From assembly GCF_000498575.2 (NCBI RefSeq), contig NZ_AWSQ01000001.1, positions 1-64,000 of the forward strand: DNA of 64,000 nt. The letters run 5' to 3'. This document shows, piece after piece, positions 1-64,000 of this stretch. The DNA comes from Pseudomonas taeanensis MS-3. GTDB lineage: Bacteria > Pseudomonadota > Gammaproteobacteria > Pseudomonadales > Pseudomonadaceae. How positions within the stretch are numbered: position 1 is the first letter of the stretch; each line of letters starts with the position of its first letter. The notes under the pieces were generated by a model. That model was given only the letters and a program-made list of their open reading frames with translations, was not told where the DNA came from and did not search any database. A program made the position numbers and the translations under genes.

Positions 1-27
1 AATCCACGTCAACGCTTATTTAAGGAG

Positions 28-1227
28 CTATTCCAATTTCAACGTGATGCGCGCAAAAGCCTTCTTGCCAGCCTGACAAACATGCGTAGCACCTACCTTA
101 TATATATAGGAGCGATCGACAACCTGACCATCTACCCGCACCCCCCCGGCACCTAGCAGATCACGCGCCATGGCCGAATTCTTCACTAACCCGGCCTTAT
201 TAAGCAGTGCCGCAATCGGCATATCCTCAGCCGCCATTACTTCTACCTCCGGCAGGTCCTCAGGCAGCTCACCCTCTTTCATGCGATTACCCGCCGAACG
301 ATGAGCACTGGCAGCAGCCTCCTCGCCGTGAAAGCGCGCGACGATCTCTTCAGCCAACTTAATTTTGACATCACGCGGATTGGCGCCCTTCTCGACATCA
401 CTCTTGAATTGCGCAATCTCTTCCATCGAGCGGAAGCTGAGCAGCTCGAAATAACGCCACATAAGCGCATCAGGCATGGAGACCAGCTTGTTGTACATGA
501 CGCCCGGGGCTTCCTGAATACCGATGTAGTTGCCCAGAGACTTGGACATCTTCTTCACGCCATCCAAGCCTTCAAGCAGGGGCATGGTGACTACACACTG
601 CGAAACCTGACCATAGCCGCGCTGAAGCTCACGCCCCATGAGCAAGTTGAACTTCTGATCCGTCCCTCCCAGCTCAACATCCGCTCGCAGAGCAACCGAG
701 TCATATCCTTGCACCAACGGGTAAAGGAACTCATGGATGGCAATCGGCTGCTGGGTCGAGTAGCGCTTACTGAAATCATCGCGCTCGAGCATGCGAGCAA
801 CGGTGTACTGCGAGGTCAGACGAATGAAATCAGCCGGCCCCATCTTGTCCATCCACGCGGAGTTGAACGCCACTTCAGTCTTCGACGGATCAAGAATTTT
901 GAACACCTGGCTTTTGTACGTCTCGGCATTCGCCAGCACTTGCTCTCGAGTCAGCGGAGGTCGAGTTGCGCTCTTGCCGCTCGGATCACCGATCATGCCA
1001 GTGAAGTCGCCAATCAGGAAAATCACCTGATGCCCCAACTCCTGAAACTGGCGCAGCTTATTGATCAGCACGGTATGCCCAAGATGGAGATCAGGGGCTG
1101 TCGGATCGAAGCCTGCTTTAATTCGTAGCGGCTGACCGCGCTTGAGCTTTTCAACTAGCTCGGACTCAACCAGAACCTCTTCTGCACCGCGCTTGATCAG
1201 CGCCAGCTGCTCTTCAACCGACTTCAT
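28..1227 (-). CDS. tyrS: tyrosyl-tRNA synthetase (TyrZ-like, KMSKS type)
   Basis: Charges tRNA-Tyr with tyrosine in the cytoplasm. The class I signatures are visible: HLGH at residues 48-51 and KMSKS at 226-230, with a C-terminal S4-like RNA-binding segment from about residue 335. The KMSKS form, rather than KFGKT, fits the longer TyrZ-type enzyme that Pseudomonas carries at this locus next to mepM/anmK. I start at the internal ATG (MKSVEEQL), 399 residues, because the six residues before it look non-coding. It is divergent from mepM. Naming as tyrS or tyrZ is a matter of convention; function is near certain. Confidence 0.95.
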
Positions 1228-1440
1228 AACAGGGCTCACGACCACTCAAAAATCAAAGGGAACCAACCATACAATATCGCGGACAAATAACAAGTTTTGC
1301 CCAGCACCCACGCACACCAACAACTCAAGAACACGCTCAGGGTTGCCTCGTAGACGATTTGGTTATATTTTATACAGTTACTGCATATTCATCATTTTTT
1401 TCATCTCTTCTATCCATCTTTTCAAAGTCAAAAGCAGCCT

Positions 1441-3977
<2,537 letters not shown>

Positions 3978-4008
3978 GCACTGCTTTCACAGCCCCCCAG
4001 AAACGACA

Positions 4009-4031
4009 ACGCCGCGCACAAGGCGCGGCGT
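4009..4031. terminator. hairpin between convergent anmK and erpA
   Basis: Perfect 9-bp stem (ACGCCGCGC / GCGCGGCGT) with a 5-nt loop, located between the convergent ends of anmK and erpA. There is no clear T-tract, so it may act with Rho or only as a 3'-end stabiliser. Confidence 0.5.
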
Positions 4032-4054
4032 GAGCATCGACTCTTCGCTTACGA

Positions 4055-4405
4055 TCAGATCGAAAAGGACGAGCCGCAACCACAGGTCGTGGTGGCGTTC
4101 GGATTCTTGATCACGAAGCGCGAGCCTTCCAGGCCTTCCTGATAATCCACTTCGGCACCCGCCAGATACTGGAAGCTCATGGGGTCAACCACCAGACTCA
4201 CCCCCTCGCGCTCGACGATGGTGTCGTCATCGGCGACGTCTTCATCGAAGGTAAAGCCATACTGGAAGCCCGAACAACCGCCACCCGTAACGAATACGCG
4301 CAACTTCAGGCGAGGGTTCCCCTCTTCATCGACCAGGCTCTTCACCTTGCTCGCGGCGCCCTGCGTGAATTGCAAAGCTGTAGGGGTGAAGGTTTCGACG
4401 CTCAT
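4055..4405 (-). CDS. erpA: A-type iron-sulfur carrier ErpA
   Basis: Delivers Fe-S clusters to apo-targets such as IspG/IspH. The 116-residue protein has the three conserved cysteines of A-type carriers, C44 (GGCSG) and C108/C110 (TCGCGSSF), and the length of the family. The local order anmK-erpA-bactofilin-argC is the usual Pseudomonas one, which favours ErpA over IscA (normally inside an isc operon). Confidence 0.94.
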
Positions 4406-4481
4406 GCTGACTATCTCCCGGCGCTAAGCGCCATACTGCGTTGGGCCCTGCATTATCCGCTTACCCTACAAAAGCGGTCAA

Positions 4482-4892
4482 CTATTGTGCATCGTCCAAT
4501 CTTTCCGGCAACTCCAACGGGCGCGATTGATCTTTCAGGTGGCACAAGCTCCCTTCGATCTGCGCGCCCATGGCCATCTCCATCAAGCCGTAATAGAGGT
4601 TTCCGCGCACCCGCGCACGGGCGCCCAATTCCAAGTGTTCGCTGGCATGAACATCACCGATCACCTCGCCGTCGATCACTATACGGGGAGCGCGAACGTC
4701 GCCCTCGACCAACCCTTCGACACTGATTCGCGCCATGCCGTCAGTGGCCAGCAAATTACCACTTACTCGACCATCGACCTGCACCGCCCCCTGAAACTGC
4801 AAGTCGCCACTCAGCTCAGCCCCTGCAGCGATCAAGCTGGTCTTGCCGGTAAAGCGTTGTAGGTCAGCTCTGCTTTTGTCTTTATTCCACAT
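4482..4892 (-). CDS. bactofilin (polymer-forming cytoskeletal protein)
   Basis: A 136-residue bactofilin: a short basic N-terminus, then right-handed beta-helix repeats with regularly spaced G-D/V motifs (DLQFQGAVQVDGRVSGNL, VEGDVRAPRIVIDGEV) and a C-terminal tail. Bactofilins self-assemble into filaments without nucleotide and position cell-wall enzymes. I chose the ATG giving MWNKDKS; an in-frame TTG lies two codons upstream. It follows the DUF6776 gene by 9 bp, so it is the third gene of argC-DUF6776-bactofilin. Specific role in this organism is unknown. Confidence 0.88.
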   Translation of the reverse strand: MWNKDKSRADLQRFTGKTSLIAAGAELSGDLQFQGAVQVDGRVSGNLLATDGMARISVEGLVEGDVRAPRIVIDGEVIGDVHASEHLELGARARVRGNLYYGLMEMAMGAQIEGSLCHLKDQSRPLELPERLDDAQ

Positions 4893-4901
4893 ATACAACA
4901 G

Positions 4902-5633
4902 TCACTCTTGGTCGATCCATTTGAATGTACGCTCCAGCGGTTTCTCACCTTTGATTTCGGCGCGCACCTTGACCTGACGCGGCATAAAGCCGTCAGGTAA
5001 CTTCAGCTCGGCGAAACGTCCGGCTTCGGGAATGGCCTGGAAGTGCTTGAACGCGAAGTGAATCACTTGGTCATCCAACTGATCAGGCAGCCCCTGGGTC
5101 AAGGTCGCCAATTCCAGACTGACCTGCTTGTCGCCCTGCACACCCTCCACAGTCACCTGCAACTTCCCCTCCAAGAGTTTTTCGTCCTTGCCCACCCGGC
5201 TGAGCAGCAATTTGTAGCGAAATAGCTGAGGTGTGTCCGTGGCCTGCAACTCAAAGGTGCGAATCCTCAGCCCCTTTCGTCGACTCGCCGGGGCTAACAC
5301 TCCCTTGTAGAAAGCCAGGTCTTGCTGTTGCTTGAATATCTGCTCCTCGAGCAGTTTGATAGTCAGGCGACTCTGCTCGTTAGCTTGCTGCGCGACTTTT
5401 TCGCCGCTGGACACAACCGCCAGGCGCTGGCGCAACCCCTCCACTTCCTGTTCTTGCTCAGCCAAGCGAACCTGCAGTGACTGCCGCTCCTCCACAACCA
5501 CTTGCATATGGCGTGTCTGCCACCAGCCCCCGGCATAGAACACGGCAGGAAGCGCCAGCACCAACATCCACAGGGCCAGACGCATGCGCCTGGCAGCGCG
5601 CGGGTCGCTCGGCCGGACTTCCCAGCCGGCCAT
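4902..5633 (-). CDS. DUF6776 family membrane-anchored coiled-coil protein
   Basis: A 243-residue protein with one transmembrane segment (about 19-38) after a basic N-terminus, a long coiled coil (about 45-105, rich in Q/E/L) and a C-terminal beta-rich domain ending FKWIDQE. The topology is that of a bitopic inner-membrane protein facing the periplasm. No enzymatic motif is visible; I recall this architecture as DUF6776. Its start shares one base with the argC stop (TGATG) and bactofilin follows directly, so it is a plausible membrane partner of the bactofilin filament; that partnership is inference. Confidence 0.75.
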   Translation of the reverse strand: MAGWEVRPSDPRAARRMRLALWMLVLALPAVFYAGGWWQTRHMQVVVEERQSLQVRLAEQEQEVEGLRQRLAVVSSGEKVAQQANEQSRLTIKLLEEQIFKQQQDLAFYKGVLAPASRRKGLRIRTFELQATDTPQLFRYKLLLSRVGKDEKLLEGKLQVTVEGVQGDKQVSLELATLTQGLPDQLDDQVIHFAFKHFQAIPEAGRFAELKLPDGFMPRQVKVRAEIKGEKPLERTFKWIDQE

Positions 5634-6667
5634 CAGGGCAGCATGGCCGCATGCGCCAAGCCGAGACGCTCGTCGAGGCCAAAGAGGATATTCATGTTCT
5701 GTAGCGCCTGCCCCGAGGCCCCCTTGACCAGGTTGTCGATCACCGACAGCACCACAACCAGGTCACCGTCCTGCGGCCGGTGCACGGCAATGCGGCAGAC
5801 GTTGGCACCGCGCACGCTGCGGGTCTCGGGGTGACTGCCGGCGGGCATCACATCAACGAACGGCTCTTGGTCGTAACGCTGCTCGAACAACGCCTGCAGG
5901 TCGACCGACCTATCCATCACGGTTGCGTACAGAGTGGCGTGAATACCGCGAATCATCGGCGTCAGATGCGGCACGAAGGTCAGACCAACTTCAGCACCGG
6001 CAGCCCGGCGCAAGCCCTGTCGAATTTCCGGCAAGTGGCGATGGCCTTTGACCCCATAGGCCTTCATGCTTTCGCCGGCCTCGCTGAACAGCGATCCTAC
6101 GCTGGCACCACGTCCGGCGCCGCTGACCCCGGACTTGCAGTCGGCGATCAATTGCCCTGTGTCGGCCAGGCCGGCTTCCAGCAGGGGAATCAGGCCCAGC
6201 TGCGCCGCGGTTGGGTAACATCCGGGTACCGCGATCAGGCGCGCCGTTTTGATCGCCTCGCGATTGACCTCCGGCAGCCCATACACAGCCTCAGGCAGCA
6301 GATCCGGGGCGCCATGCGGCTGGCCATACCATTTAGCCCACTCTTCGGCGTCTTGCAGACGGAAGTCAGCGGACAAGTCGATGACCTTGGTGCCGGCCGC
6401 CAGCAGCTCACCGGCCAAGGCGTGAGCCACCCCGTGCGGGGTGGCGAAGAACACCACATCGCAGGCACCCAGCGTCGCCACATCCGGCACGCTGAACGCC
6501 AGGTCGGCGTAATGCCCGCGCAGATTCGGATACATCTCGTCGACGCGCAAGCCCGCTTCGGAGCGTGAAGTGATGACTTCGACGTGCGCCTGCGGATGCT
6601 GCGCCAACAGTCGCAGCAGTTCGACACCGGTGTAACCCGTGCCGCCAACGATCCCGACCTTGATCAT
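5633..6667 (-). CDS. argC: N-acetyl-gamma-glutamyl-phosphate reductase
   Basis: Third step of arginine biosynthesis: NADPH-dependent reduction of N-acetylglutamyl phosphate. 344 residues. The Rossmann motif [10 protein letters not shown] is at residues 5-14 and the catalytic cysteine is C150 in GCYPTAA. The start at MIKVGIVGG is preceded by a good AAGGGG ribosome site; a 30-residue upstream extension is open but not family-like. First gene of the argC-DUF6776-bactofilin unit and divergent from hemJ. Confidence 0.95.
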
Positions 6668-6801
6668 CACTTGCCCCTTGAAAATGCCATTGGAAAGCTG
6701 CCGATGATAAAGCCGCTTCGGCCAGGGGCCAACCGCTGGTGATGACGTATGCAGCATCGCCCACTACTATCGAGGCACTTTAATCACGCGGAAGTCGAAA
6801 A

Positions 6802-7230
6802 ATGCTCTACCTGTGGCTAAAAGCCCTGCACATCATCGCCATGGTCTGCTGGTTCGCCGGGCTGTTCTACCTGCCACGCCTGTTCGTCTATCACGCGATG
6901 AGTGAAGACGAGGCCAGCCGCCAACGTTTCTGCGTGATGGAGCGCAAGCTGTACCGCGGCATCATGTTGCCGTCGATGATCGCCACCCTGGTTTTCGGCA
7001 TCTGGCTGCTCAGTCTCAACCCGAGCCTTTACCTCAGCCAAGGCTGGATGCACGCCAAACTCACCCTGGTACTCTTGCTGATCGGTTACCACCATGCCTG
7101 CGGCGCCCAGCTCAAGCGCTTCGCTCGTGGCGAAAACCAACGCAGCCATGTGTTCTATCGCTGGTTCAATGAAGCCCCCGTACTCGCCCTGATCGCCATT
7201 GTCATCCTGGTGGTCGTTCGTCCGTTCTGA
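6802..7230 (+). CDS. hemJ: protoporphyrinogen oxidase HemJ
   Basis: Integral membrane enzyme that oxidises protoporphyrinogen IX in haem synthesis. The 142-residue protein has four hydrophobic segments and the family N-terminus with His10 in WLKALHIIAMVCWFAGLFY, plus an invariant-looking KLYRG motif and HAKL near residue 90. Length matches HemJ (UPF0093). It sits divergently from argC and 32 bp upstream of a flavoprotein gene. Confidence 0.84.
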   Translation: MLYLWLKALHIIAMVCWFAGLFYLPRLFVYHAMSEDEASRQRFCVMERKLYRGIMLPSMIATLVFGIWLLSLNPSLYLSQGWMHAKLTLVLLLIGYHHACGAQLKRFARGENQRSHVFYRWFNEAPVLALIAIVILVVVRPF

Positions 7231-7262
7231 TCCTGCCACATTACTCAGTCAAAGGTGCCGCC

Positions 7263-8225
7263 ATGTCCCTGCCTACCCTGCTCGAACAACGCTTGCGTCT
7301 GCCAGTGGTCGCCGCCCCGATGTTTCTGGTATCCAACCCACAACTGGTACTGGCCTGCTGTCAAAGCGGTATTGTTGGCAGCTTCCCGGCGCTGAATCAG
7401 CGTGACAGCAGCGGCTTTAACACCTGGCTGGAAGAGATCGAAGCTGGGCTTACTCCCGAATCGGCGCCCTACGCCGTTAACCTGATCGTGCATGGCAGTA
7501 ATCCACGCCTGCAGGCGGATCTGGCGATCTGCGTAGAGCACCGTGTGCCCATCGTCATTACCAGTCTCGGCGCGGTGAAAGAAGTGGTCGATGCGGTGCA
7601 TAGCTATGGCGGCCTGGTGTTCCATGACGTGACCACCCGCCGCCATGCGGAGAAAGCGGCGCAAGCCGGAGTCGACGGTTTGATCGCCGTGGCTGCAGGT
7701 GCAGGTGGGCATGCCGGCACCTGGAGTCCATTCGCGCTGATTGCCGAAATACGCCAGTTTTTCGACAAGACCCTGCTGCTCGCCGGTTGCCTCAACCGGG
7801 GTCATGAAATCCTCGCCGCACAGTTGCTCGGCGCCGACCTGGCTTACCTTGGCACGCGCTTTATCGCCACCCAGGAGAACAATGCCACTACGGCTTACAA
7901 ACAGATGATCGTCGATGCCAAAGCCGCCGACATCATCCACACCCCGGCAGTCTCCGGCGTGCCGGCCAGCTTCATGCGCCGCAGCCTGGAGCTCGCCGGC
8001 TACGACCTGGACCAACTGCAGAACAAGGCCGAGGTCAATTACGGCGAGAAGCTCAAGCCGATCAGCGACGAGGCCAAAGCCTGGAAAACCGTGTGGTCGG
8101 CCGGCCAAGGCGTCGGCGCAATCGGTGACCTGCCAACGGTCGAGGCACTGGTCGCGCGCCTGGATCGCGAATATCGCGCCGCACACAGCCAAGCCCAGCA
8201 CCTGAAAAATGGCTGGCTACGCTAA
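7263..8225 (+). CDS. NAD(P)H-dependent flavin oxidoreductase (nitronate monooxygenase-like)
   Basis: A 320-residue TIM-barrel FMN enzyme of the nitronate monooxygenase/2-nitropropane dioxygenase family. Visible family features are PMFLVSNP near residue 20, the FMN-phosphate glycine loop AAGAGGHAG at about 143-151 and TRFIATQE near 200. It probably oxidises alkyl nitronates such as propionate-3-nitronate, but related members reduce quinones or enoyl compounds, so the substrate is not assigned. Spaced 32 bp after hemJ and likely cotranscribed. Confidence 0.82.
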   Translation: MSLPTLLEQRLRLPVVAAPMFLVSNPQLVLACCQSGIVGSFPALNQRDSSGFNTWLEEIEAGLTPESAPYAVNLIVHGSNPRLQADLAICVEHRVPIVITSLGAVKEVVDAVHSYGGLVFHDVTTRRHAEKAAQAGVDGLIAVAAGAGGHAGTWSPFALIAEIRQFFDKTLLLAGCLNRGHEILAAQLLGADLAYLGTRFIATQENNATTAYKQMIVDAKAADIIHTPAVSGVPASFMRRSLELAGYDLDQLQNKAEVNYGEKLKPISDEAKAWKTVWSAGQGVGAIGDLPTVEALVARLDREYRAAHSQAQHLKNGWLR

Positions 8226-8392
8226 GGCCTGCGTCTGTTTAACCCAGCGCTAGGAGGCGACTCGCCGACTGCAACGCCCAGCCGACCTCCATGCAGTCAG
8301 CAAAGACGTTCCCTGAGCAGTTTGTTTGGCGAACGCCACGCCCACTGGGCTATCTTGATTATTCCCCCACGGCGCCGACAAGGAAGCCCCGC

Positions 8393-9388
8393 ATGACCCA
8401 AGCCCGTTTCAAGATTGTCTTCAATGGTGAACTGATGCCCGAAGTGGCTCTTGAAACCGCCAAAGACAACCTGGCCCGCCTGTTCAAGAGTGACCGCACA
8501 CGCATCAATAGCCTGTTCAGCGGTAGCACCTTCGCCCTCAAACGCGACTTGGGTGAAAGCGAGGCCGACCAGTATCTGGCGGCCTTGCAACGCGCTGGCG
8601 CGAACGCGCGCAAGGAGCCGGACCTGGCAGCCAGCCTAACCCTGGTGGAAACCGAACAGCACAACCCCGCTGTAGCAACCGACACAGTTAGTGGCATCGA
8701 AATGACCTGCCCCAAATGCGGTAAACAGCAAGCCAAAACAGCAGAATGCACGGCATGCGGGGTCATCATCGATAAATTCCTGGCTCGCCAAGCCTTGCTG
8801 GCCGAGAGTGCATCGACAGCCACATCGAACAGCGACAGCAGCCCCAGTAACACCCCCTATGCTCCGCCACAGGCGGACGTCGGCGGGGCCTTGGCGGAAG
8901 TCGGCGAGCTCAATGTGTTCTCCACCGATGGACGAATCGGTCGCCTGCGCTACCTGGCCTGGTCGCTGGTGCTGATGTTCGCCACCAGCGGCGTCATGGG
9001 CGTGGTGGCCATCGCCGCCAGTATCTCCGAGGTACTTGGCGGCTTGCTCGGCATCGCGGCCATGATCGGCATGCTGGTGGTCAGTGTGCAAATAGGCACA
9101 CAGCGCTTGCATGACATCGGCTGGAGCGGCTGGCTGTTGCTGCTGAATATTGTGCCCCTCATCAACAGCGTGTTCTGGTTGCTGATGCTGGTGATTCCCG
9201 GCACCCTTGGCGCCAACCGCTTCGGCCCACCACAACCGGCCAACAGTACTGCGGTCAAGGTGTTGGCCGGGTTGTTCCTGGCGTTGCTGCTCGGCGGCGT
9301 CCTGAGTTTGTTTCTCGGCGGCTTCGCCATGCTGGGCTTGGCCCTAAGCGGCCTCGATCTCGGCGCCCTGGGCACACCCAGCAACTGA
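8393..9388 (+). CDS. DUF805 membrane protein with zinc ribbon
   Basis: 331 residues in three parts. An N-terminal domain of about 80 residues (MTQARFKIVFNGELMPEV) resembles a small regulatory or binding module. A CxxC...CxxC zinc ribbon (CPKCG ... CTACG) lies near 104-122. A C-terminal DUF805 domain has four or more membrane segments, with GRIGRLRYLAW at its start and RLHDIGWSGWL. The start was set by AAGGA eight bases upstream; an earlier ATG adds 34 unlikely residues. Function unknown; DUF805 proteins are inner-membrane proteins without assigned activity. Confidence 0.75.
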   Translation: MTQARFKIVFNGELMPEVALETAKDNLARLFKSDRTRINSLFSGSTFALKRDLGESEADQYLAALQRAGANARKEPDLAASLTLVETEQHNPAVATDTVSGIEMTCPKCGKQQAKTAECTACGVIIDKFLARQALLAESASTATSNSDSSPSNTPYAPPQADVGGALAEVGELNVFSTDGRIGRLRYLAWSLVLMFATSGVMGVVAIAASISEVLGGLLGIAAMIGMLVVSVQIGTQRLHDIGWSGWLLLLNIVPLINSVFWLLMLVIPGTLGANRFGPPQPANSTAVKVLAGLFLALLLGGVLSLFLGGFAMLGLALSGLDLGALGTPSN

Positions 9389-9478
9389 CCGGTCACTGGG
9401 CCGCGGTAACTAACTTGCTGGCCCAGGCAACCCTAGGCAGCCGCTGTGGTCGAAGCCGACCCGTCACGGAGAAACTCA

Positions 9479-10270
9479 ATGCCCCGTTATGCCCTGATCA
9501 CCGGTGCTTCAAGCGGTATCGGCCTGGCCTTGGCCGAAGCCCTGGCGCGCCGAGGGCGCAATTTGATCCTGGTAGCGCGCCAACGTCATGCACTGGAAAG
9601 TATCGCCTACGAACTGAGCCAGCGCTTTGGTGTAGAGGTACTGTTTCGGGTCTGCGACCTAAGCGAACCACTGCAGTTGTCCGGCTTGCTGCATGAACTG
9701 GAGCAAAGCGAACTGATCATCGAGCTGCTGGTGAACAACGCAGGGCTGGGCAACTCTGGCGCCTTTGTCGCGCAGGACTGGAAACGCGAACAGCAACTGA
9801 TCGAAGTCAACATCCTCGCCCTCGCCCGACTCTGCCATAGCATCGGCACTATCATGGCGGGTCAAGGCAGCGGGCAAATCCTCAATGTCGCCTCGGTAGC
9901 GGGCTTTCAGCCTGGCGCCTGGATGAGCAATTACTACGCGAGCAAAGCCTACGTATTGCACTTCTCCGAGGGTCTGCGTGAAGAGCTCAAGGAATACGGC
10001 GTCAGCGTGTCGGTGCTGTGCCCCGGACCGACACGCAGCGCCTTCTTTCGTAACGCACTGATTAATAGCGCACCACTGGAAAGCAGCAAATTACTGATGA
10101 GCGCCGAGGAAGTGGCGCTCATCACGGTCAGAGCGCTGGAGAAGAAACGCGCGATCATCATCCCCGGCTGGCGCAATCAGCTGATGGCCATGCTGCCGCG
10201 CTGGGCCCCACGCTGGCTGGTACGCAAAACCGCGGGCAAGATCAACCAACGCTTCACCCGCGCTGACTGA
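9479..10270 (+). CDS. short-chain dehydrogenase/reductase
   Basis: A 263-residue classical SDR oxidoreductase. The NAD(P)-binding motif TGASSGIG occupies residues 8-15, NNAG lies near 85, and the catalytic pair is Y152/K156 (YYASK). A basic C-terminus rich in Trp/Arg (RWAPRWLVRK) suggests membrane association. The start is chosen because GGAG lies upstream of MPRYALITG. Substrate cannot be inferred. It is convergent with the AAA ATPase gene. Confidence 0.85.
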   Translation: MPRYALITGASSGIGLALAEALARRGRNLILVARQRHALESIAYELSQRFGVEVLFRVCDLSEPLQLSGLLHELEQSELIIELLVNNAGLGNSGAFVAQDWKREQQLIEVNILALARLCHSIGTIMAGQGSGQILNVASVAGFQPGAWMSNYYASKAYVLHFSEGLREELKEYGVSVSVLCPGPTRSAFFRNALINSAPLESSKLLMSAEEVALITVRALEKKRAIIIPGWRNQLMAMLPRWAPRWLVRKTAGKINQRFTRAD

Positions 10271-10281
10271 GCCTTGCCGGT

Positions 10282-11769
10282 TCAGGGGCTGTTGGCATTC
10301 ACCGTGCGGCCGTCGGCCCAGCTGCGCAGGGCGTTGAGATTTTCTGCCATGACCACTGACAACGGCGCCGTGTTCTGGATGCTCTGCAGCAGCAAGGCCT
10401 GATCGACAACTTTCTGCTGCGCCTGTGCGGCGTACAGCGCACTGACCACTACCTGTTCGACCTCCGCTCCGGAAAAGCCTTCGCTGGCAGCCACCAACAG
10501 GTTCATATCGAAATCGCCGGACTCCAGCTCGCGCCGGGCCAGGTGGATACGGAAGATCTCCAGGCGCACCTGCGCATCCGGCAAGTCGACGAAGAACAGC
10601 TCATCGAAGCGTCCCTTGCGCACCAACTCGGGCGGCAGGCGTTCGATGACGTTGGCGGTTGCCACCATAAATACCGGTGCTTTGCGCTCGCTCATCCAGG
10701 TCAGCAAGGTCCCCAGTACACGCTGGCTGACGCCGCCGTCGTGCTCACCACTGGCCAGGCCCTTCTCGATCTCATCCATCCACAGCACACAAGGCGCCAT
10801 CTGCTCGGCCAGCTTCAAGGCCTCGCGCAGGTTGCGCTCGGTTTCGCCGAAAAACTTATTGTACAGGCAGGCGAAGTCCAAGCGCAGCAACGGCAAGCCC
10901 CACAGCCCGGCCACCGCCTTGGCCGCCAGACTCTTGCCGCCGCCCTGCACCCCGACCAGCAGCACGCCCTTGGGCAAGTCGACGCCCTTGCCTTCGAGAA
11001 AGATGCCCTGACGATCGGCCAACCAGCGTTTCAGATTGCTCAGCCCGCCAACTTCGGCAAACCGTGCTGTGTCGTACTCGAAGCTCAACACCCCATCCAG
11101 ATCCAGCAGCTGGAACTTGGTCTTGTTCAGCTCAGGCAAGTCTTCCTGAGTAATGGCGCCGTCATCGCAGATGACGTTACGCGCCAGGATGCGCGCCTCG
11201 GCATGACTCAGACCGCGCAGGTTCTTCACCACCTGCTGCAGGGTGCGGTTGTCCGTGCGCACGCGGGCGTTGTGGTTGCGCGCACTCCAGTGACTGGCCT
11301 CCTCGCGAACGATGGCCAGCAATTCATCTTCCGAAGGCAAGGCCAAGCTGAAGCGCGCGGCATAACGCTGCACGTCCGGCGGCAACTTGCAGGCGTGGGA
11401 CACCAGCACCAGTGTCGGCTTGTTTGCGCCGACGCACATGGCGACCTCCTTGAGCAGGCGCACCAGCTTGGGGTTGTCGTCAAGGAATGGATGCAGGTCG
11501 CACATGACGTAGAGATTCGCCAACGGATCGGCCTTGATCAGCCGTAGGGCGGCCTCCGGCTCCTGGGTCTGATCATCGCCCAGCGGCTCTCCACCGAAGC
11601 CGAGACGCTGCAGACCCTCTGTCACCGACCAGGTCTGCAAGCCGAGCCCGCGCTTGACTGCCAACCCGGTAAGGGTTTCCAGCACCCGTACTTCGTCCCA
11701 TGACTCGATAAGGACCAGCTTGACCTTGGAATCGAGCACCAGCCCCAGGTCATGAATATCGTTTTTCAC
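10282..11769 (-). CDS. AAA family ATPase, Ycf46-like
   Basis: 495 residues with a GTG start preceded by AAGGAG. The N-terminal half resembles a degenerate AAA module (VLVSHACKLPPDVQRY). The C-terminal half is a full AAA domain: Walker A GVQGGGKS at 273-280, Walker B WMDEIEK, and a C-terminal helical lid (SEGFSGAEVEQVV). This two-module layout matches the Ycf46-like family of proteobacteria and cyanobacteria, of which some members are linked to carbon assimilation. The role here is unknown. Divergent from the HIT gene. Confidence 0.8.
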   Translation of the reverse strand: MKNDIHDLGLVLDSKVKLVLIESWDEVRVLETLTGLAVKRGLGLQTWSVTEGLQRLGFGGEPLGDDQTQEPEAALRLIKADPLANLYVMCDLHPFLDDNPKLVRLLKEVAMCVGANKPTLVLVSHACKLPPDVQRYAARFSLALPSEDELLAIVREEASHWSARNHNARVRTDNRTLQQVVKNLRGLSHAEARILARNVICDDGAITQEDLPELNKTKFQLLDLDGVLSFEYDTARFAEVGGLSNLKRWLADRQGIFLEGKGVDLPKGVLLVGVQGGGKSLAAKAVAGLWGLPLLRLDFACLYNKFFGETERNLREALKLAEQMAPCVLWMDEIEKGLASGEHDGGVSQRVLGTLLTWMSERKAPVFMVATANVIERLPPELVRKGRFDELFFVDLPDAQVRLEIFRIHLARRELESGDFDMNLLVAASEGFSGAEVEQVVVSALYAAQAQQKVVDQALLLQSIQNTAPLSVVMAENLNALRSWADGRTVNANSP

Positions 11770-11857
11770 ACAAACTCCTTGTACCCACGCCGCCACTGGT
11801 CTGGGCAAACTCCCACCGTTAAACTCGGATTTCTTTCAACAGGCCGGGAGACTGTCC

Positions 11858-12196
11858 ATGGACTGTCTGTTTTGCAAGATCGTCGCCGGGGAAATACCCG
11901 CGCGCAAGCTTTATGAAGACGACCAGGTGTTTGCCTTTCACGATATTGGCCCCCAGGCGCCCGTGCACTTCCTTGTCATCCCGAAGAAACATATCCCCAC
12001 GCTGAACGATCTTGCCGAAGAGGATAATGCCCTGACCGGGCACATGCTCTTCACCGCTCAACGCCTGGCCAACGAACTCGGCTGCGAGGCCGGCTTCCGC
12101 GTGGTGATGAACTGCAATGATCAAGGCGGGCAAACCGTACACCACATTCATATGCATGTACTCGGTCAGCGCCAGATGACCTGGCCACCGGGTTAA
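11858..12196 (+). CDS. hinT: HIT family nucleotide hydrolase (HinT-like)
   Basis: A 112-residue histidine-triad protein; the motif H96-I-H98-M-H100 follows QTVH, and the N-terminal DCLFCKIV and DIGPQAP segments are typical of HinT purine nucleoside phosphoramidases. It hydrolyses AMP-NH2-type or aminoacyl-AMP substrates. Monocistronic, divergent from the AAA ATPase. Confidence 0.88.
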   Translation: MDCLFCKIVAGEIPARKLYEDDQVFAFHDIGPQAPVHFLVIPKKHIPTLNDLAEEDNALTGHMLFTAQRLANELGCEAGFRVVMNCNDQGGQTVHHIHMHVLGQRQMTWPPG

Positions 12197-12349
12197 GCGA
12201 AACCGTTACCGAGCCGGCCAACCACCCGGAAGTTGGGCGATATGCCCCACAGGCCTGGCTGGTAGCGAGGCAAAACGCCTCAGGCCTGGCTCAAGCCTAT
12301 GCTCGACGATTGGAGTAAACTGGGCCGCGTTGCTCACGCCGGAGGTTCC

Positions 12350-12997
12350 ATGGCCAACGAACGTCATTATTCACCCGTAGATCGCCTGTTGCTGCAGGCC
12401 GATGCGGCGCTGCGCACCCTGCTGCCCTTCAGTGGCCAACCCAATCGTCCCTCGCCGGCCATTGTGCAGCCTGAAGTCGAACTGGATGAGCTCACGACGC
12501 AGCACATTGCCGGGCTGATGCGCATCAACCACACGGGTGAGGTATGCGCCCAGGCGCTGTATCAAGGGCAAGCGCTGACCGCCAAACTACCCGCGGTTCG
12601 CACGGCCATGGAGCACGCTGCCGACGAGGAAGTCGATCACCTGGCGTGGTGTGAGCAGCGCATCCGCCAGCTCGGCAGCCACCCCAGCGTGCTCAACCCA
12701 TTGTTCTATGGCTTGTCATTTGGTGTGGGTGCAGTCGCTGGTTTGATCAGCGACAAGGTCAGCCTGGGTTTCGTCGCCGCCACCGAGGATCAAGTGGTCA
12801 AACACCTCGACGATCACTTGCAACAGATCCCAGCAGGTGACGAAAAGTCCCGGGCGATTCTCGAGCAGATGCGCGAAGACGAGGCCCAGCACGCCACCAG
12901 CGCGCTGGAAGCCGGCGGCCTGCGCTTCCCGTTACCGGTGAAGTTCGGCATGAGTCTGGTTGCCAAGGTGATGACCCAAAGCACCTACCGCATCTAA
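12350..12997 (+). CDS. coq7: 3-demethoxyubiquinol 3-hydroxylase Coq7
   Basis: Di-iron monooxygenase that performs the last ring hydroxylation of ubiquinone. 215 residues. Iron ligands are visible in HTGEVCAQ, the EVDH pair and EDEAQH near the C-terminus. The start is the ATG preceded by GGAGG; an upstream ATG would add 17 residues. Pseudomonas uses Coq7 in place of the UbiF of enterics. Followed by a strong bidirectional terminator. Confidence 0.92.
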
Positions 12998-13010
12998 ATC
13001 CACACAGAGC

Positions 13011-13040
13011 AAAAAAGGGGCGCCTGAGGCGCCCCTTTTT
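13011..13040. terminator. bidirectional terminator coq7/speD
   Basis: 8-bp GC stem (GGGGCGCC / GGCGCCCC) with a TGA loop, A-tract on one side and T-tract on the other, between the convergent coq7 and speD genes. Confidence 0.9.
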
Positions 13041-13080
13041 GCTTCCAGCTTCAACCAAGCACAGTCGCTTGGCGCCGAGA

Positions 13081-13875
13081 TCAACGCGGCATATTGCGCG
13101 CGTAGAAGATCTCCAGCATCTCGTGTCGCACGCGCTCCTCCACCTGAGCGCGCAGCTCAGGGGTCAAGTTGCGGGTGGCATCTCCAAACAGATAGTTGTC
13201 CAGCTCGAAGTCCTTGAGCAACATCTTGGTGTGGAACAGGTTCTCCTGGTACACGTTGACATCGGTCATCTGGTACGCGGCCTGGGTATCGTCGGAGAGG
13301 TAGTTCTGGATCGAATTGATCTCGTGGTCGATGAAGTGCTTCTTGCCTTCCACATCACGAGTGAATCCGCGCACGCGGTAATCGACGGTGACGATGTCCG
13401 AGTCAAACTGGTGGATCAGGTAGTTCAACGCCTTGAGCGGTGAAATCACCCCACAGGTTGACACGTCGATGTCCACACGGAAGGTGGCGATGCCATCCAC
13501 CGGATGAATCTCCGGATAGGTGTGCACGGTGATATGGCTCTTATCCAGATGAGCGAGAATCGTCTCGGGCAACGGACCCGGCGACTCCTCGATCTGACTT
13601 TCCGTCGGGTCCACCGGCTCCTCGGAAATCAGGATGGTCACGCTGGCGCCTTGCGGATCGTAATCCTGGCGAGCGATGTTGAGGATATTGGCGCCGATAA
13701 TATCGACAACATCCGTGAGAATCTGGGTCAGGCGTTCGGCATCGTACTCTTCGTCGATGTACTGCACGTAGGCCTGCTGGTCTTCCGCGGTTTCCGCGTA
13801 GCAGATGTCATAGATGTTGAAGCTCAAGGTCTTCGTCAGGTTGTTGAACCCGTGGAGCCTGAGTTTGCTTTTCAT
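13081..13875 (-). CDS. speD: S-adenosylmethionine decarboxylase proenzyme
   Basis: Makes decarboxylated SAM for spermidine synthesis. At 264 residues it has the length of the E. coli-type proenzyme. The self-cleavage site that yields the pyruvoyl group is predicted at K112-S113 (DKSHITVH), and VSTCGVISP follows. I use the ATG at the second codon of the open frame; a GTG lies just before it. Convergent with coq7. Confidence 0.94.
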
Positions 13876-14094
13876 CACCGTTGAAACTCTCTATATGGAT
13901 GCGGCCCGGCCGCGTGATCGAGTATGCCTGTCAGGTGCGCAATGCGCGCCTGCGTAGGACGATGAACACCTCTTCGCATTAGCGAATTTTGATTGTTTGA
14001 ACGGAGCGCGAGGCGCCCGGAAAGCAGGGACACCACGATGCAAATGACGCGCACCAGCCGCCAGAGCGCGGCCGATGCAAATGATCACAGGATT

Positions 14095-14517
14095 TCAGCC
14101 CAGCTCGATGATTTCATAGTCGTGACTGATCTCGACTCCGGCACGGCCAAGCATGATCGAAGCCGAGCAATACTTCTCTGCCGACAGCTCTACCGCACGT
14201 TTGACCTGCGCCTCTTTCAAGCCGCGTCCCTTGACCACGAAGTGCAGGTGGATCTTGGTAAACACCTTGGGCTCTTCACTGGCGCGCTCGGCCTCAACAA
14301 AGGCCTCGCAACTCTCTACCGGCTGTCGGGATTTTTTCAGGATGCTGACCACATCGAAGTTGCTACAACCACCGAGACCGATCAGCAACATCTCCATGGG
14401 ACGCACACCCAGGTTACGCCCACCGCTCTCTGGCGGACCATCCATCACTACCGCATGGCCGCTGCCCGACTCGCCGAGAAACAGGGCTTCGCCGGCCCAC
14501 TGAATGCGCGCTTTCAT
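14095..14517 (-). CDS. OsmC family protein (YhfA-like)
   Basis: A 140-residue OsmC/Ohr-fold protein. It has the family features of a catalytic-type Cys in LGGCSNFD (near residue 51) and a second Cys in EKYCSASIM (near 116). Overall it looks like the YhfA subgroup beside crp/vfr, rather than Ohr or OsmC proper. Peroxidase activity is possible but not established. The ATG used has GGAGG at good distance; an ATG two codons upstream is too close to it. Confidence 0.82.
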   Translation of the reverse strand: MKARIQWAGEALFLGESGSGHAVVMDGPPESGGRNLGVRPMEMLLIGLGGCSNFDVVSILKKSRQPVESCEAFVEAERASEEPKVFTKIHLHFVVKGRGLKEAQVKRAVELSAEKYCSASIMLGRAGVEISHDYEIIELG

Positions 14518-14752
14518 TACCATGCCTCCGCTGTTAAAAAGGGACGCAGCTTATCACAGCGCTTTTTGTCGCCCGACATACAGCTGATAACCTAAAAGTT
14601 CCCTGACAAGGTGTTACTCAGGTCGCAAAAACGGCCCCCGTCACGGACCGTCTGTTAAGCTGGCGTCGGATTACTGGCACACTTAGCCGGATAACTAATA
14701 AAAAACTTGCCTGTCGGACAAAGGCTTATCTTTTTATATTCGGGAATCGGGC

Positions 14753-15397
14753 ATGGTCGCTATTACCCTCACACCTAAAATCAAGAATCTCGACAAACTC
14801 CTCGCACACTGTCACCGCCGCCGGTATACGGCGAAAAGTACCATCATCTACGCGGGCGATCGTTGCGAAACCCTGTTCTTCATCGTCAAAGGCTCGGTCA
14901 CCATCCTGATCGAAGATGACGATGGACGTGAAATGATCATCGCCTACCTTAACCCCGGCGACTTTTTCGGCGAAATGGGCCTATTCGAAAAGGAAGGCGC
15001 GGAGAAAGAGCGCAGCGCCTGGGTAAGGGCAAAAACCGAGTGCGAGGTCGCTGAACTCAGCTACGCCAAATTTCGTGAACTGACCCAGCAAGACCCGGAC
15101 ATCCTCTATGCCCTGGGTAGCCAGATGGCCGAGCGCCTGCGTAACACTACGCGCAAGGTCGGCGACCTGGCTTTCCTCGATGTCACCGGGCGCGTGGCGC
15201 GCACCCTGCTCGACCTGTGCAAGCAACCGGACGCCATGACCCATCCGGACGGCATGCAGATCAAGATCACCCGCCAGGAAATCGGCCGCATCGTCGGCTG
15301 CTCGCGAGAGATGGTTGGCCGCGTGCTGAAGACCTTGGAAGAGCAGGAACTGGTCCACGTCAAAGGCAAAACCATGGTGGTGTTTGGCACCCGCTGA
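14753..15397 (+). CDS. vfr: cAMP-dependent global regulator Vfr (CRP family)
   Basis: 214 residues, the length of Pseudomonas Vfr. The N-terminal cyclic-nucleotide domain has [10 protein letters not shown] near 73 with the downstream R-S pair (ERSAW) that contacts cAMP. The C-terminal winged helix contains [19 protein letters not shown] near 169-187, close to the E. coli CRP recognition helix. In P. aeruginosa it controls virulence, type IV pili and quorum sensing; targets here are unknown. Located between the OsmC gene and trpC as in other Pseudomonas. Confidence 0.94.
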
Positions 15398-15410
15398 ATA
15401 CTCCAGAGCT

Positions 15411-15440
15411 AAAAAAGCCGGCGCATGCGCCGGCTTTTTT
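15411..15440. terminator. bidirectional terminator vfr/trpC
   Basis: A-tract, 10-bp GC palindrome (GCCGGCGCAT/ATGCGCCGGC) and T-tract between the convergent vfr and trpC genes. Confidence 0.9.
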
Positions 15441-15451
15441 ATTCGTGCGGG

Positions 15452-16288
15452 TCAATCCACATCCAGACTGTTGACCACCCGCTTGCCCCCTGGAAAGAAC
15501 AGTCGCTCCAGCTCGGAGCCGGGATTTTCCGCACGCATGAACGCTTCACCGACCAGGAAGGCATAGACCTCACTGATTTCCATCAACTCGACATCGGCGC
15601 GATTGAGGATGCCACTTTCGGTCACCACCAGGCGGTCGCGTGGTATCCGCGGCAACAGGTCGAGGGTGGTTTCCAGGCTCACTTCGAAACTGTGCAGGTT
15701 GCGGTTGTTGATCCCCACCAACGGCGTATCCAGGGTATTCAACGCACGCTCCAGCTCATCGCCATCGTGCACTTCCACCAGCACATCGAGTTCGTAAGCC
15801 TTGGCGGTTGCCGCCAGCTCGGCCATCTGCGCATCGGACAACGCCGAGACGATCAACAACACGCAGTCCGCACCCAAGGCACGCGCTTCGACGATCTGAT
15901 ACGGATCGATCATGAAGTCCTTGCGAATTACCGGCAGCGTGCAGGCGTTGCGGGCCTCCTGCAAATAACGGTCGGCGCCCTGAAAGAAATCCACATCGGT
16001 CAGCACCGACAAGCAGGTCGCCCCACCGGCCTGATAACTCTGGGCCAGTTCCGCTGGCACGAACTGCTCACGCAGCACGCCCTTGCTCGGTGAGGCCTTC
16101 TTGATCTCGGCGATTACCGCCGGCTGCTTGCGCTTGGCCTGGGCCAGCAAGGCCTGAGCGAAACCACGGGGCGCATCGGCGGCCCGCGCTTGCTGCTCGA
16201 CCTCGGCAAGACTGACTACGGCGCGACGGGCGGCCACCTCTTCGGCCTTGCGGGCCAGAATATTTTCCAGAACGGTTGGCAGACTCAC
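15452..16288 (-). CDS. trpC: indole-3-glycerol phosphate synthase
   Basis: Closes the indole ring in tryptophan synthesis. 278-residue TIM barrel with [11 protein letters not shown] (substrate-binding Lys) near 60, RKDFM near 120 and the phosphate-binding LVTESGI near 220. Monofunctional, without a fused TrpF domain, as usual in Pseudomonas. Its start overlaps the trpD stop by 4 bp (ATGA), so translation is coupled in the trpGDC operon. Confidence 0.96.
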
Positions 16289-17331
16289 CCTTCATTCTCC
16301 TGTTTGAATACCGCGGTGAAGGACACCAGTTCTTGCAGCTTTTCCCAGGCCAGACCGGTATGCAACGCATCGTTGGCCATGTCCATGCCCTGCTTGAGGC
16401 TGCTAGCCAGATCGGCGGCATAGAGTGCGGCGCCGGCATTCAGCACGATCATATCGACAGCTTTCTGCCCGGCCTCGGTCTTGCGCCGCCCCAGCGCGTC
16501 GCGAATCAGCGCCAGGGATTCATCGGGTGTTTCCACGGTAAGCCCGATCAGGCTCTGGCTCTTGATGCCGAAGTCCTCCGGCTGGATGCGGTACTCGCTG
16601 ACCACGCCACCTTTCAGCTCGGCCACATAGGTCGGCGCGGCCAGGCTGATCTCATCCAGACCATCCTGCGCATGCACCACCAGCACATGCTCACTGCCCA
16701 ATCGTTGCAGTACCTCGGCCAGCGGCCGACACAGCGCCTGACTGAACACGCCGATGACCTGATGCTTGACCCCAGCCGGATTGGTCATCGGCCCGAGCAT
16801 GTTGAAGATGGTACGCAGGCCCAGTTCACGACGCGGGCCTATGGCATGCTTCATCGCACCGTGGTGGGCCGGCGCAAACATGAAGCCGACACCAACGTGT
16901 TCCACACAACGGGCCACTTGCGCAGGCGTAAGATTCAGGTAGACCCCGGCAGATTCCAGCAAGTCGGCGCTGCCGCTCTTGCCCGAGACCGCGCGGTTAC
17001 CATGCTTGGCCACCTTGCCGCCCGCCGCCGCTACGACGAATGCCGCCGCCGTGGAGACGTTGAAGATGTTCATGCCATCGCCGCCGGTGCCACAGGTATC
17101 GACCAGACGCTCGGCGTTGATCTGCACCGGCGAGGCCAGTTCGCGCATCAGCCTGGCCGCACCGGTGATCTCGTCGATGGTCTCGCTCTTCATGCGCAAG
17201 CCCATAAGAAAGGCGCCGATCTGCGCGTCAGTGCACTGCCCGGTCATGATCTCGCGCATCACGTCCTGCATTTCCTCGGTACTGAGATCGAGCTGACTGA
17301 CCACCCGGTTGAGGGCTTCCTTGATGTTCAT
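16285..17331 (-). CDS. trpD: anthranilate phosphoribosyltransferase
   Basis: Joins anthranilate to PRPP. 348 residues with the PRPP-binding DTCGTGGDG near 80-88 and the downstream [15 protein letters not shown] segment. Overlaps trpG upstream and trpC downstream by 4 bp each. Not fused to trpG, unlike enterobacteria. Confidence 0.96.
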
Positions 17332-17924
17332 CCGCGCACGCCTCCGTGTTGGTTGAGGAAATTGGCAAACAGCTCGTGTCCCTGCTCGGTGAGAATAGAC
17401 TCGGGGTGAAACTGCACACCTTCGATGTTCAGGGTCTTGTGCCGCAGCCCCATGATTTCATCCACCGCGCCGTCGTCCAGCTGGGTCCAGGCGGTGACTT
17501 CCAGGCAATCCGGCAGGGTCTCGCGCTTGACCACCAGCGAATGATAGCGGGTCACCGTCAGCGGCTTGTTGAGCCCGGCGAAGACACCTAGGCCCTCATG
17601 GAATACCGGACTGGTCTTGCCGTGCATCACCTGACGCGCACGCACCACATCGCCACCGAAGGCCTGGCCGATGCTCTGGTGGCCCAGGCAGACGCCGAGA
17701 ATCGGCAGCTTGCCGGCGAAGCGCTCGATCACCGCCAGCGACACACCGGCCTCGGTCGGCGTGCAGGGGCCTGGGGAAACAACGATGCGCTCGGGATTCA
17801 GCGCCTCGATCTCGGCGATCGTCAGCTCGTCATTGCGGATCACTTTGACCTCGGCACCCAGCTCACCGAGGTACTGCACCACGTTGTAGGTAAAGGAGTC
17901 GTAATTGTCGATCATCAGCAGCAT
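17328..17924 (-). CDS. trpG: anthranilate synthase glutamine amidotransferase subunit
   Basis: Supplies ammonia from glutamine to TrpE. 198-residue class I amidotransferase with the nucleophile Cys in GVCLGHQ (near 79) and the catalytic His/Glu pair in VQFHPES (near 170). The start is ATG with AAGGAG upstream; the open frame extends 33 codons further without family similarity. It lies 11 bp downstream of trpE, so the two anthranilate synthase subunits are adjacent here. Confidence 0.96.
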
Positions 17925-17935
17925 GGCAAGACTCC

Positions 17936-19429
17936 TTAGTTCTCGGTCTGGACGGAGGTGGTTTGTTCGGCGAGTGCCACGGCACGGAACATGGCGCGGC
18001 GCTTGTTCAGGGTTTCTTCCCACTCCAGCGCCGGTACCGAATCGGTGACAATGCCGGCACCGGCCTGCACATGCAGCTCGCCGTCCTTGATCACCGCGGT
18101 GCGAATCGCGATGGCCGTGTCCATATTGCCGTTCCAGGCCAAGTAGCCGACTGCGCCGCCGTAAACGCCGCGCTTGACCGGCTCCAGTTCATCGATGATT
18201 TCCATGGCGCGAATCTTCGGCGCGCCGGACAGGGTGCCGGCCGGCAAGATGGCACGCAGCGCGTCCATAGCGCTCAGCCCCGCCTTCAATTGTCCAGTGA
18301 CGTTGGAGACGATATGCATGACGTTGGAATAACGCTCGATCACCATTTTCTCGGTGAGCTTGACGCTGCCGGTGCTCGACACGCGACCGACATCGTTACG
18401 CCCCAGGTCGATCAACATCAGGTGCTCGGCGAGCTCCTTGGCGTCGGACAGCAGATCCTGCTCCAACGCTACATCAGCCTCTTCATTGGCTCCGCGCGGG
18501 CGAGTGCCGGCAATCGGGCGCACGGTGACCAGGTTGTCCTCCACGCGCACCAGCACCTCCGGCGAACTGCCCACCACGTGGAAGTCGCCGAAATTGAAGA
18601 AGTACATATAAGGAGTCGGATTGATGCAGCGCAGCGCGCGGTACAGATCGATCGGCGCGGCCTTGAAGGGAATCGACATGCGCTGGGAGATCACCACCTG
18701 CATGCAGTCTCCCGCCAGGATGTACTCCTTGATGGCATTCACCGAGCGCTCGTAGTCATCGCGACTGAAGCTGGAGCGAAAGGTCGGCTCGGCGCCGGGC
18801 GGGGCGTTCAGATCGACCCCCAGGCGCGGGGTTATCGGCTGACGCAGCTTGCTCAGGATATCCTGCAGATGCTCCAGCCCCTGCTCGAATGCGTTGGTTT
18901 CGGCCGGGTCGGCCAGCACAATGGCGTGCATCTTGCCGGCCAGGTTGTCGAATACCACCACGGCATCCGAGACCATCAGCAGGATATCCGGGGTGCCCAG
19001 CGGATCGGGGTTAACCCCACCCGCCAGCTTCGGCTCGACATAGCGCACGCTGTCATAACCGAAGTAACCCACCAACCCACCATTGAAGCGCGGCAGCCCC
19101 GGCAGGGTCGGCACCTTGTAGCGCTCTTTGAACTGCTCGACGAAGTCCAGCGGATCCTCGCACTCGTGGCGCTCCACTTCGACACCATCGACGCAGATAC
19201 TGACGCTATGGCCATAGGCGCGCAGCACCGTGCGGGCGGGCAGGCCGATAATCGAGTAACGCCCCCACTTCTCGCCGCCCTGTACGGACTCCAGCAAGTA
19301 GGTATTGGCCTGATCGGCCAGCTTCAGGTAGATCGACAGCGGGGTGTCGAAATCAACCAGGGTTTCACAGGCAAGGGGAATGCGGTTATAGCCGGCAGCG
19401 GCCAAACGCAGGAATTCTTCGCGGATCAT
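17936..19429 (-). CDS. trpE: anthranilate synthase component I
   Basis: Converts chorismate to anthranilate with ammonia from TrpG. 497 residues. The N-terminal half carries the tryptophan feedback site LLES (LLESVQGG near 45), and the C-terminal chorismate-binding half has [20 protein letters not shown]-like LIDLGRND and [10 protein letters not shown] 14-codon leader peptide with Trp codons lies about 70 bp upstream, suggesting attenuation. Confidence 0.96.
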
Positions 19430-19497
19430 GATCAGCCTCGTGGCTTGAGGGTAAAACGGTCGTGTGCAAACGTGCCGACTAAGCGGCCAAGATCAGT

Positions 19498-19542
19498 TCA
19501 GAGGCGCCAGCGCCAACGGGCCAGGGCCTTGATGATTTTCAT
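19498..19542 (-). CDS. trpL: putative trp leader peptide (14 aa)
   Basis: A 45-base frame upstream of trpE reads MKIIKALARWRWRL then TGA, with Trp at residues 10 and 12 flanked by Arg. Two nearly adjacent Trp codons in a 14-codon frame in a biosynthetic leader is the hallmark of ribosome-mediated attenuation. A purine-rich AAGAG lies upstream of the ATG. Downstream, before trpE, the transcript contains a GCCG...CGGC hairpin and a GCACG/CGUG-rich stretch followed by GUUUU that could form the terminator; I could not resolve a unique antiterminator pair by eye. Confidence 0.72.
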   Translation of the reverse strand: MKIIKALARWRWRL

Positions 19543-19719
19543 CCCAGCTCTTGCGAGCCAGTGTTTGCAGGTAACCACCACGGGGGATCTCTTGGGCGGG
19601 AGTAAAGTCTGGCCACACTAGCGTAGCCGCCGAGGCGAATCAACCCGCCAAACTCGCTCTCAGGCCAACTGCAGCCCTGTTTCCTCAATGGTGGCGAGCC
19701 TGCGCCTGCAGGCTCCTGC

Positions 19720-20409
19720 TTACTCTGTAGCCAACAATAACTCTCGCAGGTCATCGATCACTCGCGCCGGCGACTCTTCAGCGATCGGCCGACCATGGTT
19801 GTAGCCATAACTGAGCGCCACACAGGGCACGCCCGCCGCCTTGGCCGCCAGCACGTCATTGCGCGAGTCGCCGACAAACAATGCCTGCCGCGCCTCGACC
19901 TGGGCCAACCGCAGAATATGCAGCAAGGCCGCCGGATCGGGCTTCTGCTGCGGCAGCGTGTCGCCGCCGACAATCCAGCGGAAATAGCCACCCAGACCTT
20001 TCTCATCCAACAACGGGGCGACGAAGCGCTCCGGTTTATTGGTGACGATGGCCAGCGCAATACCCTGCTCAGTCAACCAGCCGAGCATGTCCTTCACCCC
20101 GGGGTAGACACGGGTCAAGGCATGGTTCTCGGCGTAGGCCTGCATAAACAGCTGCAGCGCCTCGGCCGCATCTGCCTCGGCGACATGCGCATGCTGCAGG
20201 CCACCGGCCAGGGCGCGGCGCACCAACACGCTGGCGCCATTGCCCACCCAGTCTCGCACTCGCGCGACGCCTGCCGGCGCCCGACCGAGGTCGAGCAGCA
20301 CCTTATCCACGGCGGCGGCAAGATCCGGCACCGAGTCCACCAGGGTACCGTCCAGGTCGAACATCACCAGGCGCGGCAACTGGCCATCAAACAGCTCGCG
20401 CAACTGCAT
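19720..20409 (-). CDS. gph: phosphoglycolate phosphatase (HAD family)
   Basis: Removes phosphate from 2-phosphoglycolate. 229-residue HAD hydrolase with D18/D20 in FDLDGTLVDS, motif II TNKP near 120 and motif IV GDSRNDVLAA near 180. It overlaps rpe by one base (TGATG), the conserved rpe-gph pair that precedes trpE in Pseudomonas. Confidence 0.93.
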   Translation of the reverse strand: MQLRELFDGQLPRLVMFDLDGTLVDSVPDLAAAVDKVLLDLGRAPAGVARVRDWVGNGASVLVRRALAGGLQHAHVAEADAAEALQLFMQAYAENHALTRVYPGVKDMLGWLTEQGIALAIVTNKPERFVAPLLDEKGLGGYFRWIVGGDTLPQQKPDPAALLHILRLAQVEARQALFVGDSRNDVLAAKAAGVPCVALSYGYNHGRPIAEESPARVIDDLRELLLATE

Positions 20410-21083
20410 CAGCCGCGCACCTGCGCCAGCTCGGCGCGCATCGCCTCGATCACCTCGCGGTAGTTCGGCTGATTGAAGATCGCAGAGCCAGCAACAAAGG
20501 TATCGGCACCGGCCGCGGCGATCTCGCGAATGTTCTGCACATTGACCCCGCCATCGATCTCCAGGCGGATATCGCGGCCACTGGCATCGATCAGCGCACG
20601 CGCCTCGCGCAACTTATCGAGCGTGCCGGGGATGAACTTCTGCCCGCCAAAGCCCGGATTGACGCTCATCAACAGGATCATGTCGACCTTGTCCATCACG
20701 TACTTGAGCACGTCCAGCGGGGTCGCCGGATTGAACACCAGACCGGCCTTGCAGCCACCGGCACGGATCAGCTGCAGCGAGCGGTCGACGTGTTCTGAGG
20801 CTTCCGGATGGAAAGTGATGTAACTGGCGCCGGCGTCGATGAAGTCGCCGATCAGTCGATCCACCGGCTTGACCATCAGGTGGGCATCGATTGGTGCGGT
20901 GATGCCGTATTTGCGCAGCGCCGTGCAGACCATCGGGCCGATGGTCAGGTTGGGCACATAGTGGTTGTCCATCACATCGAAGTGGACGATATCGGCGCCG
21001 GCGGCGAGAACGTTATCCACTTCCTCACCCAGACGAGCGAAGTCGGCGGAAAGGATCGACGGGGCGATGGCGAAGGGTTGCAT
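20409..21083 (-). CDS. rpe: ribulose-phosphate 3-epimerase
   Basis: Interconverts ribulose-5-P and xylulose-5-P. 224-residue TIM barrel with [14 protein letters not shown] at the N-terminus, metal ligands in [12 protein letters not shown] and DAHLMV, and DGGVN near 178. The start MQPFAIAPS is preceded by GAGGTG; six upstream residues in the open frame are unlikely. Confidence 0.95.
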
Positions 21084-21218
21084 GGCGCACCTCGGGAGCA
21101 TTCACGGAAGGCGCGCAGTGTACCAGCCCCAAGCCAGGCCTGGCGCGACCAGAAGCGCCTGACAAGACGACGGCGAAACCGCTAGGCTGCAACCACGATT
21201 GCCGCCCGGAGAAGTGCC

Positions 21219-22211
21219 ATGCCCTCGCTTCACGCCCTCCTTGCCCTGTGCCTACTGTTGCTCGGCGCGCACGCCTATGCCGAAGGCGAAGCGTCACCGG
21301 CGAGTGGCGAGCCCACTGACACAGATGCATCAACAGTTAAGCGCACAGCGCTGCCGGAGCGCAGCCAGAGCGACGCCAGCGCGCTCGAACGCCAGCTACA
21401 GGATAAACAGCAACAGCAACTCAAGGCCGCCGAGGAAAGCTTTCTTGCTCTCTGGCTACCCGCCAACGTCGGCGAACCAAGCGGCGCGGTAATTCTCCTG
21501 CCTGGTGACGATGAGAGTGCCGACTGGCCACAGAGCATCGGTCCCCTGCGACGCAAGCTACCGGATGCGGGGTGGCACAGCCTGAGCCTGAGTTTGCCCG
21601 ACCCTCAGGCTGGCATCCCTCCCGTACGCAGCGCCGACACCGATCCTGCCAGCCAGCCGACAGCAGCCCAAGCAGAAGAGAGTACTGACGAGCCGGACCC
21701 GACTGAGACAGCAGGCACAGCGCCAGTCGAAAATCAGCCGCCGTCCGTCACTAGCGACCGCGAAGCCCAGCGCAAGGCCCATGCAGAGCGGGTCCTGGCA
21801 CGCATCGAAGCAGGCATAGCCTTCGCCCAACAACAGCAGGCGAAAACCATCGTCCTGCTCGGCCATGGCAGCGGCGCTTATTGGGCCGCGCGCTTCCTGG
21901 CCGAACGCCAGCCAAAGGACGTGCAGAACCTGCTGCTGGTCGCCGCCAAACGGCCCGACGGATTCAGCCCCGCACTGGAAGAACTCATCCCTAGCCTGAA
22001 ACTGGCCACCGGCGATTTCTACTACGAGGAGCAGACCCGCGATCGCAACGCCGCCCTCGAGCGTCTGCAAACGAGCAAACGGCAAAAGCATCCGGCCTAC
22101 ATTCAAATCGCCATGCAGGCGCTACCGGGTAATCCGGCAGCGGAACAGGAGCAGCTGTCTCGACGCATTCGCGGTTGGCTCAGCAAGCACCTGCACACCA
22201 GCGCGCGGTAA
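21219..22211 (+). CDS. DUF3530 exported alpha/beta-hydrolase-like protein
   Basis: 330 residues with a cleavable signal peptide (hydrophobic 5-20, cleavage near AYA), a low-complexity acidic/Pro-rich middle (130-190) and a hydrolase-like segment, VLLGHGSGAYWAARFL, that resembles a nucleophile elbow (GHGSG with Ser). I recall this as DUF3530. Substrate unknown; periplasmic by prediction. Monocistronic between divergent rpe and convergent djlA. Confidence 0.72.
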   Translation: MPSLHALLALCLLLLGAHAYAEGEASPASGEPTDTDASTVKRTALPERSQSDASALERQLQDKQQQQLKAAEESFLALWLPANVGEPSGAVILLPGDDESADWPQSIGPLRRKLPDAGWHSLSLSLPDPQAGIPPVRSADTDPASQPTAAQAEESTDEPDPTETAGTAPVENQPPSVTSDREAQRKAHAERVLARIEAGIAFAQQQQAKTIVLLGHGSGAYWAARFLAERQPKDVQNLLLVAAKRPDGFSPALEELIPSLKLATGDFYYEEQTRDRNAALERLQTSKRQKHPAYIQIAMQALPGNPAAEQEQLSRRIRGWLSKHLHTSAR

Positions 22212-22246
22212 CCGACAGCGGCCTTTCCTGCAGGCCAGCCTGACGA

Positions 22247-23005
22247 CTAGCGAAACCCACGACGCTGGCGGATCAGCTCGTAGGCCCGATGCAGCTCGCC
22301 GGTTTTTTCCGTGGCTTCGCGTACTCGCTCGGGGCCTGCGCCACTGCCGGTCAGCTTGTCGGGATGGTGGCGACTCAACAGGCGCCGATAAGCACGCTTT
22401 ATATGCAGCGGCTCGCTATCGGCCGCGACCCCGAGCAAGCGCAGCGCCTCCTGATAGCTGCCGCCCGTCGAGGCCAGCGGCCCTTGCTTCGGCGCATAGG
22501 CTGCACTCAACGCCTCCTGAGTAGCGGCGGGCACACCCAGCCATTTCCCCCACAGCACAATGAGCTCGCGCTCGGCCTGCGAGACCCGACCATCCACCCA
22601 GGCCATCCGCCAACACGCACGCAACAAGGCTTCACCACGTACCTGCTGACGACGTAACGGCGCACGCAGGCTATCGCGCCCGGTCTTGCCTCGCGCAAAT
22701 GCCTCGATAGCCCGCCGCTGCGCTGCCTCATTCAACCCCAAACGCTGCATCTCGTACCGCGCCTGCTGGATATGTGCCTGCAGCACCCGGCCATCGCACT
22801 TGGCTAAACGGCCGAGCAGGAGAAACAACACCTCCTCATCAGCAGGTGCTGCCCTACCGCCAAGGCGCTCACGCAGTGCGTCCCAACTGCTCAGGCGCAG
22901 ACGACGATCCAGCACCTGGCCGAGTAGACCACCGAGCAATGCACCGGGAATGCTGGCCACGGCCAAGCCAGCAAACGCACCGAGCAATGTCGCCGGCCAG
23001 AGCAC
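22247..23005 (-). CDS. djlA: DjlA-like co-chaperone (TerB + J domain)
   Basis: 252 residues: an N-terminal glycine-rich membrane segment (about 5-30), a TerB-like helical domain (about 55-170) and a C-terminal J domain with HPD in RHHPDKL near residue 214. The layout is that of DjlA, an inner-membrane J protein that stimulates DnaK. GTG start. It begins 1 bp after the murU stop and is probably translated from the amgK-murU transcript. Confidence 0.85.
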   Translation of the reverse strand: MLWPATLLGAFAGLAVASIPGALLGGLLGQVLDRRLRLSSWDALRERLGGRAAPADEEVLFLLLGRLAKCDGRVLQAHIQQARYEMQRLGLNEAAQRRAIEAFARGKTGRDSLRAPLRRQQVRGEALLRACWRMAWVDGRVSQAERELIVLWGKWLGVPAATQEALSAAYAPKQGPLASTGGSYQEALRLLGVAADSEPLHIKRAYRRLLSRHHPDKLTGSGAGPERVREATEKTGELHRAYELIRQRRGFR

Positions 23006-23006
23006 G

Positions 23007-24700
<1,694 letters not shown>

Positions 24701-25322
24701 TACAAGGGTCTCCACGGCGCTAGCCGTTGCGCGGGTCATGCTTTATTATCCAGCATCTTGTGCGACACGCGTAGCGTGTCTCCAGCTTCGCGGTGAGGAG
24801 TCATCGTGAAGGGTTTCCGCAAGGAAACCAAGGGCCCCGGCATCCAATCCAGGGAACCAAAACCAGCCAAGAAGTCCATTGCCTTCAAGGACTTGCCGCA
24901 GCGGCGGTGGCAAAACCCAAGGTCGCCTAGCACTCGGAAGCGCGACTGCGAACCAGCTTCACTAGGTTCTGGAGTGCACACTCAACGGAGGGAAGGCATG
25001 AGCCAAGAAGTCTTTGGTTTTCTCCTGCTGACCTGCCTGCTGTTCTTCTGTAGTGGAATGGCAGTCTGGGCAAAGTGGCCTGAAATAAAGGGCTACCTCG
25101 CTAAGCATAGAGCTCCCCACAAACGTTGACCCTGGCCCTGGCGGCCCCACCCTCGCGGGAGAGAATCCCCGCTGGGGTTCCTCCTGCCTCAGAAACAGGA
25201 GGAAAACTCACCCTGAGCACGCTGCCGTGGCAGTCCCTGCTCACTTCAAACCGGAGACATGAGCGAAAGCTCTGTCTGTCATTGTCCAGCCATTGCCGGT
25301 TCGGAATGGTAGCGGACTCGTT
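24701..25322. other. amgK-intron interval, mostly unassigned
   Basis: About 620 bp between amgK and the group II intron. It holds the 43-aa membrane ORF at 24998-25129 and two clear hairpins: CCTCCTG...CAGGAGG at 25182-25204, and a GAAA-capped stem AGACA(t)GAGC-GAAA-GCTCTGTCT at about 25254-25277. A GTGCGAC identical to group II 5' ends lies at 24760. I see no transposase or other known gene. Some of this may be intron or exon-associated RNA structure. Confidence 0.4.
24998..25129 (+). CDS. small single-pass membrane protein (43 aa), hypothetical
   Basis: A 43-residue frame starting MSQEVFGFLLLT with one hydrophobic segment (about 5-27) and a basic tail ending HRAPHKR. It has an unusually good ribosome site (GGAGGGAAGG) directly before the ATG. 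A longer in-frame reading from 24806 adds 64 low-complexity residues and is not favoured. I do not recognise it. Confidence 0.45.
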   Translation: MSQEVFGFLLLTCLLFFCSGMAVWAKWPEIKGYLAKHRAPHKR

Positions 25323-27756
25323 GTGCGACCAACGATAGCCTAGGGAAACATGCGTCACCGGTAACGGTGGGGTATGAAGCTTTCCCGACAATGTAGCCCC
25401 CGTCAGGGTGCGACCTCGCCGCGAGGCGAGGCGTAGATGCTCGGAGCAGTACCGGGTTGAGGCGCTAGGCTGGCTGGTATGGGCAACGCAAGTGAACTGC
25501 TGATAAACACCGTAAGGATAACCATGCCCAAACTGCTGTTAGGCATGAACCAAAAGGTGCGAGGTCGGTTATCTCCGTAGGATGTGGGGATACGTCGCCA
25601 CTACGACCTCCGGTGAAAAGGCAGGCCCTAACCCAGTCGTGTGACAGATAGGGAACGTGGTAAGCCCGTATCGCTGCCCTAGTGGCAGGCTAGCCGCAAG
25701 GCGAGCTGTTGGCGGTGCGGGTAGGGGATCGCAGAGAAAGCGAACGCCGGGCTGTAATGGTTCGGATAGGGGTTGGAATATCACCCCACGGGAAACCGGG
25801 CAGACTTCTGCGTGGTCTTTCGTCGCATGACCTCTGATTGAACCTGTCTCAATGAACCTCGGGCTCGGCTGTATAGAGCCCAACCTAACCAACCCTGGCG
25901 GGATGCGCGCTTCCCGTCAGGGATCGGCGTGTGTCTTCCGCTCGGGATGGTTCAACCATCTTGAGAGGAAAGCAGCATGAAAGAGCTCAGCCAACAGGCC
26001 GGGTCTGCGCTTTCCGGCGCCCCGCAGCAGTGGCACGACATCGATTGGTGTCGTGTGCAGCGGAACGTCCGGGGAATGCAGGTGCGGATTGCGAAGGCTT
26101 GTCGGGAAGGCGAATGGCGCAGGGTGAAAGCCCTGCAACGGATGCTGACCCGCTCGAAGTCGGCCAGGTATCTGGCTGTACGGAGAGTCACTGAAAACCA
26201 GGGCAAGCGCACGGCGGGAGTCGACCGCGTGCTCTGGGATACACCCGACGCCAAATGGAAAGCGGCACAAGGGTTGAAGCAGCGCGGATATCAGCCACGG
26301 CCTTTACGGCGTGTGTTCATTCCGAAGACGAATGGAAAGGAACGCCCCCTGGGCATCCCGACCATGACCGACAGAGCCATGCAGGCGTTGTATCTGCTGG
26401 CGCTGGCGCCCATCGCGGAAACCACGGGCGATCCGAACAGCTACGGCTTTCGAATCGAACGCTCGACGGCGGATGCGATGGGACAGTTGTTCATCTCCCT
26501 ATCCAAGAAGGCCTCGGCCCAATGGGTACTGGAGGCGGACATACTGGGCTGTTTCGACCATATCAACCATGACTGGCTGATCGCCAACGTCCCAACGGAC
26601 AAGGCGATCCTGCGGAAATGGTTGAAGGCTGGTGTGGTTCACAAAGGCCAGCTACAGGCAACGGATGCAGGTACGCCACAGGGTGGGATTATCTCGCCCA
26701 CCCTGGCGAACATGGTGCTCGACGGCTTGGAATCACAGCTCAAGCAACACCTGGGCGTGACAAGGGCCAAGAAGCTGAAGGTCAACGTGGTGCGTTATGC
26801 GGACGACTTCGTGATCACTGGAGACTCCCCGGAGCTTCTGGAAAGCGAGGTCAAACCCTGGGTAGAGCAGTTCCTGGCGGTACGCGGGCTGCGGTTGTCG
26901 CCCGAAAAGACGCAGATCGTCCATATCGACCAAGGCTTCGATTTCCTTGGATGGAACTTCCGCAAGTACAACGGGAAGCTCCTGATCAAGCCGAGCAAGA
27001 AGAACGTCAAGGCGTTCTATCGCAAGGTGAAGGAAGTCATCGACACCCACAAGACGGCCAGGCAAGAGGATCTGATCCGACTGCTGAACCCGATGCTGCG
27101 TGGCTGGGCGCTGTATCACCAGCCCGTAGTCGCCAAACAGGCGTATAGCCGCATGGACTACAGAGTGTTTCTCAAGCTCTGGCGCTGGGCGAAACGGCGA
27201 CACCCGAACAAGTCGCTGGAATGGATCAGGAAGAAGTATTACCAGACCCAAAGCGAGCAGAACTGGGTGTTTGCCACCACGCTAATGGACGAGTCAGGAG
27301 CAAAGCGGGACGTCGGACTGTACTCGCTTGCGAGTACACCGATCGAGCGGCACAAGAAGGTGAGCGGGGAATACAACCCCTTCGATCCTTCCATGGAAGA
27401 GATGGGCGAGAAACTGCGGATGGAACGGATGCTGAAGAAGCTGAAGTACCGCGAGCAAATCCTTCGCCTGTTCCAGAGTCAGAAGGGACTGTGCGTGCTT
27501 TGCAATCAACCGATTACCAAGGAAACGGGGTGGCACGACCACCACATTATCTACCGCTCACAAGGCGGTGGAGACTCCCTAAATAACCGGGTACTATTGC
27601 ACCCCATTTGCCACCAGCAGCTCCATGCTCGTGGTTTGACAGTATGCAAGCCGGCCCCTTCGGGGGCGTTGTAAAGGCTTGAGCCGTATGCGCTGAAAGG
27701 CGCACGTACGGTTCTTAGGGGGCCCCGATTCCGGCAACGGATTGGGGCCACCCGAC
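25323..27756 (+). mobile_element. group II intron (retroelement)
   Basis: Ribozyme plus retrotransposition protein. The 3' end is clear: domain V at about 27680-27713 (GAGCCGTATG ... CGTACGGTTC with GAAA-containing tip), then a domain VI hairpin (GGCCCCGATT...ATTGGGGCC) ending near CCCGAC at 27756. The 5' end is ambiguous because GTGCGACC occurs at both 25323 and 25408. For 25323, AGCCTAG near 25335 could pair with CTAGGCT near 25466. For 25408, CGACCTCG could pair with CGAGGTCG near 25560. The encoded protein lies in domain IV. Same strand as lptD. Confidence 0.85.
25977..27674 (+). CDS. ltrA: group II intron reverse transcriptase/maturase with HNH endonuclease
   Basis: 565-residue intron-encoded protein that splices and mobilises the intron by target-primed reverse transcription. 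Domains in order: RT fingers/palm with RPLGIPTMTDR near 125 and the catalytic R-Y-A-D-D-F box (YADD 274-277); maturase/X domain (about 350-430, with LNPMLRGWALYH); C-terminal HNH endonuclease with C506/C509, HDHHI and a final CHQQLHA. The full RT-X-HNH layout suggests a mobile intron. Start ATG follows GAGAGGAAAG. Confidence 0.93.
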   Translation: MKELSQQAGSALSGAPQQWHDIDWCRVQRNVRGMQVRIAKACREGEWRRVKALQRMLTRSKSARYLAVRRVTENQGKRTAGVDRVLWDTPDAKWKAAQGLKQRGYQPRPLRRVFIPKTNGKERPLGIPTMTDRAMQALYLLALAPIAETTGDPNSYGFRIERSTADAMGQLFISLSKKASAQWVLEADILGCFDHINHDWLIANVPTDKAILRKWLKAGVVHKGQLQATDAGTPQGGIISPTLANMVLDGLESQLKQHLGVTRAKKLKVNVVRYADDFVITGDSPELLESEVKPWVEQFLAVRGLRLSPEKTQIVHIDQGFDFLGWNFRKYNGKLLIKPSKKNVKAFYRKVKEVIDTHKTARQEDLIRLLNPMLRGWALYHQPVVAKQAYSRMDYRVFLKLWRWAKRRHPNKSLEWIRKKYYQTQSEQNWVFATTLMDESGAKRDVGLYSLASTPIERHKKVSGEYNPFDPSMEEMGEKLRMERMLKKLKYREQILRLFQSQKGLCVLCNQPITKETGWHDHHIIYRSQGGGDSLNNRVLLHPICHQQLHARGLTVCKPAPSGAL

Positions 27757-27821
27757 TTTCAGCCCATCGAGAGGCGTGCGGCCCCTGGGCCGATAGCGCG
27801 CAGGAAGCCCGGAAAAATAAG

Positions 27822-30584
27822 ATGGCAGTAAAATACCCCGCATTCCGTAAAAAATTCCCACTTCTGGTCACTGGCAGCCTTCTTGCCATGCAGCCTGTCG
27901 CGGGTCAATTCGCAATAGCTGCCGAGCAGTATGACTGCCAAGCGTCGGCTTCCGGTAGCTGGGCATGCGCGCCAAAAGCCAGCAGTGCTGTTGTGCCTGC
28001 ACGCCCGGTGCACAGTGGCTCCGCCGTCAGCAGCAGCGCCCCCGCGGACAAGGGCAGTCAGAGCAAAGCCTCTACCGCGACCCTCGTCACGCAAAGCGGT
28101 GGTAAGGCCCTGGCCTCGCGCAGCGCCGACTACAGCCACCTGGACTGGGTGCCGCGCGAGCAACTGAGTGCCGCGCAGCTGGCCGAAACAGGCCCTTACT
28201 GTGCCGGTGCGTACGTTGAACCGAGTCGTCCGGGCATGGGCGACACAACGCCAATGAGCGAATCGCCGATGTTCGTTTCCGCCAAAGCCTCGCGCTATGA
28301 GCAGGAACAACAGGTCGCGACCCTGGCTGGCGATGTGGTCTTGCGCCAATCGAGCCTGCAAGTCGAGGCCGATGAGGCCCGCCTGCTTCAAGCCGAGAAT
28401 CGCGGCGAGCTGATTGGTAATGTACGCCTGCGTGACGATGGCGCGCTGGTGGTCGGCGACCGTGCCGAACTGCAACTGGATAACGGCGAAGCCAAGATCG
28501 ATAACGCCGAGTATGTCCTGCATAAAGGCCATGTACGCGGTAGCGCGCTCTACGCCAAACGCGAAGAGACGGCGATTATCCGCCTGAAGGACGGCACCTA
28601 TACCAGCTGCGAACCCGGCAGCAACGCCTGGCACCTGAAAGGCAACAACGTCACCCTGAATCCCGCCACCGGCTTTGGTACTGCTACCAACGTCACCCTG
28701 CGGGTCAAGGATTTCCCGGTGTTCTATACACCGTATATCCACTTCCCCATCGATGATCGGCGCCAGTCCGGCTTCTTGCCGCCGAGCATCAGCAGCTCCG
28801 GCGATAACGGCCTGACCCTGCAGACACCCTACTACTTCAATCTGGCGCCGAATTACGACGCCACGCTCTACCCGACCTACATGAGCGACCGCGGCCTGCT
28901 CACCGAAGGCGAGTTCCGCTACCTGACCAAGAGTAGCGAAGGTCAGCTGGGCGCAGGCTACATCAGCGACAGCAACGACGACCGCAAGCTGCAATCGGAG
29001 TCCAAGCAACAGCGCTGGCTCTATAGCTGGCAGCACAAGCAAGGCCTCGACTCGCGCCTGCTGGCCGAAGTCGATTACACCGACATCAGCGATCCGTACT
29101 ACTTTCAGGACCTGAGCACCGACCTAGGCATCGATACCACTACCTATGTCAATCAACGCGGCACCCTGACCTACCGTGGTGACAACTACACCGCCCGGTT
29201 GAATGCGCACGCTTACGAGCTGGCCACTATCACCGACATCACCCCATACAACCGCCTGCCGCAGATCACCCTGGACGGCGCCCTGCCGTTTCACCCGGGC
29301 GGCCTGGACTTCAGCTACGGCAGCGAATTGGTGCGCTTCGATCGCGACCTGCGTTCAGGTCTATTCAGCGATGAAAACGGCATTACAACGCCTTGGTATG
29401 ACACGAACTTGCAGGGTCTGGCCCGTGCCAATGGCAATCGCCTGCACCTCGAGCCGGCCGTCAGCCTGCCACTGGACTGGAGCTGGGGCTTCATCAAGCC
29501 GCAGGTCAAGTTCCTGCAAACCAACTATGACCTGAGCCTCGACCAGCAGGGCAAAAACACTCTGCTGGCCGAGCAGGAATTCAGCTCCAGCCAAAACCGT
29601 AGCCTGGCCATGTATAGCGTCGACAGCGGCCTGTACTTCGACCGCGACACCCAATGGTTCGGCAAAGACTTCCGCCAGACCCTGGAGCCACGGTTGTTCT
29701 ACCTCTATGTACCCGAAGAGGACCAGACCGATATCCCAGTCTTCGACACTGGCGAAAGCACCTTCAGCTACTCGTCGCTGTTCCGCGAGAACCGCTTCTC
29801 CGGCAAGGACCGCATCGGTGACGAAAACAAGCTGTCGCTGGGTGTCACTAATCGCTGGATCGAAAGCAACGGCTTCGAACGGCAGCGCTTCAGCATCGGC
29901 CAGGCCTTCTACTTCAAGGACCGCAAGGTGCAACTACCGGGTATCGACGCAAATACCCGTGTCGATGCGCAATCATCCGTATCACCCTACGCACTGGAAT
30001 ACCTGTACCGCTTCAACCGCGACTGGCGCCTGTCCGCGGACTTCAACTGGGACCCGGACACCCACCGCACCCGCTCGGGTAGCACCATGTTTCACTACCA
30101 GCCGGAAGACAACCCGAACAAGATCATCAACGCTGGCTACCGCTACCGCAACGACACTGTGCGATTCGACCAGACCACCGGTAACTGGGTGGTTGGCGGC
30201 GGCGACTTCGGCACACCGGGCACGGCCAACTTCATCAAGGACTACTACAAAGTCAGCCAGCATGACTTCTCGGTGATCTGGCCGATCGTCCCGCAATGGA
30301 GTGCAATTTCCCGCTGGCAGTATGATTACGGCCGCAATCGCACCCTTGAAGCCTTCGCTGGCTTCGAGTACGACAGTTGCTGCTGGAAGCTGCGCGTGGT
30401 CAACCGTTACTGGATCGACTACGACGAAGTCAGCCTGAACCCCTCGCTCAATGATCAGGCCGACACCGGTATCTTCCTGCAAATCGTCCTCAAAGGCCTG
30501 GGCGGCGTGACAGGCAACAAGGTTGAAACCTTCCTCGACCAAGGCATTCAAGGTTATCGTGAACGTGAAGATCAAGCTTTCTGA
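27822..30584 (+). CDS. lptD: LPS assembly outer membrane protein LptD
   Basis: Essential beta-barrel that inserts lipopolysaccharide into the outer leaflet with LptE. 920 residues: signal peptide (1-33), low-complexity linker, LptA-like OstA jellyroll (about 160-290) and a 26-strand barrel to the C-terminus. Disulfide cysteines are at C39, C49, C853 and C854 (DSCCWKL), the expected two pairs. Only 65 bp separate it from the intron 3' end, so native promoter elements may be displaced. Overlaps surA. Confidence 0.96.
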
Positions 30585-31860
30585 TTGTCTGCGCCCGCTG
30601 CTGTTGGGCGCAGTTTTTCTGGGTGCCGCGGCGCAGGCCGAGGTACAACCACTCAACCGTGTCGTGGCAATTGTCGACAACGACGTGATCATGCAGAGCC
30701 AACTGGATGCACGCGTTCGTGAGGTACAGCAAACCATCGCCAAGCGTGGCGCGGCCCTGCCGCCTGCGAACGTGCTGGACCAGCAAGTACTGGAACGCCT
30801 GATCATCGAGAACATTCAGCTGCAGATCGGCGACCGTTCCGGCATTCGCATCACCGATGAAGAACTCAACCAGGCGATCGGCACCATCGCCCAGCGCAAT
30901 GGCATGAGCATCGAGCAATTCCGTGCTGCCCTGGCAAAAGACGGTTTGTCCTTTGCCGACGCCCGCGACCAGGTCCGTCGCGAGATGATCATCAGCCGAG
31001 TGCGCCAGCGCCGTGTGGCCGAACGCATTCAGGTGAGCGATCAGGAAGTGCAGAACTTCCTCGCCTCCGACCTTGGCAAACTGCAACTGTCGGAAGAGTT
31101 CCGCCTGGCGAACATCCTCATTGCAGTTCCTGAAGGGGCGTCCCCGGAGACTATCCAAGCGGCTGATCGCCAGGCGCAGGAACTCTATCAGCAGCTGCAA
31201 CAAGGTGCCGACTTCGCCCAACTGGCGATCGCTCGCTCGGCCAGCGAAACCGCACTGGAAGGTGGCGAGATGGGCTGGCGCAAGGCCGCTCAACTGCCAC
31301 CGCCCTTCGACGCCATGATCGGCGCCCTGTCAGTCGGCGAGGTCACCGAGCCGATGCGCACACCGGGCGGTTTCATCATGCTCAAGCTGCTGGAAAAGCG
31401 CGGTGGCGGCGGCAACCAGGTGCGTGACGAGGTCAATGTTCGTCACATCCTGATCAAGCCCAGTGAAATACGCAGCGAAGCCGAAACCAAACGCCTGGTT
31501 GAACGCCTTCACCAGCGGATAAAGGCTGGGGAAGACTTCGCCGAACTGGCGAAAAGCTTTTCGGAAGACCCAGGCTCCGCGCTCAATGGCGGCCTGCTCA
31601 GCTGGATCGACCCGAACGCACTGGTTCCGGAGTTCCGCGAGGTGATGAACAGCACCCCCAGCGGCGAGCTCTCCAAACCGTTCAAGACCACCTACGGCTG
31701 GCACGTACTGCAAGTCATGGGCCGTCGCGCCACTGACAGCAGCGAACAGTTCCGCGAGCAGCAAGCGATGAACCTGCTGCGCAACCGCAAATACGACGAG
31801 GAACTGCAAGCCTGGCTGCGGCAGATCCGCGACGAAGCCTACGTCGAAAGCAAACTCTGA
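30565..31860 (+). CDS. surA: periplasmic chaperone/peptidyl-prolyl isomerase SurA
   Basis: Escorts outer-membrane proteins, including LptD, to BAM. About 431 residues from a GTG at 30565 (another GTG at 30559 has AAGG upstream). Signal peptide ends near AQA; SurA N-domain about 25-150 ([15 protein letters not shown]), then two PpiC parvulin domains (about 170-275 and 285-385, the latter [10 protein letters not shown]...) and a C-terminal helix. The gene begins inside the last 20 bases of lptD. Confidence 0.95.
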
Positions 31861-31879
31861 GCCTGCCCCGCTGAACCCG

Positions 31880-31914
31880 AGCCCGGTGCCTGCAAGTAGC
31901 AGCACCGGGCTTTT
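31880..31914 (+). terminator. Rho-independent terminator after surA
   Basis: 9-bp stem GCCCGGTGC / GCACCGGGC, 12-nt loop, then TTTT. Confidence 0.85.
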
Positions 31915-31995
31915 CCGTTCTGGGCCGAGTACAGCATAAGATAGCGCTCAGCCCCACATTAATACCCGCCCAGATAGGGCGCTCGAGAACTCGCC

Positions 31996-32997
31996 ATGAC
32001 TGCACAGCCTCTTTTCGCACTGACCCCCGGCGAGCCGGCAGGCATAGGCCCCGACTTGTGCCTGCTGCTCGCTCAACAGGCTCAACCCCATCCGCTAGTG
32101 GCCGTCGCCAGCCGTGACCTGCTCGCCGAGCGCGCCACACAATTGGGCGTGGCGATTGAGCTGATCCCGGCCGGCCCCGGGGCCTGGCCGCATCAGTCAA
32201 GCCCTGCAGGTAGTCTTTATGTGTGGGATACGCCGCTGGCCGCACCAGTCGCTGCCGGAGAGCTGAATCAGGCCAACGCCGCCTACGTCCTGGAAACCCT
32301 GACCCGCGCCGCCCAAGGCTGTCTGGATGGGCATTTCGCCGGAATGATCACTGCACCGGTGCATAAGGGCGTGATCAACGACGCCGGCATCGCCTTCTCC
32401 GGGCACACCGAGTTTCTCGCCGATCTCACGCGCAGCGAACAAGTGGTGATGATGCTCGCCACCCGCGGCCTGCGCGTGGCCCTGGTGACCACCCATCTGC
32501 CGCTCAAGGATGTCGCCGCGGCGATCACCGCCGAGCGCCTGGCCCGCGTGACCCGCATCCTGCATGCCGACCTGCGCGAAAAGTTCGGCATCGACCAACC
32601 GCGCATTCTGGTCTGCGGCCTCAACCCGCATGCAGGAGAAGGCGGCCATCTGGGCCGGGAAGAAATCGAGATCATCGAACCGACGCTAGACTTGTTGCGC
32701 AGCGAAGGCATCAACTTGATCGGCCCGCTACCGGCTGACACCCTGTTTACCCCGAAGCACCTCGAGCACTGCGACGCGGTGCTGGCCATGTATCACGACC
32801 AAGGGCTGCCGGTGCTCAAATTCAAGGGCTTCGGCGCTGCGGTCAACGTCACCCTGGGCCTGCCGATCATCCGCACTTCCGTCGACCATGGCACCGCCCT
32901 CGATCTGGCAGGTAGCGGCAAGGTCGACAGCGGCAGCCTGCAAGTCGCCCTGGAAACCGCCTACGCGATGGCCGCCAGCCAAGCCCAGCAGAACTGA
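31996..32997 (+). CDS. pdxA: 4-hydroxythreonine-4-phosphate dehydrogenase
   Basis: NAD-dependent step of pyridoxal 5'-phosphate synthesis. 333 residues with the N-terminal [10 protein letters not shown] signature and metal-ligand histidines in [15 protein letters not shown] and AMYHDQGLP. Separated from surA by a terminator, so it probably has its own promoter in the 31915-31995 gap. Confidence 0.95.
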
Positions 32998-33027
32998 CGT
33001 GTCAGGCCAGCGCACGCTGGCCGCCCT

Positions 33028-33175
33028 CTAGCAGGCCGTTGAAAAACTACTGCGCTAGGCTATGCAGCGTTGAAATCGGCCTCAAAATGCTCATTTACAA
33101 CACGTAAACTGCGCTTTTTCGGCCGATTTAACCTTGCCTAGCCGTCGCTCGCTACATTTTTCAACGGCCTGCTAG
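33028..33175. repeat. 148-bp palindromic element with 19-bp terminal inverted repeats
   Basis: Perfect 19-bp terminal inverted repeats (CTAGCAGGCCGTTGAAAAA at 33028-33046; its complement at 33157-33175). Inner complementary blocks (GAAATCGGCC / GGCCGATTT and GCTAGGC / GCCTAGC) mean most of the element folds as one long imperfect hairpin. No ORF. It looks like a MITE or a Pseudomonas intergenic repeat; a degraded right end recurs upstream of plsY. Confidence 0.85.
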
Positions 33176-33283
33176 CCCTGCGCCTAAAGGCGGATGGAAA
33201 AACACCATCCACCCCCCGCCCTGTTAAACTGCCGCACTTTGCATTCGCTTTAAGCTCGCGGCTTGAAGCTTGGAGCCGTTTGA

Positions 33284-34108
33284 ATGTCCGAAACCTACCA
33301 ACACCGTGCCCGTAAGCGCTTCGGTCAGAATTTTTTGCACGACGCCGGGGTTATCCACCGCATCCTGCGCGCCATTCATGCCCGCGAAGGCGAGCATTTG
33401 CTGGAAATCGGCCCGGGCCAGGGTGCATTGACTGAAGGCCTGCTCGGCAGCGGCGCAAAACTCGATGTTGTCGAACTGGATCGAGACCTGATCCCGATCC
33501 TCAACGCTAAATTCGCCACAGAGCCGCGCTTTCAGTTGCATCAGGGCGACGCGCTGAAGTTCGACTTCAACCGTCTGGGCGCAGAGCCCCGCAGTCTGCG
33601 AGTGGTCGGCAACCTGCCGTACAACATTTCCACACCATTGATCTTCCACCTGCTGAGCAATGCCGCGCTGATCCACGACATGCACTTCATGCTGCAGAAA
33701 GAAGTGGTCGAGCGCCTGGCAGCCGAGCCCGGTGGTGGCGACTGGGGCCGCCTGTCGATCATGGTGCAGTACCACTGCCGGGTAGAGCATCTGTTCAATG
33801 TCGGCCCAGGTGCGTTCAACCCACCACCTAAAGTCGATTCGGCGATCGTGCGCCTGGTGCCACACGAGATACTGCCGCATCCGGCCAAGGATCATCACCT
33901 GCTCGAACGCGTGGTACGAGAAGCCTTCAACCAGCGGCGCAAGACTCTGCGCAACACGCTCAAAGCCCTACTGCCCGCAGCAGCGATCGAAGCTGCCGGC
34001 GTGGATGGCAGTCTACGTCCCGAGCAACTGGATCTGGCTGCCTTCGTGCGTCTGGCCGATCAACTGGCCGAGCACCTGAGCATCACAGCCACGCCTGACA
34101 GCCGCTAA
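33284..34108 (+). CDS. rsmA: 16S rRNA dimethyladenosine transferase RsmA/KsgA
   Basis: Dimethylates A1518/A1519 of 16S rRNA in 30S maturation. 274 residues with [11 protein letters not shown] at the N-terminus, SAM-binding [12 protein letters not shown] near 41-52 and the catalytic NLPYNIS near 113. GGAG precedes the ATG. Followed by apaG after 31 bp. Confidence 0.96.
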
Positions 34109-34139
34109 ACTGCCTGTTCAGCATACCGAGTCCCAGCAC

Positions 34140-34520
34140 ATGCCCGATCCTCGTTATCAGGTCGACGTCAGCGTCGCCACTCGCTACCTGCCGGAGCAAT
34201 CACAGCCGGAGCAGAACCGTTTTGCATTTGCCTATACCGTGACCATCGTCAATAGCGGTGAACTATCGGCCAAGCTTCTCTCACGCCACTGGCTGATCAC
34301 CGATGGCGACGGCCGCGTGCAAGAAGTGCGTGGCGCCGGCGTGGTGGGGCAACAGCCACTGATCGAGCCTGGCGACAGTCATACCTATAGCAGTGGCACG
34401 CTGATCGCCACTCATGTCGGCACCATGCAGGGCAGTTATCAAATGCTGGCCGAAGACGGTAAACGCTTCGACGCCGACATCGCGCCCTTCCGCCTGGCAG
34501 TACCGGGCTCGTTGCACTGA
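34140..34520 (+). CDS. apaG: ApaG (Co2+/Mg2+ efflux-associated) protein
   Basis: 126-residue fibronectin-III-like protein with the family segments [33 protein letters not shown] and [10 protein letters not shown]. Biochemical role is uncertain. The stop shares a base with the apaH start (TGATG). Confidence 0.92.
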
Positions 34521-35344
34521 TGGCCACTTACGCGGTTGGCGACCTGCAAGGCTGCCTCAGCCCTCTCCAGTGCCTCTTGCAACGCGTGGCATTCGACCCC
34601 GGCACAGATCGTCTGTGGCTGGTCGGCGACCTGGTCAACCGTGGCCCGCAGTCGCTGGAAACCCTGCGCTTTCTCTACCGCATGCGCGACGCCGTGACCT
34701 GCGTACTGGGCAACCACGACCTGCATCTTCTGGCCGTCGCACAGAATATTGAACGCCTGAAAAAGGCCGATACCTTACGCGAAATTCTCGACGCACCCGA
34801 TCGCGACGAACTGCTCGACTGGCTGCGCCGACAGAAGCTGCTGCATTACGACGCCGAGCGTGACATCGCCCTGGTGCATGCCGGGATTCCCCCCCAATGG
34901 ACCCTGGAAAAAGCCCTCAAACGCGCGAGCGAGGTCGAGGAAGCGCTGCGCGACGATGCCCGTTTCCCACTGTTTCTCGACGGCATGTACGGCAACGAAC
35001 CCGCCCGCTGGGACAAGGAGTTGCATGGCGTCCCGCGGCTGCGGGTGATCACCAACTACTTCACCCGCATGCGTTTCTGCAGCGCAGACGGTACCCTGGA
35101 CCTGAAGAGCAAAGAAGGCGTCGACAGTGCGCCACCTGGCTATACCCCCTGGTTCAGCCATCGCGAGCGCAAGACGCGTGGACAAAAAATCATCTTCGGC
35201 CACTGGGCCGCGCTGGAAGGCCAGTGCAATGAACCCGGTCTGTTTGCCCTAGACACAGGCTGTGTGTGGGGCGGTGCCATGACTCTACTGAATATCGATA
35301 GCGGCGAGCGACACCGCTATGACTGTAACCAGGAGCACCCATGA
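34520..35344 (+). CDS. apaH: diadenosine tetraphosphatase (symmetrical)
   Basis: Hydrolyses Ap4A to two ADP and removes Np4 caps from RNA. 274-residue calcineurin-type phosphoesterase with VGDLQGC (7-13), [15 protein letters not shown] and HAGIPP metal motifs. Coupled to apaG and, by a 4-bp overlap (ATGA), to glpE. Confidence 0.96.
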
Positions 35345-35670
35345 GCGACTTCAAACGCATCCCCCCGGAGCAGGCCAAGGCACTGCGCGAACTTGGCGCG
35401 GTGGTGGTCGACATCCGCGACCCAGAGAGCTTTGCCAACGGCCACATCGCTGGCTCGCAGCATCTGGACAATCACTCGCTGCACGACTTTATCGCCAAGG
35501 CCGATCTCGACCGGCCGCTGATCGTTGCCTGCTACCACGGCAACTCCAGTCAGAGCGCCGCCGCCTACCTGGTCGGCCAAGGTTTCTCTGAGGTCTACAG
35601 CCTGGATGGCGGTTTCGAACTGTGGCGTACCACTTATCCCGAAGACTCCACACAAGCGCAGCCCGAATAA
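35341..35670 (+). CDS. glpE: thiosulfate sulfurtransferase GlpE
   Basis: Single-domain rhodanese of 109 residues with active-site C64 in [10 protein letters not shown], the loop length typical of GlpE. Transfers sulfane sulfur from thiosulfate to thiols such as thioredoxin. In Pseudomonas it closes the apaG-apaH-glpE run. Confidence 0.9.
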
Positions 35671-35774
35671 ATATTTATTTGGGGTCCAAACCGCACCGGC
35701 ACTGGGCTGCCGCCCTCTCCTGACGAACGGTAATATCTTGTTATCGTTCGCCGCCCCTTGACCTCGCCGATTCC

Positions 35775-35803
35775 GAACTATCCTTTAGCTCAGGCCATCC
35801 AAA
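35775..35803 (+). promoter_or_regulatory. possible AlgU/sigma-E-like promoter of prkA
   Basis: GAACTA, 17-bp spacer, TCCAAA, 149 bp upstream of prkA. The -35 is one base off the GAACTT consensus; the -10 keeps only T, C and A of TCTGA. It lies in the 281-bp gap between glpE and prkA, which otherwise shows only an AT-rich palindrome at 35662-35683 spanning the glpE stop. Confidence 0.3.
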
Positions 35804-35951
35804 ACAAGGTAGAGCCGGCCAACCGGCATCCGGGCCATCGGTAAGACCTTTAGGTGTACTGGGGGATATCTCTCGACTGACTCGTCAGCCGACTACCAGC
35901 ACCCGCACGACCGATCCCGCGCCGGCTCCTAGCATTGAGCGAGGTGACGTC

Positions 35952-37874
35952 ATGACTATTTTCAGCCACTTCCAGCAGCGCTTCGAAGCGACTCGCCAAG
36001 AGGAGTACTCCCTGCAGGAGTATCTCGAGCTGTGCAAGCAGGATCGCAGCGCCTATGCCACCGCTCCAGAACGCCTGCTAATGGCTATCGGCGAGCCGGA
36101 ACTGCTCGACACCTCGAGCAACTCGCGGCTGTCGCGCATCTTCTCCAACAAAGTCATCCGCCGCTACCCGGCCTTCGCCGACTTCCATGGCATGGAAGAA
36201 TGCATCGACCAGATCGTCTCCTACTTCCGCCATGCCGCCCAAGGCCTGGAGGAGAAGAAGCAAATCCTCTACCTGCTCGGCCCGGTGGGCGGCGGTAAAT
36301 CGTCGCTGGCGGAAAAACTCAAGCAACTGATGGAGAAAGTGCCCTTCTATGCGATCAAGGGCTCACCGGTGTTCGAGTCGCCACTCGGTTTGTTCAACGC
36401 AACCGAGGACGGCGCCATCCTGGAGGAGGACTACGGCATTCCGCAGCGTTTCCTCAACAGCATCATGTCGCCCTGGGCGACCAAGCGCCTGGCAGAGTTC
36501 GGCGGCGACATCAGCCAGTTCCGCGTGGTCAAGCTGTACCCTTCGATCCTCAACCAGATCGCCGTGGCCAAGACCGAACCGGGCGACGAGAACAACCAGG
36601 ACATCTCCGCCCTGGTCGGCAAGGTGGATATCCGCAAACTGGAAGAATTCCCGCAGAACGACGCCGACGCCTACAGCTTTTCCGGGGCCCTGTGCCGAGC
36701 CAACCAAGGCCTGATGGAATTCGTCGAAATGTTCAAGGCACCGATCAAGGTGCTGCATCCTCTGCTGACCGCCACCCAGGAAGGCAACTACAACAGCACC
36801 GAAGGCCTCGGCGCAATTCCCTACAGCGGTATTCTGCTGGCCCACTCCAACGAGTCGGAATGGCACAACTTCCGCAACAACAAGAACAACGAGGCGTTCA
36901 TCGACCGTATCTACATCGTCAAGGTGCCGTACTGCCTGCGCGTGACCGATGAAATAAAAATCTACGACAAGCTGCTGTTCAACAGCTCTCTGGCCAGCGC
37001 TCATTGCGCCCCGGACACCCTGAAGATGCTCGCCCAGTTCTCAGTGTTGAGCCGGTTGAAGGAGCCGGAAAACTCGAATATCTACTCGAAGATGCGGGTT
37101 TACGACGGCGAAAACCTCAAGGACACCGACCCCAAGGCCAAGTCGATCCAGGAGTACCGCGACACTGCCGGGGTCGACGAGGGCATGAACGGCCTGTCGA
37201 CCCGCTTCGCCTTCAAGATTCTCTCCAAGGTGTTCAACTTCGACCCCCATGAGATTGCTGCCAACCCGGTACACCTGTTGTATGTACTGGAACAGCAAAT
37301 CGAGCAGGAACAGTTCCCCGCCGAGACGCGCGAACGCTACCTGCGTTTTATCAAGGAGTACCTGGCACCGCGCTACATCGAGTTCATCGGCAAGGAAATC
37401 CAGACGGCCTACCTCGAGTCTTACAGCGAGTACGGACAGAACATCTTCGACCGCTACGTGCTGTACGCCGACTTCTGGATTCAGGATCAGGAATACCGCG
37501 ACCCGGAAACCGGCGAGATACTCAATCGCGTGGCGCTCAACGAGGAACTGGAGAAGATCGAGAAACCGGCCGGGATCAGCAATCCGAAGGATTTCCGCAA
37601 CGAAATCGTCAACTTCGTCCTGCGCGCCCGCGCCAACAACAATGGCAAGAACCCAACCTGGCTCAGCTACGAGAAGCTGCGCGTAGTGATCGAGAAGAAA
37701 ATGTTCTCCAACACCGAGGATCTGCTGCCGGTTATCAGCTTCAATGCCAAGGCGAGCAAGGAGGATAAGCAGAAACACAACGACTTCGTCACTCGCATGG
37801 TCGAGCGCGGCTACACCGACAAGCAGGTGCGCCTGCTCTCCGAATGGTATCTGCGGGTTCGCAAATCGCAGTAA
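35952..37874 (+). CDS. prkA: PrkA/YeaG family serine protein kinase
   Basis: 640-residue AAA-type protein kinase linked to stress and starvation responses. N-terminal PrkA AAA domain with Walker A GPVGGGKSS at about 111-119, C-terminal kinase-like region. First of the conserved trio prkA-yeaH-spoVR (E. coli yeaG-yeaH-ycgB). GAGG lies upstream of the ATG. The targets of the kinase are unknown here. Confidence 0.93.
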   Translation: MTIFSHFQQRFEATRQEEYSLQEYLELCKQDRSAYATAPERLLMAIGEPELLDTSSNSRLSRIFSNKVIRRYPAFADFHGMEECIDQIVSYFRHAAQGLEEKKQILYLLGPVGGGKSSLAEKLKQLMEKVPFYAIKGSPVFESPLGLFNATEDGAILEEDYGIPQRFLNSIMSPWATKRLAEFGGDISQFRVVKLYPSILNQIAVAKTEPGDENNQDISALVGKVDIRKLEEFPQNDADAYSFSGALCRANQGLMEFVEMFKAPIKVLHPLLTATQEGNYNSTEGLGAIPYSGILLAHSNESEWHNFRNNKNNEAFIDRIYIVKVPYCLRVTDEIKIYDKLLFNSSLASAHCAPDTLKMLAQFSVLSRLKEPENSNIYSKMRVYDGENLKDTDPKAKSIQEYRDTAGVDEGMNGLSTRFAFKILSKVFNFDPHEIAANPVHLLYVLEQQIEQEQFPAETRERYLRFIKEYLAPRYIEFIGKEIQTAYLESYSEYGQNIFDRYVLYADFWIQDQEYRDPETGEILNRVALNEELEKIEKPAGISNPKDFRNEIVNFVLRARANNNGKNPTWLSYEKLRVVIEKKMFSNTEDLLPVISFNAKASKEDKQKHNDFVTRMVERGYTDKQVRLLSEWYLRVRKSQ

Positions 37875-37933
37875 CGCAGCCCCAAGCCATCGGCCTCAAG
37901 TTGCAAGTAGGAGAGCCCGCCAACACGCCTCCA

Positions 37934-37959
37934 CTTGCAGCTTGTGGCTTGCAGCTTAA
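37934..37959. repeat. short tandem repeat between prkA and yeaH
   Basis: CTTGCAGCTT occurs twice with 14-bp period (37934 and 37948), followed by AAAGCT. It resembles the AAGCTG/CAAGCTT-type intergenic repeats common in Pseudomonas. Function unknown. Confidence 0.4.
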
Positions 37960-37977
37960 AGCTCCCCGGAGGGGCCT

Positions 37978-39249
37978 ATGAGCCATGTGATCGACCGGCG
38001 CCTGAACGGCAAGAACAAGAGCACGGTAAACCGCCAGCGCTTTTTGCGGCGTTACCGTGACCACATCAAGAAAGCGGTGGAGGAGGCGGTCAGTCGCCGC
38101 TCCATCACCGACATGGAGCATGGCGAACAGATCAGCATTCCCGGTCGCGACATCGACGAGCCGGTGCTGCACCATGGTCGCGGCGGCAAGCAGACCGTCG
38201 TCCATCCAGGCAACAAAGAATTCACCACCGGCGAGCGCATCCCTCGCCCGCAAGGCGGCGGCGCAGGTCAAGGTGCGGGGAAAGCCAGCAACTCCGGCGA
38301 AGGCATGGATGAGTTCGTCTTCCAGATTACCCAAGAAGAGTTTCTCGACTTTATGTTCGAGGACCTCGAACTGCCCAACCTGGTCAAACGCCACCTGACC
38401 GGCAGCGACACCTTCAAGACCGTGCGCGCCGGCATCAGCAACGAGGGCAATCCGTCACGGATCAATATCATCCGCACCCTGCGCTCGGCCCATGCACGGC
38501 GTATTGCCCTGTCCGGGAGCAGCCGCGCCAAACTGAAAGTCGCGCAAGCCGAACTGGAACGCCTCAAGCGCGAGGAACCGGACAACCTAGGCGACATTCA
38601 GCAACTGGAAGCTGAAATCAGCAAACTGCACGCGCGCATCAATCGCGTGCCGTTCCTCGACACCTTCGACCTCAAGTACAACCTGCTCGTGAAGCAGCCG
38701 AACCCCAGCTCGAAAGCCGTGATGTTCTGCCTGATGGACGTTTCCGGCTCGATGACCCAGTCAACCAAGGACATTGCCAAACGCTTCTTCATCCTGCTGT
38801 ACCTGTTCCTCAAGCGTAATTACGACAAGATCGAAGTGGTGTTCATTCGCCACCACACCAGCGCCAAAGAGGTGGACGAGGAAGAGTTCTTCTACTCCCG
38901 CGAGACCGGCGGCACCATCGTCTCCAGTGCACTCAAGCTGATGCAGGAGATCATGGCCGAGCGCTATCCCATCAATGAGTGGAATATCTATGCGGCCCAG
39001 GCGTCGGACGGCGACAACTGGAACGATGATTCACCGATCTGTCGGGATATATTGATCAAACAGATCATGCCGTTCGTGCAGTATTTCACCTACGTCGAGA
39101 TCACCCCGCGCGAGCACCAGGCGCTGTGGTTCGAATACGAGCAGGTCTGCGAAGCGTTCGTCGACACCTTCGCTCAACAGCAGCTGGTCTCGGCGACGGA
39201 TATTTACCCAGTGTTCCGCGAACTGTTCCAGCGGAGGCTCGAAACATGA
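37978..39249 (+). CDS. yeaH: YeaH/YhbH family protein (DUF444, VWA-like)
   Basis: 423 residues. N-terminal basic segment, Gly-rich stretch near 95-105, and a C-terminal von Willebrand A-like domain with a MIDAS-type motif D-V-S-G-S-M near 254. Co-occurs with PrkA and SpoVR in nearly all proteobacteria that have them. Strong GGAGGGG ribosome site. Its last bases overlap the spoVR start (ATGA). Confidence 0.92.
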
Positions 39250-40826
39250 CGGCATATGACGGCGCTGTGCGCAAAAAGAAAGGTCAACCGATTTCCACCG
39301 GCTCGGAATGGACCTTCGAGCTGATCCGCGCCTACGACCGAGAGATCAGCCGGATCGCCGAAGGCTATGCGCTGGACACCTACCCGAACCAGATCGAAGT
39401 CATCACCGCCGAGCAGATGATGGATGCCTACGCCTCGGTCGGCATGCCACTGGGCTACCACCACTGGTCCTACGGCAAACAGTTCCTCAGTACCGAGAAG
39501 AACTACAAGCGCGGCCAGATGGGCCTGGCCTACGAGATCGTGATCAACTCCGACCCCTGCATCGCCTACCTGATGGAAGAAAACACCATGTGCATGCAGG
39601 CCCTGGTGGTGGCCCACGCCTGTTACGGTCACAACAGTTTCTTCAAGGGCAACTATCTGTTCCGCACCTGGACCGACGCCAGCTCGATTGTCGATTATCT
39701 GGTGTTCGCCAAGCAGTACATCATGCAGTGCGAGGAACGTCATGGCATCGACGCCGTGGAGGACCTGCTGGATTCCTGCCACGCCCTGATGAACTACGGT
39801 GTCGATCGCTACAAGCGCCCTTACCCGATCTCAGCCGAAGAAGAGCGGCGCCGGCAGAAAGATCGCGAAGAACACCTGCAAAAGCAGATCAACGACCTCT
39901 GGCGAACCATCCCCAAAGGAGCGGACAAAAGCGACGACAAAGACAACAAGCGCTTCCCCGCCGAGCCCCAGGAAAACATCCTGTACTTCCTGGAAAAGCA
40001 CGCACCGCTGCTGGAGCCCTGGCAGCGCGAGGTGATCCGCATCGTGCGCAAGATCGCCCAATATTTCTATCCGCAGCGCCAGACCCAGGTAATGAACGAA
40101 GGCTGGGCGACTTTCTGGCACTACACCCTGATGAACGACCTGTATGACGAAGGCCTGGTCACCGAAGGCTTTATCATGGAGTTCCTGCAGTCGCACACCA
40201 GCGTGATCTACCAACCACCGTTCGACAGCCCTTATTACAGCGGCATCAACCCCTACACCCTGGGTTTTGCCATGTACCGCGACATCCGCAGGATCTGTGA
40301 GGCGCCAACCGATGAAGACAGGCGTTGGTTCCCCGATATCGCCGGCAGCGATTGGCTGAGCACCCTGAAATTTGCCATGAAGAGCTTCAAGGACGAGAGT
40401 TTCATCCTGCAGTACCTGTCCCCCAAGGTGATTCGCGACCTCAAGCTGTTCAGCATCATGGACGACGACCAGAAGGATGAACTGCTGGTCTCCGCTATCC
40501 ACGACGATCCGGGTTATCAGATCATCCGCGAAACCCTTGCCGCTCAGTACAACCTCGGCAACCGCGAACCCAACGTGCAAATCTGGAGCATCGATCGACG
40601 CGGCGACCGCTCGCTGACCCTGCGCCATCAACAGCATGATCGCAAGCCGCTAGGCAGCTCGACCGAAGAGGTGCTGAAGCACCTGCACCGTCTGTGGGGC
40701 TTCGATATCCACCTGGAAACACTGCAAGGCGACAAACTGATCAACACCCAGCACGTACCGCCCAAAGGCGATCCTGAACATGACAGCGATCACCCACGAC
40801 TGGACCTGATCATTCCCCCCATCTGA
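39246..40826 (+). CDS. spoVR: SpoVR family protein (YcgB)
   Basis: 526 residues from the ATG overlapping the yeaH stop; 40 additional upstream codons are open but belong to yeaH in another frame. Contains the SpoVR signatures [25 protein letters not shown] and [11 protein letters not shown], a His/Glu-rich set that suggests metal binding. Its biochemical role is not known; in this operon it is a stress-response partner of PrkA and YeaH. Confidence 0.92.
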
Positions 40827-40990
40827 TCGGCTGCCCCCGCCGCGCCTGTCCGTATCACAGCAGCCTGGCTGCGACTGCTGTGATACGCCCATTGCCCACC
40901 CGACCGCCTACCTCGACTTGAACGCCTGGGTGATAAGCCTTTTCCCACCAGCACGCCCAACCGTTATCCTCTGCGGCAACGGAGGTAGGC

Positions 40991-42223
40991 ATGCAGATTT
41001 ACAGAGTGGGTGGCGCGGTACGTGACCGCCTGTTAGGGCGACCGGTCAGCGAGATCGACTGGGTGGTAGTCGGCGCCACGGCCGAACAGATGCTAGAGCA
41101 GGGATTTCGCCCGGTGGGTGCGGATTTTCCGGTGTTCCTGCACCCGAAAACCGGAGAGGAGTACGCCCTGGCGCGCACCGAGCGCAAGAGCGGGCGTGGC
41201 TACGGCGGCTTCACCTTCTACGCCAGCCCGGAGGTTACGCTGGAAGAAGATCTGATTCGCCGTGACCTGACCGTCAACGCCATGGCCGAAGACGCTCAAG
41301 GACGGCTGATCGACCCCTACGGCGGCCAACGCGATCTCGCCGCACGCCTGCTACGGCATGTATCCCCGGCGTTTGCCGAAGATCCGTTACGGGTATTGCG
41401 CGTCGCTCGCTTTGCCGCGCGTTACGCGCCGCAGGGCTTTAGCGTCGCCCAACCGACCCTCGATCTCATGCGCCAACTCAGCGATTCCGGCGAACTGTCG
41501 GCGCTAACCCCCGAGCGCAGCTGGAAGGAAATCTCCCGCGCGCTGCTGGAGCCACGCCCGGATATATTTATCCACGTGTTGCGCGACTGTGGCGCCCTCA
41601 AGGCACTGCTGCCGGAGGTCGACGCACTGTTTGGCGTACCCCAGCCAGCCGCCCACCATCCGGAGATCGACACCGGCGCGCATGTACTCAGCGTCTTGCG
41701 GCAATGCGCCGAACATCAACAACCCCTGACCGTGCGCTGGGCCTGCCTGCTGCACGATGTGGGCAAAGGCCTTACACCCCAGGCAGATTGGCCCCGGCAT
41801 ATTGCCCACGAGCAACGCGGCCTGGCGGCGATTCGTGCGATAAACGAGCGCAGCAAAGCACCGAAAGACTGCCAGGAGCTGGCCCTACTGGTCGGTGAAT
41901 ATCACACCCATGGTCATCGCGCCCTGGAGCTGAAGGCCTCGACCCTGTTAGAGCTGCTGCAGCACTTTGACGTCTATCGACGACCGCAGCGCTTCGAAGC
42001 TTTTATAGCCGCTTGCGAAATGGATGCCCGCGGCCGCGATGGCCTGGAGCAGTCCGCCTACCCTCAGGCCGACTACCTACGCGGTGCCATGCAGGCGGCT
42101 CGGAGTGTCGCGGTACAACCGCTGCTGCAGCAGGGCTTTAAAGGCCCAGAACTGGGAGAGGCACTGAAGCGCGAGCGCCTGAAGGCGCTCAAGCTCTACA
42201 AGAACAGCGCGAAAACGCCTTAA
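40991..42223 (+). CDS. cca: CCA-adding tRNA nucleotidyltransferase (HD domain type)
   Basis: Adds or repairs the 3' CCA of tRNAs without a template. 410 residues: nucleotidyltransferase motif GGAVRD at 7-12 with EIDWVVV, then motif GRGYGGFTF, and a C-terminal HD phosphohydrolase domain (LLHDVGKG near 254) typical of the gammaproteobacterial multifunctional enzyme. GGAGG precedes the ATG. Convergent with folK, overlapping by 4 bp. Confidence 0.94.
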
Positions 42224-42756
42224 GACTCGGGAAAGGCCAGGCGCAGCGACTCGGGGGTCAGCTCGACCCCGCGCCACTGGAAGGCCACCGGCCACAGCTG
42301 CTGGTCGATTCGCGCCGCCTGCCACAGCTCGGCAAAACTGCGCCGTTCGCCCAAATGCAGGCTATCCGGCGCCAATAGCGCCAGAGGCCACAGCACGAAA
42401 GCATTCTGCAGAATTTCTGCGCGGGGCAGTATCAGGCCATCGAAATTGCCGACCTGATCGCCATACAGCAACACATCGATATCCAGCGGCAGGCCCTTGC
42501 GCTCCGGTGCGTAACGTCCATTGTCCGCCTCGATGAACTTCAGGCGACGATCCAGTTCACGCAAGGGCAGGTCGGTATAACCCGTCACCACCAGGTTAAA
42601 GAACGGCCCACTCTTGATCCCCACAGCCTGACTTTCGAACACCGGCGAGCAGCGCATCTCCCGCAGAAAACCAGCCAGCGCCTCGAGGCCGGCGCACAAG
42701 TGGGCTTGACGCTCAATATTGCTGCCAAGGCCGAGAAAAACCGGAGTTAGCGACAT
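42220..42756 (-). CDS. folK: 2-amino-4-hydroxy-6-hydroxymethyldihydropteridine pyrophosphokinase
   Basis: Pyrophosphorylates the pterin before joining pABA in folate synthesis. 178 residues with FLGLGSNI at the N-terminus, GPFFNLV and the P-x6[10 protein letters not shown] motif. Start overlaps the folB stop by 10 bp. Confidence 0.93.
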
Positions 42757-43103
42757 CCGCGCTCGATCTCCACACCAACACCACCTGCAGCGGCCGGTAC
42801 TGCACCGGGCTTGGTCAAACGTAAACGTAGCCAGGGAATCTGGAACTCATGCATCAGCAGTTCAACCAGGCGCTCGGCAAAGGTTTCCACCAGGATGAAC
42901 TGCGATTCGCTGGCGAAAGCCTGCACACGCGTCGACACCGCAGCGTAATCGAGCGCCTTGCTCAGATCATCGCCCGCAGCAGCCGGTCGATTATCCCAGC
43001 CCAAGCTAAGATCCAGGCGTAAGCACTGGCGAATGGTGCGTTCCCAGTCATAGGCACCGATCACCGTATCGACTTCCAGACCCTCAATAAAAACTATGTC
43101 CAA
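42747..43103 (-). CDS. folB: dihydroneopterin aldolase
   Basis: Cleaves dihydroneopterin to the hydroxymethyl pterin used by FolK. 118 residues with IEGLEVDTVIGAYDWER at the N-terminus, DYAAVST and VETFAERL. The pair folB-folK is translationally coupled. Confidence 0.92.
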   Translation of the reverse strand: MDIVFIEGLEVDTVIGAYDWERTIRQCLRLDLSLGWDNRPAAAGDDLSKALDYAAVSTRVQAFASESQFILVETFAERLVELLMHEFQIPWLRLRLTKPGAVPAAAGGVGVEIERGCR

Positions 43104-43259
43104 GCACTCTCTCCATAACGCTACGAGGCCACATCACATTTTGGCAGGCCACTTTTAAACACCTCGGCGCCAGTTACAGCGCAGAGGAACCAGGCTCAGA
43201 AGCTTATTTATCCTTTATAAACTGCACGTGCCTTCCTTATCTCGAGGTCCCAGCCTGAG

Positions 43260-43287
43260 CTCGCTACCTATTTCAACGGCCTGTTAG
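43260..43287 (+). repeat. degraded right end of the 148-bp palindromic element
   Basis: 28 bases that align end to end with 33148-33175 with three mismatches (CTCGCTAC..., TTTCAACGGCCTG, TAG). No left end is visible nearby, so this is a solo terminus in the folB-plsY interval (43104-43319), which otherwise holds only the two divergent promoters. Confidence 0.7.
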
Positions 43288-43319
43288 AATCAGGGCGTCC
43301 CTCGCCCGGAATGGATACC

Positions 43320-43889
43320 ATGTTTTGGTTGCTGGCGATCCTCGCCTACCTGCTCGGCTCACTGTCCTTCGCCATTCTACTCAGCCGCCTGGTTCATGGC
43401 CCGGACCCTCGCGCCAGTGGCTCGGGCAACCCTGGGGCCACCAACATGATGCGGGTCGCTGGCAAACGCCTGGCCATCTTGACCTTGTTGGGCGATTTAC
43501 TCAAAGGTCTGCTGCCCGTACTAATTGCCTACCGACTTGGCCTCAACCTGCAACAGCAAGCCTGGGTTGGCCTCGCGGCTGTAGTCGGTCACCTCTATCC
43601 ATTGTTCTTTCGTTTCCGCGGCGGCAAGGGCGTCGCCACTGCCGCGGGCATGCTGCTGGGGCTTTACCCGCCAGCAGCGCTTCTGGCGGTTAGTGCCTGG
43701 TTGCTGGCCTTCTCCCTTACCCGCACCAGCTCAATCGCCGCGCTGATCGCCATACCGCTGATATTACCGCTACTGGCCTGGCAACAGCCTGCAGCACTGC
43801 TGCCAATGAGCGCACTCACCGGCCTGGTTGTCTGGCGCCATCGCGGCAATCTACGCGATCTGTTCGCCGGCCGTGAACGGCATTTTTGA
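43320..43889 (+). CDS. plsY: glycerol-3-phosphate acyltransferase PlsY
   Basis: Inner-membrane acyltransferase that uses acyl-phosphate in phospholipid synthesis. 189 residues from the second ATG ([14 protein letters not shown]), the family length; the upstream ATG is too close to its GGA. Motifs [12 protein letters not shown] and [12 protein letters not shown] are present among five membrane segments. Confidence 0.94.
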
Positions 43890-43929
43890 ATCGGCAGACT
43901 GAACCCTGCTCATTCTGCAAAGCGCAGCC

Positions 43930-44955
43930 TTACAGCGCGGGTAACTGCTCCATCGGCCAGCGCGCCTGCACGGTAATGCTCAAGCCCTCGTGCTGACCCG
44001 CCTTGAGCCGCTGGCAACCGGCATAAGCAATCATTGCGCCGTTATCGGTACAAAAAGCCGGGCGCGCATAAAACACCCGCCCTTTCAACTCGCCCAGCAT
44101 CCGCTCCAGCGACGCACGCAGTGCGGTGTTCGCACTGACGCCACCGGCGATCACCAGATTGTTCAAACCCGTTTGCTTGAGTGCTCGACGGCACTTGATG
44201 GTCAGCGTCTCGACGACCGCCTGCTGAAACGCCAGGGCGATATCGCAGCGCGTCTGCTCCGTGTCATCACCCGCCTCGCGACAGCGCTGCCAGGTATTCA
44301 AGGTAAAGGTCTTCAGCCCACTGAAACTCAGATCGAGACCCGGCCGGTCGGTCATGGGCCGAGGAAACTTGAAACGCCCCGGCGTGCCACCTTCCGCCAT
44401 GCGCGCAATTTCTGGCCCGCCCGGGTAACGCAACCCCATCAACTTGGCCGTTTTGTCGAACGCCTCACCAGCGGCATCATCGAGCGACTCACCGAGTAGC
44501 TGATAACGACCGATACCATCGACTCTCACCAACTGGGTATGCCCGCCAGACACCAACAAAGCGACGAACGGAAAGCTCGGCGGCTGCTCTTCCAGCATAG
44601 GGGCCAGCAAGTGCCCTTCCATATGGTGCACACCGAGAGCAGGGATACCCCAAGCAAAGGCCAGAGCTTGAGCACAGGAAGCACCGACCAGCAGCGCGCC
44701 GACCAAGCCAGGGCCTGCGGTATAGGCAATCGCATCGATATCGCTCGACACGCAGCCGGCCTCAGCCAAAACCTCGCGAATCAGTGGCAGCATGCGTTTG
44801 ACGTGGTCGCGCGATGCCAGTTCGGGCACCACTCCACCATAGACTCGGTGCAAGTCAATCTGGCTGAATAGCGCATCTGCCAGTAACCCACGCTCACTGT
44901 GATAGAGCGCGACACCAGTTTCATCACAAGAGGTTTCCAATCCCAGAACCAGCAT
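43930..44955 (-). CDS. tsaD: tRNA N6-threonylcarbamoyladenosine transferase TsaD
   Basis: Transfers threonylcarbamoyl to A37 of ANN-decoding tRNAs. 341 residues starting [13 protein letters not shown], with iron-ligand H111 and H115 (HHMEGH) and a C-terminal [10 protein letters not shown] motif. The start is set by AAGG upstream and by family length; 22 open codons upstream are discounted. Divergent from rpsU. Confidence 0.95.
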
Positions 44956-45051
44956 GGGCAGTGCCTTGTAGTAGTAGAGGGGGGCGACTTCGAAGGGGCG
45001 CATGATAATGGTGCCTGACACGACCCGACCAGTGCTTTTCGATCAGAGGCT

Positions 45052-45080
45052 TTGCATTCCCGGCGATGAGACGGTAACAT
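45052..45080 (+). promoter_or_regulatory. candidate sigma-70 promoter of rpsU
   Basis: TTGCAT, 17-bp spacer, TAACAT, about 80 bp upstream of rpsU in the tsaD-rpsU divergent interval. Confidence 0.45.
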
Positions 45081-45162
45081 CCGCAACCCTTAAAAACCTA
45101 CGTTCTCCAGCGCGATTTGCCAGGAGCACGTTAACCCCGGTAATGAAGAAGGTACGCCCTGG

Positions 45163-45378
45163 ATGCCAGCCGTCAAAGTTAAAGAGAATGAACCCTTCGA
45201 CGTAGCTCTGCGTCGTTTCAAGCGCTCCTGCGAAAAAGCCGGTGTTCTGGCTGAAGTTCGCAGCCGTGAATTTTACGAAAAACCGACTTCCGAGCGTAAG
45301 CGTAAAGCAGCAGCCGCTGTTAAGCGTCACGCCAAGAAAGTGCAGCGCGAGCAGCGCCGCAGCGTTCGTCTGTACTAA
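45163..45378 (+). CDS. rpsU: 30S ribosomal protein S21
   Basis: 71-residue basic protein ([13 protein letters not shown] ... RRSVRLY), identical in length to other gammaproteobacterial S21. First gene of the rpsU-dnaG-rpoD macromolecular synthesis locus. No strong Shine-Dalgarno is visible close to the ATG. Confidence 0.97.
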
Positions 45379-45401
45379 TACGTACAAGCGTAACGCCTGA
45401 T

Positions 45402-45426
45402 ACCCGGCCTCGGCCGGGTTTAGCTT
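45402..45426 (+). terminator. terminator/attenuator after rpsU
   Basis: 8-bp stem ACCCGGCC / GGCCGGGT followed by a T-containing tail; a second imperfect hairpin (GACTCCG ... CGGAGTC, then TTTT) follows at about 45430-45468. Together they probably separate high rpsU expression from dnaG. Confidence 0.75.
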
Positions 45427-45519
45427 TTAGACTCCGAGCCACCCACGGGTGGCGGCCGGAGTCTTTTAGTTTCTGCCGCAGCTGCCAAGCCGCCTTCCAC
45501 GACAGTATTCTGAGCGCTT

Positions 45520-47490
45520 ATGGCCGGCCTGATCCCACAATCGTTTATCGATGATCTGCTCAACCGCACCGACATCGTCGACGTGGTGGCCTCGCGCATT
45601 CAGCTCAAAAAAGCCGGCAAGAACTACACCGCCTGCTGCCCTTTCCATAAAGAAAAAACCCCCTCGTTCAGCGTCAGCCCGGACAAACAGTTCTATTACT
45701 GCTTTGGCTGCGGCGCGGGTGGCAACGCCCTGGGCTTTGTCATGGATCACGACCAACTGGACTTTCCCCAGGCGATCGAGGATCTAGCCAAACGCGCCGG
45801 CATGGACATACCGCGCGAAGAAGGCGGACGCAGCAACAAACCGCGACAGTCGACCGACTCGCCGCTCTACCCACTGCTTACGGCAGCCGCCGAATTCTAC
45901 CGGCAAGCCCTGAAGAGCCATCCACAGCGCAAAGCCGCAGTGGACTACCTAAAAGGCCGCGGCCTGTCTGGCGAAATTGCCCGCGACTTCGGCCTCGGCT
46001 TCGCCCCGCCAGGCTGGGATAACCTGCTCAAGCATCTGGCCAGCGACAGCCTGCAACAGAAGAGCATGATTGACGCCGGCCTACTGGTCGAAAACGCCGA
46101 AAGCGGCAAGCGCTACGACCGCTTCCGTGATCGCGTGATCTTCCCGATCCGCGACAGCCGTGGCCGGGTGATCGCCTTTGGCGGCCGGGTACTTGGCGAC
46201 GACAAACCCAAGTACTTGAACTCGCCGGAAACCCCGGTATTCCATAAGGGCCAAGAGCTCTACGGCCTGTTCGAGGCACGCAAAAACAACCGCAACCTTG
46301 ATGAGATCATGGTGGTCGAGGGCTACATGGACGTCATCGCCCTGGCCCAACAGGGCCTGCGCAATGCCGTCGCCACGCTCGGTACCGCCACCAGCGAAGA
46401 ACACCTCAAGCGCCTGTTCCGCATCGTCCCCAGCGTACTGTTCTGCTTCGACGGCGATCAGGCTGGACGCAATGCCGCCTGGCGCGCCCTGGAAGCCACG
46501 CTATCGAGCCTGCAAGACGGTCGCCGCGCACGCTTCCTGTTCCTCCCGGACGGCGAAGACCCGGACACCTTGGTGCGCAGCGAGGGCACTGACGCCTTTC
46601 GTGCACGCATCAACCAGCAAGCACAACCACTGGCCGACTACTTCTTTCAGCAACTCAGCGAAGAAGCCGACCCGCGATCCCTGGAAGGCAAAGCACACCT
46701 CGCCACCCTGGCCGCCCCATTGATCGACAAGATTCCTGGCGCCAACTTGCGCGCCCTGATGCGCCAGCGCCTCACCGAGATCACCGGGCTCAGCGGCGAA
46801 GCCCCGAGCCAGGCCGCGCCCGCCAGCAAACCCAGCGCAGCGCCCAACGACTACCCGGATATCCCCGACAGCGCCTATTACGACGCCGCACCCAGTTATG
46901 ACGACTATGAGAAGCCCAGCCCAGCGCAAGGCTTCGAGCGCAGCAACAAGGGCAAGGGCAAGGGCAAGGGCAAAGGTAACTGGAAGAAAGAGGGCAACAA
47001 GTGGGTCAAACAGGACCGTGGCGACTTCTCTCCCCGCGCACCACGCACCGCGGTCAGCGTCGAATCGCCGCACCTGAGCGCCCTGCGCACCCTGCTGCAC
47101 CACCCGGAGCTCGCGCAAAAAGTAGAGGACGTCAGCCACTTCGCCGGCGAAGACGACACCTACGCACAATTACTCGTTGCCCTGCTCGGCGCTCTGCAGA
47201 AAAGCCCCACGCTGCGCTCGCTGCAACTGATCGCACGCTGGCACGGAACCGAACAAGGCCGCCTATTGCGGGCATTAGCGGAAAAGGAATGGCTGATTTC
47301 GGCCGATAACCTTGAACAACAATTTTTCGACACTATAACTACTCTTATAGCCCGCCAACGGGAGCGCATGCTGGAACATTTACTGCGCAAAGCCCGTCAA
47401 AGTGAGTTAAGTGCAGAGGAAAAAAATCAGCTGCGCAATCTATTGAGTCGTAATACATCACCGGTAATCCCGAGCTCAACTGGCGCGTGA
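45520..47490 (+). CDS. dnaG: DNA primase
   Basis: Makes RNA primers for replication. 656 residues: CHC2 zinc finger (C40, H43, C61, C64), RNA polymerase/TOPRIM core (EGYMDVIAL near 267, FDGDQAGR near 309), a charged linker and the C-terminal DnaB-binding domain. The linker contains five Lys-Gly pairs encoded by tandem AAGGGC hexamers. The rpoD promoter lies just after its stop. Confidence 0.96.
   Translation: MAGLIPQSFIDDLLNRTDIVDVVASRIQLKKAGKNYTACCPFHKEKTPSFSVSPDKQFYYCFGCGAGGNALGFVMDHDQLDFPQAIEDLAKRAGMDIPREEGGRSNKPRQSTDSPLYPLLTAAAEFYRQALKSHPQRKAAVDYLKGRGLSGEIARDFGLGFAPPGWDNLLKHLASDSLQQKSMIDAGLLVENAESGKRYDRFRDRVIFPIRDSRGRVIAFGGRVLGDDKPKYLNSPETPVFHKGQELYGLFEARKNNRNLDEIMVVEGYMDVIALAQQGLRNAVATLGTATSEEHLKRLFRIVPSVLFCFDGDQAGRNAAWRALEATLSSLQDGRRARFLFLPDGEDPDTLVRSEGTDAFRARINQQAQPLADYFFQQLSEEADPRSLEGKAHLATLAAPLIDKIPGANLRALMRQRLTEITGLSGEAPSQAAPASKPSAAPNDYPDIPDSAYYDAAPSYDDYEKPSPAQGFERSNKGKGKGKGKGNWKKEGNKWVKQDRGDFSPRAPRTAVSVESPHLSALRTLLHHPELAQKVEDVSHFAGEDDTYAQLLVALLGALQKSPTLRSLQLIARWHGTEQGRLLRALAEKEWLISADNLEQQFFDTITTLIARQRERMLEHLLRKARQSELSAEEKNQLRNLLSRNTSPVIPSSTGA
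46948..46977 (+). repeat. hexanucleotide tandem repeat inside dnaG
   Basis: Four AAGGGC units and a variant AAAGGT unit encode (KG)5 in the interdomain linker. Length changes would stay in frame. Confidence 0.85.
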
Positions 47491-47504
47491 GGGTCTTACT
47501 CGGG

Positions 47505-47510
47505 TATAAT
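47505..47510 (+). promoter_or_regulatory. candidate -10 element of rpoD
   Basis: Perfect TATAAT 47 bp upstream of the rpoD ATG. The matching -35 region (TGGCGC, 18-bp spacing) is weak. Confidence 0.5.
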
Positions 47511-47557
47511 CCTCGGCTTGTTTTTTGCCCGCCAAGACCTTCAGTGGATAGGGTGTT

Positions 47558-49399
47558 ATGTCCGTAAAAGCGCAACAGCAGTCTCGTATCAAAGAGTTGA
47601 TCACACTCGGTCGTGAGCAGGGTTACCTGACTTACGCGGAGGTCAACGACCACCTGCCGGAGGATATTTCCGATCCGGAACAGGTGGAAGATATCATCCG
47701 CATGATCAACGACATGGGGATCAACGTATTCGAGGTTGCGCCAGATAAGGATTCCCTTATGCTGGCCGACGCCGACACCGACGAAGCAGCGGCTGAAGAA
47801 GCCGCTGCCGCACTCGCGGCCGTTGAAACTGATATCGGCCGAACCACCGACCCGGTGCGCATGTACATGCGCGAAATGGGCACGGTGGAACTCCTGACCC
47901 GCGAAGGCGAAATCGAAATCGCCAAACGCATCGAGGAAGGCATCCGCGAAGTCATGGGGGCTATTGCCCACTTCCCTGGCACCGTAGACAGCATCCTTGA
48001 TGAATACACTCGCGTCACCACCGAAGGCGGCCGCCTGGTAGAAGTACTGAACGGCTATATCGACCCGGATGACGGCGTCGTACCGACCCCTGCCCCGCCA
48101 GCACCCGTCAAAGACGACAGCGCTGACGACAGCGATGACGACGACAAAGACGACAGCGACGATGAAGAGGAAGAAGAAGGCGACGGCGGTCCGGATCCGG
48201 AAGAAGCCCTGCGCCGCTTCACCGCTATCAGCGAACAGCTGGAACTAGCCAAGAAAGCCCTGAAGAAGCATGGCCGCGACAGCAAGCAAGGCATTGCCGA
48301 GCTGAAAGCCCTGGCCGTACTGTTCATGCCAATCAAGCTGGTGCCCAAGCAATTCGACGCGCTGGTGGTACGAGTACGCGACGCCCTGGTGCGCTTGCGT
48401 GCCCAAGAGCGCGCCATCATGCAAATCTGCGTGCGGGATGCGCGGATGCCGCGTGCTGACTTCCTGCGCCTGTTCCCCGGCAATGAAATCGACACCACCT
48501 GGGCCGAGCAATTGGCAAAGGGCAAGGCCAAGTATGCCGAAGCTATTGGTGACCGACTGGCAGACATCCAGCGCGGCCAGCAGAAGCTCACCGCACTGCA
48601 AGCCGAGTGCGACCTGACCCTGGCCGAGATCAAGGATATCAATCGACGCATGTCGATTGGCGAAGCCAAGGCCCGTCGGGCGAAGAAAGAGATGGTCGAG
48701 GCCAACCTGCGCCTGGTTATCTCGATTGCCAAGAAGTACACCAACCGCGGCCTGCAATTCCTCGACCTGATCCAGGAAGGCAACATCGGCCTGATGAAGG
48801 CGGTGGACAAGTTCGAATACCGTCGCGGCTACAAATTCTCGACCTACGCCACCTGGTGGATTCGCCAGGCGATCACCCGGTCGATTGCCGACCAGGCGCG
48901 CACCATTCGAATTCCGGTGCACATGATCGAAACGATCAACAAGCTCAACCGCATTTCCCGGCAGATGCTGCAGGAAATGGGTCGCGAACCGACCCCGGAA
49001 GAGCTGGGTGAGCGCATGGAAATGCCTGAGGACAAGATCCGCAAGGTATTGAAAATCGCCAAAGAGCCGATTTCCATGGAAACCCCGATCGGCGATGACG
49101 AAGACTCGCATCTGGGCGACTTCATCGAGGACGGTACCATGCAATCGCCGATCGACTTGGCGACCGTGGAAAGCCTCAAGGAAGCCACCCGCGAAGTACT
49201 CGCCGGCCTCACTGCACGTGAAGCCAAGGTACTGCGCATGCGCTTCGGCATCGACATGAATACCGACCACACCCTTGAGGAAGTCGGTAAGCAGTTCGAC
49301 GTGACCCGCGAGCGAATTCGCCAGATCGAAGCCAAGGCGTTGCGCAAGCTGCGCCACCCGACGCGGAGCGAGCATCTACGCTCCTTCCTCGACGAGTAA
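47558..49399 (+). CDS. rpoD: RNA polymerase sigma-70 (housekeeping)
   Basis: 613-residue primary sigma factor. Region 1.1 at the N-terminus, a large non-conserved region with an acidic run ([18 protein letters not shown] near 187-208) characteristic of Pseudomonas, core regions 2.1-2.4 ([17 protein letters not shown] near 427-443), region 3 and the region 4.2 helix-turn-helix ([20 protein letters not shown]). Last gene of the macromolecular synthesis locus. Confidence 0.97.
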
Positions 49400-49404
49400 A
49401 ACAG

Positions 49405-49430
49405 AACCCCCGGCCCAAACCGGGGGTTTT
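49405..49430 (+). terminator. Rho-independent terminator after rpoD
   Basis: Stem AACCCCCGG / CCGGGGGTT with a short loop, followed by TT. Confidence 0.9.
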
Positions 49431-49596
49431 GCTTTCTGCCGCCTCGACATAGCCTCGCCTCGCCAGACAAACCACAAGCAAAGCCCGCGCACACGGCTCC
49501 CTCCACTGCAGAGCACATGCACACCCCTGGTTTCACAGCCAACGGCGCATTTGCGACCGCTTCCTTTGCCACAGTGTCAGCATACTCACCGTTCCG

Positions 49597-49626
49597 TTGG
49601 CGCTAGCGTGACAGGGCCGGTATAAT
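49597..49626 (+). promoter_or_regulatory. sigma-70 promoter of the tRNA gene
   Basis: TTGGCG, 18-bp spacer, TATAAT, ending 14 bp before the tRNA 5' end. Confidence 0.75.
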
Positions 49627-49640
49627 CCGCCCGCCTCTGA

Positions 49641-49717
49641 GGGCCCATAGCTCAGTTGGTTAGAGCAGAGGACTCATAATCCTTTGGTCCACGGTTCGAG
49701 TCCGTGTGGGCCCACCA
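49641..49717 (+). tRNA. tRNA with CAU anticodon (tRNA-Met or tRNA-Ile2)
   Basis: 77-nt cloverleaf: acceptor GGGCCCA/TGGGCCC fully paired, D-arm, anticodon loop CTCATAA, T-arm with GGTTCGAGTCC, and encoded CCA. The anticodon CAU reads Met, but the GACTCATAATC...TTGGTC context resembles E. coli ileX, whose C34 is lysidinylated to read AUA, so Ile2 identity is possible. The 3' half is the integration target of the downstream island. Confidence 0.93.
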
Positions 49718-49757
49718 ACTCCAAAGCCGCGCACTGCGCGGCTTTTTCATGCCTGCA
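49672..49757 (+). repeat. left direct repeat (attL-like): tRNA 3' half plus terminator
   Basis: Begins at the anticodon loop, runs through the T-arm and CCA and through the downstream hairpin to about CTGCA. Matches 58904-58989 with a handful of substitutions. The contained terminator (GCCGCGCACTGCGCGGC then TTTTT, about 49723-49747) is the tRNA terminator. Confidence 0.9.
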
Positions 49758-49886
49758 CGAATAGCAGCTAGACCAGTCCTATACCCATAGCAAACCGTGA
49801 CACCGCGCCCAGTTCGACAAATGCTGCAAGAGCACTAACGGAGACATGCGTAGGATCTACGCCTACGGAAACAAGGAGGTTTCACC

Positions 49887-51212
49887 ATGAGCGGAAAACC
49901 GGCGGCTCGCCAAACTGACCCCACCTCTTGCCCATTACCTGGCCATGGCACAAACCCCATCGCCACGGGTTCACTCAACGTCCTCTTTGACAACTTACCA
50001 GCCGCTCGGATGACCGATACGTCGGCCTGCGGCAGCCCCATAACGGGCGCAGTGGTTAGCACGGTGCTGATCAATGGTCTGCCAGCAGCGACATTGGGCA
50101 GTACGGGTGGACATGGCAGCGTGATCGTTGGCGGCTCTGGCAGCGTGATCATCGGCAACTCCGCCGTCGCGGCACCGTTTACCGCGCCAACGCCATTATC
50201 GTTAGCTGCAGTCGCAGCCCCGGCAGCAGCAAAAGCCCCCGAGGGCCAACCGCCTGCCACGGCGCTTGCTGCACAGCCTGCACAGCAAGCCACAACAGCA
50301 TCGGCAATAGCGCAGCCTGCTCAGTCGACAGATCGAGTTGCAGCGGCCAAGCAGATTGTGGACACCTTTGAGAGCTCGGCTTCTCAGACTCGTGTTTTCA
50401 ACGACCGCGCCCATCCAATGGGCACTGCAAGTGATCCATTTGAGAAAGGCAAAGTCATTGAACAGCTGCGAGTACGCGTCGCAAGGTCTCAAGGCCAATA
50501 CATTTCCACAAAGGAAAGAATCACCCCTTGGCCGAACCAGCAAGAGACGAGCCTGTGCGGGCCAGCTGTTTTCTTCTACGCACTGCTGGCGGATCGACCT
50601 GACCTTTACACCCAGGCGATCATCGAACTGTGGGAAACAGGTGAAACGACCATAGGGCAGCTACACATCAAGCCAAGTCATGACTGCCGCAACCCAAAGA
50701 AATTCAGCGATACGGCGGCGGGTGATCGTATATCCGCGATTGACTGGATTTCCTTGGCCAGCCTGCGTGACAGCGAGAATGACCTTTTCGATTACGACTC
50801 GCCTGGTGACCAGATCCCTGGGATTACCCTGCCTGGGAAAGTGAAATCATGGTTTACCAAAGCCGGCGCGACCGTAGTGTTCGACAACATCCAATTCCGA
50901 GGGCATATCAATCAGGAGAAATTCCTGGAACTGTTGAGCTATGCGGGCAACCAACATCATGTCACCTCGCTGATCTCTGCTGCGATGGTGGAGGGCGGCG
51001 CTGGGGTCGGAAAAAACCATTGGATCGCCTGGGAAAAAGCCCCGCAGACTCAAGGCGGCCCAGTCGACCAGACCACCTTGCCAGATGAGGTTATCGTCAA
51101 CTCCAAGCTGTTCTCCTGGGGGCAGTCCATGCACCAGGTAACACGGGGCTACACGCTCAAGCAGCTTCTCAAGGACGTGTTTGGCGGGATCGTATTCAGC
51201 CGAATCCCATGA
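49887..51212 (+). CDS. PAAR-domain protein with predicted papain-like C-terminal toxin domain
   Basis: 441 residues. Residues 1-95 form a PAAR tip domain (AARQTDPTSCPLPGHGTNPIATGSLNV is split by the usual H and C positions; VLINGLPAATLGSTGGHGS; repeated GSVI). An Ala/Pro linker covers 96-150. The C-terminal 290 residues contain C224 in SLCGPAVFFYAL and H378 in GKNHWIAWEK, an arrangement like papain-fold cysteine peptidases or amidases. This is the design of a type VI secretion effector carried on the spike. No other T6SS gene is in the window. AGGAGG precedes the ATG. The catalytic assignment is inference. Confidence 0.72.
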   Translation: MSGKPAARQTDPTSCPLPGHGTNPIATGSLNVLFDNLPAARMTDTSACGSPITGAVVSTVLINGLPAATLGSTGGHGSVIVGGSGSVIIGNSAVAAPFTAPTPLSLAAVAAPAAAKAPEGQPPATALAAQPAQQATTASAIAQPAQSTDRVAAAKQIVDTFESSASQTRVFNDRAHPMGTASDPFEKGKVIEQLRVRVARSQGQYISTKERITPWPNQQETSLCGPAVFFYALLADRPDLYTQAIIELWETGETTIGQLHIKPSHDCRNPKKFSDTAAGDRISAIDWISLASLRDSENDLFDYDSPGDQIPGITLPGKVKSWFTKAGATVVFDNIQFRGHINQEKFLELLSYAGNQHHVTSLISAAMVEGGAGVGKNHWIAWEKAPQTQGGPVDQTTLPDEVIVNSKLFSWGQSMHQVTRGYTLKQLLKDVFGGIVFSRIP

Positions 51213-51229
51213 TCAGGAAGGAACCCCAT

Positions 51230-51625
51230 ATGCTGAGGAAACTACTTTTTGCCCTCTGCTTAACGCTACCTCTTGCGGGCTGCGAAGCAGGTATCTTTGG
51301 CAACACGCTGGCGGGCTGCGCCATGCAGCCCGAGCCCACGCTACTCCCTGAGATCCTGCCCATAGCTGCAGTGGGCAGGCCATATAGCGTGCAACTCGAA
51401 GTGATCAACACCTCGACGCCCGTTCATGGCATCTATGTGAATGATGCCTACGCCCTACCTGAGGGCCTTTGGGTTGAGCACCAAGACCGCGACGCGTACG
51501 GGCTCATCACTGGCACGCCGCTCAAGGCTGGCACCTATGAAGTGCACATGGCCGCTGGCACTTACGGCACTCAATGCGCAGGGCGTAGAGCAAGCCGTGT
51601 TTATAAGCTTGAGGTCACTGAGTAA
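51230..51625 (+). CDS. lipoprotein, candidate immunity protein
   Basis: 131 residues with a lipoprotein signal (LPLAGC, lipidated C18) and a C-terminal putative Ig-like fold (VGRPYSVQLEV ... GLITGTPLKAGTYEVHM). It starts 17 bp after the PAAR gene, within the same likely transcript. A periplasmic lipoprotein directly downstream of a spike-borne toxin with a periplasm-acting fold is the usual position of an immunity protein; the role is inferred from position and topology only. Start chosen at the ATG with AAGGA upstream. Confidence 0.6.
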   Translation: MLRKLLFALCLTLPLAGCEAGIFGNTLAGCAMQPEPTLLPEILPIAAVGRPYSVQLEVINTSTPVHGIYVNDAYALPEGLWVEHQDRDAYGLITGTPLKAGTYEVHMAAGTYGTQCAGRRASRVYKLEVTE

Positions 51626-51650
51626 CGGCGCTTTACGAGCTGATTAGACA

Positions 51651-51682
51651 GTGAGCCGAATAGACTCGCTAATCGGCTCACG
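51651..51682. repeat. hairpin repeat copy 1 (GTGAGCCGAATAG...)
   Basis: GTGAGCCGA(ATAGACTCGCTAA)TCGGCTCAC, a 9-bp stem. The same outer sequence occurs at 53994-54026. The two copies bracket the fic/IS3-remnant, DUF7079 and hipBA segment. Confidence 0.75.
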
Positions 51683-51710
51683 CCTGTGCAAGCCCCATGA
51701 ATGAACCCTT

Positions 51711-51904
51711 CTTGATCAGGCAGCAGCCCAACTGCTCCGCGCTTGCGGCCAGGCTCAGGGCCGCTTGCTCGTTATGCTCGGAGCTGTTGGTACTGATACT
51801 GAGATGCAGAGAAGCCTGAATGCCATGCTGCAAAACATCACCACCTCATCCGCTATCGAGGGCGAGCAGTGGAATGTCGGTTCGGTGCGCTCATCACTGG
51901 CGCG
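51711..51904 (+). pseudogene. Fic family protein, N-terminal fragment
   Basis: In-frame residues include QAAAQLLRACGQAQGRLL, then MLGAVGTDTE, SSAIEGEQWNVGSVRSSLA. The S-x-IEGE...SVRSSLA signature is the N-terminal helical region of Fic AMP-transferases, where the (S/T)xxxE(G/N) inhibitory helix lies. No start codon in frame and no Fic HPFxxGNG core: a broken remnant that runs directly into transposase sequence. Confidence 0.65.
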
Positions 51905-51998
51905 CTGGGTAGCGCCCGGTAATTGCCACGACAACGCGGTGGCGGAAAGCTTTTTCCAGCGGCTGAAGCGGGAGCGGATTAGGCGAAAGATCTACAGC
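51905..51998 (+). pseudogene. IS3-family transposase, C-terminal fragment
   Basis: Contains GNCHDNAVAESFFQRLKRER, the DDE-domain glutamate block (DNA-x-ESFF-x-LK-x-E) of IS3-family OrfB. Only about 30 codons remain, in the same frame as the upstream Fic fragment, so an IS insertion and deletion truncated both. Confidence 0.75.
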
Positions 51999-52032
51999 AT
52001 CGGGGGTAGTCCAAACTTGAGGAGTTTTCCAA

Positions 52033-52419
52033 GTGGGAAGTGTTTTGACGCGCGATGAGCGCACTCGATTGTGGTCGGCGCTATCGGATGCCTTCGTCGA
52101 CAACGAAGTCGACTACAAGGCCATCGCTCGGCAGTTGGCGGGGTTTGACCTCGCCACGATAGAGGTCGCGTTCTTCGAGGAAGTGGCTCCAGTTTGCTAT
52201 TCCAACCTGCAGGCCCCCATCCCACCGATCTGGACAGCATTCGAGAGCACTTGGCTCACCGAGACTATCGAGAGCACTCAGGAAGCCCGCCGCATTTCGA
52301 CCTTTCGCCGCCTGCGCGATCGAGCCTTCGTGGTCTACCTTCGTTACCGACTCAAGGACGAGTGGCTGAGCATCGAGCGCGAGCTAGATCGCCAAAGCGC
52401 GGCCGACGCTGGCAGATGA
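52033..52419 (+). CDS. DUF7079 family protein
   Basis: 128 residues, GTG start with GAGGAG eight bases upstream. Soluble, helical, with RLWSALSDAFVDNEVDYKAIA at the N-terminus (given here in parts: LWSALSDAFVDNEVDY), FFEEVAPVCYSNL and PIPPIW. I recall similar Pseudomonas proteins annotated as DUF7079; function unknown. It lies between the IS3 remnant and convergent hipA. Confidence 0.65.
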   Translation: MGSVLTRDERTRLWSALSDAFVDNEVDYKAIARQLAGFDLATIEVAFFEEVAPVCYSNLQAPIPPIWTAFESTWLTETIESTQEARRISTFRRLRDRAFVVYLRYRLKDEWLSIERELDRQSAADAGR

Positions 52420-52443
52420 GCAGCTGCCACAAACGCCGAATCG

Positions 52444-53640
52444 CTAGCCGAAAGTTCTTATAAACGGGCTCGCACTGTGCCTGATTGCCGCAACCACATG
52501 CGGTGCCCGCTCGCATAACTCGGTCGAACGAGCCAGCACCCGTTCCAGCGCGCTCAACTGCTCGCGGATAACATCTTCTGGGTGCGCCACATCGCAGACC
52601 TTAGCGAAGTCCAGCAGCCCTTGGCGCGAGGTTAAGAGCGACTTATTACCCGCCAGATCCAACGCCAATACATCCTCTGGAATATAGGCCGTGGTGTTGA
52701 CGATATCGTAGGCCGGTGCGAGTCGTGCATCGCGCTGGGTAGGGTCGGAATACAGCAACCCGAAGTTCTTCAAATGGGCGTCGCCGTTGCCGACGATGCA
52801 GCTCAAGGTGACCATAGCGAATAGCTGCGCCAATGAGCCCTGCACGTGCTCGGATGGGCAGTACAAACGGATAGCCTTGGCGATGGCGGAATAGCTCTTG
52901 CTGTACTTCTGCTCCGCAGCCAGCCCCATCAGCGCCGCCATGTCCTCGAAACCAATCGGATTCAGCTGTTCGTCACGGTCGAAGCGGCGCATAACGAAAA
53001 GCTTAGCGTTGTCGGATAGGTAGAACTCCGGCACCGCAATCCCTGCCTGCTTAGCCACCGACATGCAGAGGAATTCATTGATCGCCAGCCCCGGAAACTC
53101 ATCCCGGCCGCTTTTGATGATCAGGTCAGAGGTTTTCGAGGTGAAGCGCTGCGGGGCAGCATCCTGATGTTCAGGCACCAGTACCTTGGGCTGCACACCC
53201 GAGATGCCGGCGCGCAGAATGTAGCGATCCACCAGGCCAACGAATATGTCTTCTGCACCGTCCCAGGCGAGGATTTCTGCCAGCTTTTCTCCGGGAAACT
53301 GCTGACGCGCCAACAGCGCATCAACCTCCGGAGAGCTGACCGCCACCCGCCCAATTGGCGAACTGCTGCCAGACAACGCCAGCAGCAACATCGGGTCAAC
53401 GTTCGCCACCTTGGCCAAGCGGTTACGTAACTGTTCCAGCACGTAGCCTTCCGGCAGGTTCATCTGGAAGATCGGGTGCAGCTCTCGATGACAGTATTCA
53501 TCCAAACGCACAGGCATCAGCAAACTGATCGCCGCCTGCGCCTTGGCGTCTTCGTGGTAGCGGAACAGGTAGTCCCCGGCACTGGTAAGGATCTTGCCAC
53601 TGCCGCCCTCTGACGTTGCAACCTGCAGCACGGTCGTCAT
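52444..53640 (-). CDS. hipA: HipA-family serine/threonine kinase toxin
   Basis: 398 residues. N-terminal HipA segment (SSSPIGRVAV near 95) and a C-terminal kinase-like domain with the catalytic loop NGDAHLKNFG near 282-291 and the metal-binding AYDIVNT downstream. Classic HipA phosphorylates GltX and triggers dormancy; relatives have other targets. It shares one base with the hipB stop (TGATG), so antitoxin is made first. Nothing suggests inactivation. Confidence 0.88.
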   Translation of the reverse strand: MTTVLQVATSEGGSGKILTSAGDYLFRYHEDAKAQAAISLLMPVRLDEYCHRELHPIFQMNLPEGYVLEQLRNRLAKVANVDPMLLLALSGSSSPIGRVAVSSPEVDALLARQQFPGEKLAEILAWDGAEDIFVGLVDRYILRAGISGVQPKVLVPEHQDAAPQRFTSKTSDLIIKSGRDEFPGLAINEFLCMSVAKQAGIAVPEFYLSDNAKLFVMRRFDRDEQLNPIGFEDMAALMGLAAEQKYSKSYSAIAKAIRLYCPSEHVQGSLAQLFAMVTLSCIVGNGDAHLKNFGLLYSDPTQRDARLAPAYDIVNTTAYIPEDVLALDLAGNKSLLTSRQGLLDFAKVCDVAHPEDVIREQLSALERVLARSTELCERAPHVVAAIRHSASPFIRTFG

Positions 53641-53891
53641 CAGTCGAATACTCCGTGGATTTCGTCCAGCGTGGGCATGGCTGCCGGCACCACGTTGAGC
53701 TCGCAGTCGAGAGCGGCCAGCACTCGTGCATAAGCCAGCATGCCCACGGACAGATCACCCTTCTCGATAGCGATGACTTTCTGCCGGGTGAGGCCAGCCA
53801 GGGAAGCGAGCGCAGCCTGAGTCAGCCCGCGATTGAGGCGGCGCTGCCGAAGCTGCTCGCCGAGGCGCAGCGTGATGAGGGAATAGTCCAT
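53640..53891 (-). CDS. hipB: HipB-family antitoxin (XRE helix-turn-helix)
   Basis: 83-residue Cro/CI-type HTH protein (LRQRRLNRGLTQAALASLAG, then RQKVIAIEKG). Expected to repress its own operon and hold HipA. A perfect 9-bp inverted repeat lies 7 bp upstream of its ATG. Confidence 0.88.
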   Translation of the reverse strand: MDYSLITLRLGEQLRQRRLNRGLTQAALASLAGLTRQKVIAIEKGDLSVGMLAYARVLAALDCELNVVPAAMPTLDEIHGVFD

Positions 53892-53898
53892 GTTATGA

Positions 53899-53930
53899 AT
53901 ACGTTACTAAATAGAGTAGATGTAACGTAT
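53899..53930. promoter_or_regulatory. probable HipB operator
   Basis: ATACGTTAC and GTAACGTAT, perfect 9-bp inverted repeats with centre spacing of 14 bases, immediately upstream of hipB. Position and symmetry fit autoregulation. Confidence 0.7.
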
Positions 53931-53993
53931 ACATGACTTAATAAAAAATCAATGCAGCAGCTAATACCCAACCTGAAAAGGGTTAGGAGGCTT

Positions 53994-54026
53994 GTGAGCC
54001 GAATAGCCGGAATATTCGGCTCACGC
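53994..54026. repeat. hairpin repeat copy 2 (GTGAGCCGAATAG...)
   Basis: GTGAGCCGAAT(AGCCGGA)ATATTCGGCTCAC, an 11-bp stem like that at 51651. A partial third copy (TGAGCCGAAT) begins at about 54029. Confidence 0.75.
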
Positions 54027-54117
54027 AATGAGCCGAATGTCGCCATAGAATACTTTCGTCCATTAACGCTTACTTTCGGTACTATCCGGTTAACTCAGGA
54101 TTACTGAAGGTTGGGAA

Positions 54118-54888
54118 ATGGACTTCACCCCCGTCATCGCGCAGGTCTGGGGCATGCTGATCTGGTTTATTCCAGCAGCACTGCTGATCGGTCTTCTCAA
54201 GTCGCCTTGGGCCAAAGGTCATATTGGCGAACTCCTGGTGCGGCTGTTTGCCCATTGGCAGCTGGAAAAGCAGACCTACCGCCGCCTGCACAACGTCACG
54301 CTGAACACGCCAGACGGCACCACACAGATCGACCACGTATTCCTCTCGCCCTACGGCATCTTCGTGCTGGAAACGAAGAACATGAGCGGCTGGATCTTCG
54401 GCAGCGAGAAGCAGGCGCAGTGGACGCAGAAGCTCTACAAACGCACCTTCAAATTTCAGAACCCGCTACGGCAGAACTACAAACACCTCAAAGCCCTGGA
54501 AGCCACCCTTGGCGTTAACCCCGAGCACCTGCACTCGGTCATCACCTTCGTTGGCGGCAGCACCTTCAAAACCGAAGTGCCGGCCAACGTGACCCAGGGC
54601 ATCGGCTTTATCCGCTATATCAAGTCATTCCAGCAGCCGCTATTCAGCGAGGCTGAAACCGACGCCATGCTGCACGCCCTGCAAACTGGCCGCCGCGCAC
54701 CGACGCTCGCCACCCATCGCGAACACGTGCAAAACCTTAAGCGCCGTAGCGATCCGACAGCCGAACGGCAATGCCCGAAATGCGGCAGTGCGTTGCTAAT
54801 CCGCACCGTGAAATCAGGGGAAAAAGCGGGGCAGCAGTTTTGGGGATGCTCGGGGTTTCCCAAGTGCCGAACGATGCAGAGTATTTGA
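54118..54888 (+). CDS. NERD-domain protein with topoisomerase-type zinc finger
   Basis: 256 residues: one N-terminal membrane segment (about 8-28), a NERD nuclease-related domain (about 34-150; GHIGELLV, IDHVFLSPYGIFVLETKN with the D...ExK pattern of PD-(D/E)xK folds) and a C-terminal zinc finger with C219, C222, C244 and C250, like those of topoisomerase IA. This combination suggests membrane-tethered DNA processing. It sits just upstream of the ABC-3C operon but 128 bp apart, so it need not be part of it. Confidence 0.85.
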   Translation: MDFTPVIAQVWGMLIWFIPAALLIGLLKSPWAKGHIGELLVRLFAHWQLEKQTYRRLHNVTLNTPDGTTQIDHVFLSPYGIFVLETKNMSGWIFGSEKQAQWTQKLYKRTFKFQNPLRQNYKHLKALEATLGVNPEHLHSVITFVGGSTFKTEVPANVTQGIGFIRYIKSFQQPLFSEAETDAMLHALQTGRRAPTLATHREHVQNLKRRSDPTAERQCPKCGSALLIRTVKSGEKAGQQFWGCSGFPKCRTMQSI

Positions 54889-55016
54889 AATGCAGGAGAG
54901 GACTGGAAGTTGTGGTCTCCCCTTAGCAACTCTAGGGCTGATGAAAACACGCCTATCGTCGTGCGCTAGTTAATCAGAAGAAAAACTTTGGCCTAATTTT
55001 ATTAGAAGGGTGGGGA

Positions 55017-56015
55017 ATGCAGGATTACTCTCGTGACGTTCTTGCTCTTGATGATGTGCAATTAGAGTTATTTGTTAGGGATTGGGTGGGGAATAAGCAA
55101 TCAAAATATTATGAGGTCGCTAGATTTTCAGGTTCAGGGGATTTAGGGCGCGATGTAGTCGGCTTTCGTACCGCTGAAAAACATGAGGGTGAGTGGGATA
55201 ATTATCAGTGTAAACAATATGGAAAGCGCCTTCCTACCGACACCGCGATCTGTGAGCTAGGGAAGATTCTTTATTATGCTTCTCAAGGTGAGTTCAATCC
55301 CCCATCCACGTACTGCTTTGTAGCGCCTAAAGGACTAAACAGAAATCTAGAGCACCTAGTGTTTAACCCGAGCAAATTAAAAAAATTCCTAATCGACCAG
55401 TGGGATAAGTATTGCCGATACAAGATAATTGATGGCGGCGACATCCCGTTGGCGGACGAGGTTCTGGCAACAGTGAATAATTTCGATTTCTCGACTGTAT
55501 GCAGGGTTGCGCTAGAGGACATACTTTCAGATGACTCTGCCAAGAAAGTACTTTTTAAGTTTTTCGGAGCGGACCCAGGAAGCTCACCAAAAGGTGTTGT
55601 TCCACAAGAGATTTTGGATACTGAGTCAGAGTATATTAAGCAATTGATAGATGCTTATGGAGAGCAGGAGAAAACCATATTCGCACATCATGGTGAAATT
55701 TCTGCCCACCCACATCTTCTGCAAAATCTCGATTTGCAGCGAGAGCGATTCTTTGATGCCGATGCATTTAAGAGATATTATAGAGACAACACCGACCCAA
55801 GTGTTATTGACTTGGTTGAACAAGACGTTTTCCATGGAATAGCTGATGTGCTCGGTGAAAAACACTCAGAAACAATGGGAAAAATATCAGCTGTGATGAA
55901 ACAGGCAGCGACTGTTCAAACATCTGGAATCGCCTCTAAATATGCTCGCGTCCCTGTTAAGCAGGGGGTTTGTCATCATTTTGTGAATGATGGGAAGTTC
56001 AAATGGAAGAATTAA
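55017..56015 (+). CDS. ABC-3C system effector-like protein with PD-(D/E)xK-type N-terminus
   Basis: 332 residues. The N-terminal 90 residues look like a restriction-endonuclease fold: E33, then GSGDLGRDVVGF with D46, then NYQCKQY with Q64 and K66 (the D...QxK pattern of Mrr-like nucleases). The remaining 240 residues are mainly helical, with no motif I recognise, matching the variable C-terminal domain by which ABC-three-component effectors dock. AT-rich gene. Its end overlaps the next gene by 13 bp. Could also be seen as a stand-alone restriction protein, but the operon argues against that. Confidence 0.65.
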   Translation: MQDYSRDVLALDDVQLELFVRDWVGNKQSKYYEVARFSGSGDLGRDVVGFRTAEKHEGEWDNYQCKQYGKRLPTDTAICELGKILYYASQGEFNPPSTYCFVAPKGLNRNLEHLVFNPSKLKKFLIDQWDKYCRYKIIDGGDIPLADEVLATVNNFDFSTVCRVALEDILSDDSAKKVLFKFFGADPGSSPKGVVPQEILDTESEYIKQLIDAYGEQEKTIFAHHGEISAHPHLLQNLDLQRERFFDADAFKRYYRDNTDPSVIDLVEQDVFHGIADVLGEKHSETMGKISAVMKQAATVQTSGIASKYARVPVKQGVCHHFVNDGKFKWKN

Positions 56016-56515
56016 GTTTTTCGCCAAATAGGACAGGGATTTTTAATGGCCCGGTAGAAACAGGTATCAGGTCTTTAGTTATTCTCGACGCAGCCTACCC
56101 TAGATATTACGACATAAATGAATTGGTTTGGTTTGACCATTTAATTGTTCACAGTGAAGATGTTGGCGGCCCTCCCAGCATGCATCCTAAGCTTCCGCAG
56201 CGAACTGGTGAGGTTCTTGTTAGGCGTAGCCTGGTTCAGGAAGGACTCGGCTTGATGCACCGATTTGGATTGATATCAGTTGCCCCCTCAGATACAGGTG
56301 TTTATTACCAAGCTACAGATGATGCACACCCTTTAGTTAAGCTGTTGAACTCTGAATACTCACAAGGACTCAAGAGCCGAGCCCAGTGGCTTGCTGACTT
56401 TATAGCCCCCATGTCTGGCGCTGAAATTAAAGAACTGATTCTTGCCAAAATTGGAAACTGGGAAGTTGAATTTCAAGGAGACTTAGCTCCAGAGGTTGTG
56501 CGCTATGAACCATAA
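56003..56515 (+). CDS. ABC-three-component system middle component
   Basis: 170 residues, small helical (winged-helix-like) protein with FNGPVETGIRSLVILDAAYP, VHSEDVGGPPSMHPKLP and RTGEVLVRRSLVQEG. These conserved blocks match my memory of the family named middle component 2, an adaptor that links the ATPase to the effector. Overlaps both neighbours (13 and 11 bp), so the three proteins are made in a fixed ratio. Confidence 0.72.
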   Translation: MEELSFSPNRTGIFNGPVETGIRSLVILDAAYPRYYDINELVWFDHLIVHSEDVGGPPSMHPKLPQRTGEVLVRRSLVQEGLGLMHRFGLISVAPSDTGVYYQATDDAHPLVKLLNSEYSQGLKSRAQWLADFIAPMSGAEIKELILAKIGNWEVEFQGDLAPEVVRYEP

Positions 56516-58385
56516 AGGAATTGCAATCCGTAGTATCGAGTTTGTTGGAATTCAGGAAAAACCAGTTAGGCTGGACTTCACCTCTAGGCTTAATCTTATT
56601 TACGGAGCATCGAATACAGGAAAATCCTTCTCTCTTAAAGTTTTAGATTTTATGTTCGGCGGAGCTGGGCCTTTGCCTGGCATTCCTGAAAGAAATGGTT
56701 ATGACACTATTCTGATGGGAATCGAAATATTGGGAGAAGGCCTATATACGGTTCTACGATCCACCTCAGGCGGTGCGTATAAGCTGTATAAAGGCCTCTG
56801 GAAATACTCGGAATTACCCTCGAAATCTAAGACTCTGCAGCCAACTCAACGCGGCTCAGGTGAACAGAGCTTTTCTGGCTGGCTCTTAGAATATTTAGAA
56901 CTGTCGGGCCGTCAGCTGGCAAAAAATCAATCTGGCGAGAAAGAAAACTTTAATTTCCGAGAGCTAATGCCATACGTATTAGTAGACGAGACTAGCATTC
57001 AGTCTGAGCGTTCTCCTGTTGAGAGTGATCTTGGGCCTGTAACACGACCAAAAGAGCGAAGTGTATTTAGGCTACTGTTAACCGGTACGGACGACAAATC
57101 CATCATACCGATCCTTGACGCAAAAAAATTTAACGCTGCCAAGTCCACCAAAATAGAAGTCATCACAAGCTTATTAGATGACCTGAACAAAAAACTGGAA
57201 GCTGATTATCCAGACATATCTGATTTGAGAGCCCAAGGTGAGCGGCTTGATGAAAGCTTAGAAAAGGTGAAAAAAGAGTTAAAGTCTTACCAGAGTAACT
57301 CCGCAGAAATGCTAGAAAAACGAAGCTCACTCTTGAAAATCATTGCTCAGAACAAAGAGCGCGCCGACGAAATCCAACTGCACTTACAAAGATTTTATCA
57401 GCTGAATAGCATTTATGACTCAGACATTGACAGACTTGAATCTATAGAGGAAGCCAGCTTCTTACTTTCACTAGAAAGCGCAGACTGTTCTATCTGTGGT
57501 GCCCCAGCGGAAGCTCAAACTGCCAAAAGGCAAGTTGAAGAAGTACTCAAAAGCCAAAAGTCCGCTCTAGCTGAAATACAGAAAATAAGACTTCTACAGT
57601 CAGAACTTGAATCAACAATCAGCAAGCTTAGAATCGAGCTTTATTCAATAAACGAAGAGCTACCTGCCTCTGAGGATATATTGGCTGAAATAGACTCAGT
57701 GCTTGAGGCTAAGCGCCCAGAAGTCGGGTCTTATGAGGCGTCCCTGAATGATTTACTCTCTCAAAAATATCATGTCCTGAGAGGGCTTTCTCTTTTGAAT
57801 CAAAGAGATGGTTATCTTGCCAAAATTTCAGAATTTGAAAGTGTAAAAGCACCAGGTAAAAAAGATAGACCTAATTTGACACTACCCGGAGCCTCGTCAC
57901 TTGAATTTTGCAAGGTAATTTCTAGCGTATTAAGTGCATGGGGATTTCCTGGTGAGCACATAGTATCGTTTGACAATGATAAATATGACATCTCCATCGA
58001 CGGTAAGTTACGCATCGATAATGGCAAAGGAGTTAGAGCTATTACTCATGCGGCCTTTAAAGTTGCTCTCTTGATTTACTGCAGAACGAAAGAACTACCT
58101 CACCCTGGATTTATAGTATTCGACTCACCGCTGATTACATATAGAGATCCGCTAAAAAACCCTAAAATGGGTGATCTGGCTCCTGACGAACTATTGCTTT
58201 CGAAAACTTCTGTAAAGTCCAGATTTTTTTCACATCTAGAAAGTATAAGTCACATGGGGCAGTTTATTATTTTAGAAAACATTGATCCACCCGAAAATAT
58301 TGAGCGCATATCGAATGTAGAAATTTTCTACGGCAGCTCAGGTGGAGGTCGATACGGGCTTTTCCCGATGCTCGCAACGGCTTAA
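56505..58385 (+). CDS. SMC/Rad50-like ABC ATPase of the ABC-3C system
   Basis: 626 residues from the ATG with AGAGG upstream. Walker A GASNTGKS at 34-41; long coiled coils (about 215-310 and 340-430) around a zinc hook C328-x2-C331 (CSICGAP); C-terminal lobe with DNGKGVRAITHAAF (506-519) and Walker B FIVFDSPL (D540). The residue after the Walker B Asp is Ser, not the usual catalytic Glu, so hydrolysis may be slow or use another residue. Rad50/DUF3732-like ATPases of this kind act as sensors for DNA or nucleoprotein in conflict systems. Confidence 0.78.
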   Translation: MNHKGIAIRSIEFVGIQEKPVRLDFTSRLNLIYGASNTGKSFSLKVLDFMFGGAGPLPGIPERNGYDTILMGIEILGEGLYTVLRSTSGGAYKLYKGLWKYSELPSKSKTLQPTQRGSGEQSFSGWLLEYLELSGRQLAKNQSGEKENFNFRELMPYVLVDETSIQSERSPVESDLGPVTRPKERSVFRLLLTGTDDKSIIPILDAKKFNAAKSTKIEVITSLLDDLNKKLEADYPDISDLRAQGERLDESLEKVKKELKSYQSNSAEMLEKRSSLLKIIAQNKERADEIQLHLQRFYQLNSIYDSDIDRLESIEEASFLLSLESADCSICGAPAEAQTAKRQVEEVLKSQKSALAEIQKIRLLQSELESTISKLRIELYSINEELPASEDILAEIDSVLEAKRPEVGSYEASLNDLLSQKYHVLRGLSLLNQRDGYLAKISEFESVKAPGKKDRPNLTLPGASSLEFCKVISSVLSAWGFPGEHIVSFDNDKYDISIDGKLRIDNGKGVRAITHAAFKVALLIYCRTKELPHPGFIVFDSPLITYRDPLKNPKMGDLAPDELLLSKTSVKSRFFSHLESISHMGQFIILENIDPPENIERISNVEIFYGSSGGGRYGLFPMLATA

Positions 58386-58903
58386 TAGACTGGAATAATA
58401 GGAGCAGGACACGCTCAATTAATCGCGACCTGTTCCTATTGTCCGCTCCGCAGAACGTCAAATCCAAACACGCTCTAGCGGAATACTTCTAAACCGCCTC
58501 TACATAATTTCTGAAACCGAATAATGATTTTTTGCAGGCAGGATCAAACACCAACAATCCTCTGAAAGGTATGCCGTTGCGCTAACGGTCTTATCACCTG
58601 TACCCGCGGTGCATCTCGCGATGCAGGGTCGGAGTACGGCAGCACTGAAGCTGCTTTAGATGCCATCGTCGTTACAGGACTATGCAACTCAAGACACTGA
58701 TGGCAAATAGCGGTGTCAATAAACCCTGCAAATACTCGGAGAGCACCGCTCCAAGGGGAAAAGCAGTACACCAGCGGTACAGTGCCCAGCTTTTACAGAT
58801 TTCGCGTAAATTACGCTTAAACCCATCTACGACGCTACTTTCAGCTCACTGTACCTGCGCTAAGCTACGCACGATTTCACTCGGTTTGCAGCGTTTCTAG
58901 GCA
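58386..58903. other. right end of island, no recognisable gene
   Basis: About 520 bp after the ABC ATPase. Short open frames exist on both strands (for example 58544-58771 minus, 58682-58900 plus) but show no family features or good start signals. No integrase fragment is visible to me. Composition returns toward the host average over this stretch. Confidence 0.5.
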
Positions 58904-58989
58904 ACTCATAATCCTTTGGTCCACGGTTCGAGTCCGTGTGGATCCACCACCTTTAAAGCCGCGCACTGCGCGGCTTTTTCATGTCTGCA
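58904..58989 (+). repeat. right direct repeat (attR-like): partial tRNA plus terminator
   Basis: Copy of 49672-49757: anticodon loop, T-arm, CCA and the GCCGCGCACTGCGCGGC terminator. It differs at GGATCC instead of GGGCCC in the acceptor strand and at several bases around ACCTTT. There is no 5' tRNA half, so it cannot make a tRNA. Confidence 0.9.
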
Positions 58990-59200
58990 GGAAAAACCGT
59001 GCACGCCAGCCCCATGACCGTATCAGGTGCGCCGGTCGATCCGTAGCGTGGAGACTTGGAACCGAGCAGCGCTGGCGCGATCTATGACGCGCTGCATTCC
59101 GGTTACTCCGGTGCAGGTATTGCCGGGGCTTGAGGGTCTGGCTTCATTCTGCCCGGTGCCTCAAGCGCGTACAAAAGCCATCCCCAGGCTGTCCGCCGCT

Positions 59201-59707
59201 TCAGTTGTTCAGCACCCCCTGCAAGATGGTGAAGACGACGCCCGTGGCGACGGCAACTAACACCACATCGCGGCCGACTCGCCGCCACTCGTAACCCTGG
59301 TAGCTCGGCAAGCCACGCAGAGCATGGGCGTCGAGACGTTTGCCATAGCCCTTGGGCAACGGCTTGCCGGCCTTTATGTGCAGCCCCGGCGGCACTGCAG
59401 GCCCCTGGCCGATTTGCGCGCGGCGCTCATGGAAGGCTCGGTGCACCGGGGCGAAGTTCTTCGGCGGAGACTGATTGCCGCGAACTGTGACGGGCTGTCG
59501 CGCATGGTCCTGGGTAGGCTTCGGTATCTTGCCGGCACCGGCCGATGGCGTGATCGCGCGTGGCAGGCCCCCGCCCTGCTTGCTCGGACCGGACTGGCCA
59601 TGCTGCTCCTGTCTATGCGTCGGGTTTTCCTGTGGGGCGGCTTGCAACAGTGGGCTAACTAGCAGCAAGGCGATGCTCAGGCGGGTAACCAGTGGTATGG
59701 CTTTCAT
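59201..59707 (-). CDS. CigR-like (RcnB-type) exported protein
   Basis: 168 residues: signal peptide (1-23, cleavage near QAA), low-complexity Gln/Pro/Gly region, a conserved C-terminal core (GLHIKAGKPLPKGYGKRLD, GYEWRRVGRDVVLV) and a final hydrophobic segment (about 148-166). The core and tail resemble proteins annotated as anti-virulence regulator CigR, named from a Salmonella effector regulator; that function need not hold in Pseudomonas. ATG chosen over an adjacent TTG. Confidence 0.65.
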   Translation of the reverse strand: MKAIPLVTRLSIALLLVSPLLQAAPQENPTHRQEQHGQSGPSKQGGGLPRAITPSAGAGKIPKPTQDHARQPVTVRGNQSPPKNFAPVHRAFHERRAQIGQGPAVPPGLHIKAGKPLPKGYGKRLDAHALRGLPSYQGYEWRRVGRDVVLVAVATGVVFTILQGVLNN

Positions 59708-59778
59708 CAATGAACTCTCGTATGGACGCGAAGAAATGTGACGTTTACGGGCACGGCGCTGGATGGTTGGCGCCCGGT

Positions 59779-61149
59779 TTATTCGCTGAAGCCACCGCCC
59801 AGCACCTTGTACAGGCTGATGCGATTACTCTGTTCGGTCAGTTGCAGGCTGATCAGGGTCTGTCGGGCGGCGTACAAGTTACGCTGCGCATCGAGGGCGT
59901 CGAGGTAACTGCTGGCGCCGTTGCGGTAAAGCGCATCGGCCAACTGGTAGCTCCTGGCCGTGGCATCGGTCAGCGCCTGCTGTGCGTCCAGACGCTCGCG
60001 CAGAGTGCTGCGCACGGCCAGGGCATCGGCAACTTCGCGGAAGGCGGTCTGCAGAGTCTTCTCGTAGCTCGCCAGCTCTATCTGCTGCGCGCTCTCGGCC
60101 GCATCCAGGTTGGCCCGGTTAGCGCCGGCATCGAAGATCGGCAAATTGATGCTGGGTGCGAATGCCCAGGCCTGGCTGCCACCGAGGAACAGGCTGCTGA
60201 GCGCGCTACTGCTTCTGCCAGCCGTAGCGGTCAGGCTGATGCTGGGGAAAAACGCCGCACGCGCCGCACCAATGCTGGCATTGGCTGCCTTAAGCTGGTG
60301 CTCGGCGGCGAGCACGTCGGGGCGCTGCTGCAGCAGGCTGGAGGACAGACCGGCAGGGATCTCCAGCAACTGTGCACTGTCGGCACCGAGGCTAGCTGGC
60401 AACTGCTCGGCACTCAGGCTGTCGCCGACCAGCAGGTCGAGGGCATTGATGTCCTGCTGCACCAGGCTCTGGTAGCTGGCAACATCGACCCGCGCCGACT
60501 CCACGGTAGTCTGCGCCTGGGCCAGGGCCAGACCGGAGGTGTTGCCAAGCTCATGACTGCGTTGCTGCAGGTCATAGCTGGCCTGCTGGCTGGCCAGGGT
60601 TTCCTCGGCCAATTGCAGCAGGGCCCGGTCGGCCGCCAGGGTCAGCCAGGAAAAGGCGACCTCGGCGACTAGGCTGATCTGCGTACTGCGCTGAGTTTCC
60701 TCCAGTGCCAGGTACTGCTCCAGGCTGGCATCGGTCAGGTTGCTCACGCGGTTGAACAGGTCCAGCTCATAGCTACTCACCCCGAGATTGACGCTGTACT
60801 CGTGGCTGACGCCATCGTCGCTGCCGACGTGGCTGCCGCTGGCAGTGGCGCTGACGCCCGGGCTCAGATCGGCGCGTTGCACTCGATATTCGGCGCGGGC
60901 CTGCTCGACATTCAGCGCGGCCACGCGCAGGTCGCGGTTATTGGCCAGGGCGCGCTCGATGACCTGTTTCAACTGCGGGTCGAGGAAGAAACTGCGCCAG
61001 CCAATGTCGACGCTGGCCTGGCCACTGGTCGCACTCGACCACTGGGCAGGGATCGGCGCCTGCGGCTGCTGGTAGTCCGGGGCCAGGTTGATGCAGCCGG
61101 CGAGCATCAGCGCAGGCAGCAACAGGGCCAATCGGCAAGAACGCATCAT
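59779..61149 (-). CDS. RND efflux outer-membrane lipoprotein channel (OprM family)
   Basis: 456 residues with lipobox LAGC (C19) and the NodT/OEP repeats (two copies of the [22 protein letters not shown]-type helix region; start of the second near [23 protein letters not shown], quoted in parts). Forms the outer-membrane duct of a tripartite pump. Its start overlaps the permease stop by 4 bp. The signal peptide and lipidation match OprM/OprN-like channels. Confidence 0.9.
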
Positions 61150-64000
61150 GGTAATACCACTCCGGAAGCACTAACGGGTGTCGGGCGGCGGCCGGCCAGG
61201 CGGCGCACCAGCACGAATAACAGCGGCACGAAGAAGATGCCGAGCACGGTGGCGCTGAACATGCCGCCGAGCACGCCGGTACCTATGGCCTGGCGCCCGC
61301 CGGCGCCAGCGCCGCTGCTCAGGGCGAGTGGCAACACGCCGAACATGAACGCCAGGGACGTCATCAGGATCGGTCGCAGGCGCTGGCGGCAAGCTTCTAG
61401 CGTTGCGCTGACGAGATCCTGACCCTGTTCTTGAAGTTGCTTGGCGAACTCGACGATGAGAATTGCGTTTTTCGCCGCCAGGCCCACGGTGGTCAGCAGA
61501 CCGACCTGGAAGTACACGTCGTTGGCTAGCCCGGCGCCAGCGCTGCCGAGCACGGCGCCGACGATGCCCAGCGGCACCACCAACATGACCGCGAAAGGCA
61601 CTGACCAGCTTTCATACAGCGCGGCCAGGCAAAGAAATACGAACAGGATTGAGACTGCATACAAGAACGGTGCTTGCGAGCCGGAAAGGCGCTCCTGATA
61701 AGACTGTCCCGACCATTCATAGCCAATGCCAGCCGGTAACTGGGCAAGCAGGGTTTCCACTTCATCCATGGCTTCACCTGAGCTGACCCCAGCGGCCGGA
61801 TCGCCCACTAACTCTACTGAGGAGTTGCCGTTGTAGCGCTCAAGCAGGGGCGCGCCCACGCTCCAGGAGCTGCTGGCGAAGGCACTGAACGGCACCATCT
61901 CGGCACTGCTGTTGCGTACGTACCAGCGATTGATGTCTTCAGCCTGCATGCGCGCCTGGATATCACCCTGCACGTAGACCTTCTTTACCCGGCCATTGTG
62001 GATGAAGTCATTGACGTAGCTGCCGCCCATGGCGGTGCCCAGGGTGCTGTTGATGTCGCTGGTGGCCAGGTTGTAGGCGCCGGTCTTGCGGTCGTCGATC
62101 GCCACATGCAGCTCCGGCGTGTCGTCGAGGCCAGTGTTGCGCACCCCCACCAGTTTGCTGCTTTGTCTGGCCAGGCTGAGGAATTGGTCGCGCGCGGCAA
62201 TCAACTCATCGTGCCCGACCCCACCGACATCTTTGAGTTGCAGGCTAAAGCCGGAACTGCTGCCAAGACCGCGAATGGCCGGTGGTTGAATGACGAAAAT
62301 GTTCGCATCGCGCAATGAAGACAAAGCGATGGTGGCCCGTCTGGCGATGGCGGCAGCGGTCTCCTCGGCGTCTTCTCGCAAGCTCCAGTCTTTCAACTTG
62401 ATGAATGCACGACCAGAGTTCTGCGCATTGCCATTCAGCCCCAGGCCGGTGATTGTGACTACTGCATCGACTTCCGGCTGAGCGCGGATGTAGTCGACAA
62501 ACTGCTGGGTGGCAGCCTGAGTGCGTGAATCGGTTGCGCCGACCGGGAGCTGGATCATGGCCATCAGAATGCCTTGGTCTTCATCGGGCAAAAATGAGCC
62601 CGGCAGGCGCGTATAACCCATGGCCAGCGCCACCAGAATCAGTGCGTAGAGGGCCAGCATGCGTGGTTTGTGGCGCAGTACACTGCCAATGCTGCGCTGA
62701 TAGCGCTGAGCATTACGCTCGAAGGTGCGGTTAAACCAGGCAAAGAAGCCGCGGCGCGGAGTGTCACTGTGGTTGGGTTTGAGCAGTGTGGCGCACAGCG
62801 CCGGGCTGAGGGTCATGGCCACCAGCACAGACAACAGCATGGCACTGACGATGGTGACCGAGAACTGCCGATAGATCACTCCGGTGGAGCTGCCAAAGAA
62901 GGCCATCGGAATAAACACCGCCGACAGGACCAGAGCGATGCCGACCAGAGCCCCGCTGATTTCGCCCATCGACTTGCGCGTCGCCTCCAGTGGTGACAAA
63001 CCGTCTTCGACCATCACCCGCTCGACGTTTTCCACGACGACGATGGCGTCATCCACCAGCAGACCAATCGCCAAGACCATGGCGAACATGGTCAGGGTGT
63101 TGATCGAATAGCCGAACATGGCCAGTACGCCAAAGGTACCGAGCAGTACCACCGGCACGGTAATGGCAGGTATCAGAGTGGCGCGCCAGTTCTGCAGAAA
63201 CAGAAACATGATCAGCACTACCAGGGCGATGGCTTCAAACAGCCCCTGAACTACTTCCTCGATGGACAGGCTGACGAACGGCGTCGTGTCGTAAGGGGTC
63301 GAGGTTTCCAGCTGCATTTCGGCCGGGAAGTTTGCTGCCAGTTCGGCTACCTTGGCCTTCACTGCCGCAGCGGTATCCAGCGCATTGGCACCTGTGGCCA
63401 GGGTTACACCCATAGCTGCATTGGGCTTGCCGTTGAGCGCGGTCACTACGTCGTAACTCTCGCTGCCCAGTTCTAGCCGCGCGACATCAGACAGCAACAC
63501 CAGAGAGCCGTCGCTGGCAGACTTGAGGACGATGTTGCGAAATTGCTCCACGCTTTGCAGCTTGCTACGTGCGCTGATGGTGGCATTCAGTTCCTGCCCG
63601 GCGGCAGCTGGCAATGCACCGAGTTGGCCGGCAGATACTTCAGTGTTTTGCGCCTCCAGTGCGTTACTCACATCACTGGGCATCAGCGCGTACTGTTGCA
63701 ATTTGGCCGGGTCCAGCCAGATACGCATGGCATACGCCGAGCCGAGCATCCTCACCTCACCGACGCCGTCGACACGACTGACCTGGTCAAGCAGTGTGCT
63801 GTCGATAAAGTCGCCAATGTCGGTGCTGCCGACGTTCGGGCTGCTTGAGCTCAGGGCGACGATCAGCAAAAAGTCGGAACTGCCTTTGGTGACGGTGATG
63901 CCCTGATTCTGTACCGCCTGGGGCAGACGTGATTCGGCTTGCTGCAGCTTGTTCTGTACCTGCATTTGCGCCACATCGGCATCGGTGCCGGCGGCAAAGG
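61146..64000 (-). CDS. RND (HAE1) multidrug efflux permease, 5' end outside window
   Basis: About 950 C-terminal residues of an AcrB/MexB-like inner-membrane proton antiporter; roughly 90-100 N-terminal residues lie beyond the right edge. The proton-relay aspartates are visible in [16 protein letters not shown], and there are two large periplasmic loops and a C-terminal LLFVLVRRL. Upstream the periplasmic adaptor and regulator are expected but not seen. Substrates cannot be inferred. Confidence 0.93.

Follow-up and report, generated by a model that had tools for sequence, protein, structure and literature searches.

Yeast Ty3 is a known case of a retroelement that inserts at transcription start sites: it is an LTR retrotransposon with an integrase, recruited by transcription factors to the starts of tRNA genes. 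The group II intron described here is proposed to land at comparable positions, guided by RNA-DNA pairing where Ty3 is guided by transcription factors. According to the consulted passages of a 2015 review, bacterial group II introns are mostly found away from housekeeping genes (cyanobacteria and the CL and ML lineages provide exceptions), and their targets are of three types, namely homing sites, terminators, and attC sites (PMC4424553). Class C introns, found after terminators and at attC sites, resemble the present intron in being specialized on a class of genetic signal and not on one homing site. As described in the same passages, they have no endonuclease domain and use terminators (PMC4424553), whereas our intron encodes an HNH domain and its proposed signal is a -10 box; the HNH domain excludes it from class C.

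The closest described relatives are CL1/IIB1 introns. A subset of these, including the A. vinelandii groEL intron, carries an insertion of up to hundreds of nucleotides near the 5' end, as does the intron reported here (Michel, Costa, Doucet, and Ferat 2007, Biochimie 89:542, as cited in PMC4028801 and PMC4465626). The passages citing that work describe the insertion and the groEL stop codon, not promoters (PMC4028801, PMC4465626), and one of them indicates that boundary programs then pick a wrong, inner 5' end (PMC4028801). EcI5 and the T. elongatus introns TeI3/TeI4 (CL/IIB1) encode a related protein, and their targets are read by EBS1, EBS2, and bases near -15. EcI5 reads A-15 and A-14 among others, and TeI4h reads C-16 and A-15 (PMC2882425). 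TeI4c prefers A/T at -13 to -16 (PMC2882425). Such preferences of related introns, for A-15 or for A/T at -13 to -16, work through protein recognition or easy melting (Mohr 2010; PMC2882425). The introns occupy intergenic regions, genes, an IS, or other introns, and the available text of that report mentions no promoter preference (PMC2882425).

The window, a 64,000-nt stretch of the Pseudomonas taeanensis MS-3 genome, contains a complete group II intron of 2,997 nt on the forward strand (24760..27756). It lies between a divergent amgK-like kinase gene (23675..24739, reverse strand; Pfam APH, E 2.5e-40; NCBIfam NF045759, 345.7 bits, under the cut-off of 550), whose real start codon may lie further inside, and lptD, encoding the LPS assembly outer-membrane protein (27822..30584, forward strand; Pfam LptD, E 9.5e-117). 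A group II intron in front of lptD, in sense orientation and separated from it by 65 nt, had been predicted from the sequence, and this was confirmed by the protein domains, a domain V/VI match, and empty sites, with the intron ending at 27756 and the lptD ATG at 27822. The locus is also carried by relatives named Pseudomonas, and an Rfam search of the window found the Pseudomonas sRNA P10.

Intron boundaries were established by comparison with intronless relatives. Seventeen intronless lptD loci were taken, and the 13 in the correct orientation were counted (L014, L015, L018, and L026, on the opposite strand, were left out). In these 13 Pseudomonas loci, ...TTTATTATCC..CATCTT runs straight into TTTCAG.CCATCGAG, so that the insert is exactly 24760-27756 and the 5' junction falls at 24759|24760. 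The upstream DNA was also searched against 57 genomes, in agreement with this placement: matches on the amgK side ended at 24759 or earlier, and DNA from 24760 onward matched other locations in some relatives. One full unit, starting GTGCGACACGCG and ending CTACCCGAC, is present in CP075775.1 (P. aeruginosa, a 2,837-bp record), and a phage phi3 record carries the same unit, from GTGCGACACGCG to CCCGAC. The 5' end of a locus upstream of tig (L012, partial sequence) agrees with that of the CP075775.1 unit. The termini, GTGCGAC...CCCGAC, constitute a GUGCG-type 5' end and an AY 3' end at the exact empty-site junction. The whole insert was also considered as phage or plasmid in origin, and this was rejected since the two suggestive records contain the intron alone or the intron beside a tRNA. 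A twintron, with a second intron ahead of the recognized one, is disfavored because the extra block moves with the intron in copies elsewhere and because Rfam at gathering scores detected no second domain V/VI before 25317.

The original prediction had placed the 5' end at 25323, or at a copy of the same motif at 25409, and had called the boundary ambiguous between the two GTGCGACC copies. Both copies are inside domain I, that at 25409 further inside than that at 25323. An intron beginning at 25323, unrelated to any promoter, has virtually no chance of being correct: the Rfam domain I model does start at 25317 and GTGCGACC does resemble an intron start, but it is contradicted by the empty sites, by the copies elsewhere, and by EBS-IBS pairing, which fits a junction at 24759|24760. 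The true 5' end had been missed, as had the fact that the lptD copy is one case of a site preference. The misleading motif is held in a hairpin, TCGTTG-TGCGAC-CAACGA (25318..25335, forward strand, by eye), within the RF02012 match at 25317-25464.

What lies between the true and false ends is an insertion in domain I. Just 66 nt separate the two GTGCGAC motifs of L009 7176-8005, a compact intron without an ORF in the same genome, and the window copy therefore has ~497 nt extra (24770..25266, forward strand; limits set by eye from this comparison and an alignment of eight copies). In 79 aligned relatives the conserved block after the insertion is preceded by 265-588 nt. The sequence of the insertion is variable, and the L034 version looks unrelated in the alignment of eight copies. 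A 43-codon ORF for a small hydrophobic peptide was read in the insertion (24998..25129, forward strand), shared only by the window and P. borbori among the loci then compared. Hundreds of extra nucleotides at the start of domain I fit the CL1/IIB1 subset with a 5' insertion, known from passages that cite Michel et al. 2007 (PMC4028801; PMC4465626), and the intron is a member of this already described subset. We also found a relative lineage, with 57-63% protein identity, at an apparent groEL stop codon.

The intron protein and domains V/VI were as predicted. The 565-aa intron-encoded protein (25977..27674, forward strand) has full reverse transcriptase, maturase, and HNH domains (Pfam RVT_1, RVT_N, GIIM, and HNH), and scores 380.5 bits with TIGR04416 (cut-off 300). 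Its nearest solved chain is 6me0_C (E 1e-185; next match 2e-37), which we take to be TeI4h; by this best solved match, and with the class of 6me0 likewise presumed by us, the protein appears closest to those of CL/IIB1 introns. Domains V and VI (27679..27756, forward strand) match RF00029 with 59.4 bits (E 3.9e-9) and fold with z = -7.2, leaving a bulged A at 27750 unpaired in the domain VI stem. ACACG at the intron 5' end is complementary to CGTGT at 25638-25642 (by eye), as expected of the domain I base stem.

Immediately upstream of the junction, 13 of 13 correctly oriented intronless loci have a -10-like box, TATTAT (24744..24749, forward strand), at positions -16 to -11 relative to the insertion point, a register common to the intron's relatives. 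This box is a putative element of the lptD promoter. Transcription generally starts 6-7 nt past a -10 box; from the box position the lptD transcript would begin at ~24755, leaving a 5' exon of ~4-6 nt, which would be unusually short for splicing. The 3' exon is the remaining lptD leader (27757..27821, forward strand, by empty-site alignment), with a ribosome-binding-site-like AGGAAG (by eye). The intron would thus have landed a few nucleotides past the start of the lptD transcript, sparing promoter, ribosome-binding site, and coding sequence and possibly gaining the host promoter for itself.

How lptD is expressed across the intron was considered next to the claim that its expression may now depend on read-through or on promoters in the intron. 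That lptD must cope with the intron holds; a promoter inside it is unsupported by the consensus scan. Nor did the 65 nt between intron and gene contain a -10-like box by eye or a sigma-70 match by scan. The sigma-70 consensus scan of 24600-27900 returned no full match (0 found, 1.1 expected), and this strict scan also misses the upstream TATTAT box, so by this measure neither a promoter in the intron or the 65-nt leader nor the upstream one is supported. Since the box at 24744-24749, the ribosome-binding site, and the ORF are all intact, lptD is probably expressed via a 3-kb leader intron, spliced or not. Most likely, judging from the sequence, the native promoter upstream is intact, and lptD expression requires that the 3.0-kb leader intron be transcribed through or spliced out; its mRNA would be made by read-through of the intron and, presumably, by splicing it out.

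The lptD copy may instead do without useful splicing, with transcripts of the gene simply keeping a 3-kb leader or starting at an unrecognized promoter inside the intron. We consider this possible and on balance doubtful. At 4-6 nt the 5' exon would be very short, and with a ribosome-binding site and ORF after the intron, translation needs no splicing; against this, EBS1 pairs with all six IBS1 bases across sites (see below), though mobility alone could maintain such pairing, and the strict scan finds no promoter match in the intron.

Insertion sites of related introns were surveyed in a collection of species genomes. Relatives of the intron protein are encoded at 289 loci, and the best 80 of the 289 were examined, all 80 of them. 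The GTGCGAC start was located in 79 of these 80 (the exception is L075), and both intron ends were called in 70, giving 33 site clusters; six 3' ends were added afterwards. Clustering relied mainly on 3' flanks, as clustering by 5' flanks had merged unrelated sites having the box in common. TANNNT occurs at exactly -16 to -11 in 25 of the 33 clusters (mean 0.22 and maximum 4 over 134 other offsets). Hexamers with at least four of six matches to TATAAT are likewise found at -16 to -11 in 25/33 (other offsets, mean 0.58, maximum 5; binomial P ~2e-37). Among the eight clusters lacking TANNNT at that position, the box is one base further out in L048, L071, L100, and L108, and two bases further out in L102; L109 has AATAAT, and L037 and L095 have no box.

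The survey was enlarged with 73 loci identified by a domain V pattern present in 46 of the 398 Pseudomonas genomes and 9 of the 398 phylum genomes scanned; the 73 fetched loci represent most, not all, of the places matched. Fifty-six of them had a usable 5' end, bringing the total to 136 copies in 53 clusters. These represent 54 sites, as the hybrid locus L054 joins lptD and tig copies. The same site in different species was counted once, and kinship among sites was otherwise uncorrected. Of the 53 clusters, 44 have a box somewhere from -15 to -18. Eight clusters (L147, L177, L180, L193, L194, L202, L208, and L209) were removed after viewing, as divergent introns: six start GTGCGACG and two, L193 and L194, start GTGCGACACGAA; L180 and L208 have a box, and the other six have none. 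Among the 45 clusters kept, all six TATAAT positions are enriched, most strongly A-15 (38/45) and T-11 (39/45). Three of the 45 are without a box at -15 to -18, namely L037/L045, apparently at an rpmG stop codon, L095, at a TAA, and L109.

Hosts of the lineage are Pseudomonas, Burkholderiales, and some other proteobacteria. Empty sites were also recovered for other genes. For tig, alignments of the joined flanks span the junction in 19 of 29 genomes, five of them at 98-99%; at def, 4 of 29 span the junction and 15 more match the coding side only.

Target recognition was analyzed by testing positions of the aligned introns for pairing with each copy's own 5' exon. For -6 to -1 there was one strong signal, EBS1, with 5.46 of 6 pairs versus 2.53 with swapped partners, across 38 distinct IBS1 sequences. 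For -13 to -8 there was likewise one signal, EBS2, with 4.53 pairs versus 2.71 with swapped partners, and its five-base core has a perfect partner in 32/33 sites. In the window, IBS1 is CATCTT at the end of the 5' exon (24754..24759, forward strand, by covariation) and pairs, including one G-U, with EBS1 AGGATG (25579..25584, forward strand), assigned by homology with the near-identical L033 intron and reading of the sequence. EBS2 is AGGATA (25515..25520, forward strand; pairing search over aligned introns), and IBS2 is TATCC (24747..24751, forward strand), the first three bases of which are also the final three of the box; IBS2 and EBS2 form 5/5 pairs in L033, and the letters in the window are the same.

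The central A of EBS2, opposite the last T of the box, is invariant (33/33), and the other EBS2 bases differ by site. With the box at -16, the EBS2 partner begins at -13 (24 sites), and with the box at -17 it begins at -14 (four of four sites); box and IBS2 therefore move as one, and it is the distance to IBS1 that changes. Two sites deviate: L102 (box at -18) has two equal EBS2 partners, one of them in register, and the best EBS2 pairing of L081 lies three bases further upstream (4.5/5). IBS2 would lie outside the RNA in transcripts started past the box, and its covariation with EBS2 suggests that selection acts on DNA targeting. We propose a two-part reading of the box, including its second and last letters: the intron protein probably reads T-16/A-15, and the invariant EBS2 A reads the last T. 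The remaining EBS2 bases and EBS1 match the stretch from box to insertion point and vary by site.

Genes downstream of the insertion sites were identified with family models and ARAGORN; they are housekeeping genes or tRNAs, most of them no more than 200 nt away. The proteins include those of lptD, uvrC, a PBP1A-family protein, coaBC, phosphatidylserine decarboxylase, def, ptsN, pyrG, a nucleoside bisphosphate phosphatase, ahcY, a YgfZ-like protein, argF, lepA, acuI, argH, tig, a MepK-like protein (below cut-off), an FmdB-family protein, a cytochrome c, a copper chaperone, a ribonuclease, and an MFS transporter; the ORF downstream of L073 starts like prfB (by eye), and the protein downstream of L036 has no Pfam match. 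The tRNAs are tRNA-Met, tRNA-Leu, and tRNA-Tyr, which start ~3 to 7 nt past the intron (by eye, with ARAGORN). For 24 protein starts, called mechanically, the median distance is 37 nt, and 19 are under 70 nt. By hand count, 27 of the 30 box sites that have long flanks are followed in sense by a gene or tRNA start no more than 200 nt away (misses, L076, L085, and L087). Two yardsticks were taken from the window: an insertion would qualify at 32 of its 273 TANNNT hexamers of comparable quality (P ~2e-22 versus 27/30), or at 32 of the 56 lying between genes by mechanical gene calls (P ~1e-4). The latter comparison is fairer if insertions inside genes are purged, and purifying selection by itself would also favor leaders over coding regions.

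The reading of the boxes as promoters rests on the box itself, the proximity of genes, and the very short tRNA leaders. Signals at -35 are weak and only slightly enriched: for -35 hexamers at 15-19-nt spacing the mean score is 0.87 in the 44 clusters with a box versus 0.11 at 1,131 control TANNNT (P ~0.02), and a simpler, earlier test gave 2.96/6 versus 2.69, with a control maximum of 2.96. This weakness leaves room for ordinary retrohoming with an A/T-leaning upstream preference, in which the protein reads A-15 and benefits from easy melting, EBS2 fixes T-11, and promoters are hit as AT-rich stretches of GC-rich genomes while coding insertions are purged, the promoter itself being unrecognized. 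Because related introns favor A-15 or A/T at -13 to -16 (EcI5, TeI4h, and TeI4c; PMC2882425), the motif may in part reflect a preference of the intron, and the box-less stop-codon sites L037 and L095 still have A at -15 and T at -11. This account, a serious contender short of an even chance, has to meet two observations: AA is still preferred at -13 and -12 (27 and 25 of 45), where EBS2 varies by site, and the 27/30 box sites that precede a sense gene or tRNA exceed both yardsticks.

Open promoter complexes could also be the target. RNA polymerase melts DNA from about the -10 box to just beyond the start, so that melting would expose IBS1 and IBS2 and the intron would invade transcription bubbles. 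The span of IBS2 and IBS1 (-13 to -1) equals the melted region expected from textbook knowledge, and the box position is fixed. The invariant EBS2 A and the constant box register nevertheless suggest direct sequence reading, an HNH domain is present in the protein, and related introns reportedly melt their target DNA on their own (PMC2882425); we regard this explanation as unlikely.

The reading we prefer, and consider probable from the sequence comparisons, is that of a full-length, apparently intact mobile IIB1/CL1-type intron at the 5' end of the lptD transcript, from a lineage targeting sigma-70-type -10 boxes.

The lptD site recurs in the data set. Flanks of lptD on both sides were found in 19 copies from 15 genomes including that of the window (duplicate contigs counted once). 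In a FastTree protein tree (130 rows), lptD-site introns are scattered over several places, and one of them, L042, belongs to a fully supported group with introns at ponA, def, and tRNA-Met sites. Repeated colonization of one promoter, or departures from it, are possible explanations. The hybrid L054 (P. corrugata) has the lptD flank 5' and the tig flank 3', and looks like either a recombinant of two copies or an assembly error.

No preference for -10 boxes was recognized in the literature searched, which was judged by titles and the openings of abstracts and covered few subscription journals; Michel et al. 2007 ("specialized lineages") may contain it. The portions of PMC4424553, PMC8919778, PMC3522654, PMC12350094, and PMC2882425 available to us describe no promoter preference. 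We give roughly even weight to the broader proposition that a large lineage of bacterial group II introns has, in the course of evolution, come to target -10 boxes in the promoters of housekeeping genes and tRNAs, with each copy becoming the first feature of its host transcript. The two bases most important to the sigma factor would then be read by the intron, EBS2 would pair upstream of the transcription start and serve mobility only, and the promoter would be a fourth target specificity.

For annotators, introns of this kind are easily cut at a false inner 5' end, and their true location is then hidden. If the proposition is true, occupying the starts of housekeeping transcripts with the coding sequence untouched would be a different survival strategy, parallel to that of Ty3. 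The shortest 5' exon that permits splicing, the separability of the pairings used for DNA targeting and for splicing, and whether transcription opens DNA for retrohoming would all become testable questions.

Related group II introns were compared with the full-length copy upstream of lptD in the window. The P. aeruginosa record CP075775.1 (L031), labelled "plasmid" and 2,837 bp long, consists in its entirety of exactly one full-length intron, from first base to last, with head-to-tail closure. This intron circle is probably an assembly artefact arising from a multi-copy or tandem intron, though the record may represent a genuine DNA circle of the intron. In P. corrugata (L054 and L150), the intron has the lptD promoter as its 5' flank and tig as its 3' flank. 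These hybrid flanks probably arose when two copies of the intron took part in a chromosomal rearrangement; alternatively, they reflect a misassembly.

Near the 3' end of locus L212 (genome G424), the intron terminal CCCGAC is followed at once by GTGCGACC, an arrangement that looks like two introns joined head to tail without an intervening base. The same genome as the window (L009 3675-8264 and L010) carries, amid transposase-like sequence, an intron that lacks an ORF together with broken group II introns; here domain V/VI occurs a second time, ~250 nt after the first copy.

The phage phi3 record NC_030940 (L032 1-2930) opens with a copy of the window's intron. Next comes a tRNA-Met gene (2854-2930), whose span overlaps the integrase gene's end, and the opening stretch of the record may be host DNA at the attachment site. 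Another intron is sited at tRNA-Met in L058, and in L178 an intron end directly precedes tRNA-Met.

Within the domain I insertion of the window intron, a 43-codon ORF (24998-25129) would encode a small hydrophobic peptide, and its start has a ribosome-binding-site-like sequence. This interval also gave short DNA matches in other genomes, at other loci.

A related intron lineage (L147, L151, L159, L162, L165, L173, L174, and L186) is sited, judging by sequence (...GGCATGATGTA|), at the apparent groEL stop codon, and it lacks the TATAAT-like -10 box usually found before introns of the window intron's lineage. In this apparent groEL stop-codon position these introns resemble the known A. vinelandii intron.
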